From a virus, in IMG/VR virus record IMGVR_UViG_3300021376_000043, positions 1-64,000 of that record: a stretch of DNA of 64,000 nucleotides; one strand, given 5' to 3'. Below, piece by piece: positions 1 to 64,000 of the stretch. Numbering within the stretch: the stretch's first letter is position 1; every line of letters starts with the position of its first letter. The notes under the pieces are model-generated. The model was not told the DNA's origin and ran no database searches. It was given only the letters and a program-made list of their open reading frames with translations. Made by a program: the position numbers and the translations under genes.

Positions 1-236
1 TTCAAGCACCGTTAATCGATAAATCTAAAGCAGAAATTATAAAATTAGGTATAAAACTAGGAGTAAATTTTAAGAATACCTGGACATGTTATGAAGGAGA
101 AGAACGAGCTTGTGGTGAATGTACAGCTTGTTCTTTAAGAATAAAAGGCTTTATAGATGCCGGTTATATAGACCCATTACCCTATAAAATTTCAATACCT
201 TGGGAAAAATATAAGTGTAAAAATATTACTGTTTAA
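1..236 (+). CDS. queC: 7-cyano-7-deazaguanine synthase QueC, C-terminal part
   Basis: Only the last 77 or so residues lie in the window, read in frame 3 and ending in TAA at 234-236. The translation contains APLIDKSKAEIIKLG, then TWTCYEG, then a four-cysteine cluster (C-x7-C-x2-C-x2-C) followed by SLRIKGFIDAGYIDP. This is the C-terminal signature of QueC, which makes preQ0 (7-cyano-7-deazaguanine) from CDG, ATP and ammonia; the cysteines bind structural zinc. In phages preQ0 usually feeds 7-deazaguanine insertion into DNA rather than tRNA queuosine. The next plus-strand gene, at 1218, is a class II glutamine amidotransferase, which fits a preQ0-to-amidine (dG+) branch. The family call is firm; the DNA-modification role is inferred because DpdA and the other Que enzymes would lie outside the window. 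Confidence 0.9.
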   Translation, partial: QAPLIDKSKAEIIKLGIKLGVNFKNTWTCYEGEERACGECTACSLRIKGFIDAGYIDPLPYKISIPWEKYKCKNITV

Positions 237-250
237 TTTTTGAAACTAAA

Positions 251-1168
251 TTAATCTCCGTAACTAAAACCACCTGCATCATAGCCACGACGACCGCCTA
301 TAGCGCCCATGGATCTTAACTCACTAGTTACATCATCATCCTCAGGATAATCTTCAACATTTGGCGCCTCACCGGTACCTTCACCCTCTTTTTGCTTAGC
401 TTCTTCTGAAGGTATATAACTGTTTTTATATTTTAAAGAGTCTATAAAATCAGTAACCAATTCTTTATCTTTAGCTTTAGACTCATCAAAGGCTCTAGTT
501 ATAGCTTCAATAACCTCATTTCTTAATTCCGGTGAATCATATAAATCACCCTTACTAACAGTAATTTCATCAGGCAATTCAACAAATATAGGCTGCCACT
601 CTTTAATAAATCTGACTGCAGAATTTTTTACAAAAGATTTTTCACCCGATACTGAAGCAGGTGTCGTAGGAGTCGCAGGGGTTGAATCACCTACCGGTGC
701 ATTAGTAGCTTTACCCTCTACACCTGCAGTTACAGCTTGCTTAACCTGAACCGGGCTAGCAACAGCACCACCTTCAACATCAACTCTCAATACATTTAGT
801 AAGTTGTCAACCACTCTTGCTGTATATCTCGCTTCTGTTGATCCGAGTTTAAGCTCATTTTTAATGAGATTTTCTAATTCAGATCTAAATTTCATTTTAC
901 TTCCAGGGTAATAAAGCTGATATTCTTTACCATCAACTGTATGTGCTTCGGGCTTAAAGAGCTTAGTCTTTATAACATTTAATAAATGATTTGCTATCTC
1001 TGTCTTTGATTTATTTTCTCTAGCTGCAGCCTTGCCTATACCATAGCCTTTACCCGGGGCCTTTTCTATATCACCGGTATACCCTAAGTCGTCCGCGTAA
1101 ATAGGTGCTTCTGATACGACTTTCTTATTTAAATAGGCTTCGAAAATAAACTTTGTATCTTTGTTCAT
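251..1168 (-). CDS. putative internal head protein with capsid-targeting-like N-terminus
   Basis: This 305-residue protein matches no family I recognise. It opens MNKDTKFIFEAYLNKK. The IFE-A tripeptide at residues 8-10 matches the (L/I)xE cleavage rule of T4 prohead protease gp21 and resembles the start of T4 internal proteins (MKTYQEFIAEA). The middle (about 130-170) is a low-complexity Ala/Thr/Pro/Ser linker, and the C-terminus is acidic then Gly-rich (YDAGGFSYGD). It is a single minus-strand gene with its own late-type promoter at 1176-1183, 7 nt from ATG, and no Shine-Dalgarno. It runs convergent to queC. A late, packaged head-interior or scaffold protein is the best guess; mass spectrometry of virions would settle it. 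Confidence 0.6.
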   Translation of the reverse strand: MNKDTKFIFEAYLNKKVVSEAPIYADDLGYTGDIEKAPGKGYGIGKAAARENKSKTEIANHLLNVIKTKLFKPEAHTVDGKEYQLYYPGSKMKFRSELENLIKNELKLGSTEARYTARVVDNLLNVLRVDVEGGAVASPVQVKQAVTAGVEGKATNAPVGDSTPATPTTPASVSGEKSFVKNSAVRFIKEWQPIFVELPDEITVSKGDLYDSPELRNEVIEAITRAFDESKAKDKELVTDFIDSLKYKNSYIPSEEAKQKEGEGTGEAPNVEDYPEDDDVTSELRSMGAIGGRRGYDAGGFSYGD

Positions 1169-1175
1169 CTTGAAT

Positions 1176-1183
1176 TATTTATT
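1176..1183 (-). promoter_or_regulatory. late promoter, AATAAATA
   Basis: On the minus strand AATAAATA ends 7 nt before the ATG at 1168. It matches the T4/cyanophage late element. No Shine-Dalgarno lies in between. Confidence 0.7.
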
Positions 1184-1201
1184 GTTTCTATTATAATATT
1201 T

Positions 1202-1209
1202 AAGGAGGT
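1202..1209 (+). promoter_or_regulatory. strong Shine-Dalgarno deciding an ATT start
   Basis: AAGGAGGT sits 8 nt before the ATT at 1218. It is the strongest Shine-Dalgarno in the window and overlaps an in-frame TAA at 1209-1211. That leaves ATT as the only credible start for the amidotransferase with Cys at position 2. Confidence 0.8.
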
Positions 1210-1217
1210 AATATACT

Positions 1218-1898
1218 ATTTGCGGAATATTTGGATCTAAAGAGTTTAACAATTATGTTAAACTCTATAAGAATAATAAGAAAAGAGGTACTTTCTCTTA
1301 CGGCGGGCTTTTGATAAACACAAAGGTACATGCTATCCTTAAAACAGCTGGTGTTACTAGTCTCTCTAATAAGCTTACCATTGAATACGGTAAGAAGAAA
1401 AAGTCTATTACCGATTTTAACTATTTTCTAGGACATACACAAGCACCAACCTCTGCACAAAGATCTTATACACCACAAACATCACATCCTTTTCAATACA
1501 AGGATTGGATAATAGCCCACAATGGGGTTCTTACGAATGATAAGGGTATTAAGAATAAATTACCAAACAAAAAATCATATAACACAGTTGACTCTTCTGT
1601 TATTGCTCCATTAATTGAGATGAATTTCTTAAAATATGATGATGAAATTACTGCCATAGTAAAAGCGCTTTCAAGTTTACAAGGAACGTTTGGTGTTTGG
1701 ATTTTTAATCAAAAATCCGGTAACATTTATATTGCTCGCTCTGGTAGTACATTGTATGCAGATTTCTTGAATAATTCATTTTCCTCTCTACCCGAAAAAG
1801 ATTATGTTGCACTTGAAGAAGGACTGCTCTATCTTCTCACAAAAGAAGGAATAACCAGCGTTGGTAAATTTACGACCAACTCACCATTTTTTACATGA
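1218..1898 (+). CDS. class II glutamine amidotransferase (ATT start)
   Basis: Extending upstream of the first ATG (1311) in frame gives a start Ile codon (read as Met) followed by CGIFGSKEFNN. This is the classic N-terminus of Ntn-type class II amidotransferases, whose Cys2 is the nucleophile releasing ammonia from glutamine. An in-frame stop at 1209-1211 and AAGGAGGT at 1202-1209 pin the start to ATT 1218, giving 226 residues. Further family motifs are GHTQAPTS (about 72-79) and HNGVLTN (about 101-107). There is no fused synthase domain, so it must pass ammonia to a partner. QueC lies one gene upstream, and the GAT-QueC pair known from archaeosine and phage dG+ synthesis is an attractive match. 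The stop overlaps the next ATG by 4 nt. Confidence 0.85.
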   Translation: MCGIFGSKEFNNYVKLYKNNKKRGTFSYGGLLINTKVHAILKTAGVTSLSNKLTIEYGKKKKSITDFNYFLGHTQAPTSAQRSYTPQTSHPFQYKDWIIAHNGVLTNDKGIKNKLPNKKSYNTVDSSVIAPLIEMNFLKYDDEITAIVKALSSLQGTFGVWIFNQKSGNIYIARSGSTLYADFLNNSFSSLPEKDYVALEEGLLYLLTKEGITSVGKFTTNSPFFT

Positions 1899-2566
1899 AA
1901 ATAGCTGTATACAGTGTAACAAGAAATAAAATTACTGATACCATCTTACATAAGAGCGTTTATCCTTTAGATAAAACATTTGACTTTTACTGCACAGAAG
2001 ACAATACAACAGGACTTAGTAAGAGGTATAATTTATTTTTATCAACAAAAGGCAAGGAATATGATTATGTTGTCTTTGTTCATGACGATGTATTTTTAGA
2101 TGATAAAAGAATGGTTGAAAAACTTTCGAGAGCTCATAAAGCTTATGATATTGTAGGGCTAGCTGGTGGTTTAAATCCAAAAATAACTCAACCTGCATTA
2201 TGGCACTTGATGTGCGGAGGGTTTAGCGGCGGTAATCTCCGAGGTGCGGTGGCACATCCTTGCTCTAAAGAACAGTTAATGGTTACCAATTTTGGCCCTT
2301 CGCCTGATAGAGTTGCAATTTTGGACGGACTTTTTTTAAGTGTTGATGTAAGAAGAGTAAATTCAGTAGGCTGGAAGTTTAATGAAAATTACGACTTTCA
2401 TCATTATGATATTGCTAGCTGTATAGATGCAAATAAAAAACAACTTAGATTAGGAGTAGCACCTCTATGGGTGGTCCATATTTCTCCTGGTCTCCTTGAC
2501 GTGAATGATGAAAGATTTGTAGCTAGTCAAGAAAAATTTTTATCAGAATACAGTAGTAACAAGTAA
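1895..2566 (+). CDS. glycosyltransferase, GT-A fold, StrF-like (Glyco_tranf_2_5 type)
   Basis: The 223-residue protein has the layout of the StrF-like glycosyltransferases: an N-terminal MKIAVYSVTRN strand, DYVVFVHDDVFLDD (acidic nucleotide-sugar/metal motif near residues 60-70), then DIVGLAGG and DGLFLSVD, with YDFHHYDIASCIDAN toward the end. That C-terminal FHHYD resembles the xFHxYDxD box of this family. It overlaps the amidotransferase by ATGA, so the two are translationally coupled. The acceptor could be a modified base, a virion protein or a host surface sugar; nothing here decides it. The family call is good at fold level; the donor sugar is unknown. Confidence 0.7.
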   Translation: MKIAVYSVTRNKITDTILHKSVYPLDKTFDFYCTEDNTTGLSKRYNLFLSTKGKEYDYVVFVHDDVFLDDKRMVEKLSRAHKAYDIVGLAGGLNPKITQPALWHLMCGGFSGGNLRGAVAHPCSKEQLMVTNFGPSPDRVAILDGLFLSVDVRRVNSVGWKFNENYDFHHYDIASCIDANKKQLRLGVAPLWVVHISPGLLDVNDERFVASQEKFLSEYSSNK

Positions 2567-2575
2567 AACTGTATA

Positions 2576-2587
2576 TATAATGGGATT
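2576..2587 (+). promoter_or_regulatory. -10 element 6 nt before start codon
   Basis: TATAAT at 2576-2581 is followed by 6 nt and ATG 2588, the same geometry as the complete early promoters elsewhere in the window. No TTGNTT-like -35 lies 16 bp upstream, so this is a weaker call. Confidence 0.45.
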
Positions 2588-3910
2588 ATGGGGAAATTAG
2601 ATTTAGATTATTTTGAGACAGTAATAGCGTACAAGAGTCTTACAGATGAAACATATCTAGCTTCTGTTGTTGATTACATTAAACCTATATATTTTAAAAA
2701 TAATGATATTAAAGCCATTTTTCAAATTATTAGCGACTTTTACGAAAAGAGAAGTACAAAGCCAACTATAACTGAAATAAAATCATACTTAGTTACTGAT
2801 GAACTCAAGACATCTTTAAAAAATGTTGTCAGTTTGTTTGCAGGAATAGATAAAAATCTGAATAATGATGAACTCTCTACAAACACAGAAGTGTTTTTAA
2901 AAGAGAAAGCCGTTTATCATACCATGATGGATGTGGTGGATGACATTAATAAAAATTCAGTAGATACATCTAAAATTTTAACTAAATTTGAAAAAGCTTG
3001 TAATATTTCCTTAGCAACAGACATTGGTTTAGATTTATTTGTAGATATTGATAAGATTGTTGATGATTTAAACACCACTGAAAAATATATACCAACGAAA
3101 TGGAAATGGCTTGATGATAAAATCGGCGGCGGGCTTTTAGAAAATGGAAGATCATTGTATTTGTTTGCAGGAGAGACAAACATAGGTAAAAGTATCTTTT
3201 TAGGAAACGTTGCCATAAATTTAGCAAGTCAAGGCAAGACTGTTCTTCTCGTCTCTCTAGAAATGCCAGAAATGATATATGCAAAGAGACTATGCTCTAG
3301 TGTTTCAAAGATTCCATTAAGCCAGCTCAAGATAGAATCAAGCACGTTACAAAGTCAGATATCTGAATACTGTGTAGAGAACCCCACATCAAAAATAATT
3401 ATTAAAGAATTTCCTCCTGCATCAATTACTGTAAATAATCTTAAAGCTTTCATAAAAAAACTTACACAAAAAGGCATTAAGATTGACGCTATTGTACTAG
3501 ATTACGTTAACCTGCTTCTATCTACTGTAGGGGATACTAGTTATGAGAGAATTAAGATATGTACAGAACAACTCAGAGCTTTATCCTATCAATTTAACTG
3601 TCCTGTAGTATCTGCGACACAGTTGAACAGAGATGGATATGAAATATCTGACCCCGGTCTTAAGACAATTTCAGAAAGTATAGGGCTTGCTATGACAGGC
3701 GACGTAATATTAAGTATTTGGCAAGAAGATACTGATAAAGAACTAGGAGTTATAAAGATGGGACTTATGAAAAACCGGTTTGGACCTAACTTTGGACACT
3801 GTTCTATGCGAATAGATTACTCTACATTAACCATTACTGAGGATGAACATATTAATGATACAGAAGGGAGCGCATCGTCAATAAACACATTAACTAAATT
3901 ATCGTTGTAA
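2588..3910 (+). CDS. gp41: replicative DNA helicase, T4 gp41-like (DnaB superfamily)
   Basis: This 440-residue protein has an N-terminal helical domain (about 1-130, primase/loader contact) and a RecA-like motor. Walker A is GETNIGKS at about 195-202, followed by LVSLEMPEMIYAKRL, which is typical of DnaB-type helicases. Walker B is AIVLDY near 302-306, and SATQLNRDG supplies the sensor/H3 region. It unwinds the lagging-strand template and works with the primase at 9207, the clamp at 6408 and the SSB at 5123. The length is close to T4 gp41. ATG 2588 is chosen because TATAAT lies exactly 6 nt upstream; a nearby ATG at 2580 is out of frame. Confidence 0.92.
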   Translation: MGKLDLDYFETVIAYKSLTDETYLASVVDYIKPIYFKNNDIKAIFQIISDFYEKRSTKPTITEIKSYLVTDELKTSLKNVVSLFAGIDKNLNNDELSTNTEVFLKEKAVYHTMMDVVDDINKNSVDTSKILTKFEKACNISLATDIGLDLFVDIDKIVDDLNTTEKYIPTKWKWLDDKIGGGLLENGRSLYLFAGETNIGKSIFLGNVAINLASQGKTVLLVSLEMPEMIYAKRLCSSVSKIPLSQLKIESSTLQSQISEYCVENPTSKIIIKEFPPASITVNNLKAFIKKLTQKGIKIDAIVLDYVNLLLSTVGDTSYERIKICTEQLRALSYQFNCPVVSATQLNRDGYEISDPGLKTISESIGLAMTGDVILSIWQEDTDKELGVIKMGLMKNRFGPNFGHCSMRIDYSTLTITEDEHINDTEGSASSINTLTKLSL

Positions 3911-3951
3911 TAGATGGATTTATAATAAATAGTCAATAATTAAGATTGATT

Positions 3952-4266
3952 GTGAAAGGCTTTGATCCCTCAGAACATATTACAGATTACGAGCTTACAC
4001 ATCTATTTCTATCTTTTTGCTCTTTTGTAACACTTATACACACAAAAAAGCTTAATTTAGCTAATGTGTTTATATGCATTTTAAAAGACCAAGTAGTAAG
4101 AGATCTTTTTACTTTATATTGTGATTTAAAAAATGATTTTACAGCTGTAAAATTCTTTTTACAATTTGATTCTAGCTTATATAAAAGTAAATATGTAATG
4201 AAATATTTAAACAACGCAAAAAAGAAAAATAAATCTTATGAGTTATATAGTACACGCAGAAGTTAA
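3952..4266 (+). CDS. hypothetical protein between helicase and bS21-like gene
   Basis: The gene encodes about 104 residues from GTG 3952, or two more from TTG 3946; neither has a Shine-Dalgarno. It is mostly helical (DYELTHLFLSFCSFVTLIH, then Lys-rich NNAKKKNKS). I do not recognise a family. The N-terminal KGFDP followed by an LTH tripeptide recurs in the small protein at 7492, which may be chance. It overlaps the bS21-like gene by 29 nt, so the two are probably read from one mRNA. An AATAAATA element lies at 3924-3931, but 20 nt from the GTG, outside the usual spacing. Confidence 0.6.
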   Translation: MKGFDPSEHITDYELTHLFLSFCSFVTLIHTKKLNLANVFICILKDQVVRDLFTLYCDLKNDFTAVKFFLQFDSSLYKSKYVMKYLNNAKKKNKSYELYSTRRS

Positions 4267-4453
4267 ATTAAACACCAAGAAGAGCACTGACAAAGCTTAT
4301 TTTGAAAAAATGTATAATAAGTTTAATAGAGAATTTATGCAATCGGGTGTTATAGAGCAGTTAAAATTAAAAAGATGTTTTTATAAGCCTAGCGTACTTA
4401 AAAAGGTTAAAAAAGAGCTTGCAAAATTTAAGTGGAAGTACTACAATTATTGA
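4238..4453 (+). CDS. rpsU-like: phage-encoded ribosomal protein bS21-like
   Basis: The 71-residue basic protein aligns by eye with bacterial bS21: FEKMYNKFNREFMQSGV corresponds to the FDxALRRFKRSCEKAGV block, and LKRCFYKPSVLKK to RRREFYEKPTTERKR. A Lys-rich C-terminal helix follows. bS21 sits on the 30S platform near the anti-Shine-Dalgarno end of 16S rRNA and takes part in initiation. Phage homologues are known from several large or marine phages. It overlaps the gene upstream by 29 nt and abuts the gp59-like gene (stop 4453, ATG 4454). Its presence matters because most genes here seem to lack leaders and Shine-Dalgarno sites. Similarity is short but falls on the conserved core. Confidence 0.75.
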   Translation: MSYIVHAEVKLNTKKSTDKAYFEKMYNKFNREFMQSGVIEQLKLKRCFYKPSVLKKVKKELAKFKWKYYNY

Positions 4454-5092
4454 ATGACGTTTTCAGAGAAGCAGATTTATAATAATTTCTTAAAAATATC
4501 TAAGATTGCTAATAAACAACCTTTTCGTTTTAGAAAGAATTTTGATAAGTTTGATGAAAATAAATTTATACTAGTTAAAAAACTAAAGCTTTTTTTTACA
4601 AAATTTAATTATATTAATCAGGAGGATTATTTCAGAGCACCTTACGAAATATACCCTGACGAGTCTTATTTTCCTTTAGACTATTATACATCTTTAAAGG
4701 CAACAAAAGCCTATACCCTCTACATGAAAAAAAGAGAAAGTTTAGATCCTGATAGCGATGAGCAGCTTTTAAATATTAAAAACAGCTTAAAGTACATATA
4801 CAATTTCTGCAAACAACATAATATTTCACCATCAAATTATATTTCTCATAAAACTAATAATGAGTACTCTTTTATTTTGCATTTAAAAGAACATAAAGTC
4901 AATCTTTTTGCTTTACTAGGATTTAATGATTTTGAAAAAAATATTAAGCTAAGAGACCCACAGGTTATAAAGTTTATTTTAGGAGAAGATACATATAATA
5001 ATATATCTACTTTTAAGACAAAGCTCTTTAATTCAAAAAAAGCTATTAATTTAGTCACACTTGGCTTAAAAAAAATAATAAATTGTTCTTGA
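4454..5092 (+). CDS. possible helicase loader, T4 gp59-like
   Basis: This 212-residue, Lys/Asn/Phe-rich, largely helical protein is close in size to T4 gp59 (217). It lies directly upstream of the gp32 gene, the T4 gene order (59 then 32). A central LYMKKRESLDPDSDEQLLNI stretch followed by SLKYIYNFCK resembles, by eye, the gp59 segment with a Tyr-rich helix before its C-terminal domain. Sequence similarity is weak, so context carries most of the call. If correct, it would load the gp41 helicase onto gp32-coated DNA. Its TGA stop (5090-5092) lies inside the TTGATT -35 box of the gp32 promoter. Structure prediction against gp59 would decide. Confidence 0.45.
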   Translation: MTFSEKQIYNNFLKISKIANKQPFRFRKNFDKFDENKFILVKKLKLFFTKFNYINQEDYFRAPYEIYPDESYFPLDYYTSLKATKAYTLYMKKRESLDPDSDEQLLNIKNSLKYIYNFCKQHNISPSNYISHKTNNEYSFILHLKEHKVNLFALLGFNDFEKNIKLRDPQVIKFILGEDTYNNISTFKTKLFNSKKAINLVTLGLKKIINCS

Positions 5093-5122
5093 TTTTTTTA
5101 TAATATAATTTATTATTAAATT
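5089..5122 (+). promoter_or_regulatory. early promoter, leaderless geometry (gp32)
   Basis: TTGATT 5089-5094, 16 bp spacer, TATTAT 5111-5116, 6 nt, ATG 5123. Transcription should begin at or next to the A of the start codon. The -35 box includes the upstream TGA stop. Confidence 0.7.
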
Positions 5123-5974
5123 ATGAGTACATTTACCACGTCGATGTTTGAAAGTATTAAAGGAGCTTTGACTAAGAGCAATGAATCTACAAATTCTAAA
5201 ATTAAGGATTATTTAAAGTGTGATGTTGGAAACACCTATACAGTACGCCTTTTACCTAACGTAAAAGACCCTTCGAAGACATTTTTTCATTATTATTCCT
5301 ATGGCTGGAATAGTTTTACTACTGGGCAGCTAGTTACTGCAGTAAGCCCGACTACTTGGAATCAGCGCGACCCTATTGCTGAAGAAAGATATAGAATCCT
5401 AAGAAATGGTACTGAAAAGGAAAAAGAAAAGGCATTAGCCATTCGCAGACGCGAAAATTGGTTAGTAAATGTTTATGTAGTTAATGACCCTGTTAATTCT
5501 GATAATAACGGAAAAGTAAAGGTATTAAGGTTTGGTCGCCAGCTTCATAAGATTATTATGGATGCTATTGAAGGTGAGGAAGCTTCTGAACTCGGTCCTC
5601 GCATTTTTGATTTATCCGCTAAGGGATGTAATCTAAAGATTAAAGTAGAAAAGCAGGGAGAATACCCTACATACGTCTCATCTAAGTTTTCTACTCCTAA
5701 AGAGATCGAAGGTCTTGACGACGATTCGCATAAGCAAATTTATAATTCAGCGTTTGATTTAGAATCCTATGTCACGGTAAAGAGTTATGATGAATTGAAG
5801 TCTATTCTTGACGTTCATTATTTCGGTACTAAGGAAGAAGAGAGCGATGTTATTGAGAGTACACAAGCAACTGTTAATACAGCTGCTCCAGTTCCCGTAG
5901 TAGCTAAGAAACTAGCTAAGCCTGTTTCTAAGGAAGATGATGAATCTATTAATGAGCTGTTAAAAGACTTATAA
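5123..5974 (+). CDS. gp32: single-stranded DNA-binding protein, T4 gp32-like
   Basis: The 283-residue protein has the gp32 layout: an N-terminal basic region, the core OB fold with YTVRLLPNVKDPSKTFFHYY, NWLVNVYVVNDP and GKVKVLRFGRQLHKII, then a flexible Ala/Val/Pro/Lys linker and the acidic tail DDESINELLKDL that recruits replication partners. It coats and protects ssDNA during replication and recombination. T4 gp32 holds a zinc through one His and three Cys in the core; the corresponding stretch here (about residues 60-95) has no cysteine, so the zinc site appears lost. Its own complete early promoter lies immediately upstream, and the start ATG would be the 5' end of the mRNA. Confidence 0.88.
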   Translation: MSTFTTSMFESIKGALTKSNESTNSKIKDYLKCDVGNTYTVRLLPNVKDPSKTFFHYYSYGWNSFTTGQLVTAVSPTTWNQRDPIAEERYRILRNGTEKEKEKALAIRRRENWLVNVYVVNDPVNSDNNGKVKVLRFGRQLHKIIMDAIEGEEASELGPRIFDLSAKGCNLKIKVEKQGEYPTYVSSKFSTPKEIEGLDDDSHKQIYNSAFDLESYVTVKSYDELKSILDVHYFGTKEEESDVIESTQATVNTAAPVPVVAKKLAKPVSKEDDESINELLKDL

Positions 5975-5975
5975 T

Positions 5976-6377
5976 ATGGATTCTTTTAGGTCTTTATCTC
6001 CAGAAGAAATAAAGCTAGTCACATTACAATTTATGGGCCAGCATTTATCTTCAGAAATTAAAGAACTAAACAACAACTTAGTTAGTAAGAGTGCAACACT
6101 AAGCAATCTAAGTATGGACCCTAATAGGGTATTAAACACCATACCTTCAAGCGCGCCTAACACTTATTCTACTACAGTTAATGCCGGTATTAATGTAACT
6201 CAACCACAAGTACCTGTAAATTTGGCTCCCGCAGCAGCAGTTGTTGTACAATCACCTATAGTCAACGATCCTAATCAATTAGAGTTTGATTTTAATAGCA
6301 GTAATTACGCAAAGCTAATATTTGATAGACTAGATTCTATTGATAGAAAGCTTTCGAAATTAATAGATAATAATTGA
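5976..6377 (+). CDS. hypothetical protein between SSB and clamp genes
   Basis: It has 133 residues. The N-terminal helix (FRSLSPEEIKLVTLQFMGQ), a Pro/Ala/Val-rich disordered middle (about 55-90) and a C-terminal helix (LIFDRLDSIDRKLSKLIDNN) look like an adaptor or oligomerising accessory protein. I recognise no family. It starts 1 nt after the gp32 stop, so it is co-transcribed with gp32. Its TGA stop overlaps the -35 box of the gp45 promoter. Confidence 0.7.
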   Translation: MDSFRSLSPEEIKLVTLQFMGQHLSSEIKELNNNLVSKSATLSNLSMDPNRVLNTIPSSAPNTYSTTVNAGINVTQPQVPVNLAPAAAVVVQSPIVNDPNQLEFDFNSSNYAKLIFDRLDSIDRKLSKLIDNN

Positions 6378-6407
6378 TTTTTAATTTTTATCTAATATTA
6401 TATTTTA
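6374..6407 (+). promoter_or_regulatory. early promoter, leaderless geometry (gp45)
   Basis: TTGATT 6374-6379, 16 bp, TATTAT 6396-6401, 6 nt, ATG 6408: the same hexamers and spacings as the gp32 promoter. The -35 box contains the stop codon of the preceding gene. Confidence 0.7.
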
Positions 6408-7139
6408 ATGCAGCTTAAATTATCCTCAAAGGACGCTTTTTTAAATACCTATATTTCTTTATTAAGCAGGGTTGCCGATTCAGCTGTTATTAACGTTTCT
6501 AAAGGTAAGTTACACTGCTTAATTGCTACAAGCGATAATACTATAGTTGTTAGCGGTGATTATAATGATAACTTAATTGACCTTGAAAAGGTTCTTAATA
6601 TACCTGATCTAAAGAAACTGTATAGAGTCCTTAGTTGTATAGAAACAGAAGATTTAACCCTAGACGTAGCATTAAATCATATAGGTTATTCGAATAGTAA
6701 TATTAGATTCAAATACCATCTTTATGATGATAATATTATTTCAACACCAAAACTTAATATTAGCAAGCTCGATTCATTAGAATTTGATGGTAAGTTTACA
6801 TTACCATACAGTTCTATTATTAATTTGATTAAAGGCAGCTCTATTACAACTGAATCTAATAAGATTTATTTGAGCGTTAAAAATAATATTGTTTTTGGCG
6901 AGTTAACTGATAAAACTAGACCTAACATTGACTCTTACGGAATTCAAATTTCTGATAATTATTCAGGCACACAGTTCGCTATACCCTTACCCTTGAATTT
7001 TGAAATATTTAGAATAATTTCTTCTATGAGATGTAAAGAACTAAATGTTAATTTAGTTACTAAAATGGGTGTAGTTGTAATGGATTTAAGTTTTGAAAAA
7101 ACACAATTTAAATTTGTTATTTCTGCACTATCAAATTAA
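6408..7139 (+). CDS. gp45: DNA polymerase sliding clamp, T4 gp45-like
   Basis: At 243 residues it is slightly longer than T4 gp45 (228). It shows the alternating beta-strand pattern of a two-domain PCNA-type clamp subunit: an N-terminal LSSKDAFLNTYISLLSRVADSAVINV, then FKYHLYDDNII, a central FTLPYSSIINLIKGS helix, and a C-terminal VVVMDLSFEKTQFKFVISAL strand pair. It would form a trimeric ring holding the polymerase, and in T4 it also activates late transcription. It is loaded by gp44, encoded at 31480. Position after gp32 supports the call. The next gene begins directly at its stop. Confidence 0.85.
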   Translation: MQLKLSSKDAFLNTYISLLSRVADSAVINVSKGKLHCLIATSDNTIVVSGDYNDNLIDLEKVLNIPDLKKLYRVLSCIETEDLTLDVALNHIGYSNSNIRFKYHLYDDNIISTPKLNISKLDSLEFDGKFTLPYSSIINLIKGSSITTESNKIYLSVKNNIVFGELTDKTRPNIDSYGIQISDNYSGTQFAIPLPLNFEIFRIISSMRCKELNVNLVTKMGVVVMDLSFEKTQFKFVISALSN

Positions 7140-7520
7140 ATGAGTAAGAATAAACTTAGAACACCCAGTTATTTTATTAAAAGACTTAGAGACAACGGCT
7201 TTATAGTTATAAAGCTATTTGCTGTTTACAGTAAGTCTGATCCACGTCAGTGGACAATAATGGTTAATCCTAGCGAAACATCTGTATTAATAACATGCTA
7301 TGCAAATAAAAATAATATAAATGAAATTTTATTTGAAATAGATGATGGTGGAAGAAGAATACCTAAAAATTTCTTTATAAAAACAGATAGTATAGAAGTT
7401 ATTGTTGATTATCTAATAAGACACGGTATTACTAATAATGTTGAGTATCAAGGTAAGAGCAGATATTTGTCGAGGAGATTAAATAATAATGATGAAAGAC
7501 AAAAAGCCATCCAAGGATGA
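7140..7520 (+). CDS. hypothetical protein downstream of clamp gene
   Basis: This basic 126-residue protein starts immediately after the gp45 stop. It has an N-terminal TPSYFIKRLRDNGFIVIKLF segment, a predicted alpha/beta core (QWTIMVNPSETSVLITCY, EILFEIDDGGRRIPKNFFI) and an Arg-rich C-terminus. No family is recognised. Tight coupling to the clamp gene suggests a small replication- or transcription-associated factor, but nothing in the sequence proves that. Its 3' end overlaps the next gene and carries the TAAATA element that may drive it. Confidence 0.7.
   Translation: MSKNKLRTPSYFIKRLRDNGFIVIKLFAVYSKSDPRQWTIMVNPSETSVLITCYANKNNINEILFEIDDGGRRIPKNFFIKTDSIEVIVDYLIRHGITNNVEYQGKSRYLSRRLNNNDERQKAIQG
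7478..7485 (+). promoter_or_regulatory. late promoter, ATTAAATA
   Basis: The element ends 6 nt before ATG 7492 (3 nt before ATG 7489). The usual spacing favours 7492 as the start. It lies inside the 3' end of the gene at 7140. Confidence 0.5.
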
Positions 7521-7818
7521 AAGTGCTAGTAAAGGCTTTGATCCTAATCAAAATAAGGATGTAAAAGACCTCACTCACAAAGCATTGGTTTCCTATTTAA
7601 GAGATCAGTTAAAAGAAAGAGCTTCAAATAAAGCCGATCTCGATGTCCTTACTAGTCAAATTTTAGAGTTTTTAAATTGTTTTATTCTTATAGGTTATAA
7701 TTTTAATGGCGAACCGGTCAGCATGATATCAGCTCACAATCAACAGGAAGCCGATTCTCTTGGCACACTAATGAATAAATTTATCTTTAATTCTCAAAAA
7801 GATAACTATGGAGATTAA
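7492..7818 (+). CDS. hypothetical small protein
   Basis: About 108 residues from ATG 7492; ATG 7489 adds one Met. I chose 7492 because the TAAATA element then sits 6 nt upstream as elsewhere. The N-terminus is Lys/Asp/Ser-rich and disordered. The middle is helical (LTHKALVSYLRDQLKERASN), and the C-terminus has FILIGYNFNGEPVSMISAHN, which looks like a small folded beta segment. The size is near that of T4 gp33, but I see no gp33 signature. Function unknown. Confidence 0.65.
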   Translation: MKDKKPSKDESASKGFDPNQNKDVKDLTHKALVSYLRDQLKERASNKADLDVLTSQILEFLNCFILIGYNFNGEPVSMISAHNQQEADSLGTLMNKFIFNSQKDNYGD

Positions 7819-7830
7819 TTATCTGTAGTA

Positions 7831-7842
7831 TAAAATTATATA
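7831..7842 (+). promoter_or_regulatory. -10 element 6 nt before GTG start
   Basis: TAAAAT 7831-7836, then 6 nt, then GTG 7843. The same -10 and spacing occur at 43834. No convincing -35 is seen at the 16-bp position. Confidence 0.4.
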
Positions 7843-8679
7843 GTGACCAATGTATTAATATTAGGCACCGGCTTTATCGGTACTTTTTTAAAAGAATTTT
7901 TAAAAACTAAAAATTATAATGTAATTGCTATTCAGCAAAGCACAGCAAATTATACAGACGAAAAAATACTAACACATATTCTTAAAACATATAAATTCGA
8001 ATATGTTATTAATTGCTGCGGATATACAGGTCGACCTAACGTAGATGGATGCGAGCACAATAAAAATGAATGTTGGTTTTATAATGTAACAGTAGGTAAT
8101 TTAATTGATAAGCTTTGTACGGTCTTCGATAGAAAGTGTATTCACGTATCTAGCGGCTGTATATACACTGGCTACGAGAAGGCTTTTACGGAAGAAGATA
8201 TACCTAATTTTGGAGTTTTTAATCCTAACTCAAGCTTTTATTCTAAAAGTAAACATGCATTTGAAACCGTCGCTAATACAAAAAACAACGCGATATTAAG
8301 AATTAGAATGCCTTTTTGTAAGTTAAATTTAGAAAGAAATTATTTATTAAAGATATTAAAATACGATAAATTGATTAGCTATAATAATAGTTTAACTTGT
8401 GTTGAAGATTTTTGTGAATTTGTAGATAAATTAATTCAAAACTTCGTTCCTGGTATTTTTAATGTCGTCAATCCACAGCCTATGAATGCCTTGGAAATAA
8501 CAAACTTACTTAAAAAAAATGGCAAGGTAAATGCTAATTGGTCTTTTGTTACTCCTTCGGATTTAAATATTGTAGCTCAAAGATCTAATACTTGTCTTTC
8601 AACTGAAAAAATTAATAAATTGAATTTTCAGCTACCAGATACGGAGCTATCATTACTAAAATGTATAAAAGCTTTATGA
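7843..8679 (+). CDS. NAD-dependent sugar epimerase/dehydratase (SDR, RmlD-like)
   Basis: The 278-residue protein starts at GTG with a Rossmann signature GTGFIG at residues 8-13. It continues with VINCCGYTGRPNVDGCE, HVSSGCIYTG (catalytic Ser/Thr region) and FYSKSKHAFE, giving the YxxxK pair at Y133/K137. Overall it resembles extended SDRs such as dTDP-4-dehydrorhamnose reductase, though slightly short. It probably makes or reduces a nucleotide sugar for the phage's glycosyltransferases (1895, 43846-50047). It lies between replication genes with its own -10 element, so it is likely made early. The exact sugar cannot be read from sequence. Confidence 0.78.
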   Translation: MTNVLILGTGFIGTFLKEFLKTKNYNVIAIQQSTANYTDEKILTHILKTYKFEYVINCCGYTGRPNVDGCEHNKNECWFYNVTVGNLIDKLCTVFDRKCIHVSSGCIYTGYEKAFTEEDIPNFGVFNPNSSFYSKSKHAFETVANTKNNAILRIRMPFCKLNLERNYLLKILKYDKLISYNNSLTCVEDFCEFVDKLIQNFVPGIFNVVNPQPMNALEITNLLKKNGKVNANWSFVTPSDLNIVAQRSNTCLSTEKINKLNFQLPDTELSLLKCIKAL

Positions 8680-8957
8680 TCTTTAAAAAAAAGCATCCTG
8701 TAAAAAGATATCTTTACGCTATTACAGGTGGTAAGTATCTCGGTGAATTATTTGTTTTTATTGAAGATAAAAACGATACGTTTAGTTTCCTATCTTTACC
8801 TGACATGAAAATAAGAGATATACCGTCTGAAAAATTTGATTTTGGTATAGAAAATAAAATTATAGATGTAGTAGAAAAGCTGCCAAAAGAAGTATTTGAA
8901 GTCTGCAAAAAACAATATTATAAAAACAAGACTGTTTTTTCTAGTACGACAGTATAA
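8676..8957 (+). CDS. hypothetical small protein
   Basis: The gene encodes 93 residues from ATG 8676, whose ATGA overlaps the upstream TGA; an upstream in-frame ATG at 8661 is possible but lies deeper in the SDR gene. It has a basic N-terminus (FKKKHPVKRYLYAITGGKYLG), two or three beta strands and a helix ending VCKKQYYKNKT. No family is recognised. It is coupled to the SDR gene. Confidence 0.6.
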   Translation: MIFKKKHPVKRYLYAITGGKYLGELFVFIEDKNDTFSFLSLPDMKIRDIPSEKFDFGIENKIIDVVEKLPKEVFEVCKKQYYKNKTVFSSTTV

Positions 8958-8960
8958 ATA
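8953..8960 (+). promoter_or_regulatory. late promoter, TATAAATA
   Basis: An exact T4-consensus TATAAATA ends 5 nt before ATG 8966. Its first bases overlap the stop of the previous gene. Confidence 0.75.
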
Positions 8961-8965
8961 AAAAT

Positions 8966-9169
8966 ATGGACATGATATCACCAAAAATAATAGTCTCGCC
9001 TATAAGTGGTCAGCCAGTACGCCCTACGTTCAAGACTTACATTCGCGGCAATCAGGAAATTACTGAAGCACATTATATAGACCCTGCTTCAGGCACCTTT
9101 TTGCAAAAAGGCGTAGTTTCTATTAAAGAACTTAATAAAGCCTCGCCTGTAACTCCCGAGGAAAAGTAA
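8966..9169 (+). CDS. hypothetical small late protein
   Basis: This 67-residue protein has the core PKIIVSPISGQPVRPTFKTY and AHYIDPASGTFLQKG, suggesting a short beta-rich virion or assembly factor. A perfect late element sits 5 nt before ATG, so expression is late although its neighbours are replication genes. Family unknown. Confidence 0.6.
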   Translation: MDMISPKIIVSPISGQPVRPTFKTYIRGNQEITEAHYIDPASGTFLQKGVVSIKELNKASPVTPEEK

Positions 9170-9172
9170 AGC

Positions 9173-9206
9173 TTGTTTTTATTAATATAACTTTTATACT
9201 ATAAGT
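9173..9206 (+). promoter_or_regulatory. early promoter, leaderless geometry (primase)
   Basis: TTGTTT 9173-9178, 16 bp, TATACT 9195-9200, 6 nt, GTG 9207. The start codon would be at or next to +1. Confidence 0.7.
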
Positions 9207-10241
9207 GTGCTTATACCTCACGAATATATTCTGCAGAAATTTTATCAGTACGCTGGCTATCCAAAATTTAAGAAAATAAGCAATACATTTATAGCAGGGT
9301 GTCCTATTTGCCGTGAAGGTAAGTCATGGGGTAAAAAAAGACGATGTGTATATTTAGTTGATGAAAATAAGATTTGCTGTCATAATTGCGGTTGGTATAG
9401 CGACCCTATTAAATGGATTCAAGAAGTATCTAATCTCAATTTTAATGAAATTGTAGATGAATCTAAATCGTTTGACATCCTTCCATTAGAAGCATTAGAG
9501 AAAAAAGTCAATACAACAACTAAACCAATTCCGGAAAAACTTCCTAAAGATTCAATTAATATTTTAGATAAAAATCAAATTGTATATTATTATGACCAAA
9601 AAGACGTACAAGAAGCGCTAGGATTAGCAGAAAAAAGAAGACTAACCACAGCGATTAATAAGCCCGATACTTTGTGGGTATCTCTTAAGGACAAAACACA
9701 TAAGAGACGGCTTGTTATACCGTTTTATGACTTAAAAAATGAAATTATATTTTATCAGTCACGAGCTATATATAATGAAGATTTAAAGTTTTATCCAAAG
9801 TATCTAAGTAAGATAAATGGTGAAAAGTCACTTTATAATATAAATAAAATCTCCTCTAATTTAGACTATATCTTCATTTTTGAAGGTCCAATTGATTCGT
9901 TTTTTGTTCAGAACGGAACTGCAGTTGCCGGTATTCAGGAAAATAGCCATACAATGTTCTCTCCATTACAAGAAGAACAAATATCTGCTTTTAAGCTTCA
10001 TAAGAAAATATGGGTTCTTGATAGTCAGTGGAAGGATAGTGCAAGCTTAAAAAAGACGCAAAAATTAATTGATAGCAATCAAACCGTTTTTATATGGCCT
10101 GAAGATATAGGGAAACAATATAAAGATATTAACGAAATGGTAATTGATAAAAAGTTAAATTATGTAGAACCAGATTTCTTTATTAAAAACTCTTTTGATG
10201 GTATTAAAGCAAAGCTTTTATTAACTTCTATCTGTCGTTAG
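9207..10241 (+). CDS. gp61: DNA primase, T4 gp61-like
   Basis: The 344-residue protein starts at GTG. An N-terminal zinc ribbon uses C32, C35, C58 and C61 (GCPIC and CHNC). A TOPRIM-like catalytic half includes RLVIPFYDLKNEIIFYQSR, IFIFEGPIDSFFV (the Glu motif) and KIWVLDSQWKD (the Asp-bearing strand). It makes RNA primers on the lagging strand with the gp41 helicase at 2588. Length agrees with T4 gp61 (342). The 3' end overlaps the convergent minus-strand gene by 14 nt. Confidence 0.9.
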   Translation: MLIPHEYILQKFYQYAGYPKFKKISNTFIAGCPICREGKSWGKKRRCVYLVDENKICCHNCGWYSDPIKWIQEVSNLNFNEIVDESKSFDILPLEALEKKVNTTTKPIPEKLPKDSINILDKNQIVYYYDQKDVQEALGLAEKRRLTTAINKPDTLWVSLKDKTHKRRLVIPFYDLKNEIIFYQSRAIYNEDLKFYPKYLSKINGEKSLYNINKISSNLDYIFIFEGPIDSFFVQNGTAVAGIQENSHTMFSPLQEEQISAFKLHKKIWVLDSQWKDSASLKKTQKLIDSNQTVFIWPEDIGKQYKDINEMVIDKKLNYVEPDFFIKNSFDGIKAKLLLTSICR

Positions 10242-10635
10242 CCGAAATTAGATAACCCTTCATAGCTTCGCTTAGTGAGCTTAGCTCTGCAGCAAGTCTA
10301 GCTATTTTCTTTTTCTCACTTCTTGCCATATCTTCAAAAATAGAATCACACGGAGCAGCGTGTAATTGCATCTGTATTGACCCTTGATCTGTACCGTTTA
10401 AAAAAGTAATAAATGAATCAATCTGCTCAATCCATCCCTTAAGTGCTTGAATTTGCTCACCTTTTCTTTGATCAACTACTTGCTCTCTGCCCTTAATGTC
10501 AAAATCTTCTGGGGTAGCTGTATTTAATGTTTGAGCCATAGCTTCTTTATCGTCTTGAGGGGGTGTTGGTTCTTGTGCTGCTGGCGCTGCGTCTGCTTCT
10601 AAAACTACACTAAATTTACGTTCGAATAAATTCAT
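10228..10635 (-). CDS. putative late head-interior protein
   Basis: This 135-residue protein begins MNLFERKFSVVLEADA. LFE at residues 3-5 fits the (L/I)xE prohead-protease rule, and VVLE-A at 10-14 mimics the capsid-targeting shape. An Ala/Pro-rich linker follows, then a mainly helical region (QIQALKGWIEQIDSFITFL, KKKIARLAAELSSLSEAM). No family is recognised. It is a lone minus-strand gene with a late element 7 nt before ATG, tail-to-tail with the primase gene. It is grouped with the genes at 251, 10672, 13587 and 32403 by N-terminus and expression class. Confidence 0.6.
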   Translation of the reverse strand: MNLFERKFSVVLEADAAPAAQEPTPPQDDKEAMAQTLNTATPEDFDIKGREQVVDQRKGEQIQALKGWIEQIDSFITFLNGTDQGSIQMQLHAAPCDSIFEDMARSEKKKIARLAAELSSLSEAMKGYLISANDR

Positions 10636-10642
10636 ATATTAT

Positions 10643-10650
10643 TATTTATT
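10643..10650 (-). promoter_or_regulatory. late promoter, AATAAATA
   Basis: Minus-strand AATAAATA ends 7 nt before ATG 10635. It lies back-to-back with the plus-strand late element at 10659-10666, making a divergent late promoter pair within 36 bp. Confidence 0.7.
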
Positions 10651-10658
10651 AATAAATG

Positions 10659-10666
10659 AATAAATA
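10659..10666 (+). promoter_or_regulatory. late promoter, AATAAATA
   Basis: The element ends 5 nt before GTG 10672; no Shine-Dalgarno follows. Confidence 0.7.
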
Positions 10667-10671
10667 ATTTA

Positions 10672-11055
10672 GTGAAACGAAAGCTTTTATTTGAAGAAGT
10701 AATGCAATTTAATAAGTGGGTATCAGGTATAGCTTCAAGAGACCTTGCATCTCAAAAAGTTACATTAAGAGATCTTTTTAATAAAACTACAGATCAAAAT
10801 CCTAACTTTGCTAAGGCCGATAAAATACTTCCATATCCTTTACCCAACGTAATAGAACAAATAGGTCAATTATACTTGTATGCTACAAACTCTAAAAGAC
10901 TTTTTAAAATGGCACTATCTAACCCTGTTATAAAGAAAAATGAACTTGCAAAAGAAAAAGTAATCGATATCTACAAAAAGCTTGAACATATAGTTCAAAT
11001 CATAGACAGTATTGCTAAAAACGTTGAAACGCCGGTTGCAAAAAAGCAAGAATAG
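10672..11055 (+). CDS. hypothetical late protein with LFE N-terminus
   Basis: This basic, helical 127-residue protein starts at GTG. MKRKLLFEEVMQFNKWV carries LFE at residues 6-8, again fitting the prohead-protease cleavage rule near an amphipathic N-terminal helix. The middle (PLPNVIEQIGQLYLYATNS) and C-terminal helices (KVIDIYKKLEHIVQIIDSI) suggest a helical bundle. The family is unknown; a packaged or scaffold protein is possible. Its 3' end overlaps the -35 box of the next promoter. Confidence 0.6.
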   Translation: MKRKLLFEEVMQFNKWVSGIASRDLASQKVTLRDLFNKTTDQNPNFAKADKILPYPLPNVIEQIGQLYLYATNSKRLFKMALSNPVIKKNELAKEKVIDIYKKLEHIVQIIDSIAKNVETPVAKKQE

Positions 11056-11068
11056 TATATAATAAGTT
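11036..11068 (+). promoter_or_regulatory. early promoter, leaderless geometry
   Basis: TTGCAA 11036-11041, 16 bp, TATAAT 11058-11063, 5 nt, GTG 11069. It fits the fixed 16-bp architecture with a slightly shorter discriminator. Confidence 0.6.
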
Positions 11069-11485
11069 GTGGTTAAAAAACTTATAAGTCAATTAATTCC
11101 TTTTATTGCCATTTCAATATTATTTGGGGCAGCATTCTATGCATTTAACTTTAGTTTTTTTATTGGTGTTTTATTTGGTATCGCTTTTCAGTATGTAGGG
11201 TTTTTTGCTTTTAGTACTATTCTCAACGCCGTTGTCGCTTTAAAAAATAAAAAACTAGAAAATGAAAGACTACAAGAATTATCTTTTCAAGGACTAGAAG
11301 TTGAATGCCCATGCTTTAAAAAAATTAAAGATTTTATTCCCGTGCGTTTAAATACCCCTAACTATTATAAATGCAGCGATTGTAAGAAAACTATTAGTGT
11401 ATTAATAAATTCAGAGACTGCTGTAGTAACCGAGCCCGTAACTACAGATTTACCTACATTAGCCAACCCAAATGGAAATACCTGA
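11069..11485 (+). CDS. small membrane protein with CxC/CxxC metal site
   Basis: This 138-residue protein starts at GTG. Residues 5-25 and 28-58 are two long hydrophobic stretches joined by a short loop, suggesting a two-span inner-membrane protein. A Lys/Glu-rich helix follows, then a compact zinc-ribbon-like unit with C80, C82, C102 and C105 (ECPCF and CSDC). The tail is Thr/Pro-rich. Nothing identifies a family. An early-type promoter suggests action during takeover of the host envelope (for example exclusion or membrane-associated replication), which is speculation. Confidence 0.65.
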   Translation: MVKKLISQLIPFIAISILFGAAFYAFNFSFFIGVLFGIAFQYVGFFAFSTILNAVVALKNKKLENERLQELSFQGLEVECPCFKKIKDFIPVRLNTPNYYKCSDCKKTISVLINSETAVVTEPVTTDLPTLANPNGNT

Positions 11486-11930
11486 AAGTATAGCTAAGTT
11501 AACTGCAGATGTACCGTCTACTTCTTTAAGTATAAAGAATGAGATACCCCCCATGCCATTAGATGAAATAGTTCTTCTAATAAAAAAATCACTAAGTACA
11601 CAGCAATTAGCAAGTTTTGAAAAAGGCTTAGCCTTCTTACAACCAAATGTTAGTAGTGATAAACAAATTATTAAAAATTTTATTAATCTGTTAAACGAAA
11701 TTTTGAATCAAACTCTTACTACTAGCGATGTTAATGAAGAATATAAATCTCAAATAAAAGTCAACACCAAACAACTAGTTGTCGGTATATCTACAGTTGT
11801 TGAATATTTATATAATATTCTTTCTACACTTAATAAAGATAAGAATTTGCTTGATGTCAAAGATATTACCCTTATTATTCTTGGATATGCAATCGGAACC
11901 TTTAAAAAAATATGTAACGGTAGAAGCTAA
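11472..11930 (+). CDS. hypothetical protein
   Basis: This helical 152-residue protein overlaps the membrane-protein gene by 14 nt. It has an N-terminal MEIPESIAKLTADVPSTSLS, a central LATEQ-poor helical stretch (QQLASFEKGLAFLQPN) and a moderately hydrophobic C-terminal segment (DITLIILGYAIGTFKKI). It is probably cytoplasmic or peripheral. No family is recognised. The cluster 11069-12452 is four overlapping genes, likely one transcript. Confidence 0.65.
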   Translation: MEIPESIAKLTADVPSTSLSIKNEIPPMPLDEIVLLIKKSLSTQQLASFEKGLAFLQPNVSSDKQIIKNFINLLNEILNQTLTTSDVNEEYKSQIKVNTKQLVVGISTVVEYLYNILSTLNKDKNLLDVKDITLIILGYAIGTFKKICNGRS

Positions 11931-12201
11931 GAGTAAAAGCCATAAGCTTAAGAATGAAGAATATGCAAGATGGCTTTGCTTACTTGAAGCGCTAGATATT
12001 ATAAGCAGAAAAGCATATCAATTCAAAATGGATCTTAACGGTAAAGAAGTAGATTGGGTCAAGCCATTAGCCTTTCAAAAGTATATTGTTGAAAGATTCG
12101 AATCTATGATAGATGAAGTAATGCAAAACGAGCATAATGTTACTATAAGCTTAAATAAAAGTAATAAATGCACTACATTATCGGAACCTGTTTTTCAATA
12201 A
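11887..12201 (+). CDS. hypothetical protein
   Basis: I start this at ATG 11887 (104 residues, MQSEPLKKYVTVEAKSKSHK). The frame stays open further upstream, but only by reading through the preceding gene, and that part translates to unlikely hydrophobic sequence. The protein is helical and mixed-charge (EEYARWLCLLEALDIISRKA). It overlaps the genes on both sides (44 nt upstream, 34 nt downstream). Function unknown. Confidence 0.6.
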   Translation: MQSEPLKKYVTVEAKSKSHKLKNEEYARWLCLLEALDIISRKAYQFKMDLNGKEVDWVKPLAFQKYIVERFESMIDEVMQNEHNVTISLNKSNKCTTLSEPVFQ

Positions 12202-12452
12202 TACCTGGCGCGCGCTATGGAGCTTTAGTAAATACTAGAGGCTTTAACCAAGGAATATTATATTCATTAATAAACATCTCTAAGAAAGACGATAAAGTAG
12301 TTTATACGTTTTACGGCAGTGATAAATCTAAAATAGAAATGAATTTTAATTCTTGTAGTGAAGGAGATAAATTTATTTCAATTTTAAGAAAAGAAATTTT
12401 ACCTAATTATTACTCAGATAATTTAGAAGCTTCTTTCCCTTTAGAGAATTAG
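12168..12452 (+). CDS. hypothetical protein
   Basis: This 94-residue protein has a beta-rich N-terminal half (MHYIIGTCFSIIPGARYGAL, then NQGILYSLINI) and a KVVYTFYGSDKSKIEMNF strand pair, suggesting a small barrel or SH3-like fold. Family unknown. It ends tail-to-tail with the neck-like gene, sharing TTAG at 12449-12452. Confidence 0.6.
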   Translation: MHYIIGTCFSIIPGARYGALVNTRGFNQGILYSLINISKKDDKVVYTFYGSDKSKIEMNFNSCSEGDKFISILRKEILPNYYSDNLEASFPLEN

Positions 12453-13174
12453 TAATATCCGCCGTAAATATTTGAATAATCTGTTTTAGAGTAATCAAAT
12501 ATTTCTTTCGAAGCATCATCAACAGTAAATGCATAAGGCTTATCTGCACCTGATACTGTTGTATTTTTTGTATCATCAAAAACTTGTTGGTTTTGCGCTT
12601 CTTGCTCGACTCCTGGCTCAAAAGAATATTCAAAACGCTTAGCTTTAATTAACCAAACATAATGACCTGCTAAAGGATTTATTTGCGCTATATCTTGATC
12701 AAGTCTTTGAGTTATTTCATATATATTACCATTTCTACCTCCAGGCCTATCACTTCCGTATTCTACTAATTGAAACAAGTCGCCAGATTTAGGCTCTGCG
12801 CCTGATCCAAATACCGCATAAAATGTACTAATATGTACAAAGGCTGTAACCTCATCATCCGAAACTAGACCGAACTTACTTAACATTAATGCATTTTCCT
12901 GTAAATTAATTGCTATAACAAGGTTTTGAGGTGGTGAATACCTCTGTGTAGGCTGCTCACCATAAAGCATATCTGCACTAAGTGTTGTTGTATTATTAAC
13001 AATATAACCTACATTTTGCCCATAAAGGTTAATTTGCTCTCTCCAGTAGTTTGAAATCGTTTCTCTTTCACAGTTATTTTTTGCTTTATCTGTATATCTA
13101 AAGCAGGGATTATCTTCAAAAAAGAAAGGATAAACTTTAGGGTCTTTATTACCTGTATAATATTGTACACTCAT
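12449..13174 (-). CDS. gp14: neck protein, T4 gp14-like
   Basis: The 241-residue protein is similar in size to T4 gp14 (256). Matching features by eye are an early YWREQINLYGQNVGYIV strand, TLSADMLYGE (T4: PDLIFGED), ALMLSKFGLVSDDEVTAFVH (T4: FFSNFGMQVQDEVT), PKSGDLFQL (T4: PKEGDLIYF) and NIYEITQ (T4: LFEINWV). gp14 closes the DNA-filled head and makes the joint with the tail. It begins within the stop of the upstream minus-strand gene (4-nt overlap), so both come from the late promoter at 13518. Confidence 0.7.
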   Translation of the reverse strand: MSVQYYTGNKDPKVYPFFFEDNPCFRYTDKAKNNCERETISNYWREQINLYGQNVGYIVNNTTTLSADMLYGEQPTQRYSPPQNLVIAINLQENALMLSKFGLVSDDEVTAFVHISTFYAVFGSGAEPKSGDLFQLVEYGSDRPGGRNGNIYEITQRLDQDIAQINPLAGHYVWLIKAKRFEYSFEPGVEQEAQNQQVFDDTKNTTVSGADKPYAFTVDDASKEIFDYSKTDYSNIYGGYY

Positions 13175-13512
13175 TTTTTCTCTATTACAGGTACTCCTAA
13201 TACCGGGTCGTGCTTTAAGATAATGCCCGTATTACCTAAAGCTTTAGGCGTTTTAAAATCATATTTTAAATTGTATTCTTTTTCTATTTGTACTAATTCG
13301 TTTTTATTAATTGTATATCTTCCAGTATTGACTCTTTTAAGCCTCTCTACTTTGCTATTATTCATCTTAGCTCTATGCATATGTGGTACAACACGCCCGG
13401 GATGCTTTGAGTGTGAAGATACATCTCTTAATACAGGATGCATATGACGCTTCTTAGTACCTATATTTTTTCCTTTAACGGACTGCTTTCCAAAAAAATC
13501 TCTAAACGTCAT
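13171..13512 (-). CDS. hypothetical basic late protein upstream of neck gene
   Basis: This very basic 113-residue protein is rich in His and Lys (GTKKRHMHPVLRDVSSHSKH, VVPHMHRAKMNNSKVERL), with a helical C-terminal half and a final ILKHDPVLGVPVIEKK. It may bind nucleic acid or fill the neck, but no family is recognised. A late element lies 5 nt before ATG, and the gene is translationally coupled to the gp14-like gene. Confidence 0.65.
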   Translation of the reverse strand: MTFRDFFGKQSVKGKNIGTKKRHMHPVLRDVSSHSKHPGRVVPHMHRAKMNNSKVERLKRVNTGRYTINKNELVQIEKEYNLKYDFKTPKALGNTGIILKHDPVLGVPVIEKK

Positions 13513-13517
13513 ATAGA

Positions 13518-13525
13518 TATTTAAG
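13518..13525 (-). promoter_or_regulatory. late promoter, CTTAAATA
   Basis: Minus-strand TAAATA ends 5 nt before ATG 13512. It lies just past the terminator of the upstream minus-strand gene. Confidence 0.65.
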
Positions 13526-13534
13526 CAAAAAAAA

Positions 13535-13558
13535 GGGCCTTAATTTAAATTAAGGCCC
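13535..13558 (-). terminator. intrinsic terminator, perfect palindrome
   Basis: A perfect 24-nt inverted repeat has GGGCCTTAATTT as one arm. Read on the minus strand it is followed by eight T residues (13534-13527), so it should end the transcript of the acidic protein gene that stops at 13587. The plus side has a shorter T run, so it may also work weakly in that direction. Confidence 0.85.
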
Positions 13559-13586
13559 AATTTTTACTATTTTTGACTATTGTATG

Positions 13587-14201
13587 TTATTTTAGACCAG
13601 CAAGATAAGCACCTACTTTTGATGTCTTGCTGTTAACTACATTAGCCTTGCCTTTAGGAGATGTTGGTGCACCACCTTTTACACCAGCACCTACTAGGGC
13701 ATGACCCTTCTCACCATCATTTCCAACTTTATCTGTGACTTTACCATCACCAGAACCACTGGAAGTTAAACTTTTCGTTACATCGCCGACCTTATTATCT
13801 TTCTTTTGTAGACTCTGGCCAGCTGACGAGGGAAGTTCTTTCAATTCTGTGCCTTCTTTGGCAACTTCTTGATTGTCTTCGTCTTTTTTCTCGTCTTTCT
13901 TTTCGTCTTTCTTTTCTTCAGCGTTCTCTTCGTTAGCTTCATCAGAGGAAGCTTCTTCTGAACCAGCTGAAGATTCTTCACCGCTATCTTCATCACCTGC
14001 TTCTTCTTCACCTATAGCAGCCTGAAGAACGTCGCAAAGCTTCTGTGCAACATCACGAGGTAGAGTGAATGTTACTTCTTCACCAGCACCTTCTTCTTTA
14101 TCACCAGGCAAACCGAGAGCTTCGGCGTCGTGTGCTTCAAGATCCTCAGGTGCACCGGACATTACGTCCTCATACAACTTGTCAAAAATAGATTTACTCA
14201 T
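13587..14201 (-). CDS. acidic prohead-core-like protein, internal-start short form
   Basis: The in-frame ATG at 14201 gives 204 residues beginning MSKSIFDKLYEDVMSG, with LYE at 9-11 fitting the prohead-protease rule. A late element (AATAAATA, 14214-14207) lies 5 nt before this ATG inside the longer frame, exactly the layout seen before stand-alone late genes. The sequence then runs into VTFTLPRDVAQKLCDVLQAA, a Glu/Asp/Ser tract and a Lys/Gly tail. This may be the main product; a gp67-like core role is inferred from acidity and the N-terminus. Confidence 0.6.
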   Translation of the reverse strand: MSKSIFDKLYEDVMSGAPEDLEAHDAEALGLPGDKEEGAGEEVTFTLPRDVAQKLCDVLQAAIGEEEAGDEDSGEESSAGSEEASSDEANEENAEEKKDEKKDEKKDEDNQEVAKEGTELKELPSSAGQSLQKKDNKVGDVTKSLTSSGSGDGKVTDKVGNDGEKGHALVGAGVKGGAPTSPKGKANVVNSKTSKVGAYLAGLK

Positions 14202-14504
14202 AAAAGTATTTATTGTTTGTGTTTCAGTTTTTTCAAGATTTTGAGAGAATTTTTCAGGTTCAAAAAAGTTTTCTTTTTTAGCAATTTTTTTATCTTTGGT
14301 GTCTATTATGTCTTTATTAACACCTTGAGCATTTTCTGGACCCGTATTTTTTACAAAAGCTTTTTTATCTGCTTGTGCCTCTTCAGGTTTTTTAGAATCT
14401 GCTAATTTAAAAGTATCCTTAGGAGGGAAAACCGACTTCTTTTCTTCAATTACACGCTTTTCATAGAAATTACCCATTTCTACTAGTGTTCTTGTGCCGT
14501 TCAT
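13587..14504 (-). CDS. acidic prohead-core-like protein, long form
   Basis: This 305-residue frame consists of two parts. Residues 1-101 (MNGTRTLVEMGNFYEKRV...) are Lys/Glu-rich, disordered and contain LVE at 7-9. Residue 102 is a Met that opens a second unit with its own late promoter (see the short form). The C-terminal half is extremely acidic with KKDEKKDEKKDE repeats, then a Gly/Ser/Lys tail. Acidic Glu/Asp-rich proteins of this kind resemble T4 prohead core gp67. The long form has a late element 6 nt before its ATG and a strong terminator downstream. Either two products come from one frame, or two genes have fused. Confidence 0.6.
   Translation of the reverse strand: MNGTRTLVEMGNFYEKRVIEEKKSVFPPKDTFKLADSKKPEEAQADKKAFVKNTGPENAQGVNKDIIDTKDKKIAKKENFFEPEKFSQNLEKTETQTINTFMSKSIFDKLYEDVMSGAPEDLEAHDAEALGLPGDKEEGAGEEVTFTLPRDVAQKLCDVLQAAIGEEEAGDEDSGEESSAGSEEASSDEANEENAEEKKDEKKDEKKDEDNQEVAKEGTELKELPSSAGQSLQKKDNKVGDVTKSLTSSGSGDGKVTDKVGNDGEKGHALVGAGVKGGAPTSPKGKANVVNSKTSKVGAYLAGLK
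14207..14214 (-). promoter_or_regulatory. internal late promoter, AATAAATA
   Basis: It lies inside the 13587-14504 reading frame, ending 5 nt before the in-frame ATG 14201. The surrounding codons read ETQTINTFMSKS. Confidence 0.6.
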
Positions 14505-14510
14505 ATTAAG

Positions 14511-14518
14511 TATTTATT
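14511..14518 (-). promoter_or_regulatory. late promoter, AATAAATA
   Basis: Ends 6 nt before ATG 14504, within the 20-bp divergent gap shared with the terminase gene. The terminase side shows no clear TAAATA. Confidence 0.7.
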
Positions 14519-14524
14519 AGATTT

Positions 14525-16237
14525 ATGCCTAAAAAACATGAAAAGCAATTTTATTTGGGTAATCAAAATCTACCTACAACCGAGGCAGTTTTTAATTACG
14601 AAGATCATCCGGAATGGGTTGAAGATATAGCTAAATGCAGAAAAAATATAATTTATTTTGCAGAAACATTCTTCTTTATTACTAATTTAGATCAAGGTAA
14701 AATGAAGATAAAACTTCATAATTATCAAAAAAAGATTTTGAGAAGTCTTAGAGATGAAAGGTTTGTCGTTCTTTTAGCATCAAGACAGATAGGCAAAACC
14801 ACATTAATGACCATTTATGCATTATGGATATCTTGTTTTTTTGAAGATCAACGTATTCTTATAGTAGCCAACAAAGAGCAAACCGCTATTAATATTTTTA
14901 AGAGAGTTAGATTAGCTTATGAAAAACTACCTAATTACCTTAAACCGGGAACAGTAGAATACGGTAAAACATCGATGTCACTAGGAAACGGATCTAGCAT
15001 AGGTATTTCGACGACAAGCAGTGATGCAGGTAGAGGTGATAGCTGTAATGTTCTTATTTTGGACGAGCTTGCATTTATTGATAATCATTTAGTCATGGAC
15101 TTTTGGAACTCTGTATACCCTATCATTTCTTCTTCTAAAAAATCAAAAATCTTTATTGCAAGTACTCCCAATGGAACAGGTAATTTATTTCATGAACTTT
15201 ATTCTGGTGCGGTTGAAAAAAAGAATAACTGGCATGCTGAAAAAGTAGATTGGTGGGAATTTCCCGGGCGTGATGAGAAGTGGAAAGAAGATACAATTAG
15301 AACACTAGGCAGTAAAGATGCATTTGATCAAGAATTCGGTAACGTCTTTTTACAGACAGGCGAGAGCGCGTTAGATGAAAAATTATTTGAAGAAATGAAA
15401 TCCGATTGCACTGAACCAAAATTTGTTTTTGATGAAGGTCATTACTTGCTTTGGGAAGAGCCCGATAAAGAAAAAATTTATGTTGCAGGGGTAGACATAA
15501 GTGAGGGGGTTAGCCAAGCAGCAAGCGTGATTCAGATTTTAGATATGACAAATCTTCGTGAAATAAAGCAAGTTGCAACATACCATAATAGAATGATAAG
15601 CCCTTATAATTTTACCGCTAAGTTGCATGAAATATTACAACATTGGGGATCTCCTCTTGCTCTTATTGAGAGAAATAATTGCGGGGCACAAGTCGTCGAT
15701 TCATTAAGAAATATACATTCATATGAAAATATTGTTTCCTACGGACCTAAAATCGGCGGTACAGTATTCAACAAACTAGGTGTATTAGCACATACTAATT
15801 CAAAATACAAAGGCGTTATTAATATGCGCTATTGGATAAACGAAGTCAAATCAGTAAAAATCAGAGATTTAAAAACATTAAATGAATTAAAAAACTTTGT
15901 AAGATATCCTAACGGTACATGGGCTGCAAAACCCGGTGCTGACAGCTGGGATGATAGAGTGATGAGCTTAATATGGGCATTAATGATATTAGAAAATGAA
16001 CTCGTTGAAAAACATTTTGAAATTGAGCAATTTGATCAAAATAAAAAACCATTAAAAATAAAATCACTTGATTATGGTATAAAATATTTTCTTAACCCCA
16101 CCTCTATTTACAGCAATGAAAAACTAACTGAAGAAGGTATAAGACCCATGCCAATTATAATACCTCAAAATCTTTCAAACTCTACATCTGATGATATTAT
16201 AGAATTAGAATCACAAGGATGGAGAAGATTAAATTAA
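14525..16237 (+). CDS. gp17: terminase large subunit, T4 gp17-like
   Basis: This 570-residue DNA-packaging motor has a Walker A SRQIGKTT at 86-93, a Walker B LILDEL near 177-182 and a coupling motif FIASTPNGTG. The RNase H-like nuclease domain starts at YVAGVDISEG (Asp near 324), with ALIERNNCGAQV and a late SWDDRVMSLIWAL carrying the C-terminal acidic residue. Length is near T4 gp17 (610). It cuts concatemers and pumps DNA into the prohead together with the small subunit (candidate at 30490). It lies at the head of the tail operon, as in T4. Confidence 0.95.
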   Translation: MPKKHEKQFYLGNQNLPTTEAVFNYEDHPEWVEDIAKCRKNIIYFAETFFFITNLDQGKMKIKLHNYQKKILRSLRDERFVVLLASRQIGKTTLMTIYALWISCFFEDQRILIVANKEQTAINIFKRVRLAYEKLPNYLKPGTVEYGKTSMSLGNGSSIGISTTSSDAGRGDSCNVLILDELAFIDNHLVMDFWNSVYPIISSSKKSKIFIASTPNGTGNLFHELYSGAVEKKNNWHAEKVDWWEFPGRDEKWKEDTIRTLGSKDAFDQEFGNVFLQTGESALDEKLFEEMKSDCTEPKFVFDEGHYLLWEEPDKEKIYVAGVDISEGVSQAASVIQILDMTNLREIKQVATYHNRMISPYNFTAKLHEILQHWGSPLALIERNNCGAQVVDSLRNIHSYENIVSYGPKIGGTVFNKLGVLAHTNSKYKGVINMRYWINEVKSVKIRDLKTLNELKNFVRYPNGTWAAKPGADSWDDRVMSLIWALMILENELVEKHFEIEQFDQNKKPLKIKSLDYGIKYFLNPTSIYSNEKLTEEGIRPMPIIIPQNLSNSTSDDIIELESQGWRRLN

Positions 16238-16240
16238 TAT

Positions 16241-16864
16241 ATGGCTAATTTAGAAAATTATACTCAAAGCCCATTTAATAAATCTAGAAAAGATAAATTT
16301 TTATTTATTCTTAATCTACCAAAATGCTTAAAGGATATATCTACTAAGTTTGAGCGTAATAATGAAAAGGTAATACCTGATGCTCTTCAATTTTCTGTTT
16401 ATGGCATTATTGTACCTACTATAGAAGTATTACCTGTTAATGTTCGTTATGCAGGTCAGACTTTAGTAAGTTCAAGTTATTCACGCGAGCCTTATCCAAC
16501 TGTAACCGTAAATTTTACTGTAGATAATAGATTTAATAATTACTGGATTATATACAAATGGCTAGACATTCTAAACAATGTAAGGACAGGTGCATTTGAT
16601 CAGGACAATCTTATCAAGAGTACACCTGCAAATAAAGCTAATTTAGCAGGAGCTGACTATCTTCAATATAGAGCTAACTTTTCAATATTTGCTCTAGACG
16701 AATACGACAAAAGAACACTTGAATTTAAATACATTAACGCTTTTCCAACAGCATTAGGTGGCATTGACTTTAATAATAGAGATCATGGCGAAATCGAAAC
16801 AAACTTTTCTTTTAATTACTCTCAATTAGAAGTTTTAATGGTAAATCAGACAGATAGTTTGTAA
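16241..16864 (+). CDS. tail-tube-like protein (gp19 superfamily)
   Basis: This 207-residue protein sits between terminase and sheath. Features shared with phage tube proteins are DKFLFILNLP at the start, FSVYGIIVPTIEVLPVNVRY, SREPYPTVTVNFTVDN and a tripartite beta pattern ending FSFNYSQLEVL. The bona fide tube gene is at 19213, so this is a second tube-fold protein, perhaps a tail terminator, tube adaptor or minor tube component. It begins 3 nt after the terminase stop. The fold-level call is moderate, the exact role open. Confidence 0.6.
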   Translation: MANLENYTQSPFNKSRKDKFLFILNLPKCLKDISTKFERNNEKVIPDALQFSVYGIIVPTIEVLPVNVRYAGQTLVSSSYSREPYPTVTVNFTVDNRFNNYWIIYKWLDILNNVRTGAFDQDNLIKSTPANKANLAGADYLQYRANFSIFALDEYDKRTLEFKYINAFPTALGGIDFNNRDHGEIETNFSFNYSQLEVLMVNQTDSL

Positions 16865-16891
16865 AAAAATAAAAAGTTTTATCCTAAAAAA

Positions 16892-16899
16892 CATAAATA
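16892..16899 (+). promoter_or_regulatory. late promoter, CATAAATA
   Basis: CATAAATACT ends at the CT common in T4 late promoters; TAAATA is 6 nt before ATG 16906. This is the sheath gene promoter. Confidence 0.75.
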
Positions 16900-16905
16900 C
16901 TTTAT

Positions 16906-19197
16906 ATGGCACGCACAATTCAAAGCCCTGGAGTTGTAATTCAAGAAATAGATCTTTCATTAAGAAGCGTTGGAACACCTTCAACTACAATATTAGTTAC
17001 AGGATTCGCATCAAAAGGACCTACTTCCGAAGTAATTAGCATTACTTCATTATCTGAGTTCGAGCAAATTTTCGGTATACCTTCAAATGCTGCTGAACGT
17101 TATTTTTATCATTCAGTTAAAGCAGTTCTCGGAACCGCTGCTAACCTACTAGTTTACAGACTACCTTATGGCGCAGGGACCGGAATTGATACATCTGATG
17201 ATTATAGCGCATTAGTTTACCCGGTACAAGCTTATGTAAGCGGTACAGTTACAACAGAATTAAATCTAGCTAACAGCTCTTACTTTTTTGGAAGCCCTAC
17301 ACACTTAAAATTGACTCAGTCTGAATATCTTTCAATTTTACGTGGTGATGGTTTTTCATGGGCTAACGATACTGACGGCAGAAAGACATTTAATAATGTC
17401 TCATCACTAAGCGCTGCTGGTATGATTGTTCTTAATAAATCACAATCTTCCATCAATACAAAATTTGAGGGTACTTACATCGGTGCAATAGATAACTTAA
17501 ACCTCAACCCCGCAACATCTTTTAACGATTTTAATCAAGTACTATCCATTAATTCAACACAAGCTTCGATCTACGGCTCTGATTATGTTAATATACCTGA
17601 CGTAAGATTAAATTTTGCGCTAAGCGCAACATCAACAGGTTTACAGGGAAGCGTATCAGAAGTTGTTGAAAATATACCTACATTTGATATTTCATCAAAT
17701 CAGTTCGACGATACAGTTACTTTAGGGGTATTTAAATTACGTCAATCGGTGTTTTCACCAGATACAATTGCGCTAGATTTTGTACTACAAGAAGGCTATA
17801 CAGGCTCTCTTGATGCTAACAGACAAATTAATAGCACCAACGGTGGTCCGCCCGTAAGCTTTTCAATTGAACAAGCAAACGCAACATCAACAAATGTTAC
17901 TGTTGTTGTACACCCTGCTATCTCTAATAAAAATGGGACAACATGGCTTGATTTAAGTGGTGTACCTACAAAGAAAGCTCGTTTATTAAGCGAGCCAATG
18001 TATTTACCTTTAGCAGGTGAAACATCATCACAGTATGAAACGCGTGTTGGTGCCCCTTCAGGAGCAGTCAGAACAATGCTTGACGATCTAGGTACTACAA
18101 GCGCTTTATTTGCCTTGGGTGATTATACAAGCACCGATCTTACAACTAAAGTAATCGGTAATATACCCGCCAAACTTCAATTAGCTACAGATAAGCTTAA
18201 TAACGTTGATCTATATCCAATTAATGTAACTTTAGAAGCAGGATTGGGTACTGTATATGTCAATTCATTCAACCCTTTAACCAATGGTTATTTTGATGAT
18301 ACAGTTCCTTATGATAGCATGGTTGAATCTCTTGCTGTACAAAACCCATCAGTCGTTCCTGATGCGGTTAGCAAATATAATGCTGTTGCTAATGTATTCT
18401 TGAATCTAGCTCTTAATAGAAAAGATCATCTTTTCATTGCTGATGCTATTACAAATATATTTGTTCAAGGATCAAACATTAAAACACTAGATCTTGCTAG
18501 CAAGACGTTCTCAAATGACATTTACTGGCCATTAAAGAATCAGTTTATGGGTATTAATTCAAGCTACGCTTGCGCATTTGCAAATGTTGCTAAAGTAGCT
18601 GACGTTGCATCGAATCAGCAAGTCTGGGTTCCATTCTCAGGCTTTGCAGCAACTGCAATGGCTAATACAGACAACAACTTCCAACCCTGGTATGCCCCTG
18701 CAGGCTTTACAAGAGGTGTTCTTACAGGAGTAACAGATATAGGCATTTATCCAAAACAAAAACAGCGCGATCAACTCTATAAGATCAACTTAAACCCTGT
18801 AGCGTTTTTCCCTGCAGAAGGATTTGTTATCTTCGGTCAAAAGACGTTACAGAAAAAACCAAGCGCATTTGATAGAATCAATGTTCGCCGTCTTTTCTTA
18901 AATCTTGAGACAGCTACAAGAGATACATTAAAGTATTTCGTATTTGAACCCAATACACTCTTTACAAGGACGCAGATTATCAATAGTATTACACCAATAT
19001 TTGATAATGCTAAAAATACACAAGGCATTTACGATTATCTAATTATCTGCGATGAAAGAAACAACACATCAGCTATTATTGATGACAATACCATTGTCAT
19101 TGATATCTATGTAAAGCCTGTAAGAGCCGCGGAATTCATACTTTGCAACTTCTATGCAACTAGAACAGGTACAAACTTCCAGGAGATTGTATCGTAA
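16906..19197 (+). CDS. gp18: contractile tail sheath protein, T4 gp18-like
   Basis: The 763-residue protein opens MARTIQSPGVVIQEIDLSLR, the classic sheath N-terminus, followed by TTILVTGFASKGPTSEV and SLSEFEQIFG. A large variable mid-domain (about 110-470) carries the surface-exposed insertions. The conserved C-terminal domain includes NQQVWVPFSGFAATAM, PWYAPAGFTRGVL, RLFLNLETATRDTLKYFVFEPN and VRAAEFILCNFYATRTGTNF, matching the sheath C-terminus. It forms the contracting outer tube. Codon choice is richer in GC-ended codons than many neighbours, as expected for an abundant protein. Confidence 0.95.
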   Translation: MARTIQSPGVVIQEIDLSLRSVGTPSTTILVTGFASKGPTSEVISITSLSEFEQIFGIPSNAAERYFYHSVKAVLGTAANLLVYRLPYGAGTGIDTSDDYSALVYPVQAYVSGTVTTELNLANSSYFFGSPTHLKLTQSEYLSILRGDGFSWANDTDGRKTFNNVSSLSAAGMIVLNKSQSSINTKFEGTYIGAIDNLNLNPATSFNDFNQVLSINSTQASIYGSDYVNIPDVRLNFALSATSTGLQGSVSEVVENIPTFDISSNQFDDTVTLGVFKLRQSVFSPDTIALDFVLQEGYTGSLDANRQINSTNGGPPVSFSIEQANATSTNVTVVVHPAISNKNGTTWLDLSGVPTKKARLLSEPMYLPLAGETSSQYETRVGAPSGAVRTMLDDLGTTSALFALGDYTSTDLTTKVIGNIPAKLQLATDKLNNVDLYPINVTLEAGLGTVYVNSFNPLTNGYFDDTVPYDSMVESLAVQNPSVVPDAVSKYNAVANVFLNLALNRKDHLFIADAITNIFVQGSNIKTLDLASKTFSNDIYWPLKNQFMGINSSYACAFANVAKVADVASNQQVWVPFSGFAATAMANTDNNFQPWYAPAGFTRGVLTGVTDIGIYPKQKQRDQLYKINLNPVAFFPAEGFVIFGQKTLQKKPSAFDRINVRRLFLNLETATRDTLKYFVFEPNTLFTRTQIINSITPIFDNAKNTQGIYDYLIICDERNNTSAIIDDNTIVIDIYVKPVRAAEFILCNFYATRTGTNFQEIVS

Positions 19198-19199
19198 TA

Positions 19200-19207
19200 G
19201 ATAAATA
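19200..19207 (+). promoter_or_regulatory. late promoter, GATAAATA
   Basis: TAAATA ends 5 nt before ATG 19213, directly after the sheath stop. Confidence 0.7.
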
Positions 19208-19212
19208 ATTTT

Positions 19213-19761
19213 ATGGCAGACGTAAATCAATTAATAACAGACTTTTACAGGGTAGCAACAACGCGTGAATTCGCCCGCGATTTTAACTTTAGAGTATTAT
19301 CTATTAATACTGGCGGAGCAAGCACTGTAACGTTTGATGAAAACGATTTAGTATATTGTAAAACAGCTAGCCTACCTGGAAGAAATATAACTAATGTTCA
19401 AGTACCGTACATGGGGTTAAAATTCAATATTCCTGGTAATGTTGATTACCCTGGAAGCGATAGCTATGAGATGACATTCTATGCTGACGCAAATTCGCAA
19501 ATTCGTCAAAAGTTTGAACAATGGTCAACAGATATTTTTGACGATTCAAATTCTACCGGTAACTATTTTTCACCTAAGCAAACAGCTATCATAGATTTAG
19601 TTCAATTAGATAATGAGCTAAACAAAGTAGCACAATATCAGTTAGTAGGTGTTTCAGTAAGAAATGTAGGGCCCTTAAGCTACACAATAGCTGAAGGCAC
19701 TGGAAGTGTTGTTGAATTTACTGTCACCGTTTCGTATCATTACTGGAGAAAATTGTCCTAA
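19213..19761 (+). CDS. gp19: tail tube protein, T4 gp19-like
   Basis: The 182-residue protein has the gp19 pattern: NQLITDFYRVATTREFARDFNFRV, LVYCKTASLPGRNITNVQVPYMGLKFNIPG, YEMTFYADANSQIRQKFEQW, and a C-terminal YQLVGVSVRNVGPLSYTI with VTVSYHYWRK. It stacks as hexameric rings inside the sheath. The gene follows gp18 as in T4. The start is set by the late element 5 nt upstream. Confidence 0.93.
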   Translation: MADVNQLITDFYRVATTREFARDFNFRVLSINTGGASTVTFDENDLVYCKTASLPGRNITNVQVPYMGLKFNIPGNVDYPGSDSYEMTFYADANSQIRQKFEQWSTDIFDDSNSTGNYFSPKQTAIIDLVQLDNELNKVAQYQLVGVSVRNVGPLSYTIAEGTGSVVEFTVTVSYHYWRKLS

Positions 19762-19773
19762 TATTAGTTACCG

Positions 19774-19781
19774 ATTAAATA
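19774..19781 (+). promoter_or_regulatory. late promoter, ATTAAATA
   Basis: Ends 5 nt before GTG 19787. Confidence 0.7.
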
Positions 19782-19786
19782 ATTAG

Positions 19787-20701
19787 GTGAACAACCCGTT
19801 TACTAGTGCACTTAATTCTATAGGCGATAATTTTACTGGAATTGGTGCAGGTACAAATTCTTTAATAGCTCCTCAAGCAGTAAATTTATTTGGATTTAAT
19901 ATTCCTGGTGTACCGATTATTAGTGCAAGGGATTATTTCCTTGTGCAAATGGAGTCGTGGTTCACCTCCATACCTAATTCATCCCAGTGGTTGATAGTAA
20001 TCGATAGATATCCACCCGCTATAAGATCGAGTGTAATTCAAGGGCTTGAACGAACAGACGGAAGTAAAAAAGGATATAATATCTCAGCTGCAGTAAATAT
20101 TTTAAAAAGTTTTCCCTTTCAAAAAATAGTTGGATGTTTATTTGCACATGCAATTACTATACCCACTGAACAGTATGAAGTTGATGTTGCCTCGGTCAAC
20201 AACAACAGAGGCTTTTTACCCGGTGTTTTAGGTAGTAAGAGAGATATCTCTACTTCTACGCAAGGACTACAAATAGAGTTTCGTGAAACGAATACATCTT
20301 TTATTGATTTTGTTCTAAGACCCTGGGTAATACTCGGATCACACTACGGTATGGCGGCTAGACCTGGGGACACTGGTAATAAAAAAGATCCTAAGAATAT
20401 GAAAGTTAATATGACACTTTTAAATTACACTAAAACTTACCATAGCATTTCAATGATACCTTACAAGGTATTTACTTTTTATAATTGTATGCCATATCAA
20501 ATAGCGGAACAATCATATGACTACGAAGATGCAAAGCTGACAACATATAGTACTAGATGGGCTTATTCAAATTATACTGTTGAAAACAATCTCTATCTAC
20601 CTATTGCTGATATTGTTAATAGAATTTCAAACGGATCTATACCAAGAGTTACAAGCTTTCAGAATGGCATCGGTAGCATTAACCCACTTGGATTCTTATA
20701 A
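19787..20701 (+). CDS. gp54: baseplate tail-tube initiator, T4 gp54-like
   Basis: This 304-residue protein starts at GTG. A Gly/Asn-rich N-terminus is followed by a tube-like fold with LPGVLGSKRDISTSTQGLQI, EFRETNTSFIDFVLRPWVIL and a C-terminal MIPYKVFTFYNCMPYQIAEQ and YSTRWAYSNYTVENN. The ETNxSFxDFxxRPW box is what I associate with gp54-type initiators in T4-like phages, and the length is near T4 gp54 (320). It would sit on the baseplate hub and start tube polymerisation. gp48 (25241) is the alternative identity, but that gene fits gp48 better. Confidence 0.65.
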   Translation: MNNPFTSALNSIGDNFTGIGAGTNSLIAPQAVNLFGFNIPGVPIISARDYFLVQMESWFTSIPNSSQWLIVIDRYPPAIRSSVIQGLERTDGSKKGYNISAAVNILKSFPFQKIVGCLFAHAITIPTEQYEVDVASVNNNRGFLPGVLGSKRDISTSTQGLQIEFRETNTSFIDFVLRPWVILGSHYGMAARPGDTGNKKDPKNMKVNMTLLNYTKTYHSISMIPYKVFTFYNCMPYQIAEQSYDYEDAKLTTYSTRWAYSNYTVENNLYLPIADIVNRISNGSIPRVTSFQNGIGSINPLGFL

Positions 20702-20707
20702 TTACTG

Positions 20708-20715
20708 TTTAAATA
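20708..20715 (+). promoter_or_regulatory. late promoter, TTTAAATA
   Basis: TAAATA ends 6 nt before GTG 20722. Confidence 0.65.
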
Positions 20716-20721
20716 TTTTTT

Positions 20722-21465
20722 GTGAATCAATTTTACTCGCGTGAAGAAGCGCTTTCTTGTTTAGACGAATTTTACTCTCTCTATTTAAATAAGCCTATCA
20801 AAAATAATCAAGGCGGTATGAAATCGCCACACATGTTTGCAACCTGGGTAATTACAAAAAAGCTAAAACCGGAGATTATAATAGAAAGCGGGGTATGGAA
20901 AGGGCAAAGTACTTGGTTGTTTGAAAACGCTAGCCCAGAGAGCGAGATTTATGCAATTGACCCTGTGCCTCAGCTCAGAGAATATACAAGTAAAAAAGCA
21001 AAATATCAAACACAAGACTTTTTAGTTACTGATTGGACAGAAGTAAAAGATAAAAATGTTTTAGTATTTTTTGATGATCATCAAAATTCTTTTGAACGGA
21101 TAAAAAAATGTAAAGAAATTGGCTTTAAAAATATTATTGTTGAAGATAACTATCCATCTTTTCAAGGTGATTGTTATAGCCCTAAGAAAATACTGTCAAA
21201 TCAAGATTATGTTATTGATGTTAACGGGGAAGTTACATATCACAGTAAGAATTTAAATGATATAGCTTATCTTACTTCAAATTTAGAATTTTATCAAGAA
21301 GCATACCCTATATTTACAGATAATTTTACTAGATGGAATACACCTTGGGATGAAAAATATAATACACCTGAGCCACTTTTGTCTGAAAAAGATATAAACA
21401 AGTACCCCCTGTTTTTTGATGAAAGAAAAGATTATACTTGGTTATGTTATCTTAAATTAAAATAA
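20722..21465 (+). CDS. class I SAM-dependent methyltransferase-like protein
   Basis: This 247-residue protein starts at GTG. PEIIIESGVWKGQSTWLF matches the glycine-rich SAM-binding loop (motif I), EIYAIDP the following acidic strand, and VLVFFDDHQNSFERIKKC the motif near the active site. It resembles the CmcI/Methyltransf_24-type enzymes seen in sugar and antibiotic pathways. Its C-terminal third is Tyr/Trp-rich. It is placed between tail genes with a late promoter, so its substrate may be a virion or cell-surface component made late. The exact target is unknown. Confidence 0.6.
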   Translation: MNQFYSREEALSCLDEFYSLYLNKPIKNNQGGMKSPHMFATWVITKKLKPEIIIESGVWKGQSTWLFENASPESEIYAIDPVPQLREYTSKKAKYQTQDFLVTDWTEVKDKNVLVFFDDHQNSFERIKKCKEIGFKNIIVEDNYPSFQGDCYSPKKILSNQDYVIDVNGEVTYHSKNLNDIAYLTSNLEFYQEAYPIFTDNFTRWNTPWDEKYNTPEPLLSEKDINKYPLFFDERKDYTWLCYLKLK

Positions 21466-21469
21466 TATA

Positions 21470-22330
21470 ATGTCGTTCTATTTAAATTTTGAATCGCCAG
21501 TTAGTAAAAATACATTACAGCTTAAAGAGCTAAGCTTTAAGCAGTATAGGGAACTTAATAAATATATTCTTAACAACAACAACAATCTTATTGAAGATTA
21601 TTTTAATAAAATTTTAAAAGAAAACCTTCATTCTAAGCACGATTTTAAAGTTCTATCAAATTTTGATAAATTTTGCTGCTTGTTTATGTTAAGATGTGTC
21701 AGTGTTTCGTCAGAGATAGAATTAATAGACAAAAAAACTACAATACAAACTAGCTTAATGAAGTTTTTAAACACATGCTGTAATTTTAAGGCTACTTTCA
21801 ATAAAGAGATTATTTCAGGCCCATTTAAAATAACACTCGAGATACCAAAAACGTTTTTATTTGATACATTTTTAAATTTATCTAATTTTCTCATTAAAAA
21901 TGTATCTGTAGATAACGACTTTATTGATTTTACCAATATTTCATTAGATCAAAAAAAGCAAATAGTAGATAGCTTACCTGCAACTATTATGAATGATTTA
22001 AAACAGTTTTTTGATTTATTAAATGAAGAATTTGAAGCATTAAAACTTACATTACCCACAATTGAAGAGCCTATTAAATTAAATCCGTTCGATAGTTCTT
22101 TAATCGAATTTTTAAAAATAATTTTTAAAACAAATTTAAACGGGTTATACGAAATGCAATATCTGCTTGTCAGTAAGCTAGGGTTTACCCCTGAATATAC
22201 TGATAATCAAACGTTTGTAGAAAATATTATTTTGCTTAAGCTGTATGAAAGTGAGCTAAAAAAACAAGAAGAAGCGTCTAAAAAATCACCAGGACCTGGA
22301 TTACCTGGCAAACCCTTTAACGGAGTATAA
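21470..22330 (+). CDS. baseplate hub assembly protein candidate (gp26/gp51-like)
   Basis: This 286-residue, helix-rich protein has an N-terminal FESPVSKNTLQLKELSFKQYRELNK of the kind found in T4-like baseplate hub or chaperone proteins. There is no signal or enzyme motif. The C-terminus is Lys/Glu then Pro/Gly-rich. It lies between the tube initiator and the tape measure, as gp26 and gp51 do before gp29 in T4. The related-looking gene at 22339 follows, suggesting a pair. Position carries most of the evidence. Confidence 0.5.
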   Translation: MSFYLNFESPVSKNTLQLKELSFKQYRELNKYILNNNNNLIEDYFNKILKENLHSKHDFKVLSNFDKFCCLFMLRCVSVSSEIELIDKKTTIQTSLMKFLNTCCNFKATFNKEIISGPFKITLEIPKTFLFDTFLNLSNFLIKNVSVDNDFIDFTNISLDQKKQIVDSLPATIMNDLKQFFDLLNEEFEALKLTLPTIEEPIKLNPFDSSLIEFLKIIFKTNLNGLYEMQYLLVSKLGFTPEYTDNQTFVENIILLKLYESELKKQEEASKKSPGPGLPGKPFNGV

Positions 22331-22338
22331 TTAATTTA

Positions 22339-23118
22339 GTGAGCAGTGCATCTAATTTCTTATCTAAGGTAAAACAGCTATCTCAGCAAAATAAAGTCAC
22401 TACATTTAGCAGATCTCTAGGTACAGATATAACATTATTACCCCTTTCAATTAAGCAGCAAAAAGACATTATTAAAACTGCATTAGATTTAGCTTTATCA
22501 CCTATTACCTTCTCTAACGCTACAACTAATATTATTAATAGCAACCTTGAGTCCAAAGCAGCTCTTACAATTTTAGATAAACCACTAGTTTTACTAGCTT
22601 TAAGAGCCAACTCCTTAGGACCTATTACCACAGTAGTAGATAACAATGAAAAGGTTGTCGTTGATTTTTCTGCAAATTTGAATTTAAAGGATAAAATTGA
22701 TTTAACTGCTTTTACAGGGGTAGTAAATGTAGGCAACCTAGAAATTGTACTTAAAATACCTACTTTAGAGGAAGACTATAAAATTAATCTTGAATGTTTA
22801 TCTAGTCTAGAAGCTAAAAAATCTAAAGATGAAGATAAAGTAAAAGATTTAGTAGGCGAAATTTACATTTATGAGTTAATTAAGTTTATTGACAGTGTTA
22901 AGCTTACTGAAGGCACTTCTTCTGAAGAAGTAAAGTTTAAAGAACTCACTGTAAAGCAAAGAGTTGAGACGTTAGAAGCACTACCAATGGTTATTACAGA
23001 TAAGATAGTAGAAAAAATAACAAAAATTAGGGAGATCGAAAATTTACCATTAAAGGTAGTTGTTAACAATAAAGAAGTTAACCTGACTATAGATTCAGGT
23101 TTTTTTACTAGAGAGTAG
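22339..23118 (+). CDS. baseplate hub assembly protein candidate (gp26/gp51-like)
   Basis: This 259-residue protein starts at GTG (the gap has TATAAT at 22326 but no clear TAAATA). ITLLPLSIKQQKDIIKTALD resembles the N-terminal block of T4-type base plate proteins. A C-terminal KFKELTVKQRVETLEALPMV echoes the 'LSFKQYRE'-type segment in the previous gene. It ends VVNNKEVNLTIDSGFFTRE. A hub subunit or tape-measure chaperone role fits the position next to the tape measure. No catalytic residues are visible. Confidence 0.5.
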   Translation: MSSASNFLSKVKQLSQQNKVTTFSRSLGTDITLLPLSIKQQKDIIKTALDLALSPITFSNATTNIINSNLESKAALTILDKPLVLLALRANSLGPITTVVDNNEKVVVDFSANLNLKDKIDLTAFTGVVNVGNLEIVLKIPTLEEDYKINLECLSSLEAKKSKDEDKVKDLVGEIYIYELIKFIDSVKLTEGTSSEEVKFKELTVKQRVETLEALPMVITDKIVEKITKIREIENLPLKVVVNNKEVNLTIDSGFFTRE

Positions 23119-23135
23119 TTAGAAATCTAAAAATT

Positions 23136-23158
23136 CCATAAGTATTTAAATCTTATGG
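23136..23158 (+). other. inverted repeat across the tape-measure start codon
   Basis: CCATAAG (23136-23142) and CTTATGG (23152-23158) are exact complements around a 9-nt AT loop. The ATG at 23155 lies in the second arm, so the mRNA could hide its own start codon. No exact TAAATA with normal spacing is present here. Confidence 0.4.
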
Positions 23159-25230
23159 ATCAAATACAGTTCCAGCAGTTTATAGATAAACTAAATCAAA
23201 TAGGGGTATCAATTGAACAACTAGTTAAAAACAGTGAAGTTGATCCCAAAAAAGATCCTAAAAAACCCGAATACAGTGCTTTAACTGGTAAAAAAGAATC
23301 ACGCCTTTCCCCCGGTGAAAAAAAGATAGAAGAAGAAAAGGGTACTATTTATGCTAAAGCATTTAATAAAATGCTTGATGAGTTTGAGCAAAATTTAAAG
23401 TCCGGTGAATCTAAAACAAAAGATCTTTTAAAGAAAAATTTAATAAAAGTAAGTTTAGATAGAGTTTCTAATAATGCTATTAATAGTTTAAAAAGAGTGT
23501 TTTCCGAGCAACAAGCAGACATTTTAAAGCAAAAAAAGAAAGAGCCGCAATCGGGAGGCGGTGGTGGTATACTCGGGATGCTCGGCGGATTAATGGGTGG
23601 TGGTGGCCCATTCGGTGTTTTAATAGCTGCAATTGCTGCAATAGGTGGGGTTGCTATAATTTACATGCTGATAAAAAACATAGATAAGATAGGCAATTTT
23701 TTAGCTAAAATAATTCCTGTTATAGGCGATTTTCTAGTAAAGACACTGCCAGTGGCTTTTGAGAGTATAGGTAAATTTTTTGTAAAAATTATACCTACAT
23801 TAAAGATTGTTTTTGATTTTATTAATAACTTAGTAAAAAATGTATTGTCAGGTTTACCACCGATAATCGATTCTATAGGAAAAATTGTTTTACCAATAAT
23901 CGAGAAGGTAGTAGATTTTTTTAAATATATAATAGCAAATATACCTCTTGTTTTAGAAAAGTTTTTTGGCGGGGTTAGAGACATAGTAATAGCTATTTTA
24001 GATAGATTGCCAGCAATACTACCTTTTGTGGTACAAATAGGTGAAATGATACGGGATGTAGTTTTAAAGCTTATAGATAAATTACCTGAAATTTTAAAAA
24101 TTATAAGTGATTTTTTACTACCTGTTATAAAAACAATAAAAGATATTGTTTTAGAATTAATACCACCCTTAGAAAGAATACTAACGTTAGTTTTGAAAAA
24201 AATAAAAGAACTTGCACCTTATGTAAAGGATATTTTAGTAGCAGCTTTTGAAACACTTAAATCTGTTATTAATAATTTACTCGATGCTATAAAACTGTTA
24301 ATCCCTTATCTAGGTGAAGCTTTAGTTATTGCAGCAAACGCATTAAAAGATGCAGTCAATGGTGTGTTTAATATATTTGATAAACTTATTGGTTTCTTTG
24401 AAAGGGTGGCTACTAAAGTATTAGATACAGTAAAAGATATCTTTCAGAAGTTTTCTGATGGGCTAAAATGGCTTTTAGATTTAGAGCCCACTAGAATACT
24501 TGCAACTGCAGGAGCTATAACCACACTAGGATTTGCTATTGCAGGGTTTGGTGCTGCGACACTAGGAGGAGGAGTAGCGTCTGCTGTAGGGGGTTTAGTT
24601 GGTAAAGTGGGCGGCGGTGGCCCCACAGAAGTAATACTTAGTTTAGCTAAAAATGCTGAAAATATCGATAAAGCTACTAAAGGAATAGATAGTTTAACCA
24701 CATTATTAGCTAGTGTTTCCGAGAAAAAATACGGAGATGCATTTAAAGATGAGATGACCAAGGTTAAAGAAGGTATTACAACACTTGCATCTTCGTTAAG
24801 CGAAGAGGAGCTTTCGAAACTACGAAAGATTACACAATTAAAAGAGGCTCTCTCTAAACCTATGGCTGAGTTTAACGTTAAAACACAAAGCATTAGAGAA
24901 ACTTCCAGCAATGTTACAGAGAAGAGTATTAGTAGCTTTAATGATCTGTATTCATCTACTACTTCACTTGATAAAAACGTAGTAGAATTGACTGCTGTTT
25001 TAAAAGAAATTAAAGGCAAATTTAGTCAATCGATAGAACTGCAGCAAAAACAAACAACATTAGCGTCTACTAGTGTAGAAAAGTTGCAAGATATTAGCGA
25101 CAAAAAATCTGCTTCTTCTAATGTTGTTGTAAGTAATAATAATAGTAATATTGTGTTTAGTGAAAAAGGAGCATCTAACCTAGAATTTAGAAGAGACTTT
25201 TCTAATAGGTTTGGAACACTTCAAACTTAA
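23155..25230 (+). CDS. gp29-like: tail tape measure protein (T4 gp29 position)
   Basis: The 691-residue protein has a coiled-coil N-terminus (about 1-130). A Gly-rich hydrophobic segment follows at about 135-180 (LGMLGGLMGGGGPFGVLIAA, then IGGVAIIYMLI). A long run of amphipathic helical repeats comes next, with recurrent PVIGDFL/LPPIIDSI/LPEILKIISDFL-type units at 180-450. A second Gly/Ala-rich segment lies near 445-490, then a charged helical tail. This layout is typical of tape measure proteins that set tail length and insert into the host membrane. It precedes the gp48-like gene, as gp29 does in T4. Confidence 0.85.
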   Translation: MDQIQFQQFIDKLNQIGVSIEQLVKNSEVDPKKDPKKPEYSALTGKKESRLSPGEKKIEEEKGTIYAKAFNKMLDEFEQNLKSGESKTKDLLKKNLIKVSLDRVSNNAINSLKRVFSEQQADILKQKKKEPQSGGGGGILGMLGGLMGGGGPFGVLIAAIAAIGGVAIIYMLIKNIDKIGNFLAKIIPVIGDFLVKTLPVAFESIGKFFVKIIPTLKIVFDFINNLVKNVLSGLPPIIDSIGKIVLPIIEKVVDFFKYIIANIPLVLEKFFGGVRDIVIAILDRLPAILPFVVQIGEMIRDVVLKLIDKLPEILKIISDFLLPVIKTIKDIVLELIPPLERILTLVLKKIKELAPYVKDILVAAFETLKSVINNLLDAIKLLIPYLGEALVIAANALKDAVNGVFNIFDKLIGFFERVATKVLDTVKDIFQKFSDGLKWLLDLEPTRILATAGAITTLGFAIAGFGAATLGGGVASAVGGLVGKVGGGGPTEVILSLAKNAENIDKATKGIDSLTTLLASVSEKKYGDAFKDEMTKVKEGITTLASSLSEEELSKLRKITQLKEALSKPMAEFNVKTQSIRETSSNVTEKSISSFNDLYSSTTSLDKNVVELTAVLKEIKGKFSQSIELQQKQTTLASTSVEKLQDISDKKSASSNVVVSNNNSNIVFSEKGASNLEFRRDFSNRFGTLQT

Positions 25231-25233
25231 ATA
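25226..25233 (+). promoter_or_regulatory. late promoter, CTTAAATA
   Basis: TAAATA starts in the tape-measure stop codon and ends 7 nt before ATG 25241. Confidence 0.6.
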
Positions 25234-25240
25234 ATAATTT

Positions 25241-26602
25241 ATGGATCACGTATTTTCAATAGCTAGAGTAAGAGATTTTAATACTTTTTCACAAAATAAT
25301 AACGTTGATGTTGAACCACCTTTATTAGTATCACCAAATAACACACCTTTAGGCTCTGGTATAGGTAAAAGCTTGGCGACACCACAAGGCGGAGTAGTAG
25401 ACGTTGTTTCTGATTTTTACTGGACTTATTCTAAATTAAGAGAATCAAGACAAGAAGTACCAAAAATAATTTTAACAGAAAGAAAACTTAAAACCAATGC
25501 TTTAATATCTCAGCTCAAGTATTCTTTAGGAGCGTCTGCAGATAATATTAAAGGTATAGTTAATAATTTGCCAGATGGTATTAAAAATCCCCTTTACAAT
25601 TTTATAAACCAGGTCAAGCAAAGCGATGCCGGTAAAAGCCTAGGTAATTCATCCGATGCTGTTAAAAGTAAAATAAATCAAATTGATTTTTTACAGGATA
25701 ATAACTCAATTTACGACAAGAATCCCTATCTTCTGCCCTATCAAAATTTATATATAACAGAGCCTACTGGATGGCAATTCTTAATACCTTATTTTGAAAA
25801 CTATAACAATTCTCAAAGCAACACTTTTGCTTCAGATGCTAATAATCCCGTACTCGGGTTACTGCAAAAAGGTGCAGATCTTGTGGGCGGTGTTGCTGAG
25901 ATAACTAGCGTACTAAGAAACCCTACACAAATATCTTTTACAGAAAAAACAAAATTTTATAATTACCCAACCGAAGGTGAAGAGCTTTCATTTTCATTTC
26001 CCCTAATTAATACAGGCAGTGCATCATTTAATGACGTAATTAAGAATTGGGAATTATTGTTCTTATTACTTTATAATAATAAACCATCGCGTAAAAACGT
26101 TGCAATTATCGATCCACCAGTAATTTATCAAGTAGAAATACCTGGTGTTAAATTTTTACCATTTTGCTATATAGCAGGAATTAATATTAATTTTAAAGGA
26201 TCTAGACGTGAACTTTCTTTTGAATTATCTACTATAGACAGTCTAAGCGTTGATAAAACTACAGAAAGTCGTAAAGGTGGTCCAGGGCAACTAAGATTAG
26301 ATACAATTAAAAAGACAGTAAGAGGATTTTCTAACATATCTACAGTAAGAAATATTACTACAATTATTCCAGACGCATATGAAATACAAATATCCTTAAA
26401 AAGTTTATTGCCTGACACTAAGAATTTTATGTATTCTGTTTTAAATAAAGAGCCGGTAGTATCTGCAAGCACGCTCTCACCTAATGTTAATAGCATTCTC
26501 AATCCATTCTCTAAGACACAACAAAACAATCAAGAATCTATTAACCTTAGATCAGTAGATACTAATATTTTGTCACCTGATATAAACACTTCTAACAGTT
26601 AA
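25241..26602 (+). CDS. gp48: baseplate tail-tube cap, T4 gp48-like
   Basis: The 453-residue protein is longer than T4 gp48 (364). Characteristic stretches are NPYLLPYQNLYITEPTGWQF, ISFTEKTKFYNYPTEGEELS, a KNWELLFLLLYNNKPSRKNV helix and PVIYQVEIPGVKFLPFCYIA. The N-terminal third is a Ser/Lys-rich linker with amphipathic helices. It would cap the hub and receive the tape measure and the first tube ring. It is directly after the tape measure gene, the T4 order 29-48. Confidence is good on motif and order. Confidence 0.75.
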   Translation: MDHVFSIARVRDFNTFSQNNNVDVEPPLLVSPNNTPLGSGIGKSLATPQGGVVDVVSDFYWTYSKLRESRQEVPKIILTERKLKTNALISQLKYSLGASADNIKGIVNNLPDGIKNPLYNFINQVKQSDAGKSLGNSSDAVKSKINQIDFLQDNNSIYDKNPYLLPYQNLYITEPTGWQFLIPYFENYNNSQSNTFASDANNPVLGLLQKGADLVGGVAEITSVLRNPTQISFTEKTKFYNYPTEGEELSFSFPLINTGSASFNDVIKNWELLFLLLYNNKPSRKNVAIIDPPVIYQVEIPGVKFLPFCYIAGININFKGSRRELSFELSTIDSLSVDKTTESRKGGPGQLRLDTIKKTVRGFSNISTVRNITTIIPDAYEIQISLKSLLPDTKNFMYSVLNKEPVVSASTLSPNVNSILNPFSKTQQNNQESINLRSVDTNILSPDINTSNS

Positions 26603-26625
26603 TGGTTTGTCTAATTGTATTTTTT

Positions 26626-26633
26626 AATAAGTA
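26626..26633 (+). promoter_or_regulatory. late promoter variant, AATAAGTA
   Basis: TAAGTA ends 5 nt before ATG 26639; a one-base variant of the TAAATA element at the usual spacing. Confidence 0.5.
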
Positions 26634-26638
26634 TTCTT

Positions 26639-27001
26639 ATGGAAGGCGACTATCAAAATAGTATTTCATCTCTACCACCGCTAAAAACAACTAGATATGA
26701 AAATATATTTAAATTATATAAAACAGAAGATAATTTTTACTTTTACAATCTTTTACAATCAATATACTTACCCGAAAACATAGACGAAACTACGATTTAT
26801 TATCAACAGGCAACCACAAAAATGCCTTGGACAGTGATTAGTTACAACGCATATAAAACTACAGATTTATGGTGGTTAATATGTTTAGCAAACAATATTT
26901 TTAATCCTATAAAGTTTCCGGAAGAAGGATCTTTAATTAAAATTATTAAACCTCAGTATGTTACTCAAATTTTAAACGAAATTTCAAATAATTTAATTTA
27001 A
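26639..27001 (+). CDS. gp53: baseplate wedge protein, T4 gp53-like
   Basis: 120 residues from ATG 26639; an upstream TTG at 26615 is unlikely because the late element lies just before 26639. Motifs are TTRYENIFKLYKTEDNFYFY, MPWTVISYNAYKTTDLWWLI and CLANNIFNPIKFPEEGSLIK. The Tyr-x-Thr-Asp-Leu-Trp-Trp helix, the NP turn and the 'G-S-L-I-K-I' strand match gp53/LysM-like wedge proteins. It is shorter than T4 gp53 (196). It joins wedges around the hub. Confidence 0.75.
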   Translation: MEGDYQNSISSLPPLKTTRYENIFKLYKTEDNFYFYNLLQSIYLPENIDETTIYYQQATTKMPWTVISYNAYKTTDLWWLICLANNIFNPIKFPEEGSLIKIIKPQYVTQILNEISNNLI

Positions 27002-27002
27002 T

Positions 27003-28541
27003 ATGTCTACTTCTATTATAGATTTTGATACTATTATTAATTCTTCGAAATTTAGATTTAAAGTAGGATTGTTTAATACCGATAATAGATATCAAGAATT
27101 AAAACCCGGCGCTATAAAACAATTAGTAATAGAAGATATATTTTTTAATTATTTTCACAAAGGTTATATTATCTTAAACAATACATTTGACGCAGTAGAA
27201 AGAGTTTCAGGAATTACTGTTGGATCTAACCCCTCTTCTCTTAAACAACAGCAAGGAAGAGGGTTTATTTTTAAAGGTGATTCTAGAGATATTCTTTCTA
27301 TAGATATAATGCCTAAACTCGATGAACAGCCTTTTTCATCAAAAAATTCTAAACAAGGTGATGAGATATTTAGATTGTTTTTTAATTTTGCTATCTATAA
27401 TTCAGAAGAAATACCCGGTGAAAACGCAGGAGAAAAATTTAAAAAATTATTTTTTTGGGATCTTTATTATGAACTTTTACTTGAAAAAAATTCATATTTT
27501 TCAACAGGAAATTATGTAAGTTTATCCGGTAATAATGCAGATAATACAGAAAGAACAGTCTTTACCGGTGATGCAGTAAAGAATTTTTTACAAGAATTCT
27601 TTTCTCCAGAAGACGGACTACCTATTACAATAGGTGAGCCGTTTGATCAAGGCAGTACTAACGTGTTTTTTTCAGCGCCCGCAAAATTTAAAGGTATTGA
27701 TTGCTTAGAGTATCTTTTATCAAGACATGTATCTTCTGCAGATTCGAATTACGACAGAGCTTTTTTAAGATTAGGGAGAGGAAATCCCGTATTTAAATTC
27801 GAAAGCTTAAAAGACATATTCTCTAAATCAGTAAGTGTAGATTCTAGCGGAATAAAGCTCGGCGAGTATTATTTAGAAACCTTTAAAATCGGTACATACT
27901 CTGATGTGAATAATGAATATACACTTGAAAAATTACAATTTACACCTTCCAATGCATTATTTTTTCAAAAATTTGGTACTATTCAAAATTTTTCTTACGA
28001 TTTTATGCCAGGGCTTTATTCTCAACAAGAGATAGCTACCTTTCTCGTGCATAGCTATGATTTTGATGATAAAACGTTTTCTATAGAAGAAGAACGCAAC
28101 ACTGCATCTAGTTCTCTGAGTACATATAACCAAAATTATGTATTACCTTTCAGTAAGTATGCAAAACAAAGCGCGTATTCGAATTTTTTAATTGGAAAAT
28201 ACAGGGAAGAAAATAAAAACGTTAAACATTCTTTTACAGTTTCCGATAACCCCAATCAAAGATTAAATGCCGGTAGAAATAGTGTTTTGTTTAATAGTAT
28301 ATTTCTCAATAATACGGTTTTATTTAAAGTTCCAGGATCTACCCATAGAGAAGCTGGTAAATTTATAGGTATAGATAGAGATGGGTCTTATGAATACACA
28401 GATTTCGATAATAAAATGTTAGGCGTATACTTTATAGTTGAAGTCAAGCATATTTTTTCAGGCGGTGACTATTATAATGAGCTTAGATGTATTAAAACAT
28501 ATTCTTCAAAAGATATTTTTATTAATAAGGAAAGCAAATAA
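27003..28541 (+). CDS. gp27-like: baseplate hub protein, T4 gp27-like
   Basis: The 512-residue protein has the arrangement of hub proteins of the gp27/gpD type. It has beta-rich N-terminal domains (IKQLVIEDIFFNYFHKGYII), a middle with FKGIDCLEYLLSRH and FKFESLKDIFSK, and a C-terminal NSVLFNSIFLNNTVLFKVPG, HREAGKFIGIDR and MLGVYFIVEVKHIFSGGDYY. This last segment resembles the closing beta-barrel of hub proteins that grip the spike. It lies 1 nt after gp53 and overlaps the next start by 1 nt (TAATG), with AAGGAAAG before the next ATG. Confidence 0.7.
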   Translation: MSTSIIDFDTIINSSKFRFKVGLFNTDNRYQELKPGAIKQLVIEDIFFNYFHKGYIILNNTFDAVERVSGITVGSNPSSLKQQQGRGFIFKGDSRDILSIDIMPKLDEQPFSSKNSKQGDEIFRLFFNFAIYNSEEIPGENAGEKFKKLFFWDLYYELLLEKNSYFSTGNYVSLSGNNADNTERTVFTGDAVKNFLQEFFSPEDGLPITIGEPFDQGSTNVFFSAPAKFKGIDCLEYLLSRHVSSADSNYDRAFLRLGRGNPVFKFESLKDIFSKSVSVDSSGIKLGEYYLETFKIGTYSDVNNEYTLEKLQFTPSNALFFQKFGTIQNFSYDFMPGLYSQQEIATFLVHSYDFDDKTFSIEEERNTASSSLSTYNQNYVLPFSKYAKQSAYSNFLIGKYREENKNVKHSFTVSDNPNQRLNAGRNSVLFNSIFLNNTVLFKVPGSTHREAGKFIGIDRDGSYEYTDFDNKMLGVYFIVEVKHIFSGGDYYNELRCIKTYSSKDIFINKESK

Positions 28542-30493
28542 TGTTAAAAACAACAACAAAAACTATTTATCCTGATTTAGTTGATAACCCTATCTGCAAT
28601 TCAATAGAGTTTATAAAACTTTACTCAAATTATCTTGAAAGTATTGGTAGTATTAGTTCACCTCTTTCTTCTAACAACAGTACTAGCACCTCTTATTCAG
28701 TTAATGTTAAGCTAGATGCATATTTCTCTAGCAATGCAGATAAGGGAAGAATTTCTTCTATAACTAACGAAAAATTAACAAGTAATAGTTTAGCTGTTAA
28801 TAGCTCTATTATACCTATAGGTAGCAGAGTAGACATACCAGGTGCAGGTCAAAGAATAGCAGACGATATCATACCTCAGGTAATTGAAATCACAGGTAAC
28901 GTGCCAGTAATATGTCTATTTTTTAATACTAAGGAAGAAGCAACATCATTCTTAAGAGCTAATAGTAAAGAAGTAACAGTTACCGTTACACCGCAAAATA
29001 TTCCTCAACAGGTATTGCCATCTAAAAAGCAAAAAGGTATAGAATCAGAAGCTAATTCTTTCGACGCCGGTGATCTATCATTGCAGATGTCTTTAGCTTT
29101 AAATTATTGGAAAGCTTTAAGATCTGGTGACCCTGTAACTAGCTTAAAAAAGTTTTACTTACAGTTAAATAATACGGTTTTTAATGACCTAAACAACGAT
29201 TTTATTTTTTATTGGTTTAAAAAATTTAACAACACATTAAATGAAATAAAAGATTCATTATCTTTAAAGTTAGACTCTGTTTTAAGCGGTCCTAGCGATA
29301 GTGTAGGCAGTATTGTAAATAGCAAAATTAAATTTAATGATAATGTATCACCTTATTTTGATGTTTTTTGTAGTATGGGAGGGCCTAATCAATTACCTGC
29401 TTCAGTATTAAATAAATTAAGCGCTGTTTCTAGAAGTGTTTATGATGATTTAAATATTAAAACAACATCGCTGCAGCGAAATAATTTAATTAACATTCAA
29501 AAAGTTTCAGAAGACGACGCACTAACAAATCTAAAATCCGATACTACAGTAGCTCACGGTACTAATCTTGTAACTGACTATAAATTTTATTTAGATTTCT
29601 ATAATAACTTAAGCAGTCTTGTTAGTATCTTAACGGATAAATTTAAAAACACCCTGCCTTACATTGCGTTTTTTAGTAATTTTAACGATAATACAGCTTA
29701 CAATCCTAGAGATACTTTAAAAAACATTCAAAAAATAGAAAATATTTATTTTCAAAAAAATATAGAAAACAAAATAGTGCAGTTAGATCTCTTACAAAAT
29801 ATTTCTATACCTTCATTAAAGGATAAAACGATAAAAAGCTCTCTTAATGTAAGCGTTGCAACAACAAGCAATACAAAAAACACGCAATCTATAAACAATA
29901 CATTTCTTAATAAAGAAAATGATACTAGACTACCGATACCTGTATCTAATTCATCATCTGCAAAAGCTAAAAACGCAGCATCCGTAAATAAAGTTAAGGA
30001 ACCCAATGCTAAATTAGTTAATTTAAACTCCAATATTCAAAAACAAGGTCTAAAAGAGTCAAAAAACGATAATAACATGGCATCTACTGTTGCTAATAAT
30101 GAGAAAACCACACAAAAACCTACTCTTGATACACCTAACACTCTACCGTCTAAAAACTCATCAGAATTTTCTAGTATTGGATCAATCGCTACAGGGCTTC
30201 AACCCGGAGATCCTAATATAAGTGCTTCGCTTTCTAATATTGAACAAGCTAAAAACGTTGCTTGTGACTTCAAACTACCTGAACCGCCAGATATAAATTT
30301 TGATTTACTTACAAATTCAAATGTCGACTTTAATCCTACTTCTCTATTATCAAAATTAGGGGGCTTTTCGTTTAATCTGCCTAAGCTAGACGGTTTTGTA
30401 AGTTCACTTACTTCATTAATACCAAATTTTAATGAATTATGGAAAGGATTTAATTCAAAGCTATTTGACTGTAAAAATAAAAACGATTATTAG
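28541..30493 (+). CDS. hub-associated protein with degenerate 3D (double-psi barrel) domain
   Basis: The 650-residue protein carries, at about 53-140, a stretch matching the '3D' domain of peptidoglycan lytic enzymes: SLAVNSSIIPIGSRVDIPGA, GQRIADDI, then VPVICLFFNTKEEATSFLRA. The 3D fold is named for three conserved Asp. Here the first is Asn87 and the third Cys125; only the middle one (D108/D109) remains, so catalysis is doubtful. The rest is helical, then a long Ser/Asn/Lys linker (about 430-560) and a Pro/Asp/Phe-rich C-terminus. It sits in the T4 gp5 (spike-lysozyme) neighbourhood and may replace it structurally. Confidence 0.6.
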   Translation: MLKTTTKTIYPDLVDNPICNSIEFIKLYSNYLESIGSISSPLSSNNSTSTSYSVNVKLDAYFSSNADKGRISSITNEKLTSNSLAVNSSIIPIGSRVDIPGAGQRIADDIIPQVIEITGNVPVICLFFNTKEEATSFLRANSKEVTVTVTPQNIPQQVLPSKKQKGIESEANSFDAGDLSLQMSLALNYWKALRSGDPVTSLKKFYLQLNNTVFNDLNNDFIFYWFKKFNNTLNEIKDSLSLKLDSVLSGPSDSVGSIVNSKIKFNDNVSPYFDVFCSMGGPNQLPASVLNKLSAVSRSVYDDLNIKTTSLQRNNLINIQKVSEDDALTNLKSDTTVAHGTNLVTDYKFYLDFYNNLSSLVSILTDKFKNTLPYIAFFSNFNDNTAYNPRDTLKNIQKIENIYFQKNIENKIVQLDLLQNISIPSLKDKTIKSSLNVSVATTSNTKNTQSINNTFLNKENDTRLPIPVSNSSSAKAKNAASVNKVKEPNAKLVNLNSNIQKQGLKESKNDNNMASTVANNEKTTQKPTLDTPNTLPSKNSSEFSSIGSIATGLQPGDPNISASLSNIEQAKNVACDFKLPEPPDINFDLLTNSNVDFNPTSLLSKLGGFSFNLPKLDGFVSSLTSLIPNFNELWKGFNSKLFDCKNKNDY

Positions 30494-30954
30494 TCAATTA
30501 CCTCAGCATCAATAATTTTAGCACTCTTATTCGCGCTGTCTATTAGCATTTTAAATACTTGTTCTCTAGTAGCCAGTAGTTTATTTTGACTATCAACTTC
30601 TTTTAATTCTTTTCGCGACGCTATATCCATCTCTTTGGCTTTTATAACTGTATCATTTCTTTTGTCCGTAACTATTATCTTGTTGAGTGTCTCTATAGCA
30701 GTTGCCGTAGCACCAATAAGCTCAGCAAGAGACCCTACATCCTTGCTCTCAGGAGCAGAAGATATGTAATCCTTCACATTTGACACAACTTCAATACTCT
30801 CCTCTACAAGTTTACCTGCTTTTTCAATAACAAACTTTTCCATATTTTCTTTTGTTAGCGGATTCTTCTCTTTTTCTGCTTGTTTTGCTTTTTCAGTCGC
30901 GTCATTAAGCTGTGACAACAAATCACCGACCATTTCATTAAGCTCTTCGCTCAT
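30490..30954 (-). CDS. gp16-like: terminase small subunit candidate, T4 gp16-like
   Basis: This 154-residue helical protein has KFVIEKAGKLVEESIEVVSN, VKDYISSAPESKDVGSLAEL and IGATATAIETLNKIIV. The 'SAP-(x)-KD-(x)-SLAELI' segment followed by a coiled-coil helix resembles small terminases of T4-like phages (T4: DSPRHMEVFATLMGQM). It would recognise DNA ends and stimulate gp17. Minus strand, with a late element 5 nt before ATG and tail-to-tail overlap (TTAG) with the hub gene. It is far from gp17, unlike T4, so the call is moderate. Confidence 0.5.
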   Translation of the reverse strand: MSEELNEMVGDLLSQLNDATEKAKQAEKEKNPLTKENMEKFVIEKAGKLVEESIEVVSNVKDYISSAPESKDVGSLAELIGATATAIETLNKIIVTDKRNDTVIKAKEMDIASRKELKEVDSQNKLLATREQVFKMLIDSANKSAKIIDAEVID

Positions 30955-30959
30955 AATAA

Positions 30960-30967
30960 TATTTATT
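30960..30967 (-). promoter_or_regulatory. late promoter, AATAAATA
   Basis: Minus-strand element ending 5 nt before ATG 30954; divergent to the dUTPase early promoter 6 bp away. Confidence 0.7.
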
Positions 30968-30972
30968 TACTA

Positions 30973-31006
30973 TTGATTTTTATAAACTCACTTTTATAAT
31001 CGAAAT
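30973..31006 (+). promoter_or_regulatory. early promoter, leaderless geometry (dUTPase)
   Basis: TTGATT 30973-30978, 16 bp, consensus TATAAT 30995-31000, 6 nt, ATG 31007. This is the best example of the class. Confidence 0.8.
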
Positions 31007-31480
31007 ATGTATAATAATAAGATTATTAATGAAAATGATCCTAATTTAAAGTTTTTACCTGTCTTAAAGTTTAAAAAGATACATGAGCTTGCAAAATTAC
31101 CGTTTAAAAATCATGAATCTGATACAGGTTACGATGTTTATTCTATAGAAGATAAGATAATCCCTGCAAAGGGTAGCGCTATAGTAGATGTTGGGCTTAA
31201 ATTTGCATCTATACCAGAAGGCTATTGGATTAAAGTCGAATCTCGTAGTGGATTAGGTTTTAAGCACGGAATTATGGCGCATCCAGGTATTATTGACAGT
31301 GGCTACAGAGGCGACGCAGGAGTAAAACTGTATAATCTTACAGATACCGATTATCAAGTCAAAGTAGGTGATAGAGTCGCGCAATTCGCTCTTTATTTTA
31401 CACTCTCTATGCCTGTTGAATGGGGTGAAGTAGAAGAATCTCAAAGAGGTGAAAAGGGTTTTGGTTCTTCAGGTAAATAA
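31007..31480 (+). CDS. dut: dUTP diphosphatase (trimeric dUTPase)
   Basis: The 157-residue protein has all five motifs in order: DTGYDVYS (39-46), SRSGLG (79-84), GIIDSGYRG (94-102, catalytic Asp97 and substrate Tyr100), GDRVAQ (121-126) and the C-terminal P-loop-like arm RGEKGFGSSG (147-156). It cleaves dUTP to dUMP and PPi, keeping uracil out of phage DNA and feeding dTMP synthesis. It is driven by the complete early promoter directly upstream and is followed without a gap by gp44 (TAATG), so both are early. Confidence 0.96.
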   Translation: MYNNKIINENDPNLKFLPVLKFKKIHELAKLPFKNHESDTGYDVYSIEDKIIPAKGSAIVDVGLKFASIPEGYWIKVESRSGLGFKHGIMAHPGIIDSGYRGDAGVKLYNLTDTDYQVKVGDRVAQFALYFTLSMPVEWGEVEESQRGEKGFGSSGK

Positions 31481-32406
31481 TGAAAGTAGATTTTAATAAT
31501 TTATGGGTTGAAAAGTATAGACCTAAAACTTTAGATGATTTTATAATATCTGATACTAATAAAGCAATTATAGAGTCATTTAAAAACAAAAAAGAAATAC
31601 CTAACTTATTATTTACAGGTACTCCAGGCTTAGGTAAAACATCTCTAGCTAAAATTATTGTTAATAGTATTCTAGAATGTCAATACCTTTATATTAATGC
31701 TAGTGATGAAAACGGTATCGATACCATTCGCAACAAAGTTACTAGCTTTGCACAAACAAAAAGTATAGACGGCTCTATTAAGGTTATAATATTAGATGAA
31801 ACGGATGGGCTGTCACCAGATGCACAAAGAGCTTTACGTAATACAATGGAAGAATTTGCAAAAATTACAAGATTTATACTTACTGCTAATTATAGATACA
31901 GAGTAATACCACCTTTACAAAGCAGGTGTCAGAGTATCGACTTAACCCCACCGCTTGAAGGTGTTGTGAAAAGATGTGCATCTATACTAAAAGCAGAAAA
32001 GATAGAAATTGATCAGTCGCAAAAAACAATTTTATTAGATTTTATTAAATCTAATTACCCCGACCTTAGAAAATGTATTAACGAGATGCAAAAGCATTCA
32101 AGTACAGGAAAATTAATCTTAGATAACATAAAGAATAATGAAGTGCTAGACCTTATCTTTAATGAAATAAAAAAGAAAAACATTATCTTATTAAGAAAAG
32201 CATTAATAGAAAATGAATCAAAATTTAATAACGACTATGTTACGTTATTAAGAAATTTATTTAATTTTATTGACAGTAATGAAAAAGATTTAAAGCTTAA
32301 AAAGCATTTTTTATTAGTAATTGCTGAGCATTTATATAGAAGCAGTTTTGTAGTAGATCAAGAAATTAATTGCTATAGTTGTTTAATTAATTTAGCTAAT
32401 TATTAG
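31480..32406 (+). CDS. gp44: clamp loader ATPase, T4 gp44-like
   Basis: The 308-residue AAA+ protein has an N-terminal LWVEKYRPKTLDDF, Walker A GTPGLGKTS (47-55), Walker B IILDETD near 103-109, sensor 1 FILTANY and an arginine finger SRC near 148-150. A C-terminal collar domain is helical. It opens and loads the gp45 clamp at primer ends; the gp62 partner is not seen in the window. ATG overlaps the dUTPase stop by 1 nt, so translation is coupled. The TAG stop shares TTAG with the convergent minus-strand gene. Confidence 0.93.
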   Translation: MKVDFNNLWVEKYRPKTLDDFIISDTNKAIIESFKNKKEIPNLLFTGTPGLGKTSLAKIIVNSILECQYLYINASDENGIDTIRNKVTSFAQTKSIDGSIKVIILDETDGLSPDAQRALRNTMEEFAKITRFILTANYRYRVIPPLQSRCQSIDLTPPLEGVVKRCASILKAEKIEIDQSQKTILLDFIKSNYPDLRKCINEMQKHSSTGKLILDNIKNNEVLDLIFNEIKKKNIILLRKALIENESKFNNDYVTLLRNLFNFIDSNEKDLKLKKHFLLVIAEHLYRSSFVVDQEINCYSCLINLANY

Positions 32407-33008
32407 CGCTTAGGTAAATATGCTGCTGTATAGCTGGCTGGGTCTTTATGATTCACAGCAGGTGATGAAGGTATTGAAACATTTTTATTTAAAAGTGATC
32501 TATCTCCTGTATCCAGTTTTCCACCAATATCTGATTTTCTAGTTTCACCAGGCTTAAGAAAAGGAACTTCTTCCGCTTCATCCTTAACCTTTTTAGGTTT
32601 AATGTTAACTCTCTTTGAAGGATCATTTTTCTTAAAAATTTCAGGGACTTCAGGTAAATTTGGGTACGAACTTACAGGTTCTAATAATCTGCCAGGGACT
32701 GTCACGAAATCCATATACCTGCCAGGTGCAATCTCTGAAGTAATATCTACATTTACTTCTGTACCGGTATAATCTGTATTACCGGCTCCCATGACATTAG
32801 GACGTACATTCTTTATTGCAGAAATTCTTAGATTAAGACCGCTATTAATCATGCTCTTAATTTTTTCTTGTGTATTGGTGCCTAACGACTTAAACCACGG
32901 ATCTGACAGCGCATCTTTCATAAAAACCACTACATCTCCCGCTAAAAACCCGCCATTAGTAAATCTTTGCAATGCTGATTCGTATAGTTTAACAAACTTC
33001 TTGTTCAT
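32403..33008 (-). CDS. putative internal/scaffold late protein with LYE N-terminus
   Basis: This 201-residue protein begins MNKKFVKLYESALQRF; LYE at 8-10 fits the prohead-protease rule after an amphipathic stretch, like the genes at 251 and 14201. A folded part (FLAGDVVVFMKDALSDPWFK, INSGLNLRISAIKNVRPN, EVNVDITSEIAPGRYMDFVT) is followed by a Pro/Lys/Glu-rich tail. No family is recognised. It is a minus-strand singleton between gp44 and gp25 with a late element 6 nt before ATG. Confidence 0.6.
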   Translation of the reverse strand: MNKKFVKLYESALQRFTNGGFLAGDVVVFMKDALSDPWFKSLGTNTQEKIKSMINSGLNLRISAIKNVRPNVMGAGNTDYTGTEVNVDITSEIAPGRYMDFVTVPGRLLEPVSSYPNLPEVPEIFKKNDPSKRVNIKPKKVKDEAEEVPFLKPGETRKSDIGGKLDTGDRSLLNKNVSIPSSPAVNHKDPASYTAAYLPKR

Positions 33009-33014
33009 TTAAAT

Positions 33015-33022
33015 TATTTATT
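33015..33022 (-). promoter_or_regulatory. late promoter, AATAAATA
   Basis: Ends 6 nt before ATG 33008 on the minus strand. Confidence 0.7.
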
Positions 33023-33064
33023 GTTTTACTTACTAGAAAACCATTTTTAAAAGAATAAAAGTAA

Positions 33065-33072
33065 TATAAATA
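33065..33072 (+). promoter_or_regulatory. late promoter, TATAAATA
   Basis: Exact T4 consensus ending 5 nt before GTG 33078; it starts the baseplate wedge cluster. Confidence 0.8.
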
Positions 33073-33077
33073 ACTAT

Positions 33078-33557
33078 GTGGCTAATATTAATATACAGAC
33101 AATAGCGCAGCCAGAAAGGACACAGAGCGATTATACATACACCGACTTAAAGCTTGATCTTCAACTAGGTTATACAAAAAACAATGAATTTTTGAAGAGA
33201 AGAGAGATAAAAGATATTCAAATAGATTATGACTACGCAGCTATACGTAATTCAATATACAATTTAGTCACTACAGTACCCGGTCAAAGGATATTAAATC
33301 CAGAATACGGGCTTAATTTGCCAAAATATCTTTTCTTAAGGATTAGTGAATCAGTAGCGCTAAGCATAGGTAATGAAGTCTTAGCGGGTATAACTGCTTT
33401 TGAGCCTAGAGTCACAGTTCAAAAAATAAATGTTATTGCTGACGAAGCAAACCAACAGTATATAGTAGAATTAATATTATCTATGACAAACATAGATAAT
33501 TCTAGCTTCATATTAGTTGGAACATTAAGTAATTCAGGATTCTTTTTAAATGAATAA
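33078..33557 (+). CDS. gp25: baseplate wedge protein, T4 gp25-like
   Basis: The 159-residue protein starts at GTG. It has the gp25/GpW family core: DYAAIRNSIYNLVTTVPGQR, ILNPEYGLNLPKYLF, and FEPRVTVQKINVIADEANQQ with the conserved Glu-Pro-Arg-Val. It forms the lysozyme-like wedge core that nucleates sheath assembly. It is followed 5 nt later by gp6, as in many contractile tails. Confidence 0.9.
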   Translation: MANINIQTIAQPERTQSDYTYTDLKLDLQLGYTKNNEFLKRREIKDIQIDYDYAAIRNSIYNLVTTVPGQRILNPEYGLNLPKYLFLRISESVALSIGNEVLAGITAFEPRVTVQKINVIADEANQQYIVELILSMTNIDNSSFILVGTLSNSGFFLNE

Positions 33558-33562
33558 AATAT

Positions 33563-35419
33563 ATGGCCAATAATTTTAATAATTATGAAATACCTACAGA
33601 CGGGTATGTGGCTTTTGATGCTAAAAGTTTAAAAAGCTTAATTACTACTCGGTTAAATACAAATAATTATTTTACTGACCAGAATTTTGAAGGCAGCAAT
33701 ATTTCTTCTATAATTGATATTATAGCTTATGCGTATAACGTGCTTATTTTCTATCTTAACCGTACTAGTTCTGAGAGTACTTTTACTACCGCCGAGCTTT
33801 ATGAAAATATTAATAAAATAGTTAAGCTTATAAATTACAATCCTATAGGTAATCAAACCCCCGTACTATCTTTTCTAGCTACCGGTCAATCAGCATTACT
33901 ACAAGGTATATATACTATACCTAGATATTCCTTTTTTACTGTTAACGGTATATCTTATTCTTTTAATACAGATGTTACGTTTGCAAAGAGCACGTCTTTA
34001 GTTGAAGCTCTTACCGATTTGCAAGAAAACAATCTACTCTTTCAAGGCAAGTATTCAGAATACCCCCCTTATACCGCGGTGGGTGAGCCATTTGAATTAG
34101 TTACAATAACGTTAGTAGATACAAACGGCGATAATATATTAATTGATCATTTTAATATTGATGTTTATGTAAAAGATAATACGGTCACTACACCAAAATG
34201 GGAAAAATGGTCACCGGTACAATCTTTATTTTTAGAGCGTGCAGATTCTAAGGTTTATGAAATTAGATTAAACGAAAATCAAAGGTATGAAATTAAATTT
34301 GGTAATAATGTAACTGGCAAACAACTAAATGTAGGTGATGAAGTTGCTATTTACTATTTAAAGTCTGATGGTACTAGAGGTGAAGTAAGTGCAGGTCTTT
34401 TAAATAATAATAAGCTCTTTTTCTATAATACACCCAAATTTAATACAGTATTAAACGATACTATTGCGCAAAACCTTAACTTACTTACACCGGCTCAAGC
34501 AAGCCTTATAGATTTTACAAACATCGACGATTCTACTCCTTTTGTATCTATAGAAGATACATCTAGTATAAAAAGTAATGCAATCAATACTTTTAGAAGC
34601 CAGTATAGACTTATAACATCAGACGATTTTACTAACTTTCTTTTTAAAAATTATAGTAACATTATTTCATCTGTAAAAGCTGTTAATAATTGGGATTATC
34701 TATCTGAACACGTAAAATATTATTTTGATCTCGGGGTAACACAACCAAATCAAGAAAGTAGAGTTCTTTTTAACCAAGTTAAGTTTTCTGATTCTTGCAA
34801 TTTTAATAATGTCTATATATATGCAGTACCAAAATTAGAAAAATTAACATCAATTACATCTAGAGCAAATTATTTAAATTCTGCTCAAAAACAATTAATT
34901 ATGAATAATCTTCAGCAAGTAAAGCTTACTACTGCTGAAATAGTTATTAACGACCCCGTATATATGGCTATAGATATCGGTGTAAAATACACAGAAGAAA
35001 TATTATCACCGTCTGTCTCTGAAAATTCTTTTCTAGAAATAACAAGAGATATTACTGCTAAAAAAAATCCTGAAGCTTTAAAACAGCAAATATCTGATGT
35101 TTTTAGTAATTATTTTTCAACTGTTAACGACAATTTAGGTCTTTTTATAAGTTTAACAGATATTACGAATCAAATTTTAGCTCTTGATGGTGTTAAATCT
35201 ATTAATACAGTTAGAAATGAAAATGGTAGATCAATTTTAACACCTGGTATAAGCTTATTAATCTATAATCCCGTTTATTCTTTTAATGACATTCAAATAA
35301 CTACTCAAGATCTTAAATTACCGTTTTTTAAATTTCCATATTTAAATAATAAACTAGATTTTAAGAATAAGATAACAATCATTACACCTTCTATACAGTC
35401 TATTACTAAGGAGTATTAA
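33563..35419 (+). CDS. gp6: baseplate wedge protein, T4 gp6-like
   Basis: The 618-residue protein (T4 gp6 660) begins with DAKSLKSLITTRLNTNNYFT, then SNISSIIDIIAYAYNVLIFY and TAELYENINKIVKLINYNPI, the typical gp6/J-protein start. The middle has EIRLNENQRYEIKFGNNVTG, LNVGDEVAIYYLKSDGTRGE and NTFRSQYRLITSDDFTNFLF, all familiar from the baseplate J-like family. It dimerises to make the ring joining wedges. AAGGAG lies before the next ATG, one of the few clear Shine-Dalgarno sites here, and the stop overlaps that ATG. Confidence 0.9.
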   Translation: MANNFNNYEIPTDGYVAFDAKSLKSLITTRLNTNNYFTDQNFEGSNISSIIDIIAYAYNVLIFYLNRTSSESTFTTAELYENINKIVKLINYNPIGNQTPVLSFLATGQSALLQGIYTIPRYSFFTVNGISYSFNTDVTFAKSTSLVEALTDLQENNLLFQGKYSEYPPYTAVGEPFELVTITLVDTNGDNILIDHFNIDVYVKDNTVTTPKWEKWSPVQSLFLERADSKVYEIRLNENQRYEIKFGNNVTGKQLNVGDEVAIYYLKSDGTRGEVSAGLLNNNKLFFYNTPKFNTVLNDTIAQNLNLLTPAQASLIDFTNIDDSTPFVSIEDTSSIKSNAINTFRSQYRLITSDDFTNFLFKNYSNIISSVKAVNNWDYLSEHVKYYFDLGVTQPNQESRVLFNQVKFSDSCNFNNVYIYAVPKLEKLTSITSRANYLNSAQKQLIMNNLQQVKLTTAEIVINDPVYMAIDIGVKYTEEILSPSVSENSFLEITRDITAKKNPEALKQQISDVFSNYFSTVNDNLGLFISLTDITNQILALDGVKSINTVRNENGRSILTPGISLLIYNPVYSFNDIQITTQDLKLPFFKFPYLNNKLDFKNKITIITPSIQSITKEY

Positions 35420-38400
35420 TGGCTCAGAGTGTTAATTACACATACGTATATTTTGATATACGAGACTATTCTAATACCAGGACATTGTCTTCCTATACAT
35501 TAAGCAATACTCCTTTAAAATTTACACCTGTTTTAGAAGGCGCAGAATTATTTAAAACTGATGATTTATCTAACAAAAAGGTATTTTGGGATTTCGGTGA
35601 CGGTGAAACATCCAATACATTTTCTCCCGTACATCAATATAAATGGCCTGGAAATTACACTGTAAAATTAACTGTATTTGGTAAAAACGGCAATGCATAT
35701 GATAGCTCTTTTTCACCTACAGTGCAGATTTACGATTTTATATATGATCAATTATTATTTGAAGACTATACAAAATTTATATATGATGTTCCTGCTAGCA
35801 AAATAGTTGACCCGCTCATTATAAAAAGACATAACAGTTGGCAATCTTACAATGCATTGAGCGGATCAGGATATACATTATTTTTATATGCTTCTGGTGC
35901 TTATGGTGAATACTTAGATGTTAATATAGCTCAAAGTGATAAATGGTCCCATTTAAGAGCATTAAGTAGATTCTATCAACTTCAACAAATAGGGGATAAT
36001 TTTGAATTAGTAACAGTAGATAGAGTAGTAACTTCTAATACAGAAATTTACGCAAGAATAAACCAAAATAAAAAAATAGAAATCTGTGGTAAAGATGATG
36101 AAGGTAGTGTTTTTTGTGGTACTACAGGGTCCGCTAGTTTTTACTATGTTGATGATGCAGCTAAAAACTACACATCACGCGACGCACCAATCTTTATTTT
36201 TGCATCTTTTGATAATTCTAAATTTAATGACAAATATACACTTTATAATAATTCTTATGAATATATTCCATATACGGAATTTGGTTTTCAAAATTTAAAA
36301 CCAGCAGTAATGCCTATAATCAAAGTAAGACATAACCCAGCTCAATCATTATCAATCACTAGCAATGGTATCGATGGTGAAGGCGCTCTTTCTGCAACTA
36401 ATTTTAATATGCCAGTTATAAGCTGGCAAAACACTGAAATTCCGTTTGTTATTAGAATGAAGGATGATGAGAACTATACAACAAAAACATATCCACCTCT
36501 TTCCTCTTCATCTGTCGTTACGTACGTGCAACCACCTACAGGTTATAATTTAAAAATAGGAATAGCTAAAAACGAAAATAATATATTATCTCCTGTCACT
36601 GGCGTAAAATTTTATGAGGATTTTAATGACGAAATTCCTCAATCGATAGGAGCATTTTATAAAGGGTATTTTACTGTTAACGAACCTACTACAAATTGTA
36701 TTTTAACAGCTTCTATGGTAATAGAAGACCCTATTTCATTTCCAAAAGATACTCTAGTCGGCTGGATAGCAGTACCACAATACAATTTATTATTAAGATT
36801 TTTCAGACAGCAAATATATAGCTTTTGTCCTGGTTTCTTAACATTATCTATATCTGCATCCAACAAATACTTCGATGCAAGACAAAATAGAAATGTATAT
36901 TCTATTCAAGTTTCTACCTCCGGTTCAGGCAAAGGTGATGAATATACTACGTGGTTTGCTGATGGTACTAACGATACTCTAATTAAGTTTGATGTTAATG
37001 GAGCACTATTATCATCATTCTCACTTTCTTCATATCCTCTGCTTACTAATACAGGTATTGTATCTACTAATCTATTGTCACCTGAACTCGAAAGCGCTGC
37101 ACCCGGTAGTATGGCGATGGATGGTAATGGCGATGTATGGATAGCACTTTTTGACTCTGTATCAGCTATAAAAATTGATGCAATCGATGGCTACATTAAA
37201 TCTGTAGCCTACCCTAACGTGAGTAATATAGTATATGCTCTTAGTTCTGATTATAATATACCTTCTTTAAGCGGATTTGCGGGTGAAAATATACTTTTAC
37301 CTTCATCAGTAGAAACAGATGTACAGAATAATGTATGGGTCTCTTATACACACCCTATATCAAATTTTGTTGTAAAGTATGACCCTTACGGTACTTTATT
37401 AAAAGTTATTCCTTTCCCTACACTTATATCGCCGGTAGAGATATGTGTAGATAGAAATAAATTTGTTTGGATAACAGCATATAATTTAAGTAAAACAAAT
37501 GTAAAGACTTTAACCGGGAGAGATGATTATCTTTATAAATTTGATTCAAACGGTAATTTAATACCCGGGTATCCGAAGACTGGTTTTAGATTAATAGGTA
37601 ATATTACTGTAGACGGTAAGCAAAACGCTTGGGTTGTGCAGAATCGTGATACACTTACAAGAATTGATGGCGGTACTGGAGCTATAACAAACTTTATAGG
37701 CGGATCAGGAAACTTTACAAACTATATCGGCAGTATAGGCGGCATAGCTTGCGATTCTTCCGATTTCGTTTGGGTAATAAACAATTTTAATAAAAAAATG
37801 TATTTTATAGATACTACCTTACCTTCTGTAACCGGAGCAAACTTATTACCTAATGTAGACCTCGCTTTTCCTAATATTACAGTTAATGAATTATCAACAT
37901 TTGAAGATAAGCTCTTCCAGGCATACGGCGACTGGTTAGGCGGAAGATGGGTCAACAAGTATGTAAATACTAATACAATAACAAGAACTATATCTGGTCA
38001 ATCTACACCGTTTAACATATATCCTACTTCCGGAGAGTATAATATTTCTAAAGTAAATGAAGATTTTAACGCTCAAGAATTTTACAAGTCACTTATTTTT
38101 ACTGAATCTTTAGAAGATAAAAATAGATTTTTTGATGACTTCTTGGGGACTATTGTAGGTAATGTAAGTGCACAACCTTATGAATTAGGAAAAACTATTT
38201 ATGAAAAAATAGCAAACTATGTTAATAATAATTCTGATATTGATAAATGTAACTTAGATCAACTAGTTTCATTTTGTAATGAACTTTCTATTCAATTTGA
38301 GCAATATAACTATCCATTTCCTCCACAGTTAACGAGATTGGTTAACTTATTATCTATTAAGCACAAAAATCTATGGGGCGATACAAATAAATTTGCAGAA

Positions 38401-38883
38401 GCTTTTAACAATAGCTTAGGTACAGTAACTAATCCAGTTAATATAGGTACAGAGCTCAATACATTAACTAGTTCAATATCTTCAGGTGTTCCGTTAGTCG
38501 CGTACGAAGTATTTTCAGATATCTATAAACTTGTTAATACAGATTTAATTTATAAAGGTAATACCCCTACACCATATAATACATTAATTCCTCTTTCGAG
38601 CTATAGTTATGATTGGGGATGGGGATTAATTGCTCCTAATAAACTATCTGGTAGTGAAATTTCTGATTATTATAAGTTTTATGAATACGTTTATGTACCC
38701 GACAACACAATTTTTAACAATATTATTGATTGGAATAATAAAATGACCACGCTTCAGTTTAATAACAGTTCTTTTAAGAACTGGTCAGAAGACAACGGTA
38801 TTATGCAAAATATGATTAGCTACGAGCTTACTAAAGGATTACGCCTGTTTCTTAGTGGTAGTAACATAGTATATAACAATTAA
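35419..38883 (+). CDS. giant baseplate wedge-region protein with PKD domain and beta-propeller
   Basis: This 1154-residue protein occupies the T4 gp7 position after gp6. A PKD-type Ig domain lies at about 45-105 (KVFWDFGDGETSN, HQYKWPGNYTVKLTVFGKNG). A propeller-like region spans about 505-830, with repeated blades such as MAMDGNGDVWIALFDS, DVQNNVWVSYTHP and DRNKFVWITAYNL. The C-terminal domain is mixed (LDQLVSFCNELSIQFEQYNY). Domains of this kind bind glycans or proteins. The position suggests wedge or baseplate periphery; the added domains suggest host contact. No T4 gp7 similarity is visible beyond position and size. Confidence 0.65.
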   Translation: MAQSVNYTYVYFDIRDYSNTRTLSSYTLSNTPLKFTPVLEGAELFKTDDLSNKKVFWDFGDGETSNTFSPVHQYKWPGNYTVKLTVFGKNGNAYDSSFSPTVQIYDFIYDQLLFEDYTKFIYDVPASKIVDPLIIKRHNSWQSYNALSGSGYTLFLYASGAYGEYLDVNIAQSDKWSHLRALSRFYQLQQIGDNFELVTVDRVVTSNTEIYARINQNKKIEICGKDDEGSVFCGTTGSASFYYVDDAAKNYTSRDAPIFIFASFDNSKFNDKYTLYNNSYEYIPYTEFGFQNLKPAVMPIIKVRHNPAQSLSITSNGIDGEGALSATNFNMPVISWQNTEIPFVIRMKDDENYTTKTYPPLSSSSVVTYVQPPTGYNLKIGIAKNENNILSPVTGVKFYEDFNDEIPQSIGAFYKGYFTVNEPTTNCILTASMVIEDPISFPKDTLVGWIAVPQYNLLLRFFRQQIYSFCPGFLTLSISASNKYFDARQNRNVYSIQVSTSGSGKGDEYTTWFADGTNDTLIKFDVNGALLSSFSLSSYPLLTNTGIVSTNLLSPELESAAPGSMAMDGNGDVWIALFDSVSAIKIDAIDGYIKSVAYPNVSNIVYALSSDYNIPSLSGFAGENILLPSSVETDVQNNVWVSYTHPISNFVVKYDPYGTLLKVIPFPTLISPVEICVDRNKFVWITAYNLSKTNVKTLTGRDDYLYKFDSNGNLIPGYPKTGFRLIGNITVDGKQNAWVVQNRDTLTRIDGGTGAITNFIGGSGNFTNYIGSIGGIACDSSDFVWVINNFNKKMYFIDTTLPSVTGANLLPNVDLAFPNITVNELSTFEDKLFQAYGDWLGGRWVNKYVNTNTITRTISGQSTPFNIYPTSGEYNISKVNEDFNAQEFYKSLIFTESLEDKNRFFDDFLGTIVGNVSAQPYELGKTIYEKIANYVNNNSDIDKCNLDQLVSFCNELSIQFEQYNYPFPPQLTRLVNLLSIKHKNLWGDTNKFAEAFNNSLGTVTNPVNIGTELNTLTSSISSGVPLVAYEVFSDIYKLVNTDLIYKGNTPTPYNTLIPLSSYSYDWGWGLIAPNKLSGSEISDYYKFYEYVYVPDNTIFNNIIDWNNKMTTLQFNNSSFKNWSEDNGIMQNMISYELTKGLRLFLSGSNIVYNN

Positions 38884-38886
38884 ATA
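38879..38886 (+). promoter_or_regulatory. late promoter, ATTAAATA
   Basis: ATTAAATACT: TAAATA overlaps the previous TAA stop and ends 5 nt before ATG 38892. Confidence 0.7.
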
Positions 38887-38891
38887 CTTAC

Positions 38892-41800
38892 ATGTCAAAT
38901 TCTAGCAGATTTATTGATGAAAGATTATCTGTTTCAATAACATCCTTTGAAAAGCCAAATAATCCGGTAGATGCTAATTCACCATTAACTTTTCAAGAGT
39001 GGCTAAAATATAACACCAACCTTTTTACTAATGCTGATGACTTTTTAAATAGATATCAGTCTTACTTAAACAATTGGTATGAAGTAAAAAATTTATCTAA
39101 AAAAGATCAAGTAGATACGTCTAAGCTATTATACACATCTCTTATCAATGAAATTGTATTGTCTTTTACATCATTAGAAGAAAAAAGATTTTTAAAAAAT
39201 CTCGATTATACTAATAATAGAGACCTAGCTATAGCTATACCGTTTTTTGCAAAAAAAATAAAAGATATCTGTTTGTATTACAGTACATTACGCGACGATA
39301 CAAAATCTGCTACAACTAGATATAATTTAAAAGGATCTAATTTTGGCATAGGTAAATTGATTTATAATGAAATATCTAAGAGCTTAGAGACAGATGACCT
39401 CACAGAACTAACCCGTACATTAAACTTAGATTTGTCCGCTTTAAAAAACAATCTTATTATTGATGTAGAGGACTTATACGACACTTATACCAACTATCTA
39501 GATATAAGCCCAAGTAAACCCGCGTCAGCTTATGATGTTAGCGTAGGGGAACGAAATGATATGTTCAGTTTCAATCAATATGATATCGACCCCACTTTAT
39601 TTTTAAATTTCAATCAAAGTATAGTCACTGCTATATCTTCATATCCGTTCTTTTTGCTAGAGCTAGGTAATAATAATTTTTCTATTGATCCTCAGCTAAC
39701 CCCATCACAATTAAATTATCTAAAAGATAGCAATTTTATTAATACTGTAAACACAGAAGTACAGGAAAATTTAAATCTAAATTTAATTAAAACAGGTATT
39801 GAAAAATTTATAGGTACTGATTTTTATTACGTATCTACAGGCTCGACAAGCAGCGAAATACTTTCCGGAATGCTTTTTTCCGCTAATAATGATTTTGCTA
39901 ATTATTTAAATAAAAGGTACCCTTCAGTAGCTGCAGTACCGAGTACCGAATATATAAAAACTGCAAAAGAAATAGGATTATTCTTTAAGCCTGATAAAAT
40001 AGGCCTATCCGTTTTTAATAATTTTGGATTAAGATACAAGATCGACACAACTAAACTCAAAGAAAACACGATATATATTTTTCCTGATCCTAAGAAATAC
40101 GGTAATGTATCTGGGCTTACAGAAGAAGAATTTTTTACTCCAATAGATTTCTATGAATTAAGCTATTTTTTAAAAACAGATTTCTCAAATCAGTTTAAAT
40201 TTGGTGATCCGACCACACATTCTTACTATCAAACTTTTAGAGGATATGAAAGCAGAGACCAGACGCTAAATACTGCAGTTCAGGGAGTAATAAGATATAC
40301 AGATCCGCAAGAATTTTTTAAAACTGATATTAGAAACATTTGGGCTAACGCTGATATATACCCAGCTATACCACAGAATGAACTACCTATAGATTTAAGA
40401 AATGAAAAGCTTTTATCAAAATTTAAAACCGTTGTACAATATAAAAACGATATTTACGGCAATGAATATATCTTATTTAAAGATATTAATCCTCAAAAAG
40501 CGTTAACAAATGTGCGTAATAATAATGAGCTAGATATTCTTAAATGCCTTGCATTAGATGGGCATTTATTTTTTGACCCTATATCAGGATTTAAATTTAA
40601 CTACGATGTGATTAATGATAATCTCGGCTATTCAGGCGTTACATTAAAAACCACACTTAATATACCCCCGGGATCAGGATATTTTGCTAACCCTTCTTCT
40701 TATAATCTAGGCATACCCAGATTTTTCTTATCAGGATCTATTGATCCTGTAATTTCATATAGAATGCAGCCAGAAACTTTTTGTGATGCAATTATAAAAG
40801 ATGAATATATATGCTCTGAATACGACGGTACAACTTTTGTATCTGCTGATAGTACACTTTTAGTAGATTTTCCATCAGACAGCCCTGATTTCACAAAAGA
40901 TATCTTAGTTTATTATTCTATTTTAGTAGACGCAGGCGCCACTCCTTATGATGCCAATTATAGACCTTCTTATGTTAACCCCGCAATATTTACGTACGTG
41001 CCTCCATATTCTGCTGTTAACCAAGTTAACGGGTATGTTTATACTATTAATGGCGTATCACCGTGCGCTAACGGATTAGACTTCAACGTATCTTATGTCG
41101 AGGACAATAATTTTCTAAATTACAAAGTACCATTAAGAGAAACAACCGTTATTGAAGGAATTACTGGTTTAGATAAAAAGAAATCGTTATTTGATTCTAA
41201 ATTTAAAGAATTAGGAGATATGTATTATAGAAATTCTAATTCTTCTATTATATTACCACTTTCTACAGCATTAAGCGGGGTTATTGCAAGATATAATGAT
41301 GAAGTAGCTAATGAAATTAATAACAATATTATTAATTTTGATGTTGTATATGATGTAATACAATTTGAGACTATTAACTATCTAGCTTTTGTAAAAATAC
41401 AGTTTGACTACGATACAAACCAAATAAAGAGTGTTGTCGCTAACGATTCTTATTTCTTAAAAGGAATATATTCTAATTTTGAAAAATTCTCAACAGTTTG
41501 GTTTAATGAGACTGAAAATAATTTTATTTTCTGTAAAACCGTTATTTTTTATGATCTTAGTGCTACAAACTATAAAATGATATATCCTGAAATTTACTCT
41601 CTAGATGTAGATACACTTAAGACCACTAAACTATATCCTCTTATTGATACTGAAAAATTAACCTATTATGATTTAAAAGACTTCTCATTATTAGAAAAGA
41701 ATATTAATGTTAATATAGTAGAAATAGAGAAACCACTACTCAATTTCGATAATGAAACAGGTACCTACTGTATTAGTTATCTTGGCAAAGATATTTCAGA

Positions 41801-42032
41801 AATATTTTATATTTTTAAAACGTACTTTAAATATATAAACGGTAAAATAACTAATATTAATAATTCCATGTATAAATTAGTTACCGATGTAAATAGTACT
41901 AACTTTTCTAATTTTGCCGCAGTTGTATCTGGCGAGTATTTAGATAAAAATATATTTACATTTAACGGTTATGCTCCTCCAGGAGAATTAGATACTCAAA
42001 AAGGAGTATTCATTTTTAAACCTTATTCTTAA
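38892..42032 (+). CDS. large baseplate/tail-periphery protein
   Basis: The 1046-residue protein's N-terminus ([48 protein letters not shown]) and helical section ([40 protein letters not shown]) resemble large wedge proteins of T4-like phages in the gp7/gp8 region. The C-terminal half is Tyr/Asn/Ser-rich and probably beta-structured. No catalytic motif is seen. It is preceded by its own late promoter and followed by the first Thr/Pro fibre gene after 1 nt. I place it in the baseplate by order only. Confidence 0.55.
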
Positions 42033-42033
42033 T

Positions 42034-43815
42034 ATGTATACACTCTCTACATTAGATAAATCATCAGTATTATATTTCTATGAAACCATAGACACTTCTA
42101 AAGATTTTATAGTCACTTTTGAGTATGCTTTTTTTGGATATGCTCTATCAGGTTATTATGGATTTAGCTTATTTTTTGTTGATGCTAATAAAGAGCTTGC
42201 TGGAGGCGGCCCGGGGCCTGCTCTAGGTGTAGCAGGGTTAAGAGCATTAACAGGAGCTTCTACAGTAGATTTTCAAGGATCGCAAAATTGTCAGCTTGCT
42301 ATAGGTTTCGATTCTACCGGTGAGTTTGGTTCAACCAACCTTACACCTACTATAAGTGGATTTGCATCGCCCTTACCTAACACTATTACTTTAAGAGGCG
42401 GTACATCACAAGATTTCTACCCCCTATATAGAACAGAATCATTATCTAGTTCTGCTTTTTCAGAACCCTTTCAGCTTTACAGGCAAATACCAAAAACAAT
42501 CACTCCTAATGTAGACCCATCTAAAGAACCATTACCGTCATTTAGAACTTTTAGAGTCAGAATTACCGATTTAGGTACTAGAGTTGTAATAGATCATAAG
42601 ATAAAAGATAGGTTCATTAATATAGTAGACCATAAATTAAACTATTCTATATCACCAACAGTATTTCCTGCTATTGGTTATAGCTTTGGTCCCATGAACT
42701 TTCCAACTGATATTAATGCAGCTGTATTAGCTATAAAGAGTATTAACGCTAATGCATTTTTCCTGACACCCACACCAACACCTTCTATTACACCCACAAA
42801 TACTTCTACACCATCTAATACACCTACTATTTCTGTTTCACCGTCTCTTACACCTACACTTTCATTAACACCCTCAGAAACACCCACAAACACACCAACA
42901 ATTTCATTAACCCCTACAATTTCTATAACCCCAACAAACACTAGTACACCTACTGAGACACCTACAAACACACCAACACCAACAAATACACCAACATACA
43001 CTAGAACTCCATCCGTTACCCCTACATATACCTTTACCCCTACATACACACCTACTTTTACAAGATCACCTTCACCCACACCTACTACTACAAGAACGCC
43101 CACTAACACTCCTACAGTGACAAGAACAACAACTAACACACCAACAAATACAAGAACGCCCACTAATACTCCTACAGTGACTAGAACACCTGGCCCTACA
43201 CGTACGAGTACACCTACGAACACCTCTACACCAACAGTAACTAGAACCCCTACTATTACACCGACAAATACTAGAACGCCTACCGCAACACCTACTATGA
43301 CGCCGTCACCTAAAGCTGCTCTTTCATTTACATCTACCGGTGGTATTGCAATACCCTCTTTCGGTATAGCAACTCCCTACCCGCTTAATATTAATGTCTC
43401 TGGTGTACCTAGCAATGCATATAATATTACTGTTACACTTAATAATTTAACTCATAGCTATAATGAAGACTTAGGAATACTTTTAGTTTCACCTGCAGGT
43501 GTTGCTACTTTGCTTTCTTATAATACAGGAGAAGGAATAGGAGATACGCCAATAACAGTTACCTTCGATCAATTAGCTTCTCAAGTATGGGATGGTACTT
43601 CAGCAGGTACATTTAAACCATTTACCGCATCTAGTGAGGTAGACTTTGATCTGATAAATGGATGCCCTGCAGGGCCGTATGTTGCTAATTTAGGCGTATA
43701 TAATAATGCTACACCAGCAAATATTAACGGTACTTGGAAATTATATATAGAAGACTTTACTCCTAGAGATTCAGGTACTATAGTCAGTGTTACTATAACG
43801 ATTTACTACTATTGA
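42034..43815 (+). CDS. adhesin/fibre: lectin-like domain, Thr/Pro tract, P-domain
   Basis: The 593-residue protein has three parts. Residues 1-240 resemble an L-type (legume-like) lectin fold: [63 protein letters not shown]. Residues 245-427 are a Thr/Pro tract (units such as NTPTxTRTPT). Residues 430-593 look like a proprotein-convertase P-domain: [31 protein letters not shown] and [18 protein letters not shown]. The shape suits a stalked surface adhesin. The stop codon lies in the -35 box of the glycosyltransferase gene that follows. No enzyme residues are visible. Confidence 0.7.
42766..43311 (+). repeat. Thr/Pro (mucin-like) repeat tract 1
   Basis: Degenerate hexamer and nonamer repeats around ACACCTACN encode about 180 residues of Thr-Pro with Asn, Ser, Arg interspersed. 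Sub-blocks repeat, for example CCCACTAACACTCCTACAGT near 43100 and again with few changes near 43160. Confidence 0.9.
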
Positions 43816-43845
43816 TTTTTGCTGACTATCTAATAAAATAATTTA
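43812..43845 (+). promoter_or_regulatory. early-type promoter, leaderless geometry (glycan cassette)
   Basis: TTGATT 43812-43817, 16 bp, TAAAAT 43834-43839, 6 nt, GTG 43846. It suggests that the glycan cassette is transcribed earlier than the fibre genes around it. Confidence 0.65.
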
Positions 43846-45180
43846 GTGAAAAGAAAAATTACTAAATCTAAAGCTGTATCTAAATCTTTAACTAAATCAA
43901 AATCGACAACTAAAAAGTCTTCAGGAAGTGATAAAATATTTATATCTATTGCTTCATACCGCGATCCTCAGTTACTACCTACAATAAGAGATTGTATCGC
44001 TAATGCTAAAAATCCTGACAATCTAGTTTTCGGTATTTGCTGGCAGCGAGATGATACTGAAACGTTAGCAGAATTTACGGATGATAAAAGATTTAGGGTA
44101 ATACCCATTCCATGTATGGAAAGCAAAGGTACATGCTGGGCCCGTAGTATGATACAGGACAAATATCAAGATGAAGAATATCATTTACAGATTGATAGCC
44201 ATCATAGGTTTGTAAAGGATTGGGATGAAAAGTGCATTAATATGATAAAGCAGCTTCAAGATAAAGGACATAAAAAGCCTTTGCTTACAGGCTATATTTC
44301 TAGCTTCAATCCTGATAATGATCCTGCTGAACGTATTATGATTCCTTGGAAAATGAATTTTGATAGATTTATTCCTGAAGGTGCAGTATTTTTTCTCCCT
44401 GCATCAATAGATGACTATAAGCAGAGATCCGAGCCAATACCTTCTCGCTTTGTTTCAGCCCATTTTATTTTTACTCTAGGTAAGTGGATTAAGGAAGTTC
44501 CTTATGATCCTTATTATTATTTTCACGGAGAAGAGATTAACTTAGCTGTAAGGTCATTCACACACGGCTACGATCTCTTCCATCCACACATTGTTGTTGC
44601 CTGGCATGAGTATACTCGTCGCGGTAGATCAAAGCATTGGGACGACGTTAAGCAGTGGTATGAGTTAAATAAACTTTCACATCAAAGAAATAGAATTCTC
44701 TTTGGAATGGATCCTAATACCAAGAAAATTAAATTCGGTAAGTATGGGTTTGGTACAGAACGTTCAGTTTCTGATTACGAGGCTTACTCTGGTCTTCATT
44801 TTAAAAGAAGGGCAGTGCAGAGATTTACGCTGGATAATAATTTAGCGCCTAATCCTAATAATTTTAAGACTAAGGAAGAATATGAGCAATCTTTCTTAAG
44901 AATCTTTAAACATTGTATTGATATTAGATACGAGCAAGTACCTGAGAAAGACTATGATTTTTGGTGCGTAGCGTTTAAGGATAAAAACGGTAATGATGTT
45001 TACCGTAAAGATGCCGATAGAGGTGAGATTGATAGAATGTTTGCGGATCCTGACAAGTATTGTAAGGTTTGGAGAGAGTTTAATATTGAAGAGCCGCCAC
45101 ATAGCTGGATTGTATGGCCTCATAGTATTAGTAAGGGGTGGGCAGACCCTATTACCGGTATATTAAACCACGACGGGTAA
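43846..45180 (+). CDS. GlcNAc-transferase family protein (GT60/Skp1-GnT-like)
   Basis: This 444-residue protein starts at GTG. After a Lys/Ser-rich leader, KIFISIASYRDPQLLPTIRD and NPDNLVFGICWQRDD match the N-terminal signature of the GlcNAc family (PF11397-type), whose known eukaryotic member adds GlcNAc to hydroxyproline of Skp1, with relatives acting on Thr. EYHLQIDSHHRFVKDWD (residues about 110-126) has the metal-binding Asp, and PYYYFHGEEINLAVRSFTHG the catalytic GEE box. The gene lies between Thr/Pro-rich fibre genes, making those tracts plausible acceptors (inference). It opens the cassette 43846-50047. Confidence 0.75.
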   Translation: MKRKITKSKAVSKSLTKSKSTTKKSSGSDKIFISIASYRDPQLLPTIRDCIANAKNPDNLVFGICWQRDDTETLAEFTDDKRFRVIPIPCMESKGTCWARSMIQDKYQDEEYHLQIDSHHRFVKDWDEKCINMIKQLQDKGHKKPLLTGYISSFNPDNDPAERIMIPWKMNFDRFIPEGAVFFLPASIDDYKQRSEPIPSRFVSAHFIFTLGKWIKEVPYDPYYYFHGEEINLAVRSFTHGYDLFHPHIVVAWHEYTRRGRSKHWDDVKQWYELNKLSHQRNRILFGMDPNTKKIKFGKYGFGTERSVSDYEAYSGLHFKRRAVQRFTLDNNLAPNPNNFKTKEEYEQSFLRIFKHCIDIRYEQVPEKDYDFWCVAFKDKNGNDVYRKDADRGEIDRMFADPDKYCKVWREFNIEEPPHSWIVWPHSISKGWADPITGILNHDG

Positions 45181-45192
45181 ACTCATAATATA

Positions 45193-46068
45193 ATGAGCGT
45201 AACCTTTATCTCATGCGTATATTATGATTTATACGAGACAGAGTTTAACGGACGTACGTCTAGAGAACTACATTACTTATATTCATTGCGTAATATATTG
45301 AATACAGATGTAAATTTATGTCTTTATACGTCAGAAGAACACATACCAAAAGTTACTAGGTTTTTAGAGCCATCTCACAATAAGAATATTAAAATATTAC
45401 CACTGGATCTTAAATCTACCAAACTATATGATAGATTGAAACCAATTAAATCGAGTAATTTACTCGAGCCAATGAGATGCTACGAAATTATGTATTCGAA
45501 GACCGATTGGCTCAATGAAGTGGTCACTAGCAACCCTTTCAATAGTGAATATTTTTATTGGATTGATGCAGGGCTTTCGCATCATGGTTTATTTCCTCAA
45601 AGATTTAGAAGAAATAACACAGGAGATCCACAGTATGACCAGTGGTATAATTATGATTTATTTAATAGCTCGCTTGTTGAGAGAACTTTAAAACCTAATC
45701 TCGAGAAATTATTCGCAATTTGCCTGGAACAGCATACATTAATACAAAATAGGTATATAGCTGAATTATTTGAAGCACCTAGACAGCTACCACTTCATTT
45801 TATTGGTGGATTGTTCGGTGGTTCACCTTCTAATATTAGATGGTTTTATGATGAGTTTAATAAAAGGCTTAATAAAGCATTAGAAATAGGATTACTGCCC
45901 ACAGAAGAACAAATATATACATCTATACTTCATGATAATTTAAATAGGTTTGATTATAGAACGTTTAATACGTGGTATTACCCTGATCCTAAAAATCCTA
46001 TTTTTGATAATTTTATGCCCTACCTTCAAGGCCATACACCTAAACCTTTTTTTGAAATATTTTTATGA
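45193..46068 (+). CDS. HtrL/WlaTC-like glycosyltransferase
   Basis: The 291-residue protein shows the HtrL_YibB/WlaTC pattern: TFISCVYYDLYETEF at the start, YSLRNILNTDVNLCLYTSEE, PMRCYEIMYSKTDWLNEVV, then YFYWIDAGLSHHGLFP (the acidic, sugar-binding region) and LHFIGGLFGGSPSNI. Such proteins are associated with lipopolysaccharide and capsule synthesis. A second copy of the fold lies in the middle of the protein at 47642. The stop overlaps the next ATG by 4 nt. Confidence 0.7.
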   Translation: MSVTFISCVYYDLYETEFNGRTSRELHYLYSLRNILNTDVNLCLYTSEEHIPKVTRFLEPSHNKNIKILPLDLKSTKLYDRLKPIKSSNLLEPMRCYEIMYSKTDWLNEVVTSNPFNSEYFYWIDAGLSHHGLFPQRFRRNNTGDPQYDQWYNYDLFNSSLVERTLKPNLEKLFAICLEQHTLIQNRYIAELFEAPRQLPLHFIGGLFGGSPSNIRWFYDEFNKRLNKALEIGLLPTEEQIYTSILHDNLNRFDYRTFNTWYYPDPKNPIFDNFMPYLQGHTPKPFFEIFL

Positions 46069-47639
46069 ATAATATAGCTTTTTACGGGTCACATAACGGT
46101 GGAATAGCTTTTAAGCATAATAATCGATATAGAGTTATTGAGATTGAGAGATTCGCTAGTAAGAAAAATCTCGGATTGGTTCAATATAGATTATGCCATA
46201 ATTCAAGATTTATTTTAGATGAAATGCTAAAATATCTCAATAAAGAGTTTAATATATATCCTTACTTTGATACTTGTATATATTCTAATACAGATGTAAT
46301 TTATGGTACTGAAAAATATAATTTTGAAAAATTTATTACAGCCAAAGAGCATAAATTCTGTTTGCATCACAGAGCACATGCAGCAGGTACATTCTATCAA
46401 TCACCTTTTCAGAAAGCATTAATTTTTAGCTTTGATGGCGGTGGCAGTGATGGGTTTTTTAATATATATACTGCTACTAGAGCTGAAAGTGTAACAGAAG
46501 TACAGAGGTTTAACTTAGATCTTGGGTTTGCATATATGATTTTTGGTCATTTTCTTAAAGAAATAAGCTTTGAATCAGATCTCAATATAGGCAATCTCGT
46601 TTATTCTGGTAAACTAATGGGTCTCTGCGGATATGGTGAGGTTAGAAACGACTGGGTACCACACTTTAAGGAGTTTTATTTGAAAAAACCTAGCGGATTA
46701 AATTATAACGAGCTTTTAGCAGAACTAGGTATTAAAATAGGAGTTATCTTTGATGTTAATAATAGGATTGGTGATAAAATTGGTTTAGATATAGCCGCTA
46801 CTTCACAACATGTTTTTGAAGAAATATTTTTTGAAACAGTCACTCCTTTTGTTAATCAGTATCTGGATTATCCTTTATGTGTAACTGGCGGGTGTGCGCT
46901 AAATGTTGTTTGTAATACTAAATTAAAAGAAAAATTTAATAGAGATGTATTCGTTGCACCAAATTCTAATGATTGTGGATTAGCGTTAGGTATGCTTTTA
47001 GATCATGAGAGACCCTTTAGTCAAGTAGATGTGACTTATGGAGGATTACCTATTTGTGACCCCAATGCGTTATATGAATTAGTTGAAAATAAATGGACAA
47101 ACGAATATACTCCTCAAGTCGGAGCTCAATTATTACGTAACGGTAGTATAATTGGTGTAATAAGAGGCGATTCAGAACATGGACCTAGGGCTTTGGGTAA
47201 TAGAAGTATTATTTGTAATCCCTCGGTACCAAATATGAAGGATATTCTTAATAGTAAGGTTAAGAAGCGTGAGTGGTTTAGACCATTTGCTCCTGTTGTA
47301 CGCTTAGAGGATGTAGAAAAATATTTTTATTTTAAAGAAGAGAGCCGCTTTATGAGTTTTTATGCCAAAGTCAAAGAAGAATGGAAAGAACAATTAGCGG
47401 CTATTACTCATATTGACGGTACTGCTAGACTTCAAACAGTAACGTATGATCAAAATCCTTATCTCTACGAACTATTAACAGAATTTAATAATCTTACAAA
47501 TTTTGGTGTTTTATTAAATACCTCTTTTAATGTTAATGGTAAACCACTTATCAACTCCTATAAAGACGCGCTTTATATGTTAAACAATTCAGGACTAGAT
47601 TATGTGTTTACTCAGAAATATATAATACATAAACAATAA
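46065..47639 (+). CDS. carbamoyltransferase, NodU/CmcH family
   Basis: The 524-residue protein has the two-domain layout of O-carbamoyltransferases. The Kae1-like half has LHHRAHAAG (His pair near 100-105, carbamoyl-adenylate formation), SFDGGGSDG (near 122-130) and VTGGCALNVVCNTKL. The second half has GDSEHGPRALGNRSI (near 370-382), KKREWFRPFAPVV and LLNTSFNVNGKPL. It moves a carbamoyl group from carbamoyl phosphate via carbamoyl-AMP to a hydroxyl, usually on a sugar. In this cassette it probably decorates the glycan built by its neighbours. Coupled (ATGA-type overlap) to the HtrL-like gene. Confidence 0.88.
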   Translation: MNNIAFYGSHNGGIAFKHNNRYRVIEIERFASKKNLGLVQYRLCHNSRFILDEMLKYLNKEFNIYPYFDTCIYSNTDVIYGTEKYNFEKFITAKEHKFCLHHRAHAAGTFYQSPFQKALIFSFDGGGSDGFFNIYTATRAESVTEVQRFNLDLGFAYMIFGHFLKEISFESDLNIGNLVYSGKLMGLCGYGEVRNDWVPHFKEFYLKKPSGLNYNELLAELGIKIGVIFDVNNRIGDKIGLDIAATSQHVFEEIFFETVTPFVNQYLDYPLCVTGGCALNVVCNTKLKEKFNRDVFVAPNSNDCGLALGMLLDHERPFSQVDVTYGGLPICDPNALYELVENKWTNEYTPQVGAQLLRNGSIIGVIRGDSEHGPRALGNRSIICNPSVPNMKDILNSKVKKREWFRPFAPVVRLEDVEKYFYFKEESRFMSFYAKVKEEWKEQLAAITHIDGTARLQTVTYDQNPYLYELLTEFNNLTNFGVLLNTSFNVNGKPLINSYKDALYMLNNSGLDYVFTQKYIIHKQ

Positions 47640-47641
47640 AA

Positions 47642-50047
47642 ATGAAAGTTAATGATAATATATACGATAAAGCGCTTCATTATATTGGGCGTAACAAAAA
47701 AGATGCTTTTGTTGTCATTATTGGCGCAATGGATGGTATTTCATTTGATGAAACAAGAGGTTATATAGCTGTTTATAATTGGAAAGGGTTATTTGTTGAG
47801 CCCATTAAAGAGCAATTTAATAAATTAGTTAACGTTTATTCTGGTACATCCGGGTGTTTATTTGAAAATAGCGCAGTATCTGATAAGAATGGAACTGTTA
47901 AGATGCTTAGAATTAATAATGAAGCTATTAATAAAGGTCTGGTACACGAATGCTTCGGTGGAATGAGCGCTATTTATCCACCTCGTAATGGGTTGGCATC
48001 TGAAGGAGATAAGCAGACTGTTGAAAAATACGGTGAGTTTGTTGAAGTCGATTCAATAACACTACCTACACTCTTCGAAAAGCATAGCATTAAGCAATTT
48101 GATATTATATCAATAGATACAGAAGGACATGATTATGTTATTCTAAAGCAACTAAACTTTAAAAAACATAGCCCCAAAGTAGTTCGTATTGAATATATTA
48201 ATTTAACTCAAAAAGAGCAAAAAGACGCCGTTAAACTTTTAGAAAAGAATGGATATGTTTATAATATTATAGGTCAAAATTTAGATGCTGTTAAAAAAGA
48301 ATTTTGGGATGAAGTAAATGGAAATGTTGAAGCACCTTTATCCATCGCAGTAAAAGAACCAGAAAAAATGTTTGAAGATATTACACTGGTCACTGGGTTA
48401 TGGAATATTGGCCGCAATAATCTTAAAGAAGGATGGAGCAGAAATTATGATCATTATCTAGAAAAATTTTCTGAACTATTAAAAACACCATATAATTTAG
48501 TTATTTTTGGTGATGAAGAATTAGAGCAATTTGTATTAGAGAGGAGAAGTATCTCTAATACACAATTTATTAAGAGAGATTTAAGCTTCTTTACAAATAC
48601 TGAATTTTTTAATAAAATACAAGAAATTAGAAAAAATGATGAATGGTTAAATCAAGCAGGCTGGCTTAGAGAATCAACTCAAGCTCGATTAGAAATGTAT
48701 AATCCATTAGTCACTAGCAAGATGTTCTTACTTAATGATGCTCGATTACTTAGTAAATTTAAAAATAACTACATGTTTTGGGTTGATGCAGGTCTTACTA
48801 ATACAGTACACTGGGGATATTTTACAGAGATACATACTATTAACAATTTAAAACGTTTTTTTAACAAATTTTCTTTTGTATGTTTTCCTTACGAAGCTGT
48901 AAACGAAATACATGGGTTTAAGTTTGATGATATATGCAAAATAGCTAAGGATAAAGTAAAGTTAGTTGGTAGAGGCGGATTCTTTGGTGGTCCAGTTAGC
49001 ACTATTTCTAATATAAATTCACTTTATTACAACATACTTAAAAGTACTTTAGAACAGGGGTTAATGGGAACTGAAGAGTCTATTTTCTCTATATTAGTTT
49101 ATCTGCATGGCGATTTAGTAAATTATTTTGAAATAGAAGATAATGGATTAATTAATAAGTTTTTTGAAGATCTAAAAAATGATAGAGTTGTAGCTAAAAG
49201 TAAATGCAAAGAGACCAACATTAATGTAACCCTTAACACAGATAATACAGCACTATATGTCCTAACATATAATTCACCTAAGCAGTTTGCAACTCTTATT
49301 AAATCTATGGCTGAATATGATTGCGATTTTCTAGAAAAACCACAAAAGTTTTTGCTTGACAATTCCACTAACAAAGACACCCTTAATGAATATTTAGAGC
49401 TTTGCAAAAAATATAAATTCACACACATTAAAAAGGACAATATTGGAATATGCGGCGGTAGACAATTTATTGCTGAGCATGCTGACTCTAATAATTTCGA
49501 TTTTCATTTATTTTTTGAAGATGATATGTTTTTTTATTGCGGGGTAAAAAGACCTTGCAAGAACGGGTTCAATAGAATAATACCTAATTTGTACATTAAC
49601 GCATTAGAAATTACTAAAAATTACGGATTAGACTTTCTTAAACTAAGCTTTACTGAATTTTTCGGTGATAATACCGTACAATGGACCTGGTATAATGTAC
49701 CTCAAGCTGTTAGAGAGAAAGTCTGGCCGCATAAATCACAACTACCAGTGACAGGAACCGATCCTAATGCGCCTAAAACAAAATTTAATAATATTATATC
49801 TTACAAAGGCATTCCATTTGCAACCGGTGAAATTTACTATTGTAATTGGCCTCAAGTAGTTACAAAAGAAGGCAATAAAAAGATGTTTTTAACCACAAAA
49901 TGGGCTCATCCTTTTGAACAAACTTGGATGTCATATATTTTCCAAGAAAACTTAAAAGGTAATATTAATGGCGGTGTTTTACTTGCTTCTCCTACGGAAC
50001 ACAATCGATTCGAATATTATAAAGCTTCAGAAAGAAGAGAAAATTGA
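47642..50047 (+). CDS. three-domain fusion: FkbM methyltransferase, HtrL-like GT, GT-A glycosyltransferase
   Basis: The 801-residue protein joins three enzymes. Residues 1-215 are an FkbM-type O-methyltransferase (AFVVIIGAMDGISFDETRGY, WKGLFVEPIKEQF, FDIISIDTEGHDYVILKQL). Residues about 243-525 repeat the HtrL/WlaTC fold (TLVTGLWNIGRNNLKEGW, NYMFWVDAGLTNTVHWGYF, GRGGFFGGPVSTISNI). Residues about 527-801 are a GT-A-like unit (ALYVLTYNSPKQFATLIKSM, HLFFEDDMFFYCG with acidic residues near 625). One polypeptide could elongate and methylate a glycan. It starts 2 nt after the carbamoyltransferase stop and closes the cassette. Confidence 0.75.
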   Translation: MKVNDNIYDKALHYIGRNKKDAFVVIIGAMDGISFDETRGYIAVYNWKGLFVEPIKEQFNKLVNVYSGTSGCLFENSAVSDKNGTVKMLRINNEAINKGLVHECFGGMSAIYPPRNGLASEGDKQTVEKYGEFVEVDSITLPTLFEKHSIKQFDIISIDTEGHDYVILKQLNFKKHSPKVVRIEYINLTQKEQKDAVKLLEKNGYVYNIIGQNLDAVKKEFWDEVNGNVEAPLSIAVKEPEKMFEDITLVTGLWNIGRNNLKEGWSRNYDHYLEKFSELLKTPYNLVIFGDEELEQFVLERRSISNTQFIKRDLSFFTNTEFFNKIQEIRKNDEWLNQAGWLRESTQARLEMYNPLVTSKMFLLNDARLLSKFKNNYMFWVDAGLTNTVHWGYFTEIHTINNLKRFFNKFSFVCFPYEAVNEIHGFKFDDICKIAKDKVKLVGRGGFFGGPVSTISNINSLYYNILKSTLEQGLMGTEESIFSILVYLHGDLVNYFEIEDNGLINKFFEDLKNDRVVAKSKCKETNINVTLNTDNTALYVLTYNSPKQFATLIKSMAEYDCDFLEKPQKFLLDNSTNKDTLNEYLELCKKYKFTHIKKDNIGICGGRQFIAEHADSNNFDFHLFFEDDMFFYCGVKRPCKNGFNRIIPNLYINALEITKNYGLDFLKLSFTEFFGDNTVQWTWYNVPQAVREKVWPHKSQLPVTGTDPNAPKTKFNNIISYKGIPFATGEIYYCNWPQVVTKEGNKKMFLTTKWAHPFEQTWMSYIFQENLKGNINGGVLLASPTEHNRFEYYKASERREN

Positions 50048-50067
50048 TTTAATTATTGTACTTTAGC

Positions 50068-50075
50068 AGTAAATA
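50068..50075 (+). promoter_or_regulatory. late promoter, AGTAAATA
   Basis: TAAATA ends 5 nt before GTG 50081, returning to late control after the glycan cassette. Confidence 0.7.
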
Positions 50076-50080
50076 ATAAT

Positions 50081-52552
50081 GTGAATTTAGTTAGCTATGT
50101 ACTTTCAAGTACTCAAATAAGCGAAAAACCATCTGTTTTAAATCACTATCTATTTTTAGATCCCGCTTTCGGTACTAATTTTACTTGGCCAAACACAGCG
50201 AATGGCTTGCAGTTTACCACATTAGAACCTGCTTACACAGCACTCACAGATGGCGGAGATTTCTTTCCCTGGGGATACCCCATTTTTAATACCACTCTTA
50301 GTGCTGATCTTGGACTATATAAAGGAGAAACTACATTAGTTATATCACCATCAAGTATTGATGAAACATATTATGCGACGCTAAAGATAATATATGATTT
50401 TAATGATGGTAGTGATATTATAAATGTAGAAAAAAATACTGTTTTAAATTATATCCCTAGCAAACCTGTTTTTGATCCAGGGTCACCGAAAGAAAAAAAT
50501 ATAGAACACGTGTATATTCCTAACTCGCTAAGTGCTATAACATACTATCCAACTATATCTGTCGTAAATGGTAACTTAGCGCTAAACGTCTTTAATTTAC
50601 AACTAACTATACTACCCGATACGGTTTTTCGCTTCGACTCACCTCATCTAGTTAATTCTTCACAAATTTCCTCTAGTATAGATACTATTCAAAAAAGCGT
50701 AGAACTAATAGAACTTAACGATGATAATACAAATTTTGTAAGCAATTTTCTACTACTTAGTACAGCCCCAGATGAAGAATTAAATAGACGCTCTAATAGA
50801 AATTATACACCAACACCTACGCGTACAGCTACTACTACACCGACACCTACAGTTACACGTACGCGTACACCAACACCAACACCTACACGCACACCTACAA
50901 GAACAGTCACACCTACAGTTACACAAGATATTACTAATACTCCTACACCTACTATTACTAGAACACCCACGCGTACACCAGCAGTTACACCCACTATAAC
51001 AGAGACAGCTGCTGTGACACCAACACCCACACCTTCATTTACCTTTACACCTACATATTCTATTACACCAACTAACACACCTTCGCATACACCTACAAGA
51101 ACAAATCAACCTACATCTACACCTACGCGCTCAGTAACACCTACGTTTACACCTACAAAAACACCATCAAATACACCTTCCTATACATTACCGGTTACAC
51201 CAGCAATTTCAAACACACCAACAGTAACATACACCCCGACTCGCACAGAAACACCAACATATACACCTACACCTACAGTAACACCTACAGAATCTGGATT
51301 ACCAGATCCTACACCCACACCTGAAGTAACACCAACTAACACACGCACACCTACTAGTACTCCTACAAATACACCTACTAACACACCAACTAATACCTCT
51401 ACACCCACACCCACAAGGACAATTACACCTACACCAACACTATCGCGTCCTTCACCCGTTGGTCCTGGTACAGCATTAGTAGCAGGAGATAATACATACG
51501 GTCAATTAGGCCTTAATACAATAAATGATTTCTATACAACTATAAATAGTAACATAGGTACATTTACAAACGCATCTTTAGGATTGAGACATTCGCTTAC
51601 ATTAAGCGCAACTAGTGACGGAACAGCTTTATTTGGTGCAGGATATAATGAAAATGGGCAGCTTGGATTATCACAGCTCATATATTACCCTACTTGGACA
51701 AGAATATCCGGATTCTGGACTAAGGTAGCCGCTGGTTTTTATAGCTCACTTGCACTATCAGGTACAGATTTATATGCTACAGGAGATAATTCTACCGGAC
51801 AAATTGGATTAGGCACTTCATTATCTGCTTCTACCTGGACTCAAATACCTGGTAGCTGGTCTGATATATCTATTGGCTATGAATTTGCTGCAGCACTTGC
51901 TTCCGACGGCTCATTATATACTACAGGAGATAATACCTACGGTCAATTATCCTACGGAAATAATACAGCTACCAATACATTTACACTTGTAACTAATTAC
52001 ATAGCAGATGATGGTATAACTATTTTGAATAATCCGAGATTTAATAGTATATATTGTAGCAAATATAGTGGATTATATGCGCTTTCAGGATCAAGCGCAC
52101 CTTATAAGCTTTATGTAGCTGGCTATAATCAACAAGGTCAGTTAGGTCTAAATAATAATATTAATAGATCTTACTTAACACCAGTAAACTCTATACTACT
52201 AATTAATAATCCAAGATTTGATAAGATAGCACCAGGTACAGACCACGCGTTAGCATTATCCGGTACAGATGTTTATGTCACAGGTAGAAATAATGTATAT
52301 CAATTAGGATTAAATGATACAACAACAAGAAGTGTTTGGACAGCTATTACCGGGAGTTATATAGATATTGCCGCGGGTGCTCAATTTTCTGTAGCTCTTA
52401 ATACTTCATTAAGATTTAGTAGAACAGGTATAAATGATAGAGGTCAATTGTTTAATGGGACTACGAGTACTATTACATTATGGACAGTAGATCCTGTTGT
52501 AAGAACGGTATCAAGAGTACACGCCGGATATAGACACACTATTGCTACATAG
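50081..52552 (+). CDS. fibre/adhesin: PKD-like domain, Thr/Pro tract, RCC1 propeller
   Basis: This 823-residue protein starts at GTG. Residues 1-240 contain a PKD/Ig-like unit ([22 protein letters not shown]). Residues 242-455 are Thr/Pro repeats. Residues about 465-823 form an RCC1-type propeller of roughly seven blades with the hallmark 'G-D-N-x-x-G-Q-L-G' turns: [93 protein letters not shown]1 propellers bind proteins. A stalked head domain for receptor binding fits best. It sits directly after the glycan cassette. Confidence 0.75.
50806..51445 (+). repeat. Thr/Pro (mucin-like) repeat tract 2
   Basis: About 213 residues of Thr-Pro repeats with Arg, Asn, Ser and occasional Ile/Val, encoded by ACACCTACN-like units. 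Confidence 0.9.
51377..51421 (+). repeat. 45-nt segment identical to 58454-58498
   Basis: Exact DNA identity over 45 nt with the Thr/Pro tract of the gene at 57563, in the same codon frame. Flanks differ immediately on both sides. Confidence 0.85.
51473..52540 (+). repeat. RCC1-like blades, about seven
   Basis: Tandem units of about 50 residues each carry a GDN/GYN-x-x-GQL/GQI-G turn followed by W-T and a beta strand with 'ALSGT' or 'ALA'. DNA is not repeated exactly, so these are old duplications. Confidence 0.8.
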
Positions 52553-52553
52553 T

Positions 52554-52561
52554 AATAAATA
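52554..52561 (+). promoter_or_regulatory. late promoter, AATAAATA
   Basis: TAAATA ends 7 nt before ATG 52569 and fixes that ATG as the start. Confidence 0.7.
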
Positions 52562-52568
52562 TTATTTT

Positions 52569-55500
52569 ATGCAGATAAACAATTTAACATCTACTAACTT
52601 TAAAGGGTTGTCTGCAAAATATAAATTAGATTCTACATTAAAACTTAATGAAAATATAATTTTTTCAGAGCAAGATTTATTTATACCTAAAAATGAATCA
52701 TTTATAGAATTAAATGATAATAAAATTAATAATTTTTCTAATCTATACCTAACAAAAAATAATCTTTTAACTAGTGCAGTATATATAAACCCTTTAAAAA
52801 AATTAGAAGATGAGGGATTTTCTACTTATTTTGCGGTAAATAGCTTAGGTACAATTACACCTGATAGTAGATTCTGGATTGTAGCAGAACCAGGCATATC
52901 TACTAATATAGCGGACGTAAGTGCAGATGGTGATTTATCAGGTTTAAATAACTCATATCTTTTTGATGTTGAGCTTATAGATGAGCAGTTTTGTAAAATA
53001 ACACATGAAAATAATAATGTAACTAGATATCTCACTGTTGACTATACAGGTAATTTAACTTTTACTAAAGATGCAGGTTTAGATGCTTTAGGACCACTAT
53101 GCCCTCAATTATTTTACTATGTTTATGATAGAGATTATGATTATTTTCTTATTATAAAAAATATAAACGACATTCCAAAATTTGTAAATGTTAGTGGAAA
53201 TAAACTCACACTAACTGATCCTTTAACAGGCACCGCTATTCCTTATTCTGTAAGTTCTATATTTAGACTTAGACCTAGAAACCCTATACCTAATACAACT
53301 GATGTTTATGATCCGTGGGTGAGCTATAGAAAAGATTTAAAAACAAATTCGCAAAATATAAATGAAAATAGAAGTTTTAGTAATATAAACTCTAATTTAC
53401 TATTACACAGTGAATTTTTTAACCTTACCGGTAATTCGCTTGACGTAAATATACTCTCATTAAAAAACACTAATACTTCTGAAAATTTTCAATCACGCAA
53501 TAATCCTCTCTTTAATGAAAATAGTGTTGAGTTTAGAGAGTATCAAAGTATTTTTTCGGGAACAAATCAAATTTATGGCGATGATAATATTACGCTGGGA
53601 TACGAAAGCTATACAACTAATATTTTGCTTAAAAAAGATAAAGTAACATATTTTCATATTCCAGAAAATTTTTATCCATTTCAACAATTAAATGTAGCGG
53701 ATTCAGGGCTAATACAAGCTGGCGCAATTGCAGGTGACCACCCGATCAAATCTGATAAAATTTTTAAGAAAAAAGCTGATTATAAGTACACTTCATACTT
53801 TGGAGATAGTAAAGAAGAAAATTCAGGTCAATTTTTGTGTACTTGGCTTTCTGGTAGCACAGATATAGACACATCGCCAATATGGGTAGATAGATATTAC
53901 AACCCTAAAAATGTCTCGTTTTTAAAAGCGCTTACTGCATCTGATTTTAAAGCTATAAAGTATATATCTCTTTTTGATTGCTTAGTTGATAAAGCAAAGG
54001 AAATTTTAGGCGATGTAGACGTTTTTGATAAACCTTCCGATTTAATTTTTGAAAAAGGTACATATTATGCCTATTATCATTACGGTCCTGTTGGCGTTAA
54101 TAATTTTATAAAAACGCTTTCTGACAGATTAATAGAACAAAAACCAGAGAAATTTGTTTACTTTAATGGAGCTAATGCAGCACCATCTTTAGAAGATGTG
54201 AACGAATTTACATTTAATGGAAAAGTTTATGCTTCTACATCATCACTTTCATCTATAAATGATACAAACACGTTTACTTTATTGTTTGATGCATTTAGTG
54301 AAGACTGGACAAAACCTATGGGATATCAACTTATAGGTAATTACGATAGAGATGGTTTTGGTATTTTCAATGAAAATATAATAACACCTACATTTTTTAT
54401 TACAGGATTAAGTTCTCTAAAAATTACAAATAGTAGCATAGATTTACTTAATAATTTAACATTTAATGCAAATATTGTTGCATCAATAAGACGGCAAGGA
54501 TTAGATGATTTTTATCTAATTTTTGATGATAATACTTTTAGGAGATATAATCTCTCTTATAATGAAACGAGAAGAAATAGCTTTTCTAGGTTAGGAAATT
54601 TAGTAAGTTTAGATTATATTGAAGATAAAGCATTTGCATTGGTAGACAGTGGTACTGGAGACAAGTTAGTATATCTATTAAACCTATATACTCACGAAAT
54701 TACTAACATTACAGGTCAAACCGGTTCCAACGGTCTATACCCTGCAAGATTTTTAACAGCTTTTCCTTCTAGAGGTGTAAATAAAACAATTAACTATTAT
54801 AATGGAAAGCTTTATTTAACACCAGGAAACAAAGCAGAAAGAATACAAGATAAAATATTTTTTCAACCAGACACAAGAAGAATATTAGTATGGGATAATA
54901 TTACAACTAATTCAGTAGCAACAACTGCATTTTATTCGCAGACATCTATTGATGATTTTTCTATAGATTTTGAAGGTAATGTATGGTTATTGTTTGATGC
55001 GACAAAATATGCGAAATATACTAGTGATAGAAAATTTATTTTATCCGGCGCTTTACCGGATCCGAGCTATTTTAACTTTAAAGTCGATTTTCAAGCTGAA
55101 TTTATTAATGGAGAATATAAAAAGTATGCAGTGCTCACAGCACAAAAAGTTTTAGCTACAGATTCAATTAATTTTTATAAGATTGATATTGAAACAGGTA
55201 AATTAATAGAAACAAACAGCATAAAAGCTAATGTTTTATTTAATAATAATCTTACTAATAGTAGCTTTTTAAGAACATTTATAAAAGAAAAATACGAAAC
55301 TTCTCAAATTAACATAAAAGCAAAATTAGTTAATATGATCGACTCTAATGATATTGTTTCACCGGAAATAAAATTAGATTTAACTTTACTAGATCCTGGA
55401 TATCACAGCTTTGCAGTTCGATTCGATTCATATAATGGTAGGATATATTTGTTTGTTGATGGTCAGCCCGCTGGATACGGACTTAATGGTAATTTAGGCT

Positions 55501-55952
55501 ATGACACATTTAGCCCCAGGAAATATAAATTTAGTAATATTATATATAAACCCTTCTTATACGGATCTGCATCCTATGCTTATTCAATACCGCTGTTTTC
55601 TTATTTAAAAAATACTAACTATTTAGTTAATAATCTATCTTTAAAAAATATTTATCTCTATAACAAAGCGTTGTTTGACTTTGATATAATGCATCATGCA
55701 AGACAAAATATGAATATTGAAGATTTAAGGTTTGATGTTGCTTGCGGTAGAAGAAACTACTTGGAAGAAATTGAAAGGTATTTTAAGCTCAGCCCTCCAT
55801 CATCAAAATCAACATTATATAATTTAGTTATAAGAAATTCAGGAATAACTGATATGATTTTACGAGATGAGTTAGAAAAGAGAATACTTAATATTATTAA
55901 TAGTTCAGCTCCCGTTTATACTAAGCTAAATAAGATTATATGGAGTAACTAA
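52569..55952 (+). CDS. giant tail-periphery protein with LamG-like and propeller-like parts
   Basis: 1127 residues from ATG 52569 (MQINNLTSTNFKG); an in-frame TTG at 52542 is rejected because the late element lies between. The middle (about 650-860) shows blade-like repeats such as SLDYIEDKAFALVDSGTGDK and DFSIDFEGNVWLLFDAT. Near 945-990, PGYHSFAVRFDSYNGRIYLF and VDGQPAGYG match a LamG/concanavalin-type lectin strand pair. The C-terminus is helical (NYLEEIERYFKLSPP, LRDELEKRILNIINS). It is followed by GGAG and the next ATG. It may be a peripheral baseplate or fibre-base protein. Confidence 0.55.
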   Translation: MQINNLTSTNFKGLSAKYKLDSTLKLNENIIFSEQDLFIPKNESFIELNDNKINNFSNLYLTKNNLLTSAVYINPLKKLEDEGFSTYFAVNSLGTITPDSRFWIVAEPGISTNIADVSADGDLSGLNNSYLFDVELIDEQFCKITHENNNVTRYLTVDYTGNLTFTKDAGLDALGPLCPQLFYYVYDRDYDYFLIIKNINDIPKFVNVSGNKLTLTDPLTGTAIPYSVSSIFRLRPRNPIPNTTDVYDPWVSYRKDLKTNSQNINENRSFSNINSNLLLHSEFFNLTGNSLDVNILSLKNTNTSENFQSRNNPLFNENSVEFREYQSIFSGTNQIYGDDNITLGYESYTTNILLKKDKVTYFHIPENFYPFQQLNVADSGLIQAGAIAGDHPIKSDKIFKKKADYKYTSYFGDSKEENSGQFLCTWLSGSTDIDTSPIWVDRYYNPKNVSFLKALTASDFKAIKYISLFDCLVDKAKEILGDVDVFDKPSDLIFEKGTYYAYYHYGPVGVNNFIKTLSDRLIEQKPEKFVYFNGANAAPSLEDVNEFTFNGKVYASTSSLSSINDTNTFTLLFDAFSEDWTKPMGYQLIGNYDRDGFGIFNENIITPTFFITGLSSLKITNSSIDLLNNLTFNANIVASIRRQGLDDFYLIFDDNTFRRYNLSYNETRRNSFSRLGNLVSLDYIEDKAFALVDSGTGDKLVYLLNLYTHEITNITGQTGSNGLYPARFLTAFPSRGVNKTINYYNGKLYLTPGNKAERIQDKIFFQPDTRRILVWDNITTNSVATTAFYSQTSIDDFSIDFEGNVWLLFDATKYAKYTSDRKFILSGALPDPSYFNFKVDFQAEFINGEYKKYAVLTAQKVLATDSINFYKIDIETGKLIETNSIKANVLFNNNLTNSSFLRTFIKEKYETSQINIKAKLVNMIDSNDIVSPEIKLDLTLLDPGYHSFAVRFDSYNGRIYLFVDGQPAGYGLNGNLGYDTFSPRKYKFSNIIYKPFLYGSASYAYSIPLFSYLKNTNYLVNNLSLKNIYLYNKALFDFDIMHHARQNMNIEDLRFDVACGRRNYLEEIERYFKLSPPSSKSTLYNLVIRNSGITDMILRDELEKRILNIINSSAPVYTKLNKIIWSN

Positions 55953-57554
55953 ATGAATATATTAGAAATTTTTAACAACAAAGGACAAATCTACGATAGA
56001 CATCTGTTTTCTAAAATTACTCTTCCCTATAATTTAAACGAAATTAAGATACAAGCCAACGAAACTGTATCTAATGAAATTCTTAACCTAAAATTTAATC
56101 ATTTATACGATAATTTTTTATATCTTTATAAAAATTCAATAATTGCCTCTAACATAGTACCTGTTTCATCTACAGCGATGGCTGGTGTAACGTCTAATTC
56201 CGAAGAATTTACTTGGTATAATAATATAAGTACCTCGCAATTTGTTTATATAACTGCATACCCCGATATTAATAACGTTTCTGAAATGTTGGTAGTAAAA
56301 AACGCAGATATAAATCAATATACTGCATTTGTTACAAGCGGCTCAGCTATAAGAGCATTAAATTTCGATAAAAACGCAACTTATATAAATAGCTCTTATT
56401 TTCAGGATGTCGTTGTACCTACTTTCAATGTTAAATACTCTCAAATAACAGATTTTGCGCAAACAAGCACATTCTTGTTCGTTTTAGATAAGGGACTCAA
56501 TAGACTCATAAAGTATGATGCAAGTGGATTTACTACTAATGAAATCACAAAAAGAAATAAACTTTATTTTATGGATTCAATAGGTAATTTTGGTTCATTT
56601 AATTCAAAAACTGAATTTAATAATCCTCACGCTGTTACTGTTTATAATAATGAAATTTATTTACTAGATTCAGGTAACAGTAGTATTAAAAAATACGATA
56701 TTAATTTAAACTGGCAGCAAACATATAGACTGTATAAAGATTTTCTCAATAATTATCCAATTGATATAGCATCGGATAATACAGGTAATTTATATATACT
56801 TACAACTACTAATAAAATATACCTCTATGATAATAATGTAAGTAATTTGCAAATTATTAGTCTATCAGGACTAAATGAAAACGAGACTTTTAAAAAGATC
56901 GTTTTTTCGAAATTTGACAATAATGTTTTTTATTTATATTCAAATAAAAACGTATATAAAAAATTTGTTACAAGCGCAAATCAAATTGTTGGTAAGTACT
57001 TATTCTATCTACACAAATACGATACAACAGTAGAACAAATAGGGGCTTTAGGGTCAGCTGCAACTGACACAGGAGATATAAATTTAATAGCGTCTACTTC
57101 AGGCAATAAAATTGGTAAAATAAGTTATTTTTTTGATAACCTTAATTTATTTGATGTACTCGCTGAACGCACTTTTGATGTTTATAGTTCTTTCGATATA
57201 AACTTTAACAAAGATGAGTATCTGCAAAATTGGGTAATTAATAAAAATATTTCTAAAATTATTATTAACCATATGCGCTTAAGAGATCAAATAGTTGGCA
57301 AGTTTATTGCATTAAGAGATTCTAGAGATAATATCGTATTTGACGGTACTAGATATCTTTTGCCTGATGAATTAGATTCAATTTATTTTGGGCAAGATTT
57401 AGATTTTTATATCGGAGTAAATGAAATAGTAAGTAGTAGTATTTTAAATAGATCTTTAGAAAAAATATATAATATCCAGCAATTATTATTAGATGTACTT
57501 AAAGCAGATATTTTAAGCGCCCCTAATACTTCAACTATAGTAACCTTAAATTAA
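55953..57554 (+). CDS. tail protein with NHL-like beta-propeller
   Basis: The 533-residue protein has an N-terminal helical clamp (about 1-60). A propeller follows at about 160-330, with blades [40 protein letters not shown] and [20 protein letters not shown], which are typical NHL/YVTN-like units. The C-terminal part is helical ([20 protein letters not shown]). GGAG lies 8 nt before ATG, within the end of the preceding gene, so the pair is coupled. Its propeller resembles those in the genes at 35419 and 52569, suggesting a shared adhesion module. Confidence 0.55.
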
Positions 57555-57557
57555 ATA
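57550..57557 (+). promoter_or_regulatory. late promoter, ATTAAATA
   Basis: ATTAAATACT overlaps the previous stop; TAAATA ends 5 nt before ATG 57563. Confidence 0.75.
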
Positions 57558-57562
57558 CTTCA

Positions 57563-59248
57563 ATGCCACAGAAATACGTATTCAGAGTAAATAAGATAAA
57601 AGCAGTAATACCTGTTACGCCTGTACTACCTACTGAAACCCCAGGACCGTCTCCTACACCTTCTGTTACTCAAACAGCCCCTCCTTCCCCTACACCTACA
57701 AGAACACCCGATGTAACTCCTACTAATACCCGCACACCTACCTTTACACCTACCAACACCCGTACACCTACTAACACACCTACCAACACCCGTACACCTA
57801 CTAACACACCTACTAACACCCGTACACCTACTAATTCAGTTACTATATCTAACACACCTACAAATACGCCTACAGAAACACCTGTTGGTACATTAACGCC
57901 AACACCTTCAAACACACCTACTATTTCTCTAACACCGACAAACACACCTACTATTTCTCTAACACCGACAAACTCTGTAACACCTACAAGTACACCAGAA
58001 ATTACTCCTACAGGCTCTAATACACCTACCTTTACACCCACTAATACTCGTACAAATACCGTAACACCCTCTAATACACCTACTAATACAGTAACCCAGA
58101 CACCAACTTGTACTGAAGGTATAACTAACACACCAACACCTACATTTACTACTACACCTTCCGAAACACCAGCTAATACACCAGAACCTACTCAGACTGT
58201 TTCACCTACAAGAACACCTTCAAATACACCTACAATTACACCTACTAGAACAGCCACTAGCACACCTGCACCGACACCAACACCAACAACAACATTTACA
58301 CCTACACCTACACCAACATCGACGCAAACTCCTACTGCAACACCTACTAAGACAAATACACCTACACCAACTTCTACTGCAACACCTACAGCAACTCAAA
58401 CACCTACGCAAACATCAACACCTACAAGGACGGCTACACCTACTAATACACCAACTAACACACCAACTAATACCTCTACACCCACACCCACAAGGACACC
58501 GCCACCCACTCCTACAAGAACACCTACTAGTACGGTAACAAGAACACCTACAACTACTCCTACACCTACCTTTACACCTACAGAAACAGCTACCGTTACA
58601 CCTACTAATACACCTACTAACACTGCAACAGCTACAGTTACACCTACAGTTACCGTTACACCTACTAATACACCTACTAGCACTGCAACAGTTACCGTTA
58701 CACCTACTAATACACCTACTAGCACTGCAACAGCTACAGTTACACCTACAGTTACCAGGACAACCACTAGTACACCTACATCTACTGTGACCCAAACAAG
58801 GACATCCACCAGTACGCCTACAAGAACAGTCACACCTACAACAACATCGACAAATACACCTACAGCAACCGTAACACCCACAAGACAGCCAGTACTCACG
58901 GCAACTGTATTTGTACCGCCGAATTCCGGATCTATAAACCCTACAATAACTGTAGGCACAGGAGTAAACGCAATTACAATTTCATCTACTGGAAACAGTA
59001 CAGGATTTACACTTTATTATAATAGTATAGGTAGTGGCGAGGGCGGCGGCGCAGCTGCTGTAGGAATATACATTCCTAGCTTAGGTGTTGAAATTGGTAG
59101 GTTAGATTACTTTACCGCTCGCAATGGAAATTATTTTGGCATCCTATTACAAGGGTCTTCTACGATTTATTATGGTAAATTTGAGCTTAGCCCTGATGGC
59201 GACTTAAATTGGGTATTCCCTGCAGATGATGCATGGCCAGGGGGATAA
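57563..59248 (+). CDS. mucin-like Thr/Pro fibre protein with small C-terminal domain
   Basis: This 561-residue protein has a short basic N-terminus ([15 protein letters not shown]), then Thr/Pro repeats over about 19-443, the longest such tract in the window. The C-terminal domain of about 115 residues is beta-rich ([60 protein letters not shown]). Such a composition suggests an extended rod with a terminal knob, or a flexible stalk. No host family is recognised for the knob. The many Thr residues are potential O-glycosylation acceptors for the GT60-like enzyme at 43846 (inference). Confidence 0.75.
57617..58890 (+). repeat. Thr/Pro (mucin-like) repeat tract 3
   Basis: About 425 residues of Thr-Pro repeats, encoded by units such as ACACCTACTAAC. 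Longer exact sub-repeats occur, for example near 57763-57830 and 58600-58740, pointing to recent tandem duplication. Confidence 0.9.
58454..58498 (+). repeat. 45-nt segment identical to 51377-51421
   Basis: Exact copy of a segment in the gene at 50081, same frame, encoding Thr-Asn-Thr-Pro-type units ending in Thr-Arg-Thr. Confidence 0.85.
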
Positions 59249-59284
59249 ATCGTAGTGTCACAATTAATAATTTAGTTATTTTAC

Positions 59285-59292
59285 CATAAATA
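59285..59292 (+). promoter_or_regulatory. late promoter, CATAAATA
   Basis: TAAATA ends 6 nt before ATG 59299. The 50-bp gap before the gene otherwise holds only AT-rich DNA. Confidence 0.75.
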
Positions 59293-59298
59293 ATATAT

Positions 59299-62200
59299 AT
59301 GGCCGGTAATGCACGCTTTCATAATAAATGGCATAGAAGAAATCACCATTCTTTGCCATCAAGTGGTTACCCTGATTCAGCAACAGACCCCATTGCGTCG
59401 GCTGAAGAACCTTTTATTGGTGATTTTATATTAACTGGTAGTTTAAGTGCGCGTAAAAATGCTTACATAGATGGTGATACTACTATACAAGGAAATTTAT
59501 CTGTTTTAGGTGCCCTTACGTATTTAGACACTATAGTATCTGTAACGAGCGCTCTTTCAGTCGTTAATCACGGAACAGAAACAGCATTAACAGTAGTGCA
59601 GTATGGCGAAACTCCTATTGCACATTTTATAGATGGTGATGCAACAGGTGAAGGGCGAGATGCGCTATTTATTGGTAATGAAGGCAGAATTGTTATTGCT
59701 GGTACAGAAACAGCTTCAAAATATGACCCCGCTGTTAAAACAGATGTACCAATGCAGGTTACTATCAACGGAAATGCGTATTCAAACAGAGCATTTATTT
59801 ATGAAAGACCAGATGCAAATACGATTTATGTTAGTACCACAGGCTCAGATACTAACTCAGGCTTAAATCCTTCACAAAAAGTACGCACGATTAAAAAAGC
59901 AGCTAAAATTGCTTTTGATGTCTACGGTGTTAATAAATGCACAATTCAAGTTGAAGCAGGTGATTATACAGAAATAAATCCAATATATATTCCCGCTGGT
60001 ACTTCTATTATTGGTAATGCATTTTTAAGACGAAATATTTTAAGACCCTATCATAAACAACTCGACTTTTTTTGGCTTAATAATGCTTGCTATCTTTGGG
60101 GATTTACTTTTAGAGACACCTGGGCTCCTTGCGCCGCAACCGCATTTCCAAATCTTCTTTCTAGCACCCCTGCTTATCAAATAGCTTTTAATACACCTGG
60201 ATACGAAATAGACACTACAAAGCCCGGCGGGGCGTTTGGATTACCTATTGTTTCGAAACCGTTTATTACTACGAGTCCTTATACACAGGGTATGAGCTCT
60301 ATTACTAAATATCAAGTAGTACCTATTCAACCAGATTTATATCCAAGCTATATCCAACCTGGAGCGCAATCAGTAGATTTAAGTAGAACAGATGGATACC
60401 TAGTATCTTCTTACATAGTCAGTGATTTTAATACTGTAATAAACATTATTCAAAATGGTAATAATCCGTTACCTCCAATTGAACCGTTTGCTGGGTTAAG
60501 ACCCGGTGCAACTGACGCTATAGCGCTTTTAGTTACAAACAGAAGTGTAATTCAAGATGCTGTTATAAGATATGTTAATGATAAATACCCTATTTTTGCA
60601 TACGATCAAGCAAAATGTTACCGCGATGTAGGGTTTCTGATAGATGCACTTATTTACGATTTGACAGAAGGCACTAATTTAAGCGCGGTTGACACTGGCA
60701 ATCTCTATTTTAATGGCACAGGCGGTTCATCTAGAATACCCGGGCAACAATTACAAACAATCGATGCAATAAAATTTGCAAGCGAACTCTGCTTATATGT
60801 TACACAAAATAGAATTTATCCTTGGTATGAACAAAGGTTTGATTTAACTAAAACATCTGGCGGGCTAGAAGGATCTAATATCACTACATGCTTTGGTGTG
60901 ATTAATAATATAATAAAAACAGGTATAGGTAATTTACCTGCTCCTATAAGCTTACCAGTTACAGCAGGCTCTCCTGATGCCGTTTCCCTTATCAATCTAA
61001 ATAAACCCTTTATTCAAAAAACAGTTGTACAATATGTTAATAAAACATTTCCAGGTTTTGCTTACAATCAAGAATTATGTGAGAGGGATGTCGGTCTTAT
61101 ATTAGATGTAATATCAGAAGATATTACTAATCATAACACTTTATGCTCTATAAATGCTGGTAGCAAATATTATACTGCAAACAATAAGAGCTTAATTCTC
61201 GGTCAGGAAATTCAAACTATTGCTGCTCTAAACTACGCAAACTTTTTAACACAAAAAGCAATTACCAATACCATAGCAGTCACATCTCAATCTTTCTCCC
61301 CTTTCCTTTCTTCCGGTGTATTTAGCAGACAAGATATGGATGATTCGTACGACAATGTTACAAAAATTATTTTAACAGGCGAGCTACCAGCAGTACAATT
61401 TACAGATAATACGCATAATGGAGGCGCCCCCGCCGCACAATATGTAATTGATTCATTTGATACCGTATCAATTATTATTAGCAGTGCAGGTAGTGTAATA
61501 CCTGCTATTACACCACCTACTGGACCAGTTCCTGGTGCTGCAGATGCAAGTTATCTTTTAACTGCAAATAAAGAATATATCAAAAGACTTACTATCAAGT
61601 ATCTTGATAGAGTATTTCCAGACTTTAAATATAATGTTGAAAAATGCAAACGTGATGTCGGGTTAATTATTGATTGCGTAAATTACGATATTACTAATGG
61701 TACTAATTTGAGTAGTGTTCAAGCGGGTGAATATTACCTTGACGGTAACGGGGGCACTATTATAACTGGTCAAGAAATACCTACAGTTGCCGCATTAAAT
61801 TTTGCTCGAGATTTAGCTGTTATTTGCATTAAGAATCAACAAAAATCGATTTTCGGCCAGACATTTGATTTGACTAAAACTAACGGAAAAGATGTATCTA
61901 ATGAACTTACAACTGCATATACGTTAATTTCTGGTACAATATTAAATGGTATAGGGTCATATACACCATCGCCTGCGACATTTACAGTACCAGTTCCCGG
62001 TGGATCGAGCGCAAACTATCTTCTAGTTAACAATAAGCAGCTATTACAAGGTGAGGTTATAAATTATGTAAATATAACTTATCCGGATTTTGAATACGAT
62101 GTTGCTAAATGCTATAGAGATGTAGGATTTATTACCGATGCAGTAGCTACAGATGTTACAACAGGTAATTACTTGAGCTCAACAGTAGTTGCTAGCTTCT

Positions 62201-63525
62201 ATTACAACGGAACAGTTTCAAGAGTAAAAGGACAGCAAAAAGAGACATCTGCTGCCTTAGGCTATGCAAACTTAATGTCCCAGAATATTGTTCAAAATAA
62301 ACCCATACCTTCAAGATACGATGCAGCCTCATTATTATCTCTTAATAAAGTATTCTTACAAAAAGAGGTTATTGAATATATGGATAAAGCGTATCCCGCT
62401 TTTGTATACGATAAAGTTAAATGCGAAAGAGATGTAGGCTTTATAGTCGATTCTGTTGTTTACGATATCACTAACGGGACAGATTTAAGCTCTATTTCCG
62501 CAGGTGCATTTTATCTTAACGGTGCTTTACCTGGTAATCAGAAATACGAAACAATCGCTGCAATTAATTATGCAAAGTATCTTTCAAAATATATTATAGA
62601 AAATAAACCAGTAGAGCGTATCGATGCAGGTTGTGGTATTAGAGTTGACGGTGAGCTCGCTTTAGGGTTTTTAAGAAGTTTTGTTACTGATTCCTTCACA
62701 CAATTTAATGCAGGAGGAAAAGGTATACATATTATAAATTGCGGTTATGCACAGTTAGTAAGCACATTTACAATTTGTACTACTGAAGGTATATTTACTG
62801 AAAACGGTGGTCAGTGCAGTATTAGTACTTCAAATTGTTCTTTCGGTCTCTCTGGATTAGTAGCAGATGGTAAATCTAAATTCCCTCTACTTACTGGATA
62901 TCAATATGAAACAACACCACTAGCTGAAAACTTCTTAATTGTACAAGGTGTTACACCCAAACCTTTATCTGCTTTTGTAGCAGCCTTACAATCTGGAATA
63001 GAATTAGAAGGAATTCCGGTACTAGAACCGTACAATGGTCTTTTAGTTAGAGTAGAAGATGACCCTGCCAGTGAATTTGATGAATTCTTAAATCCGGATT
63101 CTGAAGTCAAATACCACGGAATTAAAGCTGTAAGCGCATTAGGAGCACCATATCCACCCTACACTTATAGACTAACGTTAGAATCAAATATACAGGCTCC
63201 ATTGACAGCATCTATAGTAGAACCAAAATATGTAAGGTTCTTTTTAAGAAGTCTAATTGCCACATCTTCACATGCATTTGAATATATAGGTACTGGTGTT
63301 GATCTAGAATTAGCTGTTCCATCATTAGGTGGTAGGCCGAAGAATGATGATGAAGCTGTATTTTCAAGAAACGGAATAGTTTATTATTCAAGTACAAACG
63401 AAAGGGGCGACTTCAAAGTAGGAGGTGGCTTTAGTATTGTACAAGAAAAAGGAACAGTTGAAGGTGTTGACTTTAACAAGTCAATTCTTGCTTTAGTCAC
63501 ACCTTTAATACTAAGTCTAGATTAA
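59299..63525 (+). CDS. giant tail fibre-like protein with parallel beta-helix and five RDVG repeats
   Basis: The 1408-residue protein begins MAGNARFHNKWHRRNHHSLP. Residues 40-110 are a short repeat (IDGDTTIQGNLSVLGALTYL) like collar or fibre needles. Residues about 177-290 start ANTIYVSTTGSDTNSGLNPS and KVRTIKKAAKIAF, the entry to a DUF1565-like right-handed beta-helix. Residues about 406-1103 hold five spaced copies of a 95-100 residue module with a C-(Y/E/K)-RDVG core. The last 300 residues resemble cyanophage tail proteins (ERGDFKVGGGFSIVQEKGTV). It is probably a long tail fibre or large baseplate-attached adhesin. Similar RDVG modules are, to my knowledge, common in cyanophage structural proteins. 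Confidence 0.7.
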   Translation: MAGNARFHNKWHRRNHHSLPSSGYPDSATDPIASAEEPFIGDFILTGSLSARKNAYIDGDTTIQGNLSVLGALTYLDTIVSVTSALSVVNHGTETALTVVQYGETPIAHFIDGDATGEGRDALFIGNEGRIVIAGTETASKYDPAVKTDVPMQVTINGNAYSNRAFIYERPDANTIYVSTTGSDTNSGLNPSQKVRTIKKAAKIAFDVYGVNKCTIQVEAGDYTEINPIYIPAGTSIIGNAFLRRNILRPYHKQLDFFWLNNACYLWGFTFRDTWAPCAATAFPNLLSSTPAYQIAFNTPGYEIDTTKPGGAFGLPIVSKPFITTSPYTQGMSSITKYQVVPIQPDLYPSYIQPGAQSVDLSRTDGYLVSSYIVSDFNTVINIIQNGNNPLPPIEPFAGLRPGATDAIALLVTNRSVIQDAVIRYVNDKYPIFAYDQAKCYRDVGFLIDALIYDLTEGTNLSAVDTGNLYFNGTGGSSRIPGQQLQTIDAIKFASELCLYVTQNRIYPWYEQRFDLTKTSGGLEGSNITTCFGVINNIIKTGIGNLPAPISLPVTAGSPDAVSLINLNKPFIQKTVVQYVNKTFPGFAYNQELCERDVGLILDVISEDITNHNTLCSINAGSKYYTANNKSLILGQEIQTIAALNYANFLTQKAITNTIAVTSQSFSPFLSSGVFSRQDMDDSYDNVTKIILTGELPAVQFTDNTHNGGAPAAQYVIDSFDTVSIIISSAGSVIPAITPPTGPVPGAADASYLLTANKEYIKRLTIKYLDRVFPDFKYNVEKCKRDVGLIIDCVNYDITNGTNLSSVQAGEYYLDGNGGTIITGQEIPTVAALNFARDLAVICIKNQQKSIFGQTFDLTKTNGKDVSNELTTAYTLISGTILNGIGSYTPSPATFTVPVPGGSSANYLLVNNKQLLQGEVINYVNITYPDFEYDVAKCYRDVGFITDAVATDVTTGNYLSSTVVASFYYNGTVSRVKGQQKETSAALGYANLMSQNIVQNKPIPSRYDAASLLSLNKVFLQKEVIEYMDKAYPAFVYDKVKCERDVGFIVDSVVYDITNGTDLSSISAGAFYLNGALPGNQKYETIAAINYAKYLSKYIIENKPVERIDAGCGIRVDGELALGFLRSFVTDSFTQFNAGGKGIHIINCGYAQLVSTFTICTTEGIFTENGGQCSISTSNCSFGLSGLVADGKSKFPLLTGYQYETTPLAENFLIVQGVTPKPLSAFVAALQSGIELEGIPVLEPYNGLLVRVEDDPASEFDEFLNPDSEVKYHGIKAVSALGAPYPPYTYRLTLESNIQAPLTASIVEPKYVRFFLRSLIATSSHAFEYIGTGVDLELAVPSLGGRPKNDDEAVFSRNGIVYYSSTNERGDFKVGGGFSIVQEKGTVEGVDFNKSILALVTPLILSLD
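60517..62608 (+). repeat. five diverged RDVG protein modules
   Basis: Copies run at about 60517-60819, 60979-61264, 61546-61848, 62011-62308 and 62326-62608. Each has a Tyr-Val/Leu-(N/D) helix, F-x-Y, then C-x-RDVG-x-I-x-D and 'GTNLSS' or a variant, a Tyr-x-Asn-Gly turn, and a final helix with Ala-(x)-(N/K)-(Y/F)-A. DNA identity is low, so they are old. Confidence 0.8.
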
Positions 63526-63528
63526 ATA
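63521..63528 (+). promoter_or_regulatory. late promoter, ATTAAATA
   Basis: TAAATA ends 5 nt before ATG 63534 and overlaps the preceding stop. Confidence 0.7.
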
Positions 63529-63533
63529 ATATT

Positions 63534-63896
63534 ATGGCTGATATACCTTTAAATTATTTTAAGAGACAAGTCTTTACATTAAATACGACTCCTACTATTT
63601 TGTACACTGCTCCTTTTGATAGAGCTGCAATTATATTAGCTTGCTATGCAACGAATTTAACACAAAATGATACAACCATAACTATAGGTGTCTCAGGTAT
63701 TGGCGCACAGTTTGTACCTACTATACCTTATTACGATTATGCTAAAGGTATCTTAGTATCAGGTTCAGATACAACTAATATGTTTCCATCTAAGTTTGTT
63801 TTAAATCAATATGATGCCCTTATTGCTTCCTGTACATCACCAAACACCTTAATACTAAATGTAGCTTTACTGGAAACAATTAATACCATTGTCTAA
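63534..63896 (+). CDS. small virion-associated protein, hypothetical
   Basis: The 120-residue beta-rich protein (FKRQVFTLNTTPTILYTAPF, AAIILACYATNLTQNDTTIT, YDALIASCTSPNTLILNVAL) resembles small fibre-associated or decoration proteins of marine phages in its hydrophobic strand pattern. No family is recognised. Late promoter directly upstream; 2 nt from the next gene. Confidence 0.6.
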   Translation: MADIPLNYFKRQVFTLNTTPTILYTAPFDRAAIILACYATNLTQNDTTITIGVSGIGAQFVPTIPYYDYAKGILVSGSDTTNMFPSKFVLNQYDALIASCTSPNTLILNVALLETINTIV

Positions 63897-63898
63897 TT

Positions 63899-64000
63899 AT
63901 GGCTTCATATGGTACCTCACCTCAAACCATTACTGGTAAAGTCAGAACAAGAACACCAGTTGAAGCTCTTTCTTCTCGCTACGGGTTCTTAAATCTACAA
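63899..64000 (+). CDS. partial gene, N-terminus only
   Basis: An open frame from ATG 63899 runs off the window and gives 34 residues (MASYGTSPQTITGKVRTRTP then VEALSSRYGFLNLQ). It starts 2 nt after the previous stop, so it is likely co-transcribed with the fibre genes. Too short to assign; probably another structural protein. Confidence 0.5.
   Translation, partial: MASYGTSPQTITGKVRTRTPVEALSSRYGFLNLQ

Follow-up and report, generated by a model that had tools for sequence, protein, structure and literature searches.

The window analysed here, a stretch of 64,000 nt, belongs to a 70-kb viral record. It carries a gene for a stand-alone glutamine amidotransferase (Gat), which also occurs in identical form in an 84.7-kb contig. 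The gene and its surroundings comprise the following features:

3..235, + strand: C-terminal part of QueC, truncated where the contig ends (PF06508 at G000:3-161, E 1.4e-19)
251..1168, − strand: conserved ORF separating Gat from QueC, without a PHROG match
1192..1197, + strand: TATAAT promoter-like box, 20 nt before the ATT, a putative promoter with the predicted mRNA 5′ end just before the Shine–Dalgarno (SD) sequence
1202..1209, + strand: SD sequence AAGGAGGT, 8 nt before the ATT, forming a −12.5 kcal/mol duplex with the assumed 16S tail
1209..1211, + strand: in-frame TAA, 6 nt (two codons) upstream of the ATT, with the same spacing in L001 (identical gene)
1218..1220, + strand: ATT start codon, kept in every homologue of at least 66% identity; other homologues have ATG in this position
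1218..1898, + strand: Gat, a class II (Ntn) glutamine amidotransferase of 226 aa encoded as a stand-alone protein, with its Cys codon at 1221-1223 and a TGA stop at 1896-1898
1311..1313, + strand: TTG, the first in-frame ATG/GTG/TTG; a start here would lose the Cys
1895..2566, + strand: next ORF, overlapping the Gat stop (ATGA), glycosyltransferase-like by eye, no PHROG match
2588..3910, + strand: DnaB-like (T4 gp41) replicative helicase (phrog_19, E 5.9e-68)
4238..4453, + strand: phage-encoded ribosomal protein bS21 (PF01165, E 5.2e-8; PDB matches include F. johnsoniae bS21, 7jil)

The Gat protein and its ATT start codon

The protein matches the Pfam families GATase_6 (1.9e-8) and GATase_7, both over the cut-off, and a profile of the Gat family compared with the PDB matches GFAT, GlmS and PurF. 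Its AlphaFold (AF2) model has a pLDDT of 89.7, with E. coli GlmS as the best fold match (Foldseek E 7.5e-13). Profile and model together support the initial annotation of the product as a class II (Ntn) glutamine amidotransferase. The glutamine-site motifs GH.QAPT, HNG and D are present and align with GFAT by profile, with residue-level roles that are presumably those of GlmS. Across 15 divergent Gat rows there is no variation in the Cys, the GH(T/N)QAPT stretch or the AHNG motif, and in 313 out of 313 aligned rows the Cys immediately follows the start codon, as ATT-TGC in the ATT lineages and as ATG-TGC or ATG-TGT in the others. Among named phages, a search for Gat gave nothing beyond two weak matches, both to Listeria phage records without annotation.

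A class II amidotransferase needs its Cys as the first residue once Met is removed, and the start codon can therefore be read directly from the sequence. Around position 1200 this sequence is TATAATATTTAAGGAGGTAATATACT-ATT-TGC-GGA-ATA-TTT-GGA. The initial annotation had read it as (M)CGIFG, starting at the ATT with Cys as residue 2, and had pointed to a TAA in frame 6 nt before the ATT and to an SD sequence 8 nt upstream; each of these was found in place. Only the first in-frame ATG had been misplaced: the codon at 1311 is TTG and the first in-frame ATG lies at 1620 (residue 135), so that no ATG could save the enzyme. With a stop two codons upstream and a first canonical codon that already removes the Cys, no in-frame ATG, GTG or TTG keeps the protein functional. 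An alignment of homologues, proposed earlier as a check, gave ATT in all relatives at 66–100% identity and ATG at exactly the same codon in more distant ones, and none of these close relatives uses an ATG elsewhere. The comparison thus confirms ATT 1218-1220 as the genuine start codon of the window Gat gene.

The ATT region of Gat is unstructured (z +1.46), and no RNA structure hiding the start was found. A general non-AUG habit of the phage was also considered and rejected, since among the 82 window ORFs with homologues that were screened only Gat stands out by a long conserved sense N-terminus before any ATG, GTG or TTG, the other matches being judged antisense or short by eye.

Start codons and Shine–Dalgarno sequences of the Gat family

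In 19 of 19 close viral relatives, ATT-TGC is found with AGGAGG upstream. A first alignment-based scan for further homologues used a pattern that included Ile at residue 1, and because of this bias three further, start-independent scans were run with queries beginning at the Cys. The 138 distinct viral Gat homologues comprise 51 genes with ATT and 87 with ATG. Pairing with the presumed 16S tail is strong for every ATT gene (−10.2 to −16.9 kcal/mol in 51/51), whereas the ATG genes have a median of +0.5 kcal/mol and only four of them reach −9.8 kcal/mol or below (Mann–Whitney p 3e-21, relatedness ignored). The earlier proposal of a strong SD making up for the weak ATT codon is thus well supported by this comparison. 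Individual pairs show both combined and partial change: the closely related L326 (ATG, no SD) and L340 (ATT, GGAGG) differ in both traits, while L335 (ATG) and L329 (ATT), like L406 (ATG) and L394 (ATT), are close pairs in which both genes have an SD. Judged from these alignments, the ATT start of phage Gat is real, conserved, recurrent and tied to a strong SD.

The base at −1 is T in 49/51 ATT genes and in 45/87 ATG genes, compared to 51% of starts genome-wide. A U at this position helps weak start codons by pairing with A37 of the initiator tRNA. A GGAG pattern scan of viral contigs yielded, among the matches listed, new GATase loci with 17 ATG, one TTG and no ATT starts. Among cellular GATases, three pattern matches with an ATT start came from a collection of bacterial genomes. 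Two of these are short ORFs due to chance. The third, a single case, is the GlmS of a Candidatus Daviesbacteria MAG (L148, from 5458), which seemingly starts with ATT-TGT after AAGGAGGT.

The initial annotation had described the SD as unlike the rest of the window, and this holds: 3/49 window genes pair at −7 kcal/mol or below compared to 1/49 mock sites, and none reaches −9. In nine phage genomes of the Gat family, SD use at gene starts equals the mock-site background, which makes the Gat SD exceptional, and this in ATT lineages of more than one kind.

The tree of 132 Gat proteins needs at least 11 start-codon changes, a count that rests on a quick gene tree. Among seven independent pairs on well-supported branches, the SD follows ATT in four to five, the reverse occurs in none and the rest do not differ; with four to five informative pairs a sign test is not significant. 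The proteins L313, L329 and L337 are moderately similar, yet about 100 nt of DNA upstream of their genes is 87–92% identical, a similarity that fades further upstream, most clearly for L313. This shared DNA includes an 11-codon ORF ending in YSNRRGG, with its TAA 4 nt before the ATT. It is probable from these alignments that the Gat control region moves between phages by horizontal exchange; the 11 changes would then not all be separate mutations and independent origins would be fewer. The near-identical cassette of ~100 nt with the leader ORF precedes divergent Gat genes in L313, L329, L337 and L342-L344; in L343 the leader reads MNNIYSNRRGG and its last codons are the SD, so that it could act by coupling.

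The ATG relatives of Gat have a TATAAT 5–10 nt before the ATG, as do FolE, QueD, QueE and a polymerase gene in G002. If TATAAT is a −10 box, all these mRNAs are predicted to be nearly leaderless, and initiation in that state strongly favours AUG (PMC9031893, PMC5622118). The box of the main ATT clade lies 18–20 nt before the start with the SD in between, which would place the SD at the extreme 5′ end of the mRNA. More generally, 10–16 genes per genome or sample in G002, G003, G005 and G016 have a TATAAT 4–10 nt before the ATG, in some of them including DNA polymerase, helicase, FolE, QueD and QueE, and near-leaderless transcripts may be widespread in these phages.

The 7-deazaguanine pathway genes

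QueC adjoins Gat in all 13 records examined. QueD is found in 11 of these, the two records without it being fragments of 70 and 85 kb, and in G002 FolE and QueE lie near QueD. Gat and QueC thus occur together with the preQ0 genes (FolE, QueD, QueE). The family phrog_10428 aligns to Gat at 75-157 and to QueC at 254-461 and, by these alignments, is a Gat-QueC fusion spanning both genes. This fusion is absent here, where two separate genes are parted by the opposite-strand ORF at 251..1168; with this ORF in between, Gat probably needs its own promoter. The best reading of the gene content is that Gat and the adjacent QueC correspond to the phage Gat-QueC archaeosine enzyme split in two. The pathway product would probably be archaeosine (dG+), which is a prediction since DpdA was not found in searches with Pfam TGT and 9g DpdA. 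In phage 9g, Gat-QueC serves dG+ synthesis (PMC6884629), and there too a class II Gat and QueC occur with FolE, QueD and QueE. The QueC studied here is 29% identical over 213 aa to the C-terminal half of the 9g protein, and Gat is weakly similar to its N-terminal half. Unlike in 9g, Gat and QueC are separate and split by an opposite-strand gene, and no 9g-type DpdA was detected.

Proposed rewiring of initiation, alternatives and known systems

We think it likely that a near-leaderless AUG start was rewired to SD-dependent AUU initiation within a split Gat-QueC pathway, with the output of Gat lowered or gated as a result. Gat would be a stand-alone subunit that cooperates with its neighbour QueC in modifying the phage DNA with a 7-deazaguanine, probably archaeosine (dG+). 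Its translation would begin at AUU with formyl-Met, and the later removal of Met would free the catalytic Cys. The presumed ancestral layout had a TATAAT promoter so near the start that the mRNA was nearly leaderless and AUG was needed, an arrangement that the ATG relatives, and likewise the FolE, QueD and QueE genes of the same phages, seem to retain. In the ATT lineage, some 10–14 nt with a near-perfect SD would have been gained between promoter and start and AUG have changed to AUU. Initiation would then be driven by pairing between SD and anti-SD plus the U at −1, while the weak codon would keep output low and dependent on the SD and on discrimination by IF3. A lower Gat output from the ATT start would fit the precedents: in S. 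aureus reporters, AUU and AUA starts with an extended SD reach about 10% of the AUG level (PMC13009471).

Bacteroidota ribosomes ignore the SD because their anti-SD is sequestered, and a free anti-SD improves the translation of strong-SD mRNA (PMC9976891). The phages studied here resemble freshwater myoviruses that encode bS21, for which Bacteroidetes hosts are predicted (PMC9723584). When infC was classed in 29 Bacteroidota genomes, 21 showed an SD-like motif preceding ATC, ATT or ATA, with no in-frame ATG upstream of the conserved region, so that initiation on AUH codons with an SD seems possible in such hosts. Within the infC loci L477-L506, the apparent start in most of the 29 classed genomes is ATC after AGAGG or GAGGT, and no paper on such a start turned up in the literature collection searched. 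The phage bS21 of the window (4238-4453) and its relatives have an invariant KWK(Y/F)Y tail, and a second, different phage bS21 type without the KPS motif occurs in relatives (L466 and L467, from G013 and G015).

It is rather unlikely, in our estimate, that Gat is timed or gated like the host rpsU, its SD and AUU being translatable only by ribosomes with a free anti-SD, either lacking bS21 or carrying the phage bS21. Such a private channel would suit phage genomes that make no use of the SD, the preference of free-anti-SD ribosomes for strong-SD mRNA and the predicted Bacteroidetes hosts. It would also suit the bS21 gene 2.3 kb downstream of Gat, which has F. johnsoniae bS21 among its closest PDB matches and in whose phage homologues the residue aligning with Y54 of that protein is F, Q or N. 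However, the SD-bearing state does not track phage bS21, the window type being present in ATG sisters without an SD and missing from other ATT lineages; for this reason bS21-linked control was rejected as the cause of ATT. Moreover, a Bacteroidota host is a supposition, and the bS21 proteins of G013 and G015 look different. A wider proposal, which we put forward only tentatively, is that in SD-ignoring hosts the SD and AUU bar normal SD-blind initiation, and that only ribosomes with an exposed anti-SD (or under low IF3) would make the last DNA-modification enzyme, the switch having been acquired repeatedly and partly by exchange of the upstream cassette.

We consider it unlikely that the start codon simply drifts once a strong SD is present, ATT being merely one tolerated codon. 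Neutral relaxation of this kind would account for the fact that ATT is never seen without an SD, and for the intermediates with ATG and SD beside ATT sisters (L335/L329 and L406/L394). On the other hand, all 51 non-ATG starts are ATT, with no GTG, TTG, ATC, CTG or ACG among the 138, while elsewhere 363 changes from ATG to GTG and 113 from ATG to TTG were counted against a single one from AUG to AUU in 61,358 starts (PMC5622118). Translational coupling would mean that ribosomes arrive at the ATT by reinitiating behind a short upstream ORF and not by de novo initiation. It finds a candidate in the 11-codon ORF of the apparently exchanged cassette; it is very improbable, because the window and the main clade have no such ORF and are instead preceded by the opposite-strand gene and the promoter-like box. 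A true start at TTG 1311, where gene callers would report a 195-aa ORF, or an assembly or sequencing error at 1220 can practically be dismissed: residues 2-31 are conserved at the protein level in all homologues, ATT recurs in Gat genes on contigs from many samples and the start of the ATG relatives falls on this very codon.

The rarity of AUU starts is illustrated by the single change cited above, the only one in that survey; the tree of this one phage gene family requires at least 11 ATT/ATG changes, every ATT with a strong SD. Because its Cys has to be residue 2, the Gat family is a natural start-codon reporter and exposes starts that gene callers overlook. Two questions can be tested directly with it: whether the SD still offers a way to address hosts that are blind to it, and how a phage balances preQ0 synthesis against its conversion to archaeosine.

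Several known genes share parts of this arrangement. In Flavobacteriales, rpsU with its extended SD is likewise a single strong-SD gene in a genome where the SD is otherwise unused (PMC9976891); unlike Gat, it encodes bS21, by which it is regulated. infC (AUU in E. coli, AUA in S. aureus, AUC in Bacteroidota) likewise combines a clear SD with an AUH codon as the only start. It autoregulates via its own product, whereas phage Gat is a metabolic enzyme, and control by a phage IF3 was rejected since no phage infC was found in 13 records. A conserved non-AUG start is likewise present in S. aureus cvfC1 (AUU) and ccpN (AUA), both with a strong SD (PMC13009471), and in E. coli pcnB (AUU). These three are cellular genes of SD-using bacteria, whereas Gat is a phage gene in genomes without SD use and has switched repeatedly between ATG and ATT.

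Follow-up and report, generated by a model that had tools for sequence, protein, structure and literature searches.

A phage methyltransferase–glycosyltransferase fusion in a gene cassette tied to mucin-like stalk proteins

Why would a phage encode a single protein that joins a methyltransferase to further sugar-handling domains, and on what would such a protein act? The question is raised by an 801-residue ORF in the window analysed here, a 64,000-nucleotide stretch of viral DNA that is part of a 70 kb record from a T4-like contractile-tailed phage (phage genes in the record encode terminase, sheath, tube, a gp6-like baseplate protein, gp32 and clamp loader). A preliminary description had read the ORF as a fusion of FkbM methyltransferase, HtrL-like and GT-A units in an architecture not known to it from earlier descriptions, and had suggested that the protein builds, branches and caps a glycan. 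To our knowledge, there are few accounts of glycosylated virion proteins in phages, and few of the enzymes that make them have been identified. In the present case a single genome reveals a complete set of enzymes along with the probable acceptor, a mucin-like stalk (Table 1).

Table 1. Coordinates of the cassette, the domains of the fused protein and the neighbouring stalk genes in the window.
Feature	Position	Strand	Basis
Putative acceptor, Thr/Pro-rich stalk (nt 42745-43338), C-terminal P-domain (PF01483)	42034..43815	+	
GT60 family transferase, probable initiating polypeptide GlcNAc-transferase (predicted)	43846..45180	+	PF11397, phrog_24687
Stand-alone HtrL-type glycosyltransferase	45193..46068	+	PF09612, 28.8 bits
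NodU/TobZ-type O-carbamoyltransferase (predicted)	46065..47639	+	PF02543 + PF16861, phrog_1601
FkbM methyltransferase - HtrL (GT6-like GT-A) - GT-A fusion, 801 aa	47642..50047	+	Pfam + AlphaFold2
FkbM-type SAM methyltransferase domain, aa 1-228	47642..48325	+	PF05050, motifs, fold 2py6
HtrL_YibB domain, aa 245-511, GT6-like GT-A fold (predicted)	48374..49174	+	PF09612 + model
C-terminal GT-A glycosyltransferase domain, aa 532-801	49235..50044	+	Fold + E626-D627-D628 motif
Putative acceptor, Thr/Pro-rich stalk (nt 50783-51478), then RCC1 beta-propeller	50081..52552	+	
Putative acceptor, long Thr/Pro-rich stalk (nt 57599-58762, 58802-58921), C-terminal domain without known family	57563..59248	+	

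Domains and predicted folds of the fused protein

The reading frame runs through 801 codons without interruption, and the opposite strand is riddled with stops. Relatives align with the protein over its full length at 51–60% identity, which makes a chance ORF or a frameshift artefact untenable. Pfam searches placed an FkbM domain (PF05050) at residues 27–207 (E = 6.8e-15, 56 bits against a cut-off of 22.7) and an HtrL_YibB domain (PF09612) at residues 246–495 (E = 2.5e-11, 44.1 bits against 24.1), bearing out both assignments of the preliminary description, and the NCBIfam FkbM subfamily model TIGR01444 scored 37.1 bits against a cut-off of 37.7 (E = 3.8e-9). With the YibB equivalog TIGR02192, the fused protein reached 56 bits and missed the cut-off of 264.9; as judged by these scores, its HtrL domain is a member of the YibB superfamily, and YibB orthology is excluded. 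Within the C-terminal ~270 residues, all matches to GT-A-type families in Pfam and PHROG were sub-threshold, including those to the TET-associated glycosyltransferase family TAGT (PF20691, 15.1 bits, below the cut-off of 27.5) and to phrog_842 (E = 8e-5). A sequence search of the PDB with the full-length protein returned zero matches.

An AlphaFold2 model built from 29 sequences (mean pLDDT 85.6) resolves three domains joined by linkers near residues 229–243 and 515–535, with a placement of the domains relative to one another that is unreliable (pTM 0.45). In the predicted structure, residues 241–511, the HtrL domain, align to GT6 enzymes including the blood-group A/B transferases, alpha-1,3-GalT and BoGT6a (Z about 13, rmsd 3.4–4.0), and residues 530–801 align to B4GALNT1, GnT-I, POMGNT1 and GalNAc-T2 (Z 13–15, rmsd about 3.5). 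Because the glycosyltransferase domains dominated the full-length structural search, we folded the methyltransferase domain and searched with it separately. This model (pLDDT 92.8) found its best PDB match in the solved FkbM protein 2py6 (Z 12.4, rmsd 2.5 over 158 residues). Structure prediction thus sustains the three domains that had been described, but revises the nature of the second: HtrL is predicted to fold as a GT6-like GT-A domain and is no third kind of unit beside GT-A, so that the fused protein would comprise one methyltransferase and two glycosyltransferases. In these models the GT-A fold is shared with known enzymes, and the fold by itself gives no reaction.

Conserved positions of the methyltransferase domain are G28, G32, E53-P54, D159, E161 and E184; all but E184 are invariant across the 20 aligned sequences. 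Invariant residues are likewise present in the HtrL domain (D382, R444-G446 and T477-E479) and in the C-terminal GT-A domain, where they form an acidic metal motif, E626-D627-D628. GT6 enzymes usually have a DXD motif; the HtrL domain carries DAG at this position. No transmembrane-like segment was found in the fused protein. A multi-step glycan enzyme is still the likely role of the protein, and the 'builds, branches and caps' wording is plausible, with branching conjectural.

A cassette with an interchangeable methyltransferase

The fusion is the last gene in an operon ordered GT60, HtrL, carbamoyltransferase, fusion. Two of these neighbours, the stand-alone HtrL gene and the carbamoyltransferase, had been correctly recognized in the preliminary description; overlooked had been GT60 and the proteins with Thr/Pro-rich stalks, two features that point to the probable acceptor. 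The GT60 assignment scores 250 bits with PF11397 against a Pfam cut-off of 21. Between the stand-alone HtrL protein and the fusion's own HtrL domain, identity is 26%. Both halves of the carbamoyltransferase were found (PF02543, 86.9 bits; PF16861, 211 bits), and the enzyme did not reach the NodU equivalog cut-off (154.7 against 1000 bits).

Relatives of the fused protein are encoded on 518 viral stretches. We classified 101 distinct viral cores composed of an HtrL domain and a GT-A domain (HtrL2+GT-A) by their methyltransferases: in 16, a fused FkbM domain precedes the core, four carry a fused TylF and one a fused CmcI-like domain, and the remaining 80 are unfused in the sense that they are without any of these three modelled families. 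In about 16 of the unfused loci, a CmcI-like methyltransferase is encoded as a separate gene directly upstream. The fused architecture is therefore recurrent and modular, and we rejected the reading of the window's protein as a unique fusion. The architecture exists in at least 16 distinct viral versions, in versions with other methyltransferases and in a chromosomal copy in Jiulongibacter. That one pair of transferases has been joined time and again to methyltransferases of different families suggests that these enzymes act on the same glycan.

Two variants among the unfused loci deserve mention. At least one core counted among the 80 (L336:4308-6665) has an N-terminal domain of about 225 residues that gives zero Pfam matches and resembles a class I methyltransferase, with a CmcI-like gene directly upstream; from its sequence, this domain reads like a fourth occupant of the methyltransferase slot. 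A GT25-family gene (PF01755) separates GT60 from HtrL in one frequent form of the unfused cassette (for example, L049:8391-9125).

Thr/Pro-rich stalks in phages and bacteria

Three Thr/Pro-rich stalks, each about 200–390 residues long, are encoded in the window. The first gene immediately precedes GT60, the second immediately follows the fusion and the third lies further on. The Thr and Pro codons of the repeats vary, indicating that the repeat is a feature of the protein. Minus-strand ORFs with VGV repeats (42678-43223, 57670-58131 and others like them) are read-through of the Thr/Pro repeats and no genes.

A same-strand Thr/Pro-rich ORF is present in 38 of the 41 distinct GT60 loci that have at least 3 kb of upstream sequence, separated from GT60 by a median gap of 96 bp and by no more than 200 bp in 21 loci. 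The count rises to 39 of 41 if locus L054, just below the Thr/Pro threshold, is included. A viral ORF near the cassette in that locus (L054:1-1386) carries long SSG/TSG repeats, which could also bear O-glycans.

Since these 41 loci had been found through the cassette, we made an independent test with 31 records anchored on the terminase, scoring repeats by the pattern TPTxTPTxT. GT60 and repeats occurred together in 11 records, repeats only in three, GT60 only in none and neither in 17 (Fisher P = 4.3e-6); among records of 40 kb or more, the same classes held 11, 1, 0 and 7 (P = 1.6e-4). Both P values ignore the kinship of the records, most of which are fragments. GT60 was not detected in 3 of the 14 repeat-bearing records, and in a reverse check of 36 viral contigs of at least 40 kb picked by the TPT pattern alone it was present in 13 and absent in 23. 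Thr/Pro repeats must therefore also arise for other reasons. From the sequence evidence as a whole, we consider a mucin-like Thr/Pro-rich stalk the likely acceptor of the cassette.

The fusion proved infrequent in cells: a scan of GTDB contigs yielded 12 relatives of the fused protein, only three of them with the FkbM-HtrL-GTA architecture, and GT60 was rare in the sampled bacteria. On a 1.3 Mb Jiulongibacter contig (L086), an FkbM-type fusion lies amid chromosomal-type genes. Elsewhere the order of parts changes, with the methyltransferase placed between HtrL and GT-A (HtrL-FkbM-GTA, L092), or, on an Acidobacteria contig, with GT60, HtrL, Methyltransf_24 and GT-A joined in one ORF of 1196 residues (L095:6551-10141). 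Immediately upstream of the latter ORF is the gene for a Thr/Pro-rich, Tat-type protein with an fn3 domain.

Bacterial loci that combine GT60 with the HtrL core also have stalks. A Ser/Thr/Pro-rich neighbour was found in all six such loci with enough flanking sequence (L086, L087, L088, L089, L094/L431 and L095), L089 being a weaker case whose stalk ORF falls below the automatic threshold and is without a signal, compared with 1 of 17 GT60 loci without the whole core (P = 7e-5). By a simple rule rather than a trained predictor, a Tat-like N-terminal signal was scored in 6/6 bacterial ORFs over the Thr/Pro criterion (L086, L087, L088, L392, L431 and L095, those of L086 and L392 being related to each other), in 5/273 other ORFs in these loci and in 0/119 viral ones. 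Examples of the twin-arginine motif are SRRTFV and NRRLAL, each followed by a hydrophobic stretch. The twin-arginine pathway exports finished proteins from the cytoplasm, so these signals fit a soluble, cytoplasmic glycosylation that precedes export. Phage stalk proteins need no export, which fits the lack of viral Tat signals. One Tat-type Thr/Pro protein (L087:7134-8279) unusually pairs its signal with a C-terminal sorting domain for type IX secretion (PF18962), and small frames that look PqqD-like by eye lie beside GT60 in Acidobacteria (L432:2477-2761) and Gemmatimonas (L089:7887-8606).

A stalk protein was absent from all 13 Acidobacteriota GT60 loci fetched without an HtrL core, which led us to reject the idea that GT60 always signals stalk glycosylation. 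Two Acidobacteriota loci (L419 and L421), with neither stalk nor HtrL core, have GT60 beside N termini resembling ADP-heptose epimerase, HldE and heptosyltransferase; judging by these neighbours, GT60 may have a role in the LPS core there. As at least two Acidobacteriota GT60 genes thus sit amid LPS-core-like genes, GT60 alone is no proof of protein glycosylation.

A candidate pathway, its alternatives and known systems

We think it likely that the fused protein is a soluble cytoplasmic enzyme with three active sites that extends and O-methylates a glycan on the phage's own mucin-like Thr/Pro-rich stalks at the virion surface. By analogy with the chlorovirus enzyme A064R, stepwise cytoplasmic O-glycosylation, O-methylation and carbamoylation of virion stalks is the best reading of the locus. 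We infer the acceptor, the identities of the sugars and the order of the steps as follows, and likewise that the stalk proteins belong to the virion. The GT60 enzyme would place GlcNAc on Thr of the TPT repeats, a transfer to Thr/Hyp for which GT60 has its precedent in Trypanosoma cruzi only. Further sugars would be added by three transferases, namely the separate HtrL enzyme and the fusion's HtrL and GT-A domains; of these sugars, one would be methylated on a hydroxyl by the FkbM domain and another capped by the carbamoyltransferase. Fusion of the methyltransferase to two transferases would couple extension with methylation on one chain, as in PBCV-1 A064R.

Could the target during infection instead be a polysaccharide of the host surface, such as O-antigen or capsule, altered perhaps to keep out competing phages, with the stalks as unrelated neighbours? 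HtrL_YibB and GT25 domains are generally known from bacterial LPS loci, a GT25 gene is present in related loci, and some GT60 genes of Acidobacteriota sit amid LPS-core-like genes. Clusters of cyanophage glycosyltransferases have, moreover, been taken in a review as makers of diversified outer polysaccharides (PMC7824862). We nevertheless judge this unlikely, given the close same-strand linkage of GT60 to stalk ORFs, their co-occurrence in the terminase-anchored records and the presence of Tat-type stalk proteins next to the cassette in bacteria; the cassette genes examined included no flippase and no membrane or lipid-carrier enzyme.

It appears more doubtful still that the transferases and the carbamoyltransferase serve DNA hypermodification, adding groups to modified bases in the phage's DNA. 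The C-terminal domain does match TAGT and phrog_842 weakly, and a phage carbamoyltransferase acting on 5hmC is known (PMC8670742), but the TAGT score is below its cut-off and the neighbours of the cassette are glycosyltransferases and virion-type proteins, on which grounds we set the DNA reading aside. The methyltransferase partners also belong to O-methyltransferase families of sugars and natural products, with no DNA methylases among them. DNA-modifying carbamoyltransferases accompany thymidylate synthase, and those beside glycosyltransferases sat in unmodified contigs (PMC8670742); a scan of genes from 42034 to 63525 turned up no thymidylate synthase/hydroxymethylase domain. That the product is a small oligosaccharide or a secondary metabolite, methylated and carbamoylated, rather than a protein-bound glycan seems very improbable: FkbM, TylF, CmcI and NodU/TobZ families are generally known to serve antibiotic or Nod-factor pathways, but no assembly-line, scaffold or transporter genes were seen near the cassette, and the precedent for GT60 is protein O-glycosylation. 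None of the three alternatives explains the stalk linkage or the Tat-type signals.

Glycosylation of the phage's own stalks, if true, would explain why Thr/Pro repeats accompany the cassette across a large group of phages from the environment, and would define a cytoplasmic O-glycosylation route free of lipid carriers, with a Tat-exported bacterial counterpart. It would also offer compact, modular glycosyltransferase-methyltransferase fusions for glycan synthesis. Glycosylated stalks would bear on the binding of virions to mucus, hosts and surfaces, which is testable in cultured phages such as XacN1. Our findings suggest that surface proteins of phages, and of a few bacteria, receive from their own makers a mucin-like coat of methylated sugars. 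We regard it as an even call whether a dedicated system of mucin-type O-glycosylation is common to tailed phages and to a small number of bacteria from several phyla. In such a system a GT60 initiator, HtrL/GT-A extenders and swappable sugar methyltransferases and carbamoyltransferases would glycosylate Thr/Pro-rich stalks in the cytoplasm; phages would use it on virion adhesins, and bacteria would export the finished glycoprotein through Tat.

A literature search that left most subscription papers and preprints outside returned nothing directly relevant on GT60/mucin-like glycosylation in phages or on HtrL/FkbM in phages. Among cultured phages, Xanthomonas phage XacN1 has a similar cassette near its baseplate genes, composed of GT60 (ORF334), a carbamoyltransferase (ORF333), an HtrL-like protein (ORF332), ORF331 (246 residues, no significant Pfam match) and an HtrL-GTA core (ORF330); in contrast to the window, this core is without a fused methyltransferase and only short TPT stretches occur, as in ORF325 beside the baseplate genes. 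The available portion of the XacN1 report describes at least two glycoproteins detected by proteomics, tied there to no named gene, and its authors suggest phage-encoded glycosyltransferases as the makers, listing ORF328 and ORF334 (PMC5852040), which gives a hint from experiment, independent of the sequence analysis. In mycobacteriophages, subunits of the capsid and the tail tube likewise carry glycans (Freeman et al. 2023, cited in PMC12619734), although the citing text describes neither a GT60/HtrL/FkbM cassette nor a Thr/Pro stalk. The 5hmC carbamoyltransferase shares its Pfam families with the window's enzyme, but has 5hmC as its substrate and thymidylate synthase as its genomic partner, whereas the enzyme of the window is linked to glycosyltransferases (PMC8670742).

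For the initiating step, the closest counterparts are the T. cruzi enzymes TcOGNT1/2 (CAZy GT60), which make GlcNAc-alpha-Thr on mucins, initiating glycosylation at Thr residues of these mucin-like molecules of the cell surface (PMC9472816); they differ in being eukaryotic Golgi enzymes whose product is extended with Gal/Galf, with no fused methyltransferase-GT-GT enzyme. For the fusion, it is PBCV-1 A064R, in which two glycosyltransferase domains and a SAM methyltransferase have been shown biochemically to make and O-methylate the terminal part of a virion glycan (PMC9614988). The plan of the fused protein is thus less unfamiliar than it had first seemed, since two glycosyltransferases and one methyltransferase in one polypeptide have a characterized viral analogue. 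The likeness is one of plan, homology aside: A064R (638 residues) has its methyltransferase last and acts on an N-glycan of an algal-virus capsid protein, and no GT60, HtrL or carbamoyltransferase partner is described for it. The cassette reported here, whose association with mucin-like stalks extends from phages to some bacteria, is a variant of virus-encoded glycan synthesis.
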